A stretch of 28,518 bases of DNA, from positions 1 to 28,518 of IMG/VR virus record IMGVR_UViG_3300045136_000075; one strand, 5' to 3'. Of the stretch, positions 1 to 28,518 are shown piece by piece. The notes below the pieces were generated by a model. It was not told the origin of the DNA. It was given only the letters and a program-made list of their open reading frames with translations, and did no database searches. The stretch comes from a virus. Within the stretch, counting starts at the first letter, position 1, and every line of letters starts with the position of its first letter. The translations under genes were made by a program, and so were the position numbers.

Positions 1-556
1 TGCGCAGGCGGCCGCGGTTGTGGCCGCCGCGGAGGTAGAAGTCGTGCGTCGTCTCGGAAAACCTCGTCGCCGCGGCTCCATCCAACATGCCGGCGCAGAC
101 CACCGGATACGGGTACTGGCTCGGGCGCGCGTAGGGCAGGAATTTGCCGAGGTAGAAATGCTCGTACACGGGCGTCCCCACCTTGAGCGCGCCAGCGATG
201 CGTTGGCCGTTCAACGTCAGCCAGTAGTCGATGCGGTTGTTATGCGCCGGAACGCCGGCATAGACCGCGTTTGGCTGCGTGTCGAAGCTGTTGCCAGAGA
301 TGTATCCCGTGGCCACCATCGCCAGCAGGTTGTAGTAGTCGGCTGTGGAGTCGTCGTAGGTGCGCAGCCCCCAGTAAATCTGCTCGGTGCCGCTCATGCC
401 GGGCGAGCGCACGATGAGCTCGTCTGTCGTGCCCGTGGTGTAGCGCTCGACGACGTGCCCCTGCGCGATCACCCAGTCGTTGATGACCTTGAGCAGGTTC
501 TTGTGCGCCACGTTGCGCGGCGCGCCGTTGTCGACGAATCCGACGAGGTTGGGCAT
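1..556 (-). CDS. Distal tail protein, N-terminal part only
   Basis: An open frame starts at ATG 556, three bases after the tape measure stop, and runs off the window edge after about 185 residues. The protein begins MPNLVGFVDNGAPRN and later contains KVGTPVYEHFYLGKFLPYA and RPSQYPYPVVCAGM. I recognise these stretches from conserved structural proteins found just after the tape measure in transposable siphophages. The biochemical role is not known to me; the position suggests a tail tip or distal tail component. The tight spacing to the tape measure gene indicates the same late transcript. The C-terminus is not in the window. Confidence 0.75.
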   Translation of the reverse strand, partial: MPNLVGFVDNGAPRNVAHKNLLKVINDWVIAQGHVVERYTTGTTDELIVRSPGMSGTEQIYWGLRTYDDSTADYYNLLAMVATGYISGNSFDTQPNAVYAGVPAHNNRIDYWLTLNGQRIAGALKVGTPVYEHFYLGKFLPYARPSQYPYPVVCAGMLDGAAATRFSETTHDFYLRGGHNRGRLR

Positions 557-559
557 CGA

Positions 560-3500
560 TCAGGCTCCGGCCAGTAGCGTCCGCACTGCCGAGGCGTTGC
601 GGCCGATGACGTTCAGGAGCACGCGCTCTCCGGCAGGCGAATCCATCCAGTCTGCAGCCATGCGCGGATCGACCACGTTGACCACGCGCACCGACTGGCT
701 CACCGACGGCTGCGCGACCTGCGGCACCATACCGCCGGAGGCGAATGCCAGACGCCCGGCGTCGATGCGCGGCAGCCACGCGCCGCCATTGATCGCGTCG
801 AGCAGGCCGCGGCCGATGCGTTGCGCCACGTCGCGCCGGATGACGTACTCGCCCGGTGTGAGCATCGCCGGCACCGTGTCGCGCGTGCCGCTGCCGGGCA
901 CCGGGCCGCCCGACGAGAATCCGAAGAACTTCAGCGCGCCCGCGATGAACGATTGCGCCCCACCGCCCTTGGGTCCGAAGATCGCCTCCGCGAGATTCTG
1001 CGCGGCGATGCGGTTGATGCCCGCGACGACCGAGCGGACGAAGTCGGCGAATGCCTGCCGCGCGGTCTTCGCGCCGCTGCCCACCGCCTCGAACATCGAG
1101 GCGAAAGCGTCCTTGATCTGCGTGCCGATGGCCGCGGCGAGCGGATCGACGACATCGCGCACACTCGCGAGCTCGTTTTTCCACGCCTGCACGCGGGCCA
1201 CAGCCTCCCGCCCGATCGTCTGTGCGGCCCGCTCCATCAGCGGCAGCAACTGTTGCATCTCCTGCGCCGCCTGTCGGTGTGCGTCGGCGATCGCCTGCTG
1301 CGCCTGAGCAGTGCTGATCAGGCCCTGCTCGCGCTGGATGGCGGCGGATTGCTCTGCGCTGCGCATCGTCTCCAGCGCAAGACGCCAGCGCGACTCAAGC
1401 GCCGTCAGATCCGCCTCCGCGGCCTTGATGTCGATGAGCCGCCGCGCGAGTTGCGCGCCCTCTGCGTCTTGGGCGAGTCGATCCACGGTATCGCGCAGCG
1501 CGCGCTCAACCGCCGCGCGCCGCATCTCCGGCGTGTCGGTGCCCTCGGCCTTGGCGATCGCGAGCTTGGCGTCCTCCACCGCGTCGCGGATCTCGCGCAG
1601 CGCTTTGGCGCGATCGATCTCGAGCCGGAACTTGGCAGCCACCTCGCGGCCGTTCAGCGCATCGAGCTCGGCGCGTAGCGCGGCGGCCTTGATGCGCGCG
1701 TCGTTGAGCCTGTCGGCGATCTCGGCACGCTGGTTGGCATCCTTGGGCTTGGCGCTGGATAGACGTGCAATCAGGTCTTCTTGCGCGGCGAGCTCGCGCG
1801 AGAGTTTGTCCCGCTCGACTGAAAAGGCACGGTCATCGATCGCCGCCTTGGCGCGCCAGAAGTCCTCGACCTTGATCAGGCGTGCTGCGAGCGCCGTCTC
1901 GACCACATCCGCTTGCGCCTTGAGCGCGGCTTGAAGGGCCTGCAAATCGTCCTCGAGCGGCCTGCGCAACGTTGGCAAGCGTGATTCGCCCGCGAGCGCC
2001 TTGCGCACGAGCGCCTCGGCCTCACGGAATCTCGGCGAGTCCAACGGGATCGCGGCACGCTCGGCCTGCTCGCGCAGCTCGCGCAGCGCCTCGCCGAGCG
2101 GATCGACCTTGCGGCGGAACTGCTCGAGGAACTTGTCGAAGGACTTCCCGAGCAGCTCCTTGCCGAGTTCCGTCGGCCCTGAGCCTCCGGTCAGCACTTC
2201 CTTCTGCTTGCGCTCGATGTCGACCAGCGCGGCCTCGTACCGCTTCAGTTTCTGCTGGTTGGCCTCGATCGCGCGCAACAGCGCGCTCGATCCGCTTTGG
2301 CCGAGCTCCTCGTTCAGTTCGTCCTGCACGCGCTTCAGCCGCTCGATTTCCTCGCGCAGGGCGGCCGCGTCTCCGCTGCCGAACCGCTGCTCGCGGTCCA
2401 TCCGGCGCAGCACCTCTTCGGCCGCCTCGGCACTGCGTCGCGCGCGTTCGCCAGCGGATTCTGCGTTGCTGCCCCACAGCGCCCAGGCCGTGGCGCCCAT
2501 GCTGAGCAGGGTCAGGATGGCACCAAGCGGACCGCCGAGGAATCCCAACGCCACGGACACGCCGCGCGCGACGGCCCCGCCGGCGGCCATCGTCGCGTTG
2601 AGTTGGGCCTGCGCGGCGGCCAGGCGCTGCTGGGCCGGCACGAGCTCGGTCTGCACGACGGACAGCCGCGCCATGCCGGTCGCCGCGGCCACCGCAGCCT
2701 GCGCGGACGCGACCATCGCCTGCGCCTTGGCCACCTCGTGAGCGGCGAGCGCCTGCGCCGCGATGATGGCCTGCCGGTCCGCCGCGATCTTGGCGAACAT
2801 CTGCTGCGCGTATGCCACCGCCGCCTGCCCGCCGCGCACCATGGCCGCTGTGAGCGCGCCGATGGCCGCCACCGCCGCAGTGCCGATCACCGCATCGATG
2901 TTGCGCGCCAGCGCATCGAATGCCTGCGCGACCGACCGCGTGGCGCCGACCGATTGATTCATCCGGTCGACTGTTCTGGCGAACTCATCGCGCACCTGCG
3001 ACAGCGCCTGCCCGATGGTGCGCGGCATGGCCGCGGCCTCGCGCTGCAAGGCGTCGCGCTGCGAGTCGAGCGCGCGGGTGATGACGTCCGTCGTCAGCAG
3101 CCCCTGCTCTGCGAGCTCGCGCAGGCGGCCAACGGGCAAGCCCAAGCCGTCGGCCAGCGCCTTCGCCAGGCGGCCGCCGTTTTCCATGATTGAGTTGAAC
3201 TCGTCGCCGCGCAGCACTCCGGAGCCCAGCGCCTGCGAAAACTGCCGCACCACCGACGCCGCCTCCGCGGCCGATGCGCCGGAGACCTTCAGCGCCAGCG
3301 CGGTGGCCTCCGTGGTCCTGGCGATCTGCTCCTGCGACAGCCCGAAGCTGCTGGCTGCTTGCGCCAGGCGGGCGTAGAGCGTTGCCACCGCCTCAAAACC
3401 CGCGCCGGTCTGCGCCGCCACCCGATAGGCGAACCTCTGAGCCTCGGCGAACTCGCGCGCCCCGCTGACGGCGAGCTTCAGTCGCGCGTTGACCTGTTGC

Positions 3501-3694
3501 ACCTGGTCGGCCAGCTGGGCCAGCGCCGACACGCCTGTGGACAGGCCCATTGCGCCCTGGAAGGCCAGGAAAGCGTCTCGCGCCTGTCGAAGCTGCCGGG
3601 AGACGGATTCCAGACCGTCGCGCGCCTTGCCGATGACTGGTGAGGCGCTATCCTTGGCTGTGATGACGATCTGGAGTGCGGTGGAGGCGGCCAT
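560..3694 (-). CDS. Tail tape measure protein
   Basis: This 1044-residue protein is the longest in the window and sets tail length in siphoviruses while chaperoning tube assembly. Residues about 70-215 match the tape measure N-terminal domain (for example SGVLRGDEFNSIMENGGRL at 158-176). Two hydrophobic stretches near residues 265-290 and 375-410 are as expected for a tape measure, and long charged helical or coiled-coil segments fill about 410-850. The C-terminal part has the glycine-rich segment and the PAMLTPGEYVIRRDVA motif common at tape measure ends. At roughly 0.15 nm per residue the tail would be near 155 nm, an estimate only. It starts with ATG at 3694 after the chaperone genes, and its first codon overlaps the start of an opposite-strand gene. 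Confidence 0.95.
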   Translation of the reverse strand: MAASTALQIVITAKDSASPVIGKARDGLESVSRQLRQARDAFLAFQGAMGLSTGVSALAQLADQVQQVNARLKLAVSGAREFAEAQRFAYRVAAQTGAGFEAVATLYARLAQAASSFGLSQEQIARTTEATALALKVSGASAAEAASVVRQFSQALGSGVLRGDEFNSIMENGGRLAKALADGLGLPVGRLRELAEQGLLTTDVITRALDSQRDALQREAAAMPRTIGQALSQVRDEFARTVDRMNQSVGATRSVAQAFDALARNIDAVIGTAAVAAIGALTAAMVRGGQAAVAYAQQMFAKIAADRQAIIAAQALAAHEVAKAQAMVASAQAAVAAATGMARLSVVQTELVPAQQRLAAAQAQLNATMAAGGAVARGVSVALGFLGGPLGAILTLLSMGATAWALWGSNAESAGERARRSAEAAEEVLRRMDREQRFGSGDAAALREEIERLKRVQDELNEELGQSGSSALLRAIEANQQKLKRYEAALVDIERKQKEVLTGGSGPTELGKELLGKSFDKFLEQFRRKVDPLGEALRELREQAERAAIPLDSPRFREAEALVRKALAGESRLPTLRRPLEDDLQALQAALKAQADVVETALAARLIKVEDFWRAKAAIDDRAFSVERDKLSRELAAQEDLIARLSSAKPKDANQRAEIADRLNDARIKAAALRAELDALNGREVAAKFRLEIDRAKALREIRDAVEDAKLAIAKAEGTDTPEMRRAAVERALRDTVDRLAQDAEGAQLARRLIDIKAAEADLTALESRWRLALETMRSAEQSAAIQREQGLISTAQAQQAIADAHRQAAQEMQQLLPLMERAAQTIGREAVARVQAWKNELASVRDVVDPLAAAIGTQIKDAFASMFEAVGSGAKTARQAFADFVRSVVAGINRIAAQNLAEAIFGPKGGGAQSFIAGALKFFGFSSGGPVPGSGTRDTVPAMLTPGEYVIRRDVAQRIGRGLLDAINGGAWLPRIDAGRLAFASGGMVPQVAQPSVSQSVRVVNVVDPRMAADWMDSPAGERVLLNVIGRNASAVRTLLAGA

Positions 3695-3872
3695 GTTCTG
3701 CCTGTTGCGCCGGTTCCTGTTCTACGTGTGCGCCATGGCTGGCGCGGTCGTTCTGTTTCTGCTGCTTTTGAGCGGGCACTGGTTGGGATACTGGCTCGCT
3801 GCGGTGTTTTTCGTCGCGGCAGGCGCGGAGGCGTGGAAGCGCCGCATGCAATGGACCGGCCTCATCCGCTGA
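3693..3872 (+). CDS. Small two-helix membrane protein on the opposite strand
   Basis: This 59-residue frame runs against all surrounding genes. It has a good ribosome site (GGAGG, five bases before ATG 3693) that lies inside the start of the tape measure gene. The protein has a short basic start (LLRRF), hydrophobic helices at about residues 8-27 and 30-45, and a basic tail (WKRRMQW). It fills the otherwise empty 167-bp gap between the chaperone stop at 3862 and the tape measure start at 3694, and converges on the chaperone extension with a short overlap. I do not recognise the family. It could be a moron-type envelope protein expressed in the lysogen. Chance is possible for a frame this short, but the ribosome site, basic-hydrophobic-basic pattern and exact fit to the gap argue for a gene. 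Confidence 0.6.
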   Translation: MFCLLRRFLFYVCAMAGAVVLFLLLLSGHWLGYWLAAVFFVAAGAEAWKRRMQWTGLIR

Positions 3873-4376
3873 CTTGCTTCACCCACCGTTCCCAGTCGGT
3901 CTTGTCCGCCTGCGCCGCGCGCGCGGCGATCGCCTGCTCGAGTATGCGGCGGCGGCGCACCGTCTGTGCCGCGGTGGCGAAGTCGCGCGCCAGCGTCCAC
4001 GGCATCTCCATTACTTCGCCGTAGCCGAACCCTGCGTCGACGAGTCCGGCGACCCACTCGTGCCACCAGAGGCGGCCTGCGCCATCCGCTGCGCCGACGC
4101 GGTGACGATCGGCAGCACCCGCCGCAGAAAAAAATCCGCGTTGACCTCCAGCACGCGGGCGGCCAGCGTGGCGAGCACGTCGGGCGTCTGCTCCTCCAGC
4201 CACGCGCGCTCCACACCGGCGCCGATCGCCGTGGCCTCGATCAGCCCGTCGGCGTGCCGCATCATCGCGGCGGCCAGATCGCCCGCGGCGAGCTCGGCGG
4301 CGATCGGCTCGATCGCGCGCAGAAACCGCGGCAGGTCGCGCACACGCACCGGTTCGATGCGATCCAGATCCATCAC
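3862..4376 (-). CDS. Tail assembly chaperone, frameshifted (GT-type) form
   Basis: Minus-1 slippage at 4134-4128 would join the first 83 residues of the short chaperone to an 88-residue extension in another frame, giving 171 residues. The extension begins SAAGAADRHR and contains RLWWHEWVAGLVDAGFGYG and an EMPWTLARDF segment, ending TDWERWVKQVSG. It looks like a real conserved protein but has no start codon or ribosome site of its own near the junction. This matches the lambda G/GT scheme, in which the T part binds tube protein and the G part binds tape measure. The feature spans the interrupted coding path; the reading frame changes at the heptamer. Confidence 0.78.
4011..4376 (-). CDS. Tail assembly chaperone, short (G-type) form
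   Basis: This 121-residue, mostly helical protein lies two genes before the tape measure, where siphoviruses carry their G/GT chaperone pair. ATG 4376 overlaps the stop of the fibre-like gene (ATGA). Its last residues are low-complexity (ASGGTSGSPDSSTQGS), typical of a read-out tail rather than a folded end. Codons 82-83 sit in a run of seven T residues that can shift ribosomes into the minus-1 frame and make the longer product. The family role is to coat the tape measure protein and recruit tube subunits. The assignment rests on position, size and the frameshift arrangement more than on sequence motifs. Confidence 0.8.
   Translation of the reverse strand: MMDLDRIEPVRVRDLPRFLRAIEPIAAELAAGDLAAAMMRHADGLIEATAIGAGVERAWLEEQTPDVLATLAARVLEVNADFFLRRVLPIVTASAQRMAQAASGGTSGSPDSSTQGSATAK
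4128..4134 (-). promoter_or_regulatory. Minus-1 ribosomal frameshift site, T_TTT_TTT
   Basis: On the minus strand the zero-frame codons are GAT TTT TTT CTG, so the heptamer T TTT TTT has the X XXY YYZ phasing for tandem minus-1 slippage by two Phe tRNAs. The shifted frame reads on for 88 codons, while the zero frame ends 38 codons later. The GC-rich sequence just after it (CTGCGGCGGG onward) can form short stems, but I cannot fold it properly. Seven T residues in a row are conspicuous in DNA this GC-rich. Confidence 0.8.
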
Positions 4377-5074
4377 GACCCCACCAGATAGATCGCCGGC
4401 ACCACACCGGTGCCGGCTGTGAACGTCGCCGGCGCCGGGCTGGCAAGCGTCGAGCCGCTGCCAGATGCGTACAGATGCGTGATCATGGTCGTGTTGTTGA
4501 CGGTCCGGCCGAGCGCAGGCTGGACCGAGCCCACTGCCAGCGCGCGCAGTACGGCGGCCGCTGCGCAGATCACACTTGCCCAGTAGAGGGTCCCAGGTTG
4601 CAACGTGTAGCTCACCGTGCCCGTCTTGTCGCCCGTGGTACCGGTGTCCAGCCCCGTCGCAGATGCGAGCAGCTCACCCGGCTCATCGCTGCCGGAGACG
4701 ACGCGGTTGCTGTACAGGCCGACGGATGCCAATCCGGTGGCAGCGGTCGTCACCGAGATGCGCAGGCCAGTCAGCATGATCTTGCGAGCGACGACCAGGG
4801 GGATCCAGTACTGGCGCGAGGCCGTCACTGTGATGGTGGACAGGGCAGTGCCGTTGATGTCACCGGCGATTTTGGGGTTGGCCGTGCGGATCGGCCAGCA
4901 CGTCGGCTGGTCCAGGCTGCGCATCATGAGATCGGCGTAGCTGCTCACCGACAGCCCGAGCGCCATGCGGCCCTCGTCGGTCAGCAGATACGGCTCGGCC
5001 ACCCGCAGCTGGCTGGCGCTCGCCGCCGAATCGATCTGCGCGCGCGTGCCGCGTTTGAACTGGATGATTGCCAT
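4373..5074 (-). CDS. Possible separate C-terminal product of the fibre-like gene
   Basis: Inside the 449-codon gene, an in-frame ATG at 5074 is preceded by GGAGGTGAT, a near-complete match to the 16S anti-Shine-Dalgarno sequence. Translation from here would give 233 residues beginning MAIIQFKRGTRAQID. That start resembles the start of the neighbouring fibre gene at 7191 (MARLQLRRGNHANL), which supports the idea that it was once, or still is, a separate gene start. The Gly-Gly-Gly-Asp codons before it could equally be a linker that happens to contain the ribosome site. Both products may be made. Confidence 0.5.
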   Translation of the reverse strand: MAIIQFKRGTRAQIDSAASASQLRVAEPYLLTDEGRMALGLSVSSYADLMMRSLDQPTCWPIRTANPKIAGDINGTALSTITVTASRQYWIPLVVARKIMLTGLRISVTTAATGLASVGLYSNRVVSGSDEPGELLASATGLDTGTTGDKTGTVSYTLQPGTLYWASVICAAAAVLRALAVGSVQPALGRTVNNTTMITHLYASGSGSTLASPAPATFTAGTGVVPAIYLVGS

Positions 5075-5722
5075 ATCACCTCCGCCGCTCGGTGCGGCCT
5101 TGACCGATACGGCTGTGGCCGTCCAACCGACAGCCGCATCTGATGTCCACGTGAAGACCTGATTCCCGGCCGTCGCCCGTTGCACGTATGACATGCCGAA
5201 GGCGTCGGACGACGCGCCAACGCCCTCGAATTTGGCGATCAGCGTCTGTTGCGCGCCCGGCGCGAGAGTGTTACCGAGATGGCAACAGGCATCGATCAGC
5301 AGTGCGCCATCTGACAGCGACGTAATCGAATGGCTGGCGGGGTTACCAGACTGGTCGCCGGCGCCGTTTGAAGCCTCGATCGAATCGGCGCCAAACAGCG
5401 AGATCGCGGCGCCAACGGCAAAGTCACTAATCGGACCCGCCAACGTCACCGCGATTTGTGCAGTGCCGCTCGGCGGGTCAAACAAAGCCCAGAGTTCGGT
5501 TCGCTTGTACGCATTAGCCGTGCCGTCGTCGCTGCGCCATTTGATCAGCGCCTGGCCACCATAGGTGATGTCTGTCACGACGGCGTTCGCCGGCGTGGAA
5601 TTCCGCGTGCCGACGCCGACGATCAGCGCGCGATCAATGCCGCTGCCGACCGTGTGGTTCCAGGCCAAACTGCTGCCGCTTGTTACGACTGCGGATTGCG
5701 ACGTTGAGTCGATCGATATCAC
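4373..5722 (-). CDS. Fibre-like tail appendage protein with recruited beta-sandwich domain
   Basis: This 449-residue protein starts at GTG 5722, overlapping the upstream HTH gene stop (GTGA). Residues 1 to about 212 form a Ser/Thr/Ala-rich domain with patterns such as LAWNHTVGSGIDRALIVGV, TYGGQAL and ELWALFDPPSGTAQIAVTL. I recognise this as a beta-sandwich type that recurs in bacterial surface and phage proteins, but know no specific function for it. The rest begins MAIIQFKRGTRAQID, a start typical of phage fibre or appendage proteins, and ends in a second beta-rich region. The position between tail tube and chaperone is unusual for a fibre. It may be a side appendage or receptor-binding component. 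An internal start may also produce the C-terminal part alone. Confidence 0.7.
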   Translation of the reverse strand: MISIDSTSQSAVVTSGSSLAWNHTVGSGIDRALIVGVGTRNSTPANAVVTDITYGGQALIKWRSDDGTANAYKRTELWALFDPPSGTAQIAVTLAGPISDFAVGAAISLFGADSIEASNGAGDQSGNPASHSITSLSDGALLIDACCHLGNTLAPGAQQTLIAKFEGVGASSDAFGMSYVQRATAGNQVFTWTSDAAVGWTATAVSVKAAPSGGGDMAIIQFKRGTRAQIDSAASASQLRVAEPYLLTDEGRMALGLSVSSYADLMMRSLDQPTCWPIRTANPKIAGDINGTALSTITVTASRQYWIPLVVARKIMLTGLRISVTTAATGLASVGLYSNRVVSGSDEPGELLASATGLDTGTTGDKTGTVSYTLQPGTLYWASVICAAAAVLRALAVGSVQPALGRTVNNTTMITHLYASGSGSTLASPAPATFTAGTGVVPAIYLVGS

Positions 5723-6093
5723 GACTCGCCCCCTACGCCCCACAACTCCGGCGGCGTCCATGGACGCCCCATGTGCGCACGGCGCGCAGCGCGCTGCGCC
5801 GCGTCCTCCGCGACACGGTACATGCGCGCCACGCCGCTGGTGTCAAGGTCCAGCGCGACGATGCGTTGTGGCAGCAGTCCGGCCAGGTACATCAGCCAGT
5901 CCTCGTCAAGGTCGTACAGCAGCGTGGCGGCGCGCACGGCATAGGCCGTCCCCTCGCGCGACCCGCACTCGATCTGCGACAGGTACTGGTCGCTCATCGG
6001 CATTCCCCGCCGCGCCAGCTCGCGCGTCACGTCGGCGAGCGACCAGCGCCGCTGCGTGCGCTGCTGCCTCAGGATCTCGCCCAGCCGGCTCAT
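5719..6093 (-). CDS. XRE-family HTH DNA-binding protein inside the tail operon
   Basis: This 124-residue protein starts at ATG 6093, overlapping the preceding stop (ATGA). Residues 3-58 form an XRE/Cro-type helix-turn-helix: LGEILRQQRTQRRWSLADVT, then a recognition helix around MSDQYLSQIECGSRE. The second half has a hydrophobic helix (WLMYLAGLLP) and a basic end and is not recognised. A regulator of this type is unexpected between tail genes. It might be a late-expressed moron controlling host or phage genes, or feedback on the tail operon. No promoter of its own is visible because the upstream gene covers its start. Confidence 0.75.
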   Translation of the reverse strand: MSRLGEILRQQRTQRRWSLADVTRELARRGMPMSDQYLSQIECGSREGTAYAVRAATLLYDLDEDWLMYLAGLLPQRIVALDLDTSGVARMYRVAEDAAQRAARRAHMGRPWTPPELWGVGGES

Positions 6094-6398
6094 GACGCCT
6101 GCTGTAGGCGCGAGGCGATGTAACGGATGTGCTCCCGCAGACGCTGCGCGTCCGCCTCGATCTGCGCGATGCGCTGCGCGTTGCCTTCCCTCATCGCCCG
6201 GATGCTCCTGCGATCAAGCTCGTCCAGCTCGTCGATGAGATCCTGCTGCCAGGTCTGCGCGTCCTGCATCGTGGCGAGCGCGCCAGTGGGCGCGCCGTCG
6301 GCGGCTGGATCAGCGCCCGTGCGCGGCACGCGCTGCGCGATGGCGCGGCCGTCCTCGTCGGTGCCCGCCAGCCAGTACCAGATCGGAACGTCGCTCAT
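6090..6398 (-). CDS. Unknown protein with C-terminal coiled coil
   Basis: This 102-residue protein starts at ATG 6398, overlapping the stop of the membrane protein gene by ATGA. It begins MSDVPIWYWLAGTDEDGR. From about residue 45 to the end it is charged and helical (LIDELDELDRRSIRAMREG, QIEADAQRLREHIRYIASRL), with a heptad-like pattern. No signal peptide or membrane segment is seen. It is coupled on both sides by 4-base overlaps, so it is part of the same translation chain as the membrane protein and the HTH protein. I do not recognise a function. Confidence 0.7.
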   Translation of the reverse strand: MSDVPIWYWLAGTDEDGRAIAQRVPRTGADPAADGAPTGALATMQDAQTWQQDLIDELDELDRRSIRAMREGNAQRIAQIEADAQRLREHIRYIASRLQQAS

Positions 6399-6736
6399 GT
6401 GCAGTGCCTCCCGTCAGGGTCGAATGGATCGAGCAGCTCGGTGCAGATCCAGCGCGCCAGATCACCTCGCCAGTCGTCATCCACGGCGGCCCAGCGCGCG
6501 AGCCGCTTGCTCGTCGTCCACTCGCGCGGAAGCTCGGCGAAGACGATCGTGCCGTGGACGACGTTGACGACGCCGTCGAGCATCAGCCCGAAGTAGAGCA
6601 GCGGATAACCGATGGCCTTCGCCGCCGGCGTGAGGCGCCCCTGCCGGCGCGCAGTATCGAGGTGCATGACGGCCAGGTACAGCGGCCATAACGCCAGCGG
6701 CAGCAGCAGTGCCGCCACGATCAGCAGCGCGCGCAT
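6395..6736 (-). CDS. Conserved phage membrane protein
   Basis: This 113-residue protein starts at ATG 6736, sharing one base with the previous stop (TGATG). The N-terminus is a strong hydrophobic helix (ALLIVAALLLPLALWPLYLAV, residues 3-23), and a second weaker hydrophobic region follows (GYPLLYFGLMLDGVVNVVHG, about 43-62). The rest is charged and ends DPFDPDGRHC. I recognise the YPLL...GLMLD...VNV...G.I.F.ELPREW and LLDPFDP.GRHC patterns from membrane proteins of Mu-like phages whose role is unknown. A part in virion exit, superinfection exclusion or DNA entry is possible but not shown. Confidence 0.75.
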   Translation of the reverse strand: MRALLIVAALLLPLALWPLYLAVMHLDTARRQGRLTPAAKAIGYPLLYFGLMLDGVVNVVHGTIVFAELPREWTTSKRLARWAAVDDDWRGDLARWICTELLDPFDPDGRHCT

Positions 6737-7191
6737 CAGAAGGTGCCCCCGTCGACCACGTTGACGTCGAGCGTCACGTATGCGTTGCCGGCGTCCTTGG
6801 TCCACGACATCGACGGCCCCATACGCAGCACGCCGTCGGTGCCGTCTGTGCCCCACAGGTAACCGCTGGTTCCGCCCGAGACGACGGCCACCTTCTCGTC
6901 GGACGCGCCAGACGGGATGTTGAGTGCCGTCTTGAAGGCGTCGAAGGTGATCTTCTTTTCCTTCGGGGCCGCCGACTCGCTCGCGTCGTGCATGATGATG
7001 AGATCGGCGGCGCCGTCGACAGCCGGCATGGTGGCAAGCTGGTCGATGGCAGGCGTGACCGGAACGCGCGTTGTTGCGTCCTTCGCCACGTGCAGGTTGC
7101 CGCGGTCGAGCGTGACGAACGGCTCGCCGGCGAGCATGCCGCTCGTCGGCAGGTTGGCGTGGTTTCCGCGCCTAAGTTGCAGGCGTGCCAT
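6736..7191 (-). CDS. Tail fibre or appendage protein
   Basis: This 151-residue protein starts at ATG 7191 with AAAGGGA shortly before it. It begins MARLQLRRGNHANLPTSGML and continues AGEPFVTLDRGNLHVA, the usual opening of phage fibre proteins in which a short LRRG...L...GE...D..L unit is followed by a trimeric beta-structured shaft. The remainder is Ala/Asp/Gly-rich and ends NVVDGGTF. That ending resembles the LDAGTF end of the next gene upstream. It is probably a virion surface component. No catalytic motif is visible. Confidence 0.7.
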   Translation of the reverse strand: MARLQLRRGNHANLPTSGMLAGEPFVTLDRGNLHVAKDATTRVPVTPAIDQLATMPAVDGAADLIIMHDASESAAPKEKKITFDAFKTALNIPSGASDEKVAVVSGGTSGYLWGTDGTDGVLRMGPSMSWTKDAGNAYVTLDVNVVDGGTF

Positions 7192-7201
7192 GTTGTCCCT
7201 T

Positions 7202-7384
7202 TCAGAAGGTGCCGGCGTCCAGGGTGCCGGTCATGTGCCCCAGGTCGAAAACGTCGATCTCGAACCCGCGAGGGTCGTAGATCAACTTCTTCATGTCGCC
7301 GTCGCCACCTGGTCCGGGAAGACCTGGCACGCCGACCTTCACGGTCGTGGGCTCGCGCACCACGATTTTCACGACATCAGTCAC
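7202..7384 (-). CDS. Short fibre-related protein with collagen-like segment
   Basis: This 60-residue protein starts at ATG 7384 and overlaps the preceding gene by 8 bases. It begins MTDVVKIVVREPTTVKVGV, has a brief PGLPGPGGDGD collagen-like stretch at residues 20-30, and ends LGHMTGTLDAGTF. Such small proteins often accompany tail fibre genes in phages of GC-rich bacteria and may be adaptors for fibre attachment. The shared AGTF/GGTF terminus with the following gene suggests a common ending module. Function is inferred from company only. Confidence 0.6.
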   Translation of the reverse strand: MTDVVKIVVREPTTVKVGVPGLPGPGGDGDMKKLIYDPRGFEIDVFDLGHMTGTLDAGTF

Positions 7385-7706
7385 GGCTCATGTCCTCCAC
7401 CACAACAAGCGTGTCCTGCTCGTAGGTGCGGCGCAGACCGCTGGCGTGCGTGACCTCGAGGTCGAAGCGGTAGCTGCCCGGCGCAATCCCGGTGGCCGAA
7501 TAAGGCACGGTCATGTCGATGCGACCGGTGGCGGGCGTGATCGTGATCCGGCCGTCCGTGGTGGAGGCCGAAACGACGACGTTGCCGGCCTGGTCGCGTA
7601 CTTGCAGCCTGGCGGTGGCTCCGGTCAGATCGATCGCCGCGCCGGCCTCGTCCGTGAGCAGCCACGCGCGCGTCCACGTGTCGCCGCGATACAGCTTGAC
7701 GGCCAC
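7377..7706 (-). CDS. Ig-like (BppU-like) tail or baseplate-type protein
   Basis: This 109-residue, beta-rich protein starts at ATG 7706, ten bases after the tail tube stop. It has the layout KLYRGDTW, then DLTGATARLQVRDQAGNVV, then GRIDMTVPYSATGIAPGSYR, then an FDLEVTHASG strand. This is the pattern of small Ig-like proteins and of the N-terminal domain of BppU-type upper baseplate proteins in siphophages. It probably docks fibres or decorates the tail. The next gene overlaps its end by 8 bases, consistent with coordinated translation of an appendage module. Confidence 0.65.
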   Translation of the reverse strand: MAVKLYRGDTWTRAWLLTDEAGAAIDLTGATARLQVRDQAGNVVVSASTTDGRITITPATGRIDMTVPYSATGIAPGSYRFDLEVTHASGLRRTYEQDTLVVVEDMSRD

Positions 7707-7716
7707 GCGTGCCTCA

Positions 7717-8469
7717 TCACGCGCCGGCCTGGATCACTCGACCGAACAGCCCGAGCGGTCCGGTGTCGCTCTTGGTGACGTCCGCGAGCACGCGGCCGCT
7801 GAGCGCGAACTTCTGCACGTCGTCGCCAACCAGCGCGAAGTCCTGCGCCGGAGAAAGCTGCACGCGGTACAGATCGACGATCACGCGCGCGTTGTTGTCC
7901 GCGGTGTTGAGACCATCGAAGCGCAGCCACACCTCCGGCTGCCCGGTCTTGAACATCGCAACACGCTTTGCCGCGCCGTAGGCGTAGTCGACCTTGAATG
8001 GCTGCGTGAACGTGCCGACGTTGATGAACTCGATCGCGCCCTGCTCAGCGTGCACCTTGTAGTGCGTGCCCGGCGTCAGTGTCGCCGGCGTGGCGTTTGA
8101 GTCCTTGACCACCACCGACGAAACAAACTGGTTGGCCAGCAGGTAGATGTTGCCGGCGACCGCGCCAGTGGGCAACGTCTCGGCGGTGACGTTGCCAGAC
8201 GTTACGTTGGTCGTCTGTCCGTACAGCGTGAGCTCAAGATTCTGAATGCTGAAGTCCTCCACCGTCGCGTTGAACTCGCCGTCCTTGCCACGGATGAGCT
8301 GCAGGTCGGTCAAGCGCTGGCCCGAGTAGGATTCCTTGTGCTCGATCGTGTCGATCTTCAGCGACACGCGCAGCTCGGGCACGTTGCCGAGCCAGCGCAT
8401 CGCCAGCGGGTTGCCAGACGTATCGCGGTTGGCGATGTAGACGCGACCTTGTCCCGAAAAATACGGCAT
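7717..8469 (-). CDS. Major tail tube protein (siphovirus type)
   Basis: This 250-residue protein is beta-rich and has the composition of a long-tail tube subunit. It begins MPYFSGQGRVYIANRD and contains WLGNVPELRVSLKIDTIEHK and ESYSGQRLTDLQLIRGKDGE, which match the conserved N-terminal half of tube proteins in transposable siphophages. ATG 8469 follows the small upstream gene closely. There is no sheath gene beside it, which separates this phage from the contractile-tailed Mu and BcepMu. The central part (about 95-160) may be an inserted loop domain. Confidence 0.82.
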   Translation of the reverse strand: MPYFSGQGRVYIANRDTSGNPLAMRWLGNVPELRVSLKIDTIEHKESYSGQRLTDLQLIRGKDGEFNATVEDFSIQNLELTLYGQTTNVTSGNVTAETLPTGAVAGNIYLLANQFVSSVVVKDSNATPATLTPGTHYKVHAEQGAIEFINVGTFTQPFKVDYAYGAAKRVAMFKTGQPEVWLRFDGLNTADNNARVIVDLYRVQLSPAQDFALVGDDVQKFALSGRVLADVTKSDTGPLGLFGRVIQAGA

Positions 8470-8471
8470 CT

Positions 8472-8651
8472 TCAGTCTCCCTTGCGGTTACGTTTGCGAG
8501 TCTGCGGCTCGGAAGAGGCGTCCGGCTCGGCTTCGGTCGCTGCCCCTCGGGCGATTAGCGCCTCTGCGCTGTCCTCGGGCAGCTCAAGCACCGACCCGGG
8601 CGGGTAATCCAGGCCCTCGTGCGTGTGCGGCTGTAGCACGACGACTCTCAT
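8472..8651 (-). CDS. Small conserved phage protein, paralogue of the gene at 9514
   Basis: This 59-residue protein starts at ATG 8651, overlapping the gp37-type gene stop (ATGA). It reads MRVVVLQPHTHEGLDYPPGS and VLELPEDSAEALIARGAA, then an acidic and finally basic tail (RKRNRKGD). The protein from 9699 to 9514 has the same plan: a V-rich strand, a HEG/HDG turn, P-x-G-x-V-x-E-x-P, then a short helix and a basic end. Both are probably small SH3-like or OB-like beta folds in the head-tail region. The function is unknown. Confidence 0.7.
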   Translation of the reverse strand: MRVVVLQPHTHEGLDYPPGSVLELPEDSAEALIARGAATEAEPDASSEPQTRKRNRKGD

Positions 8652-9082
8652 GGTTCGATCCCCTGCACCACCGCCGCCACCTCGAGCGCGATCGGGTACA
8701 GCAGCAGACCGGCTTCGTACACGGGCGCCGGCGGATCGACGAGCTGCATGCGCTGCAAGCCGGCCCTGGGCTGCCAGCCCATCAGCGCCGCCATGCACGC
8801 GGCCACCAGGTCCGCGCCCGCGGCGCGCGCAGCGGACCCGTCGGCCACGGCGGCGACGTTGCGGACCGCCACCACCACCAGCCAGCGGCTGGCGATACGC
8901 GAGACGCGGCCGAACCCGGTGGTCTCGAGCACGCGATAGCCGTCGGCGACGACGAACGCCGCGGGCAGCCGTTTGCCCGCGACATCCTCCGCTCCCAGCG
9001 CCACCGCGCCGTGCACGCCGGCCAGCTCCGGCACGGAGGCGGCCAGGCGATCGCGGATCAGCGGCTCCAGATCCAGCATCAC
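8648..9082 (-). CDS. gp37-type protein, probable tail terminator
   Basis: This 144-residue protein starts at ATG 9082, overlapping the gp36-type stop (ATGA). It begins MMLDLEPLIRDRLAASVPEL and contains a GKRLPAAFVVADGYRV strand and a WLVVVAVRN segment, and ends with LYPIALEVAAVVQG. This matches the Mu gp37 / DUF1834 family. Its place between the gp36-type connector and the tube gene is where tail terminator or tail completion proteins occur. The terminator role is an inference from gene order. Confidence 0.72.
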   Translation of the reverse strand: MMLDLEPLIRDRLAASVPELAGVHGAVALGAEDVAGKRLPAAFVVADGYRVLETTGFGRVSRIASRWLVVVAVRNVAAVADGSAARAAGADLVAACMAALMGWQPRAGLQRMQLVDPPAPVYEAGLLLYPIALEVAAVVQGIEP

Positions 9083-9501
9083 GATCCCTGATAGCCGGCG
9101 GTGGCGGCGCGGTCCATCGTCCGGGCAGGTGCCGCATACGCCACGCCCTCGGCCGACGGCTGCTGGGCGGCGGGCAGGCCGAGCGAGACCTGGCCGCGCG
9201 CAATCGCATCGAGCAGCCGCCGCGCGTCCTCGTAGCGGCGGCGCACCTCGTCACTGGCGCGGTCCTCCCAGAGCCTGAAGCGCGCGATGTCGCAGGCCAG
9301 TCGCGCGATGACCGCAGGCACGGCGGGCAGCGGCAGCGCATACCGCGTCCCGAGATACGTGTCGATCTCGGCGTCGGCGTCCGCAAGCGCCCGCGCCACG
9401 ACGGTCGCGTCCGGCACGCCGGCGCCGGCGCGATCGGTCAGCTGGGTGAGCTCCTCCGCCCCGAATCGGTCGGCAAGGTCGGCCTGCGTGGCGTATGCCA
9501 T
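9079..9501 (-). CDS. gp36-type (DUF1320) head-tail connector protein
   Basis: This 140-residue protein starts at ATG 9501 with AGGA upstream. It has the signature of the DUF1320 / Mu gp36 family: MAYATQADLADRFGAEEL, then DAEIDTYLGTRYALPLP, then a helix LACDIARFRLW and RRYEDARRLLDAIARGQVSL. Members are thought to be adaptor proteins at the portal-tail joint, similar in fold to HK97 gp6-type connectors. It lies directly after capsid genes and is translationally coupled to the gp37-type gene. Confidence 0.88.
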   Translation of the reverse strand: MAYATQADLADRFGAEELTQLTDRAGAGVPDATVVARALADADAEIDTYLGTRYALPLPAVPAVIARLACDIARFRLWEDRASDEVRRRYEDARRLLDAIARGQVSLGLPAAQQPSAEGVAYAAPARTMDRAATAGYQGS

Positions 9502-9513
9502 CGGCGTCCTGCA

Positions 9514-9699
9514 TCAGCGTTTGCGGCGCGCAGGCTGCGCGTCGGCAGCCGGATCGTCTTGCGTCTGCGCGGACGGCTCGGCGCACGCAGCCGCGATGAG
9601 CTGCGCAGCCTGCTCGTCGGGCATCTCGACGACGGCGCCGCTCGGCAGTCGCCGGCCGTCGTGCTCGACGTGCTCGACCAGGATCCGCACCAGCATCAC
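9514..9699 (-). CDS. Small conserved protein after the major capsid gene
   Basis: This 61-residue protein starts at ATG 9699, overlapping the capsid stop (ATGA). It reads MMLVRILVEHVEHDGRRLPS, GAVVEMPDEQAAQLIAAACA, then an acidic and basic disordered tail ending PARRKR. It shares its layout with the small protein at 8472-8651, suggesting duplication. Its place between the capsid and gp36-type genes suggests a head or head-tail minor component. No specific function is recognised. Confidence 0.7.
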   Translation of the reverse strand: MMLVRILVEHVEHDGRRLPSGAVVEMPDEQAAQLIAAACAEPSAQTQDDPAADAQPARRKR

Positions 9700-10631
9700 G
9701 CCACCGCGTTGGTGATCAGGAAGCCGGCGTCGGCGCCGGCGATCACGGGCGCCACGTCATCGACGATCTGATACACCCAGCTGCGCGATCCGCGGTCCTG
9801 ATAGGGCTCCTCGACCACAGGCGAGTCGCTCAGCCGGTAGGTGTAGCCGTAGGACGGCTCCTCGGCGTCGGCCAGGCTGCCGGTGGTCGTGTAGGCGAGG
9901 ATCGCGTCCTTGCCCCAGACGTCGTCCATGGCGCCGGCGGCGGTCTGGTAGACGGCGTCGCCGACGACCACCCGCTCCAGCCCGAAAAGCTGCGCCAGCA
10001 GCTCCGGCGTGGCCACGTCGCGCGAGGTGTACTTGATCCGGTCGGTGATGGCCGCATGCGTGCGCAGGGCCGCGAAGACCTTGGCGCCCATCAGCATCGT
10101 GTTCGGGCGGACGCCGACCTGGGTGCGCACGGCTTCCTTGTAGCTCTCCACCGCAGCCAGCGGATTGGACGCGGGGTCGGACCACTGGCTGGTGCCCGAC
10201 AGCGTCACCTTGTTGCTGGCGCCGTAGTTGGCTGGATTGCGCGCCAGATCGGCCTGCGCCTTCTCCAGGCGCAGACCGATGATGTTCTGCCCGCGCCGCA
10301 CCGCCTTCGCGCCCAGGTCTACGCCTGGCACGGCGGCGGCGTCTTCCATCAGCTCGTACGGCACGCCTTCCTCGATCGCGTGGTTCTCGAGCGCGTACGT
10401 CTTGCTGCTGTACGCCGTGGCAATGCGCACGACGTTGGCACCCGGCGCGCGGGCCGTGTTGTACAACCGGAAGTGCTCCTTGCCGAACTCGATGATGCGG
10501 CCGCCGCGCTGGCCCACCGGAACGTAGGGGAACAGCGCGAGGCCGGCGAATGCCGGGTTGCGGTAGCCGCGCGCGACCTCGGTGAGCACCGGGTCGATGA
10601 CGCGCGCCTGCTGGGTGGTCATTTGGGGCAT
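9696..10631 (-). CDS. Major capsid protein
   Basis: This 311-residue protein starts at ATG 10631 with GGAGATC upstream. It opens MPQMTTQQARVIDPVLTEVA, then FAGLALFPYVPVGQRGGRII. Further on come RPNTMLMGAKVFAALRTHA and LLAQLFGLERVVVGDAVY, a pattern of HK97-fold capsid proteins in transposable siphophages. No long N-terminal scaffold domain is present, in agreement with the separate protease/scaffold gene upstream. The neighbours (decoration protein before it, connector after it) fit. Confidence 0.88.
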   Translation of the reverse strand: MPQMTTQQARVIDPVLTEVARGYRNPAFAGLALFPYVPVGQRGGRIIEFGKEHFRLYNTARAPGANVVRIATAYSSKTYALENHAIEEGVPYELMEDAAAVPGVDLGAKAVRRGQNIIGLRLEKAQADLARNPANYGASNKVTLSGTSQWSDPASNPLAAVESYKEAVRTQVGVRPNTMLMGAKVFAALRTHAAITDRIKYTSRDVATPELLAQLFGLERVVVGDAVYQTAAGAMDDVWGKDAILAYTTTGSLADAEEPSYGYTYRLSDSPVVEEPYQDRGSRSWVYQIVDDVAPVIAGADAGFLITNAVA

Positions 10632-10655
10632 CTTGGATCTCCCTTTGCGCTACGG

Positions 10656-11000
10656 TTATGCCGCGTTCGATACCAGCAGCACCTCGACCAGCTCGCCGGC
10701 GGCCGAGGCGGCGGTCAGGGCGATGCCCAGGCGCGCGCCGCTGGTGGCCCACGGCACGGCGCGGCCCTGGGCGTCGGACTTAACGGTGGCGCCGGCGGTG
10801 ATCGCCGCGCCGGCCTCCACCGAGACGGTGCCGATGGCCAGCACGGGGACTTTGTCTCCGGCGGTGGCGGCGTTCAGCGCCACGCCGATGGCGTTGGCAT
10901 CCGCGCCGGCCTGCGCGCCGGCCGCGGTGACGAAGCGGTTCGCGGCGATGGTGCCGGCTGCGGTCATGGTCAGCGTCAATACGCTGCGATATTGGCTCAT
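10656..11000 (-). CDS. Capsid decoration protein (DUF2190-like)
   Basis: This 114-residue Ala/Gly/Val-rich protein starts at ATG 11000 with GGAGACC upstream. It has short repeated beta segments: ANRFVTAAGAQAGADANAIG, VPVLAIGTVSVEAGAAITAG, ATVKSDAQGRAVPW. These match DUF2190-type capsid cement proteins, in which recA-intein-like or SH3-like beta folds trimerise on the capsid surface. The position between scaffold and major capsid genes agrees with this. It has no cysteine and few charges, as expected for a stabilising coat protein. Confidence 0.82.
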   Translation of the reverse strand: MSQYRSVLTLTMTAAGTIAANRFVTAAGAQAGADANAIGVALNAATAGDKVPVLAIGTVSVEAGAAITAGATVKSDAQGRAVPWATSGARLGIALTAASAAGELVEVLLVSNAA

Positions 11001-11015
11001 GGCGGTCTCCTGGGT

Positions 11016-11480
11016 TCAGGCGGCGCGCTCGGCGGCGCGCGCGGCGGTGAGGATGTCGACTCCCGGGTGCTGCGCCTGATAGGCGCGGGCGCGGCTCCAC
11101 AGATCCAGCCCGCGCTCCGACAGGCGATAGCCGTGCGGCAGACGCGGCGGCGGCGGCGCGTCGGCGGCGGCCGGGCCGGCGCGTTCGGCCATCTCCACGC
11201 GCGCCGGCAGGCGCGCCAGGAAGCCGCGCAGGACGTCCAGCGCGGGTTGAGCGCCGCCCTCGGCCAACGTGACGGCCTCGGCCTGTGCCAGGCGCTCCAT
11301 CACCGCCACGAGCGACGCGCATTCGGCCGGCAGCACACGGCCGGCGCGTACGTGGGCGTCGAGCTCGGCGGCATAGGCGGCGCGCGCCAGCTCGCGCTCG
11401 CGCGCGGCGATGGCGGCCTCGCGCTCGGCGAGCCGCCGCTCGCGTTCGGCGGCGGCCACGGAGGGGTCGGTCTCACTCAT
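11016..11480 (-). CDS. Nested scaffold protein (Mu Z type)
   Basis: An in-frame ATG at 11480 inside the protease gene is preceded by AAGGAGCAAAGC, a near-perfect ribosome site with six-base spacing. The 154-residue product begins MSETDPSVAAAERERRL and is strongly helical and charged (REAAIAARERELARAAYAAE), then Pro-rich around PPPPRLPHGYR. In Mu, gene Z is encoded the same way inside gene I and provides internal scaffold. The same arrangement here is well supported by the ribosome site and the change in composition at this point. Confidence 0.85.
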   Translation of the reverse strand: MSETDPSVAAAERERRLAEREAAIAARERELARAAYAAELDAHVRAGRVLPAECASLVAVMERLAQAEAVTLAEGGAQPALDVLRGFLARLPARVEMAERAGPAAADAPPPPRLPHGYRLSERGLDLWSRARAYQAQHPGVDILTAARAAERAA

Positions 11481-12062
11481 GCTTTGCTCCTTCGGGTTGC
11501 GGTGCTGCACGCGCTCGCGCAGCGTCACGGTTACGATCTGGCCATCGGCCACGGCGGCCAGTTGCACAGGCGCCAGGCCCTTGACGGCCGGCGCTGCCGC
11601 GCCCAAGAAGCCCAGATGCTTCAGCGCCCAGACGCCCGGCGTCGGATTGCCCGGCGCATCCGGCGTCCACAGGGCCACCGATACGGCCTGATAGCGGCGG
11701 CTGCGCACGAGGTCGGCCATCTCCGGCAGCAGCTCGACATCCAGCCACAGCCCGTCGGCCTGCGCCGACGCTCCGAGAACCCAGCCCCATGCCGGGTCGT
11801 CGGTCTCCGGGTGCCCAATCACCACAGGCGCCCGGTAGCGCGCCGGATCGTAGGCGCTGGCGGTCGCCGCGATGTCCTCCGGCGTGACGGTCAAGTCGAC
11901 CGGGTCGGCCGGCCAGGTGCCCGGGGCCAGTGCGTGGATGCGCGCAGGCACGAGATCAGGCGTGGGCAAGCGGGCCGCGTGCTGCGCGGCCTGCTCGGCG
12001 GCCATGGACGGATGCGAGTACACGCCGGCATCGTGCATGCGCCGGCCGGCGCGGTTAAGCAC
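11016..12062 (-). CDS. Prohead protease with scaffold domain (Mu protein I type)
   Basis: This 348-residue protein has an N-terminal Mu I-like protease domain (about 25-165) and a C-terminal helical scaffold (about 195-348). Seen motifs are YRAPVVIGHPETDDPAWGWV at 76-95 and RRYQAVSVALW at 122-132. By comparison with assemblin-like proteases, H84 and S128 are candidate catalytic residues, an inference. The start is uncertain: GTG 12062 is the most upstream option after an in-frame TAG but has no clear ribosome site; ATG 12038 is an alternative. It would mature the prohead by removing scaffold. A nested start makes the scaffold alone. Confidence 0.87.
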   Translation of the reverse strand: MLNRAGRRMHDAGVYSHPSMAAEQAAQHAARLPTPDLVPARIHALAPGTWPADPVDLTVTPEDIAATASAYDPARYRAPVVIGHPETDDPAWGWVLGASAQADGLWLDVELLPEMADLVRSRRYQAVSVALWTPDAPGNPTPGVWALKHLGFLGAAAPAVKGLAPVQLAAVADGQIVTVTLRERVQHRNPKEQSMSETDPSVAAAERERRLAEREAAIAARERELARAAYAAELDAHVRAGRVLPAECASLVAVMERLAQAEAVTLAEGGAQPALDVLRGFLARLPARVEMAERAGPAAADAPPPPRLPHGYRLSERGLDLWSRARAYQAQHPGVDILTAARAAERAA

Positions 12063-12265
12063 GACGGGCGTCGCGGCACGTTTGGGGCCGGGCCGCTAGA
12101 ACGGCCTAGGAGCGATTTTGCGGGGCGGGTGGCATCCGAGTACCAACCGCGCACCGATCGCGGCTCAGCGGCCCGTCCAAACCGTTTGCAAATGGGGTCT
12201 GGTGGCGGCGCGAAGCGCTGTCCGATGCCCCGGTCTGGCCGTGGGCGGTCGCGGCGCGGACGCCG
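12063..12265. other. 203-bp noncoding gap before the protease gene
   Basis: There is no convincing gene in this gap between the HTH gene of the regulatory cassette and the protease. A short inverted repeat (GGCCG at 12091-12095 and CGGCC at 12102-12106) could form a weak hairpin but lacks a T-run. The 12-mer ATTTGCAAACGG on the minus strand at 12179-12190 also occurs on the plus strand at 28199-28210 near the phage end. No sigma70-like promoter stands out. It may hold the return to late transcription after the cassette. Confidence 0.5.
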
Positions 12266-12484
12266 TCACTCGGCCGCCCGTAATTTGGGCGCGAGCGCAT
12301 CGAGCTGCGCTGCGCGCTCCTGCGTGATGCGCAGCAGATCGAGCCATACGCCAGAGGGCACGCGCTGCGCGCCAGCGATCCATCTGCGGACCGTCCGGTC
12401 CGATACTCCCAGCTCGCGCGCGAGCTCGCATTGCCAGCGAGGCCCGTACAGGGCCTCGCCGCACTCGACGAGTAGGCGGCTCAT
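12266..12484 (-). CDS. Small HTH DNA-binding protein
   Basis: This 72-residue protein starts at ATG 12484, overlapping the KorA-like gene stop (ATGA). It contains a helix-turn-helix at about residues 17-37 (WQCELARELGVSDRTVRRWI) followed by AGAQRVPSGVWLDLLRIT and a C-terminal helix. It resembles small Cro-like or XRE proteins common in phages of GC-rich bacteria. As the last gene of a three-gene cassette with a palindromic promoter, it is a candidate for the factor that binds that palindrome, alongside the KorA-like protein. Confidence 0.8.
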   Translation of the reverse strand: MSRLLVECGEALYGPRWQCELARELGVSDRTVRRWIAGAQRVPSGVWLDLLRITQERAAQLDALAPKLRAAE

Positions 12485-12762
12485 GTCAATGAGCGATCAG
12501 CGCGCCGCACGCGCGCGACCGCATTACTTACGGCTTGAGGAGACAGCCCGATCCTCCGGGATGCCTCGCTTGGCCGCAGGCCGTCCACGAGGACGAGCCT
12601 TGCGGCCTCCTCAGCCGCGCCGCGCCTCATGCGGATGAGGCGGGCGATGGCGGCGAATCTTTTCGGCTGCATTCTCTGTCCGCTAATCGGCTTCGCACCC
12701 ATCCTCATTGACACGGATTCCGTCGTCATCACGTCACTTTCGGCTCCTGCCTCATGCGTCAT
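12481..12762 (-). CDS. KorA/TrfB-like DNA-binding protein
   Basis: The C-terminal half of this 93-residue protein reads AEEAARLVLVDGLRPSEASR followed by RIGLSPQAVSNAVARVRRA. This matches the helix-turn-helix core of TrfB/KorA-type regulators, whose plasmid member KorA has ARGVLVDG...A..LGLTRGAVSQAVHRVW. KorA represses plasmid replication, partition and transfer promoters by binding palindromes. The C-terminal dimer and corepressor domain of KorA is missing; only the DNA-binding part is here. Starts are possible at 12762, 12729, 12708 and 12672; I chose 12762, which overlaps the upstream stop. It lies inside the head-gene block, where a regulator is not expected. Confidence 0.75.
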   Translation of the reverse strand: MTHEAGAESDVMTTESVSMRMGAKPISGQRMQPKRFAAIARLIRMRRGAAEEAARLVLVDGLRPSEASRRIGLSPQAVSNAVARVRRADRSLT

Positions 12763-12991
12763 GCGTGATGTCAACGGCCCACGGGCCGTAGACGTCGCCG
12801 ACCGCGATTTCGCGACCGTCCGAGGCGGCGTAGACGTCCACCTCGTTGTCGTTGGCGGCGCGCAGGATGACCTCCGCGCCCTCAAGCTCCGCGCCGGGGG
12901 CGAAGCCTTCCCCGGCGTCGTTCCCTCTCTGCCAGCGCTCGACGGCGGCCTGCATCGCGTCATTGCGGCTGTAGTAACTACTGATTCGCAT
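12752..12991 (-). CDS. Unknown acidic protein, first gene of the regulatory cassette
   Basis: This 79-residue protein begins MRISSYYSRNDAMQAAVERW and ends AVGDVYGPWAVDITHDA. It is acidic with no recognised domain. ATG 12991 has a strong ribosome site (GGAGGACAAG); an ATG four codons upstream (13003) has a similar one (AGGACAAG), because the short sequence AGGACAAGATG is repeated. The leader from the predicted promoter is about 60 bases. Its place in front of two DNA-binding proteins suggests a partner or modulator, but this is speculation. Confidence 0.7.
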   Translation of the reverse strand: MRISSYYSRNDAMQAAVERWQRGNDAGEGFAPGAELEGAEVILRAANDNEVDVYAASDGREIAVGDVYGPWAVDITHDA

Positions 12992-13063
12992 CTTGTCCTC
13001 CATCTTGTCCTATCCCTGACTCCCCGGGGCGCGGTGGACAGCACCGTGCTGTCCATGTCGCAC

Positions 13064-13091
13064 ACTATACACGCCTACGCGTGTATGTCAA
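13064..13091 (-). promoter_or_regulatory. Sigma70 promoter with palindromic operator for the KorA-like cassette
   Basis: On the minus strand, TTGACA (13091-13086) and TATAGT (13069-13064) are 16 bases apart, a near-consensus sigma70 promoter. A perfect inverted repeat, ATACACGC-CTAC-GCGTGTAT at 13067-13086 on the plus strand, occupies the spacer and touches both boxes. A dimeric protein bound there would block RNA polymerase. Transcription would start near 13057 and read the three small genes down to 12266. Confidence 0.82.
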
Positions 13092-13171
13092 GTGGGCAAG
13101 CGATGCAATGTTTCTATCGTTTCCGCGCGCGCAATTGCCTTTTCGTATCGAGGAACGCCCTAGCGGCCGTC

Positions 13172-13723
13172 TCACGGCCCGTCCGCCAGATGCGCGCGGA
13201 TGGCGTCGAGGATCAGCGAGCGTGCGGCGTCGTCCAGCTGGCCACCCTCCCGGATGGGCAGGTAGCGCCGGGCGGGGATGTCGCCCCATGGGATGGGCGC
13301 GCCACGGCGGGTGCGGCCGAACTGGCCCTTGCGCGCACCGAACTGTTGCGTGGCGGCGTATGCGAGGCTCGATCCGACCTCCACGCCGCGCGGGATGAGC
13401 CTGTAAGCGATCTCGGAGGACAGCCGCCGGGTCTCGCCGATGAGGGGTTTCTTCGCGGCGGCCCGCGCCTGCCCGCGCTTCGTGAGCCCCCCGCCACGCC
13501 GGAACGAGCCGCCGAATCGTGAAAGATAGCGCAGCACCGTGACGGGGCTGTTGGGCATCCAAGGGGTGCCATCGGGCGCGCGGCCCGTGGCGAAGCGCCG
13601 TTGGGTCGATGCGACCAGCAGCTCGCCGATGTCGCGCAGCGCCGGGGCGGGATCCTGTACGCGCCGAAGGAGCTCGCCCAGGGCGGCGCGCACCGCCTGG
13701 TCGTCGATTTCAATGCGGATCAA
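13172..13723 (-). CDS. Phage virion morphogenesis protein (Mu G type)
   Basis: This 183-residue protein begins MIRIEIDDQAVRAALGELLR and has the conserved ASTQRRFATGRAPDGTPWMP motif at about 38-57 and RRYLPIREG near residue 160. These mark the phage virion morphogenesis (Mu gpG) family, associated with tail completion and head-tail joining. The start is TTG 13723, preceded by AGGA. It follows gp30 after a 61-base gap that contains a small perfect hairpin (CGTGGT-CAT-ACCACG, 13765-13779). Immediately downstream lies the promoter of the regulatory cassette. Confidence 0.9.
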   Translation of the reverse strand: MIRIEIDDQAVRAALGELLRRVQDPAPALRDIGELLVASTQRRFATGRAPDGTPWMPNSPVTVLRYLSRFGGSFRRGGGLTKRGQARAAAKKPLIGETRRLSSEIAYRLIPRGVEVGSSLAYAATQQFGARKGQFGRTRRGAPIPWGDIPARRYLPIREGGQLDDAARSLILDAIRAHLADGP

Positions 13724-13784
13724 GTGCTATCCTCATGCCTGCGTGGCCGGGTGCATCCCGTCGTCGTGGTCATACCACGAAGCG

Positions 13785-15071
13785 TTACGGACGTCTGATG
13801 GGGGGACGGCCACGTATCCACAGCGTTTGCAGCGCGAGCATGCGGCGCCTTGCACGCACCTCGAACGCGGCCCAGTACTCCAGATCGCCGAAGCGCTTGA
13901 CGAGGCGCACCACGGGACGACCTATACCAGACGTGCCTCCGTATTCGAGGCGGTCCGCCTCGGCAATGAGGCGTGGCAACAACGCATAGTCCTCGACCGT
14001 GACGCCGGTCTGTCCCGACCTGGCTTCCGCCGCATCGTCGCCGTGATCCTTGGCCACCTTGCGCACGGTCGACGCATCGATCGTCCAGTCATAGATCTGG
14101 CTGCGCACCGCTTCGACCCCCGTCATATCGGCGATCGCGCGCGCTTCGGCCTGCGTGAGCAGCCCAAGCGTCTGATACTGCTGCACGATGACCGGCCCCG
14201 GAATCGCGGCGTCGTTGCGCACGCCGAGCGCGCGCTCGGCGTAACGGCGCGCCGCCTCGGCGGTACCCGGCAAGCGGCGGATTGCCAGGGCAAGCGCATC
14301 GCGCATGCGCTCCGGCACTTCGCTCATGTACGCCTTGGCCATCTCATAGGGCCAGGCGATGGTCTTGGCGGCCACGGCACGCGCGACTTCGTCGGCCACC
14401 GCCGCCCCCGGCATATATCCCCATCCGCGGTCGACGCCCGCCGGCTCGCCGTTCGGTCCGCTCTCCAGCCAGGTCGGATCGAGCGGCTTGTCTGGATTGC
14501 CGCCAATCAACCTCGCGCCGGCCGGGCCGTTGGCTCCGACCACACTGCACCGGCACCCCCAGCCATTGGGCGGATAGTGCGTCTGCCAGAACGGATGATC
14601 GGCCGGCAGCGTGAGACCGTCCCAGGCCAGGTGCAGAGGCCGCGGATGCAGCACCGAGTCCGAATGCCGGTACACCCACAGCGCAAAGCCGCCCCGCTTG
14701 AGCTGCGCAAGCCGCCCGGCGGCGTAGCTCGTGGCGGCATTCGTCGTGTAGATCACGCGCGTGCGCCAGTTGCGCGGGCCGCGGTAGGACCAGCCGTGGC
14801 GGTCGACGATGGCGTCGAACTGCGCGCGGAACCAGTCAATGCCCCTGCCGTCGGCGATCGCACCATCGACGGCGCTCGCCAGGTCCGCGAGTAGATCGGC
14901 CTTGGCCGCGCCGGCCACCATGAAGGCGCGGTCGTGGGCTGCCTTCCAGATGTCATCCCAGCGCTCGGTGGGCACCAGATTGCCCAGCTTGCCGCGGAAG
15001 AAGGCGAGCTGCTCGTCGAAGGGCCGACGGAATACGCCGGCGACGGCCGGATCATCGGTGGATGCGCTCAT
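13785..15071 (-). CDS. F-like minor head protein (gp30/SPP1 gp7 type) with C-terminal extra domain
   Basis: This 428-residue protein has the F-like / SPP1 gp7 head morphogenesis fold in its first half, with the hallmark HLAWDGLTLPADHPFWQTHY and PPNGWGCRC at about 147-175. Such proteins bind the portal and ride in the prohead. From about residue 340 onward there is a different domain: KDHGDDAAEARSGQTGVTVE, DYALLPRLI, then two beta strands with FEVRARRRMLALQTLW. I recognise this as resembling the phage-encoded Barnase/EndoU/RelE-like (PBECR) domains attached to phage head proteins. That suggests a possible RNase delivered or released with the virion. The domain call is moderate. ATG 15071 overlaps the zinc-finger gene by 20 bases. 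Confidence 0.88.
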   Translation of the reverse strand: MSASTDDPAVAGVFRRPFDEQLAFFRGKLGNLVPTERWDDIWKAAHDRAFMVAGAAKADLLADLASAVDGAIADGRGIDWFRAQFDAIVDRHGWSYRGPRNWRTRVIYTTNAATSYAAGRLAQLKRGGFALWVYRHSDSVLHPRPLHLAWDGLTLPADHPFWQTHYPPNGWGCRCSVVGANGPAGARLIGGNPDKPLDPTWLESGPNGEPAGVDRGWGYMPGAAVADEVARAVAAKTIAWPYEMAKAYMSEVPERMRDALALAIRRLPGTAEAARRYAERALGVRNDAAIPGPVIVQQYQTLGLLTQAEARAIADMTGVEAVRSQIYDWTIDASTVRKVAKDHGDDAAEARSGQTGVTVEDYALLPRLIAEADRLEYGGTSGIGRPVVRLVKRFGDLEYWAAFEVRARRRMLALQTLWIRGRPPIRRP

Positions 15072-15246
15072 GCGCCCGCTCCCAGTCGTCGCGACAGCTC
15101 ACGTCGCACCAGCGCAGCGGCGGACGCACGGGTTCGCCGCACCACAGGCATCGACCCGTGGGCTGCGGCCCTGCGCGCCGGCGCAACTGCAGCAGCCGCC
15201 TCATCTCGATGGCGATCCGTTCGTCGGCGATATCCGCCTCATCCAC
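15052..15246 (-). CDS. Small zinc-finger protein between portal and gp30
   Basis: This 64-residue protein starts at GTG 15246, with GGAG seven bases upstream, and overlaps the portal gene end. It begins MDEADIADERIAIEMRRLLQ and has four cysteines, CLWC at 33-36 and C47/C51 in RWCDVSC, spaced for one zinc ion. The end is charged (DDWERAHERIHR). Similar short zinc proteins occur at this place in Mu-like phages. The function is unknown. ATG-only gene calling would miss it, since it uses GTG. Confidence 0.78.
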   Translation of the reverse strand: MDEADIADERIAIEMRRLLQLRRRAGPQPTGRCLWCGEPVRPPLRWCDVSCRDDWERAHERIHR

Positions 15247-16744
15247 CGGAGGACTCCGCGCGCACGTCGAACCGGCCCGCGAGATCCGCCACCGCGAAGG
15301 CGGCCTGCATGACGCGCGCCATGTCCTCCGATGGCAGATCGCCATACGCAGCGAGCAGAGCATCGCGCAGCTCTTGCAGCGACTGCGCCTGCTCGACCAG
15401 CGCGCGAATGCGATCGAGCCAGTCAGCGAGCATCGGCGCGGCCGCCAGCTCGATCCGATCTGCCAGCAGATCGGCCGGATGCTGCGTGCCCGCAGGCTCG
15501 GCAGCACGGACCTCGGATGCCGCGCCGCGCCCGGCCTGCTCGCGCGCCGACACTCCGGTTGCGCCCGCCTCGGGGGGGGTTTGCGCCGCATTTGCGGCCG
15601 CCGTGTAGTCGTCGCCGTAGATGCGCGCCGCCGCCTCGGGCTTCAGGTTCCAGCCGATGCGCGCGAGGATCTCATCGCGCTGGGCACGTGACAGCAGATC
15701 CTCCGGGTCGTCCATCTCGCGGTAGATGCGCGGGTACGCCGCGCCGGGCAGCTCGTAGTCGACGAGCCAACGCACCCACGTGTGGTTGGCGGTCTCGCAG
15801 ACGAGATCGGCGTCCGCGGCGACGATGTCCTCGCGCACGTCCCAGTGCACCTGCGCCTGCGCGCGCGAGCTGCCGTCCTCGGTGGTCATGGTCTGGCCGA
15901 GCACGATCTTGGCGATGGCCCTGTCCCAGTAGCCCATCCACTCGCCGTAGCTGGCGGTGCCGCCGCGCGATGCCTCGATCAGCTCGATGGCCATGCCCTC
16001 GGGCAGGATCACGCCGGCATCTGTCTGGATGGCCTGCACCGCCTCCAGCAGCCGCGCGCGCTCGGCGGGGTCGGTGCCGGCCGGAAATCTTCCGATCGCC
16101 GTTGGCGCGCCGAACTTTTCCAAGAAAGTCGCCCAGAACCGCGCGCCCTGGCGCTTGAACCACACCGGCCAGTACAACGCATGCGCGAGCCCTCGCCCGT
16201 ACGGCTCGTCGTGGTGCGATGCGCCCACCGATGCCACCCAGAACTTGCGCTGCGGCACGCGCTCGCCGTGCGGTCTGCTGCTGGTGCGCAGCAGCAGCGC
16301 GCCGTCCGGCGCGAAGGCAAAGCGCGCACGGTCGCGCACGCGGATGTCCTCGATCGCGATCCCGTCGCGGTCGACCGCCCACATGATCTCGGCCACGGCG
16401 AACCCGTAGAACCGCGCGTACAGCATCTGGTCGCTGACGGCGTCCCAGTCCACCCGCTCGAGCGTGGCGCGGACGAGCTCGGCCGCCTGCCGGTCGACGC
16501 GCCGCTCGCCGCCCGGCTCGACGGCCCACGGCCGGCGCACCACGGCCATGCGCCGCTGCGCGAAGGTGGCTGCCACCTGGTCGTCGCGCAGCAGCTCCTC
16601 GTAGCCGCGCCAGCCGCCGGCCACCGGCAACACGCGGTCGGTCGGCGGCAGCCACGGCAGCGCATCGACGTAGCCGCGCGTGATGTCGCGGCCGTCGCGC
16701 GTGGTGGCGATCTCGTTTAGATCGGGTCGACGATCAGTAGCCAT
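15239..16744 (-). CDS. Portal protein (DUF935, Mu gp29 type)
   Basis: This 501-residue protein begins MATDRRPDLNEIATTRDGRD and starts at ATG 16744, overlapping the terminase gene by 11 bases. It matches the DUF935 / Mu gp29 portal family: ITRGYVDALPWLPPTDRVL near the start, GFAVAEIMWAVDRDG, RFWATFLEKFGAPTAIGRFP in the middle and KIVLGQTMTTEDGSSRAQ. It forms the dodecameric ring through which DNA is packed. The C-terminal 90 residues are helical and variable. An eight-base C run (minus strand, 15579-15572) lies in this variable part and encodes TPPE. Confidence 0.93.
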   Translation of the reverse strand: MATDRRPDLNEIATTRDGRDITRGYVDALPWLPPTDRVLPVAGGWRGYEELLRDDQVAATFAQRRMAVVRRPWAVEPGGERRVDRQAAELVRATLERVDWDAVSDQMLYARFYGFAVAEIMWAVDRDGIAIEDIRVRDRARFAFAPDGALLLRTSSRPHGERVPQRKFWVASVGASHHDEPYGRGLAHALYWPVWFKRQGARFWATFLEKFGAPTAIGRFPAGTDPAERARLLEAVQAIQTDAGVILPEGMAIELIEASRGGTASYGEWMGYWDRAIAKIVLGQTMTTEDGSSRAQAQVHWDVREDIVAADADLVCETANHTWVRWLVDYELPGAAYPRIYREMDDPEDLLSRAQRDEILARIGWNLKPEAAARIYGDDYTAAANAAQTPPEAGATGVSAREQAGRGAASEVRAAEPAGTQHPADLLADRIELAAAPMLADWLDRIRALVEQAQSLQELRDALLAAYGDLPSEDMARVMQAAFAVADLAGRFDVRAESSGG

Positions 16745-18128
16745 GCGATACGCTCCTCGCGGTGCCCCAGCCGCGGCCCGTGGGCTGGAGCGCGGCCAGG
16801 CGCGCGCGCTCGGCAGGCACGGCCGACGCCCAGAGGCTGTAGTCTGGGCGCTCGGTCTGCGCGGCGGCGCAGGCCAGCGCCAGCGCCCAGAAGCGGTCGG
16901 CGTGGCCTGCCTCGGTGCGCTCGGCCACCAGCCGCGGGGCGCCGTTCGGCCCGGCCACGCGCTGCACGCTGTGCAGATCCGCGCGCAGCGCCTGGTGTCC
17001 CACTGGCAGACGCAGCCGCCGGTCTTCCATGCGTTCCTTGAGGGCCGTGGCCATGTCGAGCTTGCGCGCAGGCGCGAACAGCACGCCCTCGATGCGGTAC
17101 TGCCCATGCCGCCGCTGCGCTTCCTGCACCGGCATCTCGCCCAGGCCGGTCTGGTCCAGCGCCGCGCGGATCACCCGGTAGTCGCGCATCACCCGGTCCA
17201 GTTCCGCCAGCTGCGCGGCAAAGCTCGTCGCGCGCAATTCGATCAACTCGCGCAACCACAGCACGTCGCCCACCTCTTCGAGCACGGCGATCACGGTCAG
17301 GTCGCCACGGGCGGCGAAGTCCATGCCCACGTAACAGGGGCCGCCGCCATATGCACCAGGTGCATCGCCATGCGCCGGGCGCATCGAGCCGGCGCCGCGC
17401 AGCACGCACTGCGCGTCCTCGCAGCCGTCGATCAGCTCATACGGCAGCCAGGCGGTGGCCTCATCGACGAACTGGCACTCGAACTCCTGCGCCCAGGCGA
17501 TGGGGTCGGCCATCGCCCGGCGCAACTCATCGACGTTGCGCGGCAGGCCATCGGCCACCGCGTCGTAGATCGTGACCACATGACGAGAAAACAGCCCGTC
17601 GGGCTGCGTCATGATCTCGTAGAACTTGTTGCCCTTGCCGTTCGGCGTGGAAATCACCCGCAGCTTCAGATCCGGCCGCGACACCACCGGCAGCAGCGCC
17701 GTCCAGATGGCGCGGGAATCCTGATGGTGGGCGAATTCGTCGAGGATGAGGTTGTCGCTCATGCCGCGCGCCGTGCTGGGCTTCGATGCCACCGCGCGGA
17801 TGTAGCTGCCGCGGCTGCCGATCCTCACCATGTGCGCCAGTTCGTCGGCCTCGAAGGGCACGTCCAGCGCCTCGAAGGCCGCGCCGATGGCGCGCAAATG
17901 CAGCTTGACGCCGTTGTCCATGGCGTCCAGCGCCCGGTCGCGGGAGACCGAGAGGATCGTCCAGCGGCTCACCCGCCCCTCAGCCTCGGCCTCGAGCACG
18001 TCCAGCACCGCCTCCAGCGTGGTGGTGAAAGTCTTGCCCGTCTGCCGCGACCACATCCCCGCCTTGAAGCGGGCTTGGTCGGCGAGATAGCGGCGCTGGT
18101 AGGGGTAGAGGATGGGCTCAGCCGCCAT
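16734..18128 (-). CDS. terL: Terminase large subunit (Mu gp28 type)
   Basis: This 464-residue protein starts at ATG 18128, overlapping the small terminase gene by 11 bases. The ATPase domain has Walker A SRQTGKT at residues 27-33 and Walker B LILDE at 127-131. The C-terminal nuclease domain has a likely metal-binding set, D270 in YVGMDFAARGD, D325 in ALDQTG and D411 in HADRFWALAL. It powers headful packaging of phage DNA with flanking host sequence, as in Mu. The length is slightly below Mu gp28. Confidence 0.94.
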   Translation of the reverse strand: MAAEPILYPYQRRYLADQARFKAGMWSRQTGKTFTTTLEAVLDVLEAEAEGRVSRWTILSVSRDRALDAMDNGVKLHLRAIGAAFEALDVPFEADELAHMVRIGSRGSYIRAVASKPSTARGMSDNLILDEFAHHQDSRAIWTALLPVVSRPDLKLRVISTPNGKGNKFYEIMTQPDGLFSRHVVTIYDAVADGLPRNVDELRRAMADPIAWAQEFECQFVDEATAWLPYELIDGCEDAQCVLRGAGSMRPAHGDAPGAYGGGPCYVGMDFAARGDLTVIAVLEEVGDVLWLRELIELRATSFAAQLAELDRVMRDYRVIRAALDQTGLGEMPVQEAQRRHGQYRIEGVLFAPARKLDMATALKERMEDRRLRLPVGHQALRADLHSVQRVAGPNGAPRLVAERTEAGHADRFWALALACAAAQTERPDYSLWASAVPAERARLAALQPTGRGWGTARSVSHGY

Positions 18129-18645
18129 AGAGCCCCTCGCGGATCGCCTGCAGAGTCGCCGCATCGAGCGTGCGGCCTTCCTTCGCGGCGGATTTCTCCA
18201 CGGCGTCGAGCTTGGCCCGCAACTCCTCGGCCCACCGCTTCTGGCCGATGGACGCGCGCGAAGCCTCGGCCACCGCGCGCGCGGCGTGGGTCAGTAGCTT
18301 GACCTGCTCGGCCGGATCGGCGTCCTCGGACTCGCGCACCGCCAGCATCGCGTCGAACAGGGCCGACTGCACCATGCGGATGACTGCCGCGGAGTGCTCG
18401 TCGGCATCGTCCGGGCTGGTCTGCGCGATCAGCCGCGCGGCTTCGGTGGAGGCACGGATGGCCGCCATGCTGCGCTGGATGCGCTGGTCGTACCGATGCA
18501 GGCTGCTCTTGCTGATGGCGTATCCCTGCGCGGCGAGCCAGGCGGCCAGCGCCTCATAGCCGCCGTGCGCCTGGTCGGCGAGCAGTCGCTCCAGCTCGGC
18601 GCGCACGGACTGCGGCAGACCGGTGACTTTCGGGCGGCGCGGCAT
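18118..18645 (-). CDS. Terminase small subunit (DUF3486, Mu gp27 type)
   Basis: This 175-residue protein begins MPRRPKVTGLPQSVRAELER and starts at ATG 18645 with GAGGT six bases before it. It has an N-terminal DNA-binding region with a YEALAAWLAAQGYAISKSSL and HRYDQRIQRS core, then a long helical part (VIRMVQSALFDAMLAVRES). These are marks of the DUF3486 / Mu gp27 family, which recognises the phage end for packaging. It comes immediately before the large terminase, as in other Mu-like phages. Confidence 0.9.
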   Translation of the reverse strand: MPRRPKVTGLPQSVRAELERLLADQAHGGYEALAAWLAAQGYAISKSSLHRYDQRIQRSMAAIRASTEAARLIAQTSPDDADEHSAAVIRMVQSALFDAMLAVRESEDADPAEQVKLLTHAARAVAEASRASIGQKRWAEELRAKLDAVEKSAAKEGRTLDAATLQAIREGLYGG

Positions 18646-18646
18646 G

Positions 18647-18970
18647 TCACCACCTCGGCGGGCGCGCGATGTCCGCCGGGCAGTCGACGCGGTAGTCCAC
18701 CAGCGCCTCGCCATTGGGCGTGATCTCGGCGGACCAGACCGGCCCGCTGTCGTCGATGCTGATGAGGCCGCGTTTCTTTAGGCTGACCATCTCGGCGCGG
18801 AGCTGGTCCGCGGTCACGCGCAGCGGGATGTCGCGACACGCTCCCATGATGACCGTCTCGACGGTGCCGTATGGACGCGCGTGCCACAGGGCGGAGAGGA
18901 TCACCCAGCGCAGGTACTCGCGCTCCGCGCGAGCGTGGTCGATTATGGCGTCGAGGTGTTTATCGCTCAT
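18647..18970 (-). CDS. Winged-helix-like conserved phage protein
   Basis: This 107-residue protein begins MSDKHLDAIIDHARAEREYL, starts at ATG 18970 and overlaps the previous gene by 11 bases. It has a run of short helices followed by LRAEMVSLKKRGLISIDDSG and WSAEITPNGEALVDYRVDC, ending IARPPRW. I recognise the layout from a family found before the terminase in Mu-like phages, with a winged-helix look. The final VDCPADIARP stretch is conserved in my memory of these proteins. Its role is unknown; DNA binding is inferred from the fold pattern only. Confidence 0.75.
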   Translation of the reverse strand: MSDKHLDAIIDHARAEREYLRWVILSALWHARPYGTVETVIMGACRDIPLRVTADQLRAEMVSLKKRGLISIDDSGPVWSAEITPNGEALVDYRVDCPADIARPPRW

Positions 18971-19412
18971 GGCGCAGTTCCATCATCACTTCGTAGATCC
19001 GGTCGATCTTGGCGTTCAGCGAGGTGTATTCGCGGATGGCGTCTTCGCGCAGCTGGAAGCGCCGAATGTCCGCATCGCGGTCGCGCTCGATGGCGTCCAG
19101 TCGCCGGCGGGCATCCGCCAGCTCGTCGCGCAGGGTCTTGATGATCTGTTCCACCGCGCGCTGATAGCGTTCGTCGGCCTGCGCCATCTCGCGGATGGCG
19201 TCGTCGCGGCGCTGGTACTGCAGCGGCAGATTGGCGACCAGCGCCTTCATGCGCGCGTCCACCTCGTCGATACGCGCCAGGCGCTGCTCGATGTCCTGCA
19301 GCAGGCGGGCCGCGAACCAGCGCAGCAGGCCGAAGACCCCTCCTAGGACGGCCAAGGCCACCGCTACCGCCGTGGGCATGTTCAAGGCGCCCATCAACAG
19401 ATCACCTTCCAT
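18960..19412 (-). CDS. Membrane-anchored coiled-coil protein
   Basis: This 150-residue protein starts at ATG 19412, overlapping the Rz gene end by 11 bases. A hydrophobic helix covers about residues 12-31 (AVAVALAVLGGVFGLLRWF). The remainder is a long charged coiled coil (LQDIEQRLARIDEVDARMKA, YQRAVEQIIKTLRDELADAR, RDADIRRFQLREDAIREY). This matches small membrane coiled-coil proteins often found between lysis and terminase genes in Mu-like phages. It could act in lysis or in the envelope, but no direct evidence shows this. Confidence 0.72.
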   Translation of the reverse strand: MEGDLLMGALNMPTAVAVALAVLGGVFGLLRWFAARLLQDIEQRLARIDEVDARMKALVANLPLQYQRRDDAIREMAQADERYQRAVEQIIKTLRDELADARRRLDAIERDRDADIRRFQLREDAIREYTSLNAKIDRIYEVMMELRHER

Positions 19413-19956
19413 CGCCGCTCGCTTCCCTTGCAGCTACCGCGTCCCGCCACAGCCTGATGGCGTCGATCCTGGCGCGGCACTGCTGGTACAGGCTTGCGAC
19501 CTCGAGGGCCCAGGCGGCGACATCGGAGTCGGAGGACTCGGCTGCGGCAGCGTGGCCGGGATCAGCGGCAGCGGCGGCATCGGTTCGATCAGCGCCGGCG
19601 GCGGCAGCGGGCACGGCGCCACGGAAAGCGCTCGAGGCGTGGAGCAGCCCGCGAGCGCGAGCAGACAGGCAGGCACGGCCAGTGGTAGCGGACTGAATCG
19701 CATCTCGAATACTCCCGTGGGCGATCTCGAGCTCGGCGAGCGCGCGGTCGACGAGTTCCGTGGCCGTTTGCGCGGCGTTTTGCGCGGCTTCGAGGCGGCG
19801 CCGGGCGTCGTCCGCGGCCTTCGCCTCGCGGGCGGCGACCTCGGCTCGCATCCGCGCGATCTGCGCATCGGCCAGCCAGCCGCGCGTGGTCCAGCCGGCG
19901 GCGACGGCGACGACGATCGCGGCGGCGGCTGCCCATGCCGTCGGGTTCGGGATCAC
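19402..19956 (-). CDS. Rz: Inner-membrane spanin subunit (Rz-like)
   Basis: This 184-residue protein starts at ATG 19956, overlapping the holin candidate's stop (ATGA). It has an N-terminal membrane anchor (AWAAAAAIVVAVAAGW, residues 7-22) and a periplasmic helical region rich in Ala, Arg and Glu (ARMRAEVAAREAKAADDARR). This is the layout of i-spanins, which join an outer-membrane lipoprotein to fuse the two membranes at the last step of lysis. The second half overlaps a lipoprotein gene in another frame, which makes its composition odd (Ala-rich, low complexity). Confidence 0.85.
   Translation of the reverse strand: MIPNPTAWAAAAAIVVAVAAGWTTRGWLADAQIARMRAEVAAREAKAADDARRRLEAAQNAAQTATELVDRALAELEIAHGSIRDAIQSATTGRACLSARARGLLHASSAFRGAVPAAAAGADRTDAAAAADPGHAAAAESSDSDVAAWALEVASLYQQCRARIDAIRLWRDAVAAREASGDGR
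19434..19703 (-). CDS. Rz1: Outer-membrane spanin lipoprotein nested in Rz (Rz1-like)
   Basis: An 89-residue frame starting at ATG 19703 lies fully inside Rz in a different frame. It has a short signal peptide and lipobox: MRFSPLPLAVPACLLALAGC, with Cys20 as the lipidated residue. The mature part is Pro-rich (PLPPPALIEPMPPLPLIPA), the standard sign of Rz1 o-spanins. The pair would span the periplasm. Nested Rz/Rz1 genes are well known in lambda; here Rz1 is somewhat long, and its last 25 residues look less typical. Confidence 0.85.
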   Translation of the reverse strand: MRFSPLPLAVPACLLALAGCSTPRALSVAPCPLPPPALIEPMPPLPLIPATLPQPSPPTPMSPPGPSRSQACTSSAAPGSTPSGCGGTR

Positions 19957-20135
19957 TTGTCCTCGCCGCCGCCCCTGAACCAGTAGCCGAGCGCCATGCC
20001 GAAGGAGGGCCCCAGCCCGGAGATGAAGCTCTGCACGTCCAGCCGTTCGTTCGCCAGCGCCCAGACGAGAGCGCCGACGTACACGGCGCCCAGCGCCAGC
20101 GTCGTCACCGCCTTGAAGTTGAAAACCCGATTCAT
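19953..20135 (-). CDS. Holin candidate, small membrane protein
   Basis: This 60-residue protein starts at ATG 20135, with GGGGAG upstream and only a one-base gap after the endolysin stop. It begins MNRVFNFKAVTTLALGAVYV, has hydrophobic helices at about 9-27 and 38-53 (FISGLGPSFGMALGYWF), and ends GGGEDK. A small two-helix protein next to an endolysin is a reasonable holin or pinholin candidate. It could be another lysis-cassette membrane protein; no family match is certain. Confidence 0.65.
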   Translation of the reverse strand: MNRVFNFKAVTTLALGAVYVGALVWALANERLDVQSFISGLGPSFGMALGYWFRGGGEDK

Positions 20136-20136
20136 T

Positions 20137-20634
20137 TCACTGGCTCCCCACGCACAAGGCATATTCAGCCTGCCGTCGCTTCACGAGCCCCGGCAGCTCG
20201 CGCCCGCCGGCGCGCGTCCAGCGCAGCAGCTCGCGGCATGCGCCGGCGTAGTCCGGCGGCTGCTGGCGCAGGCGCGCCACGAGCGTGGAGCGGCACGCCG
20301 CGCCGGATCCGACGTTGTAGGCCCAGGAGACGAAGGCATCCCACTCGTGCGGCGCCAGCGGCACGTCGCCGATGCACGCGGCAAGCTCGCGGGCGATGCG
20401 GTCGGCACCGAGGGCGAGCATCACGACGGCACGGGGCGGCGTCACCGTGTCGCCCGGCGCGACGGGACGTCCGTCCTCGTGCCGCGTGCTGCCGAAGCCG
20501 ACCGTCTGCACGCCCACACCGTCGTCGTATGCGCGCGACGAGTAGCCCTCGTGCAGCGCGATCATTGCGATGACAGCCGCGCTGGCTCCCAGGCCCGCGA
20601 TCGACATCCGGATTGCGCCTTTCATCCGGCGCAC
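20137..20634 (-). CDS. Signal-anchor endolysin (GH24 lysozyme)
   Basis: This 165-residue protein has the T4-lysozyme catalytic spacing E29-x8-D38-x5-T44 in LHEGYSSRAYDDGVGVQTVG, placing it in glycoside hydrolase family 24, which cleaves the glycan strands of peptidoglycan. Residues 10-28 (MSIAGLGASAAVIAMIAL) are a weakly hydrophobic, Ala/Gly-rich helix typical of signal-anchor-release (SAR) endolysins, which are exported and held inactive until membrane depolarisation. Four cysteines (87, 114, 133, 161) could form regulatory disulfides. The start is GTG 20634 or ATG 20625; either keeps the anchor. It lies at the head of the lysis cassette, after Mor. Confidence 0.9.
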   Translation of the reverse strand: MRRMKGAIRMSIAGLGASAAVIAMIALHEGYSSRAYDDGVGVQTVGFGSTRHEDGRPVAPGDTVTPPRAVVMLALGADRIARELAACIGDVPLAPHEWDAFVSWAYNVGSGAACRSTLVARLRQQPPDYAGACRELLRWTRAGGRELPGLVKRRQAEYALCVGSQ

Positions 20635-20676
20635 TCTGCTTCATGTGCGGCCTGGATGCGCCTGCGACGATGGTCG

Positions 20677-21102
20677 TCAGTCCTCGCCGAAGGCGAGCAA
20701 GCCCTGCGTGGAGTCGGCGGTGCGGCTGGGCTCGCCCGATCGCGCTTCGGCCGCGAGCCGCTGCACCTGGCGCAGGTGAAGTCCCAGCCGGCGGGCGATC
20801 TCGCAGTGATTCAGCCCGGCGTCGCGCAGCTCCGCGACACGCCGCACGATGCGCGCGCGTCGCCAGGCCGCACCCATGGGAACGACGATGCGCTCGCCGC
20901 CGTAGATGCGCACCATGACGGCGGCGGCCGTGGGCCCGGCCAGCGCCACGAGCGCATGTTCGGCTGGCAAGGATCGCGGCACGTACACCGGCAGCCCGCC
21001 GAAGTTGTCCAGGAGGCGGTCGATTTCCGCCTCGGGGACGCCGGCGGCGGCGAGGGTATCAATCAGCGTGGCGATCGCTTGCCTCCATGCGCTTGAGCCC
21101 AT
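20677..21102 (-). CDS. mor: Mor-type late or middle transcription activator
   Basis: The C-terminal half has the Mor/C layout: a GGLPVYVPRS beta strand region (36-44), an IYGGERIVVPMG strand, then the helix-turn-helix VAELRDAGLNHCEIARRLG followed by LHLRQVQRLAAEA. Mu Mor and C bind distorted promoters and recruit polymerase to middle and late operons. The N-terminal start is unsure: ATG 21102 gives 141 residues and overlaps the upstream gene by 44 bases; a GGAGG lies just after, before non-ATG codons. It is the last gene of the early block, right before the lysis and head genes, so it likely switches on the late operon. Confidence 0.85.
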   Translation of the reverse strand: MGSSAWRQAIATLIDTLAAAGVPEAEIDRLLDNFGGLPVYVPRSLPAEHALVALAGPTAAAVMVRIYGGERIVVPMGAAWRRARIVRRVAELRDAGLNHCEIARRLGLHLRQVQRLAAEARSGEPSRTADSTQGLLAFGED

Positions 21103-21448
21103 GCAGCAGCTCGCCGAGCGCACGCCTGATCCGCTCGCGCTCGCGCGGATCGGGCGCCGGCGCGGCCAGCGCTTCGGGCGGCCGCGGCTGCGGCAGGTGA
21201 TCGAACAGCATCGCCGGCGCCGGCCATCGCACGGCGTGCGCGGCAAGCCGGCGAAACGCTTCGTTCAGCCTGGGCGCGTCGCGCGCTTCGATCCAGCCCG
21301 CTCGCGCCGCCAGCGCGTCGGCCCACGCAAGCGCGCAGCCCTCGATCGCATCGGCCGCGGGCGCGCCGTCCAGGCGCATCAGCACGAGCCGCTGCAAGCC
21401 GGCGGCCACCGCGGCGACGAGCCATGGCTCAGGCGCCCTTTGCTGCAT
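21059..21448 (-). CDS. Conserved Mu-like phage protein of unknown function
   Basis: This 129-residue helical protein starts at ATG 21448, overlapping the end of the preceding gene by 20 bases. It reads QRAPEPWLVAAVAAGLQRLV, LAWADALAARAGWIEARDA, PRLNEAFRRLAAHAVRWPA, then PAMLFDHLP and a charged end. I recognise the WP.P..LL.HLP stretch from small early proteins in transposable phages of GC-rich bacteria. Its role is unknown. It precedes Mor and overlaps it, so the two are probably translated together. Confidence 0.75.
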   Translation of the reverse strand: MQQRAPEPWLVAAVAAGLQRLVLMRLDGAPAADAIEGCALAWADALAARAGWIEARDAPRLNEAFRRLAAHAVRWPAPAMLFDHLPQPRPPEALAAPAPDPRERERIRRALGELLHGLKRMEASDRHAD

Positions 21449-21893
21449 CCTTCAGACTCTGCAGTCGCTGCAGGGCGTCCATCGTCGCCGACCGTGGCGC
21501 CGGACTCGCCGCTTGCGCTGATCGCACGACCGGCGATGGACGCGCCTGGGCGGAGGTCGATTCGATGACGCGCCGCAGATAGTTGTGGCTTGCCAGCGGG
21601 CGGGCATCGCCGGCATCGCGTTTTGTGGTGATGGCCTCGACCGTCTGCGCGAGCGCCTCGGCCAGGACTGCCGCATCGGCGTGCAGCTCGAGCGCTTCGC
21701 GCGCCAGCCGCAGCGCCCGGTCGAACGATAGCGCGCGGCGCTCTGGACGCCACAGCCCGAGATAGGCCACCAGCGGACGGCCGAGCTCCGCAGGCAGCGA
21801 CGCGAGCAGCGCCATCAGCTCGCGCGCCGCATCGTCCTCGACCCAAGCCTGGACCGACGCCTCGGCGTGGCACGCAGGGCACCTCAGCCGCAA
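21429..21893 (-). CDS. Conserved early phage protein with N-terminal CxxC
   Basis: The start is TTG 21893, with GGAGG seven bases upstream and a 10-base overlap with the winged-helix gene. This gives 154 residues beginning MRLRCPACHAEASVQAWVED. It has one CPAC pair, followed by a helical region PLVAYLGLWRPERRALSFDR, ALRLAREALELH, and TTKRDAGDARPLASHNYLRR. The GLWRP...LS.DRALRLA...L and HNYLRRV patterns are conserved in Mu-like early genes. The CxxC may be half of a zinc ribbon. Function unknown. Confidence 0.72.
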   Translation of the reverse strand: MRLRCPACHAEASVQAWVEDDAARELMALLASLPAELGRPLVAYLGLWRPERRALSFDRALRLAREALELHADAAVLAEALAQTVEAITTKRDAGDARPLASHNYLRRVIESTSAQARPSPVVRSAQAASPAPRSATMDALQRLQSLKDAAKGA

Positions 21894-22141
21894 CGCAGCG
21901 CCTCCGGCGTGAGGCTGGCGAGCATGCCAGGGGGCACGTCGGCGCGATACTCGTAGCGGCCGCGCCCTGCGCGCCGGCAGTGCACCGGCACTCCGTTGGC
22001 GCGCAGTTCCGCCACCGCGGAGTTCACCGCGCAGATCTGCGCGCGCTGCACGATGTCCAGCGTGCCGTGCCACTGGCCGTCGGCCAGGAGTACGAGCAGC
22101 CGCTGCAATCGGTCGCTGCGGTCGATGCGCGCGTAGTTCAT
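21884..22141 (-). CDS. Small winged-helix-like early protein
   Basis: This 85-residue protein starts at ATG 22141, overlapping the HNH gene stop (ATGA). It reads MNYARIDRSDRLQRLLVLLA, then DGQWHGTLDIVQRAQICAVN and SAVAELRANGVPVHCRRAGR, then GRYEYRAD. This is a typical winged-helix pattern: helix, turn, recognition helix, and a beta wing, seen in small phage regulators. It could modulate early gene expression. No closer family is certain. Confidence 0.75.
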   Translation of the reverse strand: MNYARIDRSDRLQRLLVLLADGQWHGTLDIVQRAQICAVNSAVAELRANGVPVHCRRAGRGRYEYRADVPPGMLASLTPEALRCG

Positions 22142-22419
22142 TTCCGCTCGCGCCTCCCGTTGCGCCGCATCTTGGCGTCGTGGCCGTTGTGGCACTTCTG
22201 GCACAGCGCCGCGAGGTTCAAGAGCTCGGCCGCTTCTGGCCTGTGGTCAAACACGTGCGCCGTGGTCAACACCACTTTGCTGCCAGTGACCGGGTGCGGT
22301 TTGCCGTTCTCGGCTCCACACCACTCGCAGCGGTTCCGTGCCCGGTAAAAGCGCACGAACCTGCTGCGAAGTTTCCAGTCGTGCGGGTAGCGTGCGCGCA
22401 TCTCTGGGCGTATCGGCAT
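22138..22419 (-). CDS. HNH-type nuclease or zinc protein
   Basis: This 93-residue protein has a zinc-stabilised HNH-like core: CEWC at 31-34, LTTAHVFDHRPEAA with H55 and H59, and CQKCHNGHDA with C73 and C76. The spacing CxxC...H...N/H...CxxC fits the HNH fold, with the AHVFDHRPE stretch in the first strand-loop position. It begins MPIRPEMRARYPHDW. Starts upstream are possible because no strong ribosome site precedes ATG 22419. HNH proteins in Mu-like early regions are common; the substrate is not known. Confidence 0.8.
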   Translation of the reverse strand: MPIRPEMRARYPHDWKLRSRFVRFYRARNRCEWCGAENGKPHPVTGSKVVLTTAHVFDHRPEAAELLNLAALCQKCHNGHDAKMRRNGRRERK

Positions 22420-22472
22420 GGCAGTTCTAACCCAGCGTTTGTTCGGACTCGCTTCGGTCGATGCGGCGCGGT

Positions 22473-22910
22473 TCACGGCCGCCCGATCGCCGCGCGACGC
22501 CGCTCGGCGTAGACCATTGCGGCGACGACCTTGCGCAACACCTCGGCCGTGACCCACTCGATGCGCTGCACCTCGTGTCCGAGCATGTGCCGCACGATGC
22601 CCAGTGCGTACTGCGGGAATGGCCATCCGTTGGCATCCGACAGCGCCCGGATCTTGCCGATCAGTGGCGCCCGCTCGTCGGAGGCACGCACCGGCGGCCC
22701 GGGCAGCGTCACGCGCGCGCCGGCGCGCTGCCAGTAACGGATCACCGCCTGCAGTGCCGACACGTCCATCTGCGCGCACGAGTCCACGCCGGCCACGCGC
22801 CGCTGCACCTCGCGTCGCGTAGCATCGTCCGCCCCGCACTGCTGCGCGGCGATGTGCGCCAGCGCGATCAGCCGCCGGCGCATGCCGTCACGTCCTGGCG
22901 CGGCGCTCAT
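22473..22910 (-). CDS. gemA: GemA-type regulatory protein (DUF1018)
   Basis: This 145-residue protein starts at ATG 22910, overlapping the preceding stop (ATGA). It matches the GemA / Mu gp16 family: RRRLIALAHIAAQQCGADDA at 11-30, EVQRRVAGVDSCAQMDVSAL, then APLIGKIRALSDANGWPFPQ and a C-terminal IEWVTAEVLRKVVAAMV. In Mu, GemA alters host DNA topology and gene expression early in infection. The 53-base gap after it is the largest break in this run of overlapping early genes. Confidence 0.88.
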   Translation of the reverse strand: MSAAPGRDGMRRRLIALAHIAAQQCGADDATRREVQRRVAGVDSCAQMDVSALQAVIRYWQRAGARVTLPGPPVRASDERAPLIGKIRALSDANGWPFPQYALGIVRHMLGHEVQRIEWVTAEVLRKVVAAMVYAERRRAAIGRP

Positions 22911-23149
22911 AGTTCCTCGTCGAGCAGCGCGGCTACCACGGCGTCCAGCGCCTCGCTGTAGACGGCCTGCCCGCGCGCGGCCACCGGCCATGCCGACAGC
23001 AGCGCCAGGCTCGCGCGCACGAGCCGGCGCACGATGCGCGCATCGCGCGCGCCGGCGCTGGCCTCGATGCGCTCGAGCGCCGGCATGCCCTCGGTGACCG
23101 CGATGCCGGCGCGCGGATCGTGTAGCGGGGTGTCGCGCACGGCGCTCAT
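22907..23149 (-). CDS. Small helical early protein, unknown
   Basis: This 80-residue protein starts at ATG 23149, overlapping the membrane peptide gene stop (ATGA). It begins MSAVRDTPLHDPRAGIAVTE and continues as helices (RIVRRLVRASLALLSAWP, SEALDAVVAALLDEEL). No motif is recognised. Its position in a chain of 4-base overlaps on both sides supports it being a real gene. It may be a small helical adaptor or regulator. Confidence 0.65.
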   Translation of the reverse strand: MSAVRDTPLHDPRAGIAVTEGMPALERIEASAGARDARIVRRLVRASLALLSAWPVAARGQAVYSEALDAVVAALLDEEL

Positions 23150-23250
23150 TGGTCGTCCCCGGTGGAGGATGAGACCGCCATCAGCGCGGCCAGCAGCACG
23201 CCGGCGGCGAAGGCGAGCCATACCACGACGATCAGGATGACGAGGCTCAT
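23146..23250 (-). CDS. 34-residue single-span membrane peptide
   Basis: This very short gene starts at ATG 23250, overlapping the Gam stop by ATGA. The peptide begins MSLVILIVVVWLAFAAGVLL and has one long hydrophobic helix (3-26), followed by an SSSTGDDQ tail. It is coupled at both ends to its neighbours, which supports expression. Small hydrophobic peptides at this place occur in other Mu-like phages, with unknown function. It could be an envelope modifier or exclusion peptide, but this is not shown. Confidence 0.65.
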   Translation of the reverse strand: MSLVILIVVVWLAFAAGVLLAALMAVSSSTGDDQ

Positions 23251-23777
23251 GCGACCTCCTTTGCGAGGGGTTCGGTGTCGGCGAGCAGCCGCTCGAGTAG
23301 GCGGTCCAGATCGCCGTCGACCGGGCGGATGACGATCTCCTCGCCGGTGTCGACAACCTGCACGCCGATGCGCCGCAGGTCGGCGCTGGCGAGTTGCGCC
23401 AGCGCGGTCTTGAGCGGCCGCTCGATCACGCGGATCAGTTGATCGGCCTGGTCCGGCAGGTGCTTGCGGATGAGCGCGCAGACGCGCGCGTCGTCGTCCC
23501 AGGTGATCGCGCCGCGACCCTTCTGGTAGCCGACGCGGATGCCCGCGAAGACGACCGTCTTCGGCCGCTCGAAAAGCTGCGGTGCGGCCGCCACGGCGGC
23601 GGCGAGCTCGTCGCGCCGCTCCTGGGCGATGGCCAGCGCGCGGCGGATCGCGGGCATGCTGGACCTGCGCAGCCTGGTCACCTCGTCTTCGAGACTTTGC
23701 ACCCGGCCGGCCAGCGCCTCGCGGGCCTCCGCATAGCGGCGCGCCAGCCGTTCGATGTCTGCAATCGTCGTCATCAT
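23247..23777 (-). CDS. gam: Gam-like host-nuclease inhibitor
   Basis: This 176-residue protein starts at ATG 23777 in an ATGATG pair and overlaps the previous stop. It has a helical first half (MTTIADIERLARRYAEAREA, LEDEVTRLRRS) and the Gam beta region FAGIRVGYQKGRGAITWDDD, then RIGVQVVDTGEEIVIRPVDG. This is the Mu Gam / Ku-like fold, which binds DNA ends and shields them from RecBCD. The length equals Mu Gam within a few residues. It sits in the early operon, as in Mu. Confidence 0.92.
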   Translation of the reverse strand: MMTTIADIERLARRYAEAREALAGRVQSLEDEVTRLRRSSMPAIRRALAIAQERRDELAAAVAAAPQLFERPKTVVFAGIRVGYQKGRGAITWDDDARVCALIRKHLPDQADQLIRVIERPLKTALAQLASADLRRIGVQVVDTGEEIVIRPVDGDLDRLLERLLADTEPLAKEVA

Positions 23778-23992
23778 CGTCCTCCACGCGCGCGACGGAT
23801 CGCGCGCCACCGTTCGTCCAGTAGCCGTTGCACCTTCCGCTGCGCCGGCAGCAGCGGCAAGTAGCCGTCCGAGGGGGCAGGATGCGCGGGCGTCTGCTGG
23901 GCAAGTTCGCGCCGCACCCGCGCGAACGTGCGCCGGATGTCGGTGCGGATCGCCGGCACGTACCTGAAGTTCGGGTCGTCGATGCGTTTCAT
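23774..23992 (-). CDS. Small basic early protein, unknown
   Basis: This 72-residue protein starts at ATG 23992, overlapping the previous gene stop (ATGA), and ends in an overlap with gam. It begins MKRIDDPNFRYVPAIRTDIR and is strongly basic (RRTFARVRREL, RWRAIRRARGGR), suggesting nucleic-acid contact. I recall DPNFRYVPA-like starts in early proteins of related phages but cannot name a function. Confidence 0.68.
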   Translation of the reverse strand: MKRIDDPNFRYVPAIRTDIRRTFARVRRELAQQTPAHPAPSDGYLPLLPAQRKVQRLLDERWRAIRRARGGR

Positions 23993-24180
23993 GACAGCTC
24001 CGTTCCGTCTTCCCAGTAGATCGTCAGCCCCTCGGCCTGCGCCATGCGATACGCGATGTCGTGCAGGATCGACGCGTACTGCTTGATGAGGGTCCGGTCC
24101 GGATCGGGAAGCTCGTTGGCGAGCGAATCCAGGTCGCACGCGGCGTCCGCGATCCCCTCGATGGCGTGTTCGTGCGTCAT
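23989..24180 (-). CDS. Small acidic early protein, unknown
   Basis: This 63-residue protein starts at ATG 24180, overlapping the B gene stop (ATGA), and overlaps the next gene by 4 bases. It reads MTHEHAIEGIADAACDLDSL and ELPDPDRTLIKQYASILHDI, ending AEGLTIYWEDGTELS. It is helical and acidic with no recognised motif. The position directly after B suggests a part in early phage functions, perhaps as a partner protein. Confidence 0.68.
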   Translation of the reverse strand: MTHEHAIEGIADAACDLDSLANELPDPDRTLIKQYASILHDIAYRMAQAEGLTIYWEDGTELS

Positions 24181-25139
24181 GCGGCGCCCCCTTCGAGGTC
24201 GCGCCAGGCGGCCTGCACGTGCGTCGCCTCGACGGACGCGCCATCGGCCATCATCGTCGCCAGCCGCAGCGTCTTGACGACCGCGCGCAATGCGCCAGGT
24301 CGCGCGCCGATCTCGGCGAGCAGCCCGAGCGCGCCGTTGCGCACACCGAATGCGCCGGCCACGCGCTCTACGTCTTCGCGGGTGGCGCGGCTCAGCCGCA
24401 CCCGCCGGCCGATGCGCGAGTACAGGCGGTCCAGGTAGGCCGCGCGGTAGCCGCCGGTCATGCGGGCGTAGACGAGCTCGTTGCCGACGATGGCGAGCCC
24501 CACGCCCGTGGCGTCGTGCAGCGCGCGGATGGCGTCGAGCGCGGCCACCGTCAGGTGCTGAGCCTCGTCGATGACGAGCAGCCCGCCGGTGCCGGCGATG
24601 CGCGCGACGATCGCGCGGCTCATGCGCGCCGCGCCCTGCGGCAGATCGCGCATGCCGCAGGCGATGCACACCTCCTCGAGCGAGGTGGCCACGCCGGCGG
24701 TGGCTGGGCTGACGGTGGCGATCCACACGTTGGGGTAGCGCCGCGCATACTCACGCACCGCGGTGGTCTTGCCCAGGCCGGCGCCGCCATAGACGACGGC
24801 CACGTCGCCGGCCATCTGCGCGTAGCCCAGCGCCGCCAGCACGCGCTCGGCCGTCGGCGTGGGCACCCAGGCCGGCGCCTCCGGCATCTGCGGCTGCGCG
24901 CGCGCCTGCTCCTGCATGCCGAGCCAACGCGATAGCCGCTCGAGCTGACGGGCCGGGTCGGCCGGATACGTCCCGCCGAGCAGCTGCGTCAGCGTGGTCG
25001 GGCTGACGCCGATCTCGCGGGCCGCCTGCGATTGCGTGATGCCGCGCCGCTCGATCTCGGCGCGCACGCGCGCCAGGATGTCGTCGCCGCCATGGTCGGC
25101 GGCGGCTTGGGTCTTCTCGATGACTGCAAGTTGTGCCAT
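24177..25139 (-). CDS. B: AAA+ ATPase transposition partner (Mu B type)
   Basis: This 320-residue protein starts at ATG 25139, after a GAGGA ribosome site. An N-terminal helix-turn-helix (33-56, GITQSQAAREIGVSPTTLTQ) is followed by an AAA+ domain with Walker A GGAGLGKTT (118-126) and Walker B LLVIDEAQ (187-194), and a C-terminal helical part. Mu B binds target DNA in an ATP-dependent filament, stimulates the transposase and gives target immunity. The N-terminal helix-turn-helix is also present in Mu B. A perfect hairpin lies between the transposase gene and this gene. Confidence 0.92.
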   Translation of the reverse strand: MAQLAVIEKTQAAADHGGDDILARVRAEIERRGITQSQAAREIGVSPTTLTQLLGGTYPADPARQLERLSRWLGMQEQARAQPQMPEAPAWVPTPTAERVLAALGYAQMAGDVAVVYGGAGLGKTTAVREYARRYPNVWIATVSPATAGVATSLEEVCIACGMRDLPQGAARMSRAIVARIAGTGGLLVIDEAQHLTVAALDAIRALHDATGVGLAIVGNELVYARMTGGYRAAYLDRLYSRIGRRVRLSRATREDVERVAGAFGVRNGALGLLAEIGARPGALRAVVKTLRLATMMADGASVEATHVQAAWRDLEGGAA

Positions 25140-25167
25140 GATTCCTCGTCGTTTGTCGTTGCACCCC

Positions 25168-25199
25168 GCTTTGCGCCGCGCTCGAACGCGGCGCAAAGC
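25168..25199 (-). repeat. Perfect 13-bp stem-loop between A and B genes
   Basis: GCTTTGCGCCGCG at 25168-25180 and its exact complement CGCGGCGCAAAGC at 25187-25199 are separated by six bases. It lies between the transposase stop (25205) and the B start (25139). There is no T-run after it on either strand, so a standard intrinsic terminator is not supported. It may tune the A to B expression ratio by partial termination or mRNA processing, or block ribosome read-through. Confidence 0.85.
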
Positions 25200-25204
25200 A
25201 CCCT

Positions 25205-27325
25205 TTAAGTCCCCGTGCCGAGCCGCCTGCGCTCGGCCGCCCATTCGTCCAGCATCGCCATCACGCGGCGGTCGACCTGCGCGATCGCATCGGTCTGCTG
25301 TTTGTCCGCGCCGCTTCTGCGGGGGGCGATCATGCGCACCGCCGCGGGCGGCGCAGGCTCATGCGTCTGCGGCGCCGCCGGCAGCCGTTGCGCGGCGGCG
25401 ATGGCATCCATGCGGCGCTCGGCGGCGAGTTGCTCGCGCGCGGCGCGGATGCGCTGCCGGTTGGCGCGCGCGTGATCCTTGGCCGCCTGCGCGTCGATGA
25501 ACTGGGCCTGAGTACACGACGCCTCGCCGATGTAGGCGCCGTCCGGCATGTAGATGTGAACCGGATCGGTCAACCGGTCGGGGTCGAAGCGCACGACCAC
25601 GCGCCGTCCGGCGTGCGCGGCCAGCTCCTCCCCCCAGTACAGGTTCCCGGCGATGGCCACGTGTCCGCTGTCGCGCACCGTGACACCCTCGGCGGCGAGC
25701 AGCCACAGGCGCCGCTGCTCGGCGCTGGCCTTGCGGATCACCGAGCTGGCGTAAGACTCCGCAAACGTCTGATCGAACGAGCGGCCGCGCGCGGTCTCGG
25801 TGCGCCGGCCGGTCCGCGCGTTGTGCGCGCGGATGCCCTCGTCCACGAGCGCCACGAACTCGTCCCACTTGAGCGCGCGGCTGCCGTAGTTGTCTGGCTT
25901 GGTCACGGGGCTGTTGCCCGTGTAGGCGCCGGCTGCGGCCGGGTGCTTGGCGATGTCCTCGCACAGGTCCCGGAATGCCCGCTCGATCGGCTTGGCCTGT
26001 CCGTGATAGGGCGTCGTCCAGTGCGCGGTGACGCCCAGCAGCCCGAAGATGCCGACCGGGTCGTCGTCGCGTATCGCGAAGCGGAACCGCGTCGGCGCTC
26101 CGCCCGTCATCCACTTGTTGGCGAACTCGCGGCCGTTGTCGAGGAAGGCGTGCTCGGGCACGCCGTACTGCTGGACGAGGTCCCCGAAGGACAGCCGCAC
26201 CAGATGCTGGTTGAGCGTCTCGCCCACCCGCCAGGCGAGGATCTTGCCGCTGTAGATGTCCTGCCAGGCCACCAGCACCGGCCGGCCGACGGATCCCGAC
26301 GGCAGTTCGACGCGCAGGTCGAAGGTGTGGCCGTCGGCGCAGACGGCCTCGAGCGCATGCAGCGTGGAGCGCAGCCGCTTGACGTGCGGCAGCCGGCGCT
26401 TGAGCGCCTCCTCGCCCTCGCGGGCGAGCACCACGATCTGCCATGGCAGCGCCTTGATGCGGCGCTCCACGGTGGCGTAGCTCGGGACCTCCCAGCCATG
26501 CTCGGCGGCCGCTGAAAGGAGCCGCCGGTAGCAGGCATTCAGCGCCGGCTGCTCCGCACGGAGCCAGTCGGCCTTGATCCACTCCCATGCCTCCGGGCTC
26601 ATCTCGGCCAACTGCAGGCAGCCCGCATAGCGCGGCGCGAGCGCCGGCGCGTAGTCGCCCGGATGCACATGGGCCGCGCCCAGGATGCGGCCGTCGCCGT
26701 ACCACCAGCGGCGCAGTGTGGACTCGGGCAGGCCGCTCGCGCGCGCTACCTCGCGGATCGCGCGCCGGGCGCGCAGCCCCGCATCGATCAGCGCACGTAG
26801 GCGCAGGCAAATCTCAGCCCGGTGCTTGCCCTCGTCTTGAATGGACTGCGGACGCCGGGAGAACCAGTCCCACAGGGCGTTTCGGTCGTAGGCCCTGCGG
26901 GGTCGTTTTTGCGCCGCAAAAGAAACGCCGCCGGGCGACGATGGTGAATCGCCGCCCGGCGGCAAAGCCGGCGTGTCGCCGGCGCCACTCAAGGAGGAGT
27001 TGGCCGGATACTCGGCGCCTCCGGCCGGGGCGCGTGAATCCATGGAATCGGGCGAAAGATCCGCGCGCGAGAGCGCGGCGCCAGCGTTGCCAGGAGGGTT
27101 CGCCGGAGTCGGCGCAGTCAGGATCCGGTGTGTGATGATCCGCTCCCTGAGGTCCTGCGGCAGCGAATCGATGGGGTAGTAGCGCTTGCGCCCGCCCCGG
27201 ACCGGCACCTCGGTGTATGGCCATGATTCGCGGATCGCGCGGCCCCGAGCCGCGCGATCCGATACGCCAAGCGCAGCCGCAATTTCCTGGGAGTCGACCG
27301 GGGCGTTCATGACCGGGGCGTTCAT
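25205..27325 (-). CDS. A: DDE transposase (Mu A type)
   Basis: This 706-residue protein starts at ATG 27325, overlapping the gp16-like gene stop (ATGA). An N-terminal winged or HTH domain (about 10-66) recognises internal sites; a Pro/Gly/Ser-rich linker follows (about 70-145), then DNA-binding helices (about 150-300). The catalytic core has D331 in VCADGHTFDL, D396 in FLDNGREFAN and E448 in AKPIERAFRD, with spacing close to Mu A's D269, D336, E392. The C-terminal domain (about 560-706) includes a beta barrel and basic helices for B contact. The first 15 bases of the gene are directly repeated, so MNAPV appears twice. Confidence 0.95.
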   Translation of the reverse strand: MNAPVMNAPVDSQEIAAALGVSDRAARGRAIRESWPYTEVPVRGGRKRYYPIDSLPQDLRERIITHRILTAPTPANPPGNAGAALSRADLSPDSMDSRAPAGGAEYPANSSLSGAGDTPALPPGGDSPSSPGGVSFAAQKRPRRAYDRNALWDWFSRRPQSIQDEGKHRAEICLRLRALIDAGLRARRAIREVARASGLPESTLRRWWYGDGRILGAAHVHPGDYAPALAPRYAGCLQLAEMSPEAWEWIKADWLRAEQPALNACYRRLLSAAAEHGWEVPSYATVERRIKALPWQIVVLAREGEEALKRRLPHVKRLRSTLHALEAVCADGHTFDLRVELPSGSVGRPVLVAWQDIYSGKILAWRVGETLNQHLVRLSFGDLVQQYGVPEHAFLDNGREFANKWMTGGAPTRFRFAIRDDDPVGIFGLLGVTAHWTTPYHGQAKPIERAFRDLCEDIAKHPAAAGAYTGNSPVTKPDNYGSRALKWDEFVALVDEGIRAHNARTGRRTETARGRSFDQTFAESYASSVIRKASAEQRRLWLLAAEGVTVRDSGHVAIAGNLYWGEELAAHAGRRVVVRFDPDRLTDPVHIYMPDGAYIGEASCTQAQFIDAQAAKDHARANRQRIRAAREQLAAERRMDAIAAAQRLPAAPQTHEPAPPAAVRMIAPRRSGADKQQTDAIAQVDRRVMAMLDEWAAERRRLGTGT

Positions 27326-27510
27326 TCCAACACCCCGTCTTTGAGGCCGAGGAGAACGGCCGCCCGATGCGCCTGACCCCTCCGCCCCTTGATCCGACCA
27401 CGGAGCAGCTCATAGACGATGCGGCTGCTGACGCCGATCTCCCGCGCCACATCTGGGACGCTCTTCCCGCGCCGATACAGATCGGCCTTCACTTGGTCAA
27501 CCGTTTTCAT
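27322..27510 (-). CDS. BcepMu gp16-family DNA-binding regulator
   Basis: This 62-residue protein from ATG 27510 contains a helix-turn-helix, SVPDVAREIGVSSRIVYELL, followed by RGRIKGRRGQAHRAAVLLGL. The KGRRG.SHR.AV.LGLK signature is that of the phage-associated BcepMu gp16 family. It occupies the place of ner in Mu, directly downstream of the early promoter and before the transposase gene, so it may control early transcription. A GTG at 27546 would make it longer, but that start lies at the predicted transcription start and is unlikely. No strong ribosome site precedes either. Confidence 0.85.
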   Translation of the reverse strand: MKTVDQVKADLYRRGKSVPDVAREIGVSSRIVYELLRGRIKGRRGQAHRAAVLLGLKDGVLE

Positions 27511-27555
27511 CTTGACGCGGCACGTATTCGTGTCTAAGTTGTGCACGTTGGTGTA

Positions 27556-27585
27556 AGTTTAGGACCGTTTTTGCATCCCTGTCAA
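27556..27585 (-). promoter_or_regulatory. Early promoter driving the gp16-like and transposase genes
   Basis: On the minus strand, TTGACA at 27585-27580 and TAAACT at 27561-27556 are 18 bases apart, giving a strong sigma70-type promoter. Transcription would start near 27549 and read the gp16-like gene and A. The TTGACA box lies inside a long inverted repeat (27568-27602), so a repressor bound there would occlude the promoter. Confidence 0.8.
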
Positions 27586-27602
27586 GCGACAGGATGCAAA
27601 AA
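27568..27602. repeat. Long inverted repeat over the early promoter
   Basis: TTTTTGCATCC(C)TGTC at 27568-27583 pairs with GACAGGATGCAAAAA at 27588-27602, with one bulged C and a four-base centre (AAGC). It covers the -35 box of the early promoter. The T-run precedes and the A-run follows the stem on both strands, so it is not an intrinsic terminator. It is better read as an operator or as a protein-binding cruciform. Confidence 0.8.
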
Positions 27603-27607
27603 AACAT

Positions 27608-27739
27608 CTTCCAGCTTCTTCCGGCTTTCAGGGCAGGTGGGTGTGCCAGCGATGGTCGAAAGATCAATGACTTACGAAAGTCGGAAGCGCGCCAGCTTCC
27701 AGCTTTCGCTCTTCCAGCTTTCGGAGTGAAAGTTGGAAG
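27608..27739. promoter_or_regulatory. Operator-like array, at least six copies of CTTCCAGCTTTCG
   Basis: Related 13-mers lie at 27608 (first ten bases match), 27618 (CTTCCGGCTTTCA), 27675 (inverted, CGAAAGTCGGAAG), 27696, 27711 and 27727 (inverted, TGAAAGTTGGAAG). The copies at 27675 and 27696 form an inverted pair with almost complementary 14-base arms. The last copy covers the TTG start of the repressor, so the repressor gene is probably autoregulated. The likely ligand is the repressor at 27733, by inference. Confidence 0.75.
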
Positions 27740-28194
27740 GCGGCATCGGCTCACGGCTGAAGCTCTGGCGCCAGGCGCTCGGCCTGACTCAAGCCGCGTT
27801 CGCCGAGCGTATAGGGGTGCACATTGGTGTCCTGAAAAAGTACGAACAGGGCCTCAACGTGCCAGGCGGCGAAGCCCTCGCCGCCATTGCGCGTACTGGG
27901 GTGAACATGACGTGGCTGCTGACGGGCGATGGCGAGATGCTGCCCAGGGCGTCGCCGCCCGTACTACAAGTGCTTGAAGGAAAAGGAGAAAGGCGCTCTG
28001 CGGACGATGACGTGGCGCGCCTGCTGCGCCAGATCGAGGCTATCCTCAACGCCGACCCAGACCCGGAGCGCCGTCGCGTGCGAGCGCAAGAGCTTTTCGC
28101 GCGCGCTCAGGAGCTGGCTCGCCTAAGCGAGCTCGAGCGGGCGGTCGCGGAACTGCGCGCCGCCATGGACAAGGTGATGTCGATTCCGGCTTAA
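27733..28194 (+). CDS. Phage repressor (HTH, CI/c-like)
   Basis: This 153-residue protein is the only sizeable phage gene on the plus strand at this end and is divergent from the early operon. Start TTG 27733 has GGAG six bases upstream. Residues 5-60 are an XRE-type helix-turn-helix: LKLWRQALGLTQAAFAERIG, then VHIGVLKKYEQGLNVPGGEA. A WLLTGDGEM motif follows, common in phage repressors. The second half is an Arg/Glu-rich coiled coil (ELARLSELERAVAELRAAMD) for oligomerisation. No S24 peptidase domain is seen, so SOS-induced self-cleavage is not expected. It likely holds the lysogenic state. Confidence 0.88.
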   Translation: MEGGIGSRLKLWRQALGLTQAAFAERIGVHIGVLKKYEQGLNVPGGEALAAIARTGVNMTWLLTGDGEMLPRASPPVLQVLEGKGERRSADDDVARLLRQIEAILNADPDPERRRVRAQELFARAQELARLSELERAVAELRAAMDKVMSIPA

Positions 28195-28383
28195 ACGATT
28201 TGCAAACGGGTGCTCCAGACCAACCAGCTGTCTCAAATCAGCTGCAAAATCCCTGTGGATAACTCCACGAGCCGGCGATGTGTCTCATATCGCCGCACCG
28301 TCGCTCGAATCACCTAAGTCCGCGCCGCATTTCGGTTTTTCCCGGTTGTTCCCGCTTCTTCCCGGTGTCTCAAACCAGTTGCA
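28195..28383. other. Phage end region with three transposase-type sites
   Basis: TGTCTCAAATCAGCTGCA (28229-28246), TGTCTCATATCGCCGCA (28281-28297) and TGTCTCAAACCAGTTGCA (28366-28383) are direct repeats, with irregular spacing, as for Mu A sites L1-L3. The outermost copy ends at or next to the junction with host DNA. A stretch of three TTCCCG units at exact 10-bp steps (28339, 28349, 28359) lies next to it. The region has no gene. Confidence 0.8.
28254..28262 (-). promoter_or_regulatory. Consensus DnaA box within the phage end
   Basis: On the minus strand the sequence is TTATCCACA, the strongest DnaA consensus. It lies between the first and second transposase-type sites. One such 9-mer by chance in 189 bp is unlikely, but a functional role in a transposable phage is not established. 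Confidence 0.5.
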
Positions 28384-28518
28384 CACGCACACACTCGGTT
28401 CGCGAAGGCGGCAAGGTCTCGTTGCGCGCGTGGCCGGCGCTGGGCCCCGGCGAGACGCAGACGTGGGCGCAGCTCGACGGCCCGATCGTCGCACTCGACA
28501 CGACCGATCCGAACCGGG
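28384..28518 (+). pseudogene. Host gene fragment interrupted by the prophage, PKD/REJ-like surface protein
   Basis: Beyond the phage end one frame stays open to the window edge. It reads HSVREGGKVSLRAWPALGPG, then ETQTWAQLDGPIVALDTTD, then PNR. The V.EGG.V.L...........W.Q.DGP.V.L pattern resembles PKD/REJ or K319L-type beta repeats of surface proteins, where W.Q..GP.V.L is a hallmark. Because the frame begins at the junction without a start codon, the phage appears to have inserted inside this gene. The other half would be beyond the far phage end. The family call rests on a short stretch. Confidence 0.55.

Follow-up and report, generated by a model that had tools for sequence, protein, structure and literature searches.

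The window, that is, the complete 28,518-nt viral stretch analyzed here, carries a cassette of three small genes, the best reading of which, and in our judgment a probable one, is an operon (moron) of the acr-aca counter-defence type that belongs to a Mu-like phage and encodes a KorA/Aca4-like repressor. This reading is suggested by the anatomy of the cassette, the homology of its products, its position, its absence from sister phages, the sharing of cargo genes across different regulators, and the conservation of its leader.

Genomic context and gene organization

The record is a 28.5-kb virus contig with Mu transposase, MuB, and MuF-like genes (Pfam). In this Mu-like phage, the cassette lies on the minus strand and is flanked by a gpG-like gene and the gene of the head maturation protease. 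The gpG-like gene on the left flank (13172..13723, minus strand) matches Pfam Phage_tail_S with 79.4 bits and phrog_26, and the protease gene on the right flank (11016..12062, minus strand) matches phrog_976 (E 6e-62) and no Pfam family. A preceding sequence-only reading had described a trio of small genes separating gpG from the protease gene, the first encoding an acidic protein to which it gave no role; the ORF calls bear this out, with both flanks as named there. ORF A (12752..13003, minus strand) encodes an acidic protein of 83 aa (pI 4.2) that is a candidate counter-defence cargo. ORF B (12481..12672, minus strand) encodes a KorA/Aca4-like HTH protein (pI 12) of 63 aa as counted from the family-conserved start, with longer in-frame starts upstream of 12672, and ORF C (12266..12484, minus strand) encodes a YdaS-like HTH protein of 72 aa (pI 8.9), which would be a second Aca-like regulator. 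The overlap of these genes claimed earlier holds for ORF B and ORF C, which share ATGA, but overlap of ORF A and ORF B requires an upstream in-frame ATG as the ORF B start; the family-conserved start lies 79 nt past the ORF A stop. Judged by their spacing, ORFs A to C appear to form one operon, in which a small cargo gene is followed by a small HTH gene, as in acr-aca operons.

Two further features of this region were observed. At its C-terminus, the MuF-like protein (13785-15071, minus strand) has a domain of the PBECR3 nuclease-like type (Pfam, 46.7 bits vs. a cut-off of 30), possibly a toxin-type domain on a head protein. By eye, the stretch that separates gpG from the protease gene shows inverted repeats of the GGTGGC type in several relatives (L009, L011, and L012) and in the window (about 12100-12160).

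Distribution among related phages

A protein search with gpG retrieved 49 viral loci. In the two closest ones, L003 and L004 (gpG 87% and 81% identical, respectively), the flanks match the window at 95-99% and the cassette is absent, as a comparison of related phages proposed in the sequence-only reading has now established. The DNA match to L003 breaks at window position 13259, in the last 29 gpG codons, and resumes at 12280, in the last 5 ORF C codons; the stretch without a DNA counterpart (12281..13258; 978 nt vs. 68 nt in L003) comprises the cassette and a diverged gpG tail. The L003 tail is diverged rather than missing, since the protein match runs to gpG residue 179. By these comparisons, the cassette is an accessory, insertion-type element, whether through gain here or through loss in the sister phages.

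The gap between gpG and the protease gene was sought in 46 of the 49 loci plus L225 and estimated in 35 loci (plus L225), two having too little DNA and nine no protease match; the estimates range from an overlap up to 2.6 kb, and the larger gaps hold other genes. For instance, the gap of L033 (about 1120-3260) holds a set of three genes encoding proteins of 325, 248, and 103 aa, which by eye resembles what we take to be a TcmP/DUF5131-type set. The earlier premise that late head genes are continuous here is correct for L003 and L004, where the gap is 233 and 225 nt, respectively; it fails for the loci with gaps of up to 2.6 kb and is also at odds with published Mu-like phages of Pseudomonas. 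In these, according to PMC4704812, the acr genes sit between the gpG homologue and that of the protease/scaffold, preceded by a promoter-like sequence and followed by an HTH gene.

Promoter and spacer palindrome

The sigma-70-type promoter TTGACA-N16-TATAGT (13064..13091, minus strand) agrees with the consensus at 11 of 12 positions and is the sole promoter-like site within 11500-14000, where shuffled sequences average 0.3; the near-consensus promoter proposed from the sequence is thus real. Promoters of the same type are found in the same place in L002 and L021/L060. The spacer is filled by the palindrome IR1, ATACACGC-N4-GCGTGTAT (13067..13086), an exact 8+8 repeat, as had been described. 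A search of the 28.5-kb record found a single copy; with up to 3 mismatches allowed, one site was found against 0.11 expected. IR1 is probably the operator of the KorA-like protein encoded by ORF B. By sequence, the cassette has a promoter of its own, the core of which encloses an inverted repeat, the arrangement that PMC9410906 reports in every one of ten Aca promoter sets studied. Support is found for the original view of the cassette as an accessory unit that has a promoter and a KorA-type HTH gene of its own.

Alternatively, the promoter could serve chiefly for late transcription of the head protease gene, like P_I of Mu, with the small genes as passengers. Promoter-like sequences do lie just before the protease gene in cassette-free relatives, such as L020 and L007 (by eye). 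However, the window site is near-consensus for sigma-70 and is followed by genes that likely encode repressors, whereas L003 and L004 are without the stretch yet keep the protease gene; we consider this explanation highly improbable.

The KorA/Aca4-like regulator and its operator class

ORF B scores 23.5 bits against Pfam KORA, under the gathering cut-off of 26.7, and a profile of four ORF B relatives matches TrfB/KorA in the PDB with E of 7e-4. The structure predicted for ORF B (pLDDT 96.3) has KorA chains as its best 14 PDB matches (TMq 0.73-0.84), followed slightly below by ArdK; the Foldseek E-values for the KorA chains are weak (0.014-0.065, with no match at E 0.001), as may be expected for 63 residues. 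On this model, ORF B has the KorA HTH fold, so that the KorA/TrfB HTH core recognized earlier from the sequence is upheld by the fold and by the profile of relatives, although the Pfam score stays below its cut-off. The predicted structure ends with the fourth helix, at residue 63, without the C-terminal dimerisation domain of KorA. Between the window and L002, 36 of the 63 codons of the ORF B gene differ, 21 of them silently.

A search with four KorA-like proteins found 23 viral loci, and one with twelve such proteins found three genome contigs, from Stutzerimonas stutzeri, Pseudomonas indoloxydans, and an Azoarcus MAG (L249); a tblastn search with the window protein against annotated phages and plasmids gave no match at E 0.01. 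Several distant KorA-like proteins in bacterial genomes adjoin ordinary genes, a point that speaks against the acr-aca reading. We also observed a separate conserved KorA-like family (REAVWLMEVEGMTGYFAAQQMDIS...) in bacterial genomes (L274, L275, L278-L281), the neighbours of which seem to be ordinary chromosomal genes.

With up to 2 mismatches allowed, the motif TACAC-N8-GTGTA was found in the 900 nt preceding 8 of 24 KorA-like genes, against 2.47 expected from shuffles, in a set of rows that includes near-duplicates (e.g., L228/L229 and L226/L231) and one row, L236 (=L096), that was originally found via the promoter pattern and is thus biased. Seven of the eight sites sit in promoters (window, L224, L228, L229, L230, L236, and L248), the exception being L237. 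As a control, the same 900 nt were searched upstream of 15 leader copies (see below) around which a profile search found no KorA-like gene, the downstream DNA searched being only 587 and 198 nt for L254 and L265, respectively; a single copy had the motif, away from its leader, and within 160 nt there was none in all 15. The motif was absent upstream of the other 16 KorA-like genes, and L225, which has cargo and a KorA-like gene, shows no recognisable promoter or leader from gpG to the cargo; both observations count against the acr-aca reading and mean that the link between this operator and KorA-like proteins holds for a subgroup only. Taken over all 24 KorA-like genes, upstream sites of this class are nevertheless more frequent than expected, and related, more diverged spacer palindromes are seen by eye in L240, L233, and L244. 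The promoter pattern TTGACATACAC-N8-GTGTA was also tried as a probe in viral contigs and rejected, as its 54 stretches were mostly generic; the leader hairpin of the window was seen by eye in only three of them, L002, L060 (the L021 contig), and L096.

The sequence-only reading had assigned the KorA-type protein a possible role in the control of other phage genes, resident plasmids, or immunity. Such a global regulatory cassette would be in line with the KorA fold and with the match to ArdK, a related plasmid regulator. The palindrome, however, is present once in the record; the KorA operator, which we take to be GTTTAGCTAAAC, has 0 matches in the record with up to 2 mismatches; the C-terminal dimer domain is missing; and the site in relatives lies in the promoter of the cassette itself. 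The suggested control of plasmids or other phage genes is thus not supported, and we regard a global role as very unlikely.

In 3 of the 23 viral KorA-like loci (L227-L229), the KorA-like gene, the product of which is 60-61% identical to the window protein, lies just downstream of a homologue of AcrIF11, so that the regulator family is found beside a proven Acr family. The AcrIF11 scores (NCBIfam cut-off of 50) are 113.5 bits in L228, 111.7 in L229, and 56.3 in L227, where the homologue is a piece at the contig end; the L228 homologue matches PDB 6kyf with E of 2.4e-54. The NCBIfam search covered the ORF upstream of the KorA-like gene in 19 of the 23 loci, the remainder having no upstream DNA (L232 and L235) or no clear small ORF (L233 and L234), and in 16 of the 19 it gave no family above cut-off. 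AcrIF11 is therefore, as judged by sequence homology, the only recognised function among KorA-linked cargos; its presence in only 3 of the 19 searched ORFs is a counterpoint to the acr-aca reading. Relatives of AcrIF11 occur in 7 phage records with 31-37% identity.

A second HTH family

ORF C scores 27.8 bits against Pfam YdaS_toxin, under the gathering cut-off of 30, and matches uncharacterised phage families. Of 33 viral loci with relatives of ORF C, all but L292, where the match starts 29 bases from the end, were examined (32 loci); these rows include near-duplicates (e.g., L288/L289). In 17 of the 32 loci the preceding ORF overlaps the ORF C relative by 4 nt, an arrangement that the window shares with Acidovorax phage Aval, and in most others it lies within 80 nt; in L317 and L318 no upstream ORF was found. 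The preceding ORFs are small and diverse, which is the pattern of a second Aca-like HTH family, as far as sequence tells, trailing diverse small genes. The Acidovorax phage Aval locus (L105, about 3560-4260) has an ORF C homologue without its own annotated gene, and the palindrome TGTCCTAA-AA-TTAGGACA lies there near a possible promoter, upstream of the gene that precedes this homologue.

ORF A and the sharing of cargo genes

ORF A has no match in Pfam, PHROGs, NCBIfam, or PADLOC, and hence no homologue among known Acr proteins in these collections, and its fold prediction is poor (pLDDT 56.9); both facts weigh against the acr-aca reading. Acr proteins have few homologues, as stated in PMC4704812, so the lack of a match does not exclude an Acr function. 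A scan of viral contigs found one relative of ORF A (42-44% identical), in L250. Upstream of it, a palindrome forms the spacer of a promoter-like sequence, and the gene that follows encodes an XRE-like HTH protein (HTH_31 and HTH_3 above cut-off), so members of the ORF A family have different partners, a KorA-like gene in the window and an XRE-like HTH gene in L250.

We clustered 69 cargo entries drawn from KorA-linked, ORF C-linked, leader-linked, and L250 operons, with near-duplicates such as L288/L289 kept, into about 53 clusters (blastp, E below 1e-4), an approximate number because the uncertain ORFs C_L302_84 and C_L315_48 and a 194-aa frame of the window itself were included. Four clusters bridge different kinds of operons: the window and L250; L243 (KorA-like) and L305 (ORF C-type); L224 and L225 (KorA-like) and L263 (leader, no KorA-like gene); and L288 and L289 (ORF C-type) and L259 (leader). 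In known systems, too, one acr family may go with different aca genes, according to PMC9410906. By analogy with acr-aca operons, ORF A is likely the cargo and the HTH proteins are likely the repressors. We consider it fairly likely that ORF A counters some host defence; that it acts against CRISPR-Cas in particular is plausible, at somewhat less than an even chance.

Two alternatives bear on the nature of the cargo. In a toxin-antitoxin system, ORF A would be the toxin and ORF B and/or ORF C an autorepressing antitoxin, serving prophage upkeep or phage exclusion. The resemblance of ORF C to YdaS_toxin and the matches of HTH proteins from related operons to MqsA_antitoxin, all of them below cut-off, fit this idea, and a toxin-first order with autorepression is a feature shared with acr-aca operons, as noted in PMC9410906. 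It is rendered improbable by the high diversity of cargo genes among the clusters, by the identity of one cargo set as AcrIF11, and by the existence of near-identical phages without the cassette. The other alternative is a general, autoregulated accessory operon with cargo for superinfection exclusion, host takeover, or physiology. It would account for the many unrelated small proteins that accompany the leader and both HTH families, for the lack of a family above cut-off among all searched cargos but AcrIF11, and for the presence of other cargo in the gap between gpG and the protease gene, such as the L033 set; but the only recognised function of a KorA-linked cargo is anti-CRISPR, and the location is the classical acr place (PMC4704812), so that we hold this alternative to be rather unlikely.

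A structured leader

The least expected part of the cassette is its leader, which comprises two elements absent from the sequence-only description. A perfect dyad (13035..13055, minus strand) near the presumed 5' end of the transcript is predicted to form a 9-bp hairpin with the loop CGG, and next to it lies a conserved, start-associated block, CGCGCCCCGGGGAGTCAGGG (13014..13033, minus strand), present in one copy in the window. The block consensus before start codons is GCGCCYCGGGG-N(1-4)-TCAGGGG. A search with the pattern GCCYCGGGGRRTCAGGGG gave 16 viral stretches; an ATG follows within 30 nt in 15 of them, and in 11 a promoter-like site (at least 9 of 12) lies no more than 120 nt upstream. 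Probable chance matches (L252 and L261, best promoter scores 6 and 7) and a doubtful one (L255, 7) were dropped, L262 was not counted because its sequence, as far as read, is the same as that of L258, and L251 and L253 were retained, though some of their copies have no hairpin and a low promoter score (6). The block repeats before successive small genes in L253 (three copies) and L259 (two); these copies, at minus-strand positions 5687, 5951, and 6195 in L253 and 5185 and 5443 in L259, have unrelated or missing hairpins. Leader operons include a KorA-like gene in L002, L042/L256, and the window and another HTH gene in L251 and L253; in others no regulator was seen.

The hairpin is often located just upstream of the block and its stem varies by locus, e.g., GGACAGCA/TGCTGTCC, CATCAGC/GCTGATG, and CCGGTC/GACCGG. 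Stems of at least 5 bp are present in 12 of 17 leaders and missing from five; tested singly, only 7 of the 17 reach p below 0.05, and the claim of a hairpin is accordingly drawn from a pooled test rather than from single leaders. In that test the summed stem score of 19 leaders was 136.5 vs. 88.7 (sd 8.4) for shuffled sequences, a score reached by 0 of 500 shuffles and, after removal of three related rows, by 0 of 300. Pairing in register was 95/105, compared with 23/90, 12/75, and 22/90 in slid controls, a contrast that is partly circular because the stems were chosen as best stems. The pooled excess of stems with differing sequences fits an RNA structure better than a DNA site for a specific protein. 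We rejected the idea of a leader peptide encoded from the ATG within the dyad, as its reading frame is not kept in L042/L256 (by eye). In L251, a tRNA-like stretch (about 560-640, by eye) takes the place in the leader where others have the hairpin; ARAGORN called no tRNA in this stretch.

A longer leader pattern occurred in 3 of 399 genomes of one order and its reversed control in none; one of the three, L284, was left out of later counts, as no gene start was seen nearby by eye. An Rfam search with 501 bases of the window and one L259 stretch found no leader family, all matches being far below gathering scores (E at least 0.45). Literature searches on KorA/Aca, Aca4/AcrIF11, Aca2 RNA stem-loops, and start-associated sequences, with most subscription papers outside their scope, found no description of the leader.

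The closest printed idea is that of the start-associated repeats SAS/ESAS of cluster K mycobacteriophages, the function of which is left open in PMC3203893. The leader shares with them a short block before starts, an inverted repeat upstream in a subset, and several copies per phage region, but differs in its sequence, in the phages that carry it, and in being part, in some cases, of repressor-controlled cargo operons. The 13-bp SAS/ESAS consensus GGGATAGGAGCCC was not found in the leader, the likeness being limited to the surroundings of the ribosome-binding site (by eye). Aca2 offers another comparison, as a 2024 study reportedly found it to bind both DNA and mRNA stem-loops. The window likewise combines an inverted repeat in the promoter with a stem-loop in the leader; however, the hairpin sequence differs between loci, which makes a common sequence-specific binder less likely.

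Proposed function and relation to known systems

In the proposed model, the strong promoter (13091-13064) would drive a short mRNA on infection and, at a basal level, in the lysogen. The 5' hairpin of this mRNA, together with the conserved block, would help to set the translation of ORF A, the cargo, which is most likely a small acidic inhibitor of host defence with CRISPR-Cas as the first candidate target. The Aca4-type product of ORF B, probably as a dimer, would then bind the spacer palindrome and shut the operon down once accumulated, as we infer from the position of the palindrome and its association with KorA-like genes across relatives. ORF C would contribute a second Aca-like HTH protein, perhaps derived from another such operon, that is redundant or acts at another site.

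The cassette resembles the Aca1-type acr-aca operons in its place, upstream promoter, small variable cargo, and downstream small HTH gene. It differs from them in the KorA/Aca4-type regulator, the second HTH gene, and the hairpin-plus-block leader, as well as in a cargo without a homologue of known function. Three of twelve Acas match KORA, DUF1870, and YdaS_antitoxin (PMC9765179, section 12). Aca4 of Pseudomonas (67 aa) carries Pfam KORA and TrfB 2W7N matches in PMC9410906; ORF B is similar in size, in its KORA/TrfB resemblance, and in its place after the cargo, and some of its relatives follow AcrIF11, so that its putative kinship to Aca4 (WP_071533911.1 / ABR13385.1) is drawn from the shared KORA match and AcrIF11 neighbourhood. 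Aca4 was found only in Pseudomonas species in PMC9410906, whereas one relative of ORF B is in the Azoarcus MAG. With KorA/TrfB of RK2 and ArdK of R388, ORF B shares the fold of the HTH DNA-binding domain, but it has no C-terminal dimer domain, a different operator, and a place in a phage cargo operon.

More tentatively, and with doubt prevailing, phages could draw counter-defence genes from a common pool whose mark is the hairpin-plus-block leader, acting as a mobile RNA control element. A cargo gene would then change partners among Aca regulators of the KorA, YdaS, and XRE types and yet retain, or acquire, this structured start signal, and the hairpin, kept for its structure rather than its sequence, would tune early translation of the cargo.

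Altogether, the results point to an anti-CRISPR-type operon at the classical acr place, with a cargo family, that of ORF A, that is directly testable. The leader opens the SAS/ESAS question, i.e., the role of start-associated repeats, to testing in a second group of phages. Together with the two HTH families, it provides three handles for counter-defence genes, which are poorly conserved and otherwise hard to find, and, if it is indeed mobile, new anti-CRISPR and anti-defence genes could be sought by means of it, whatever their regulator.
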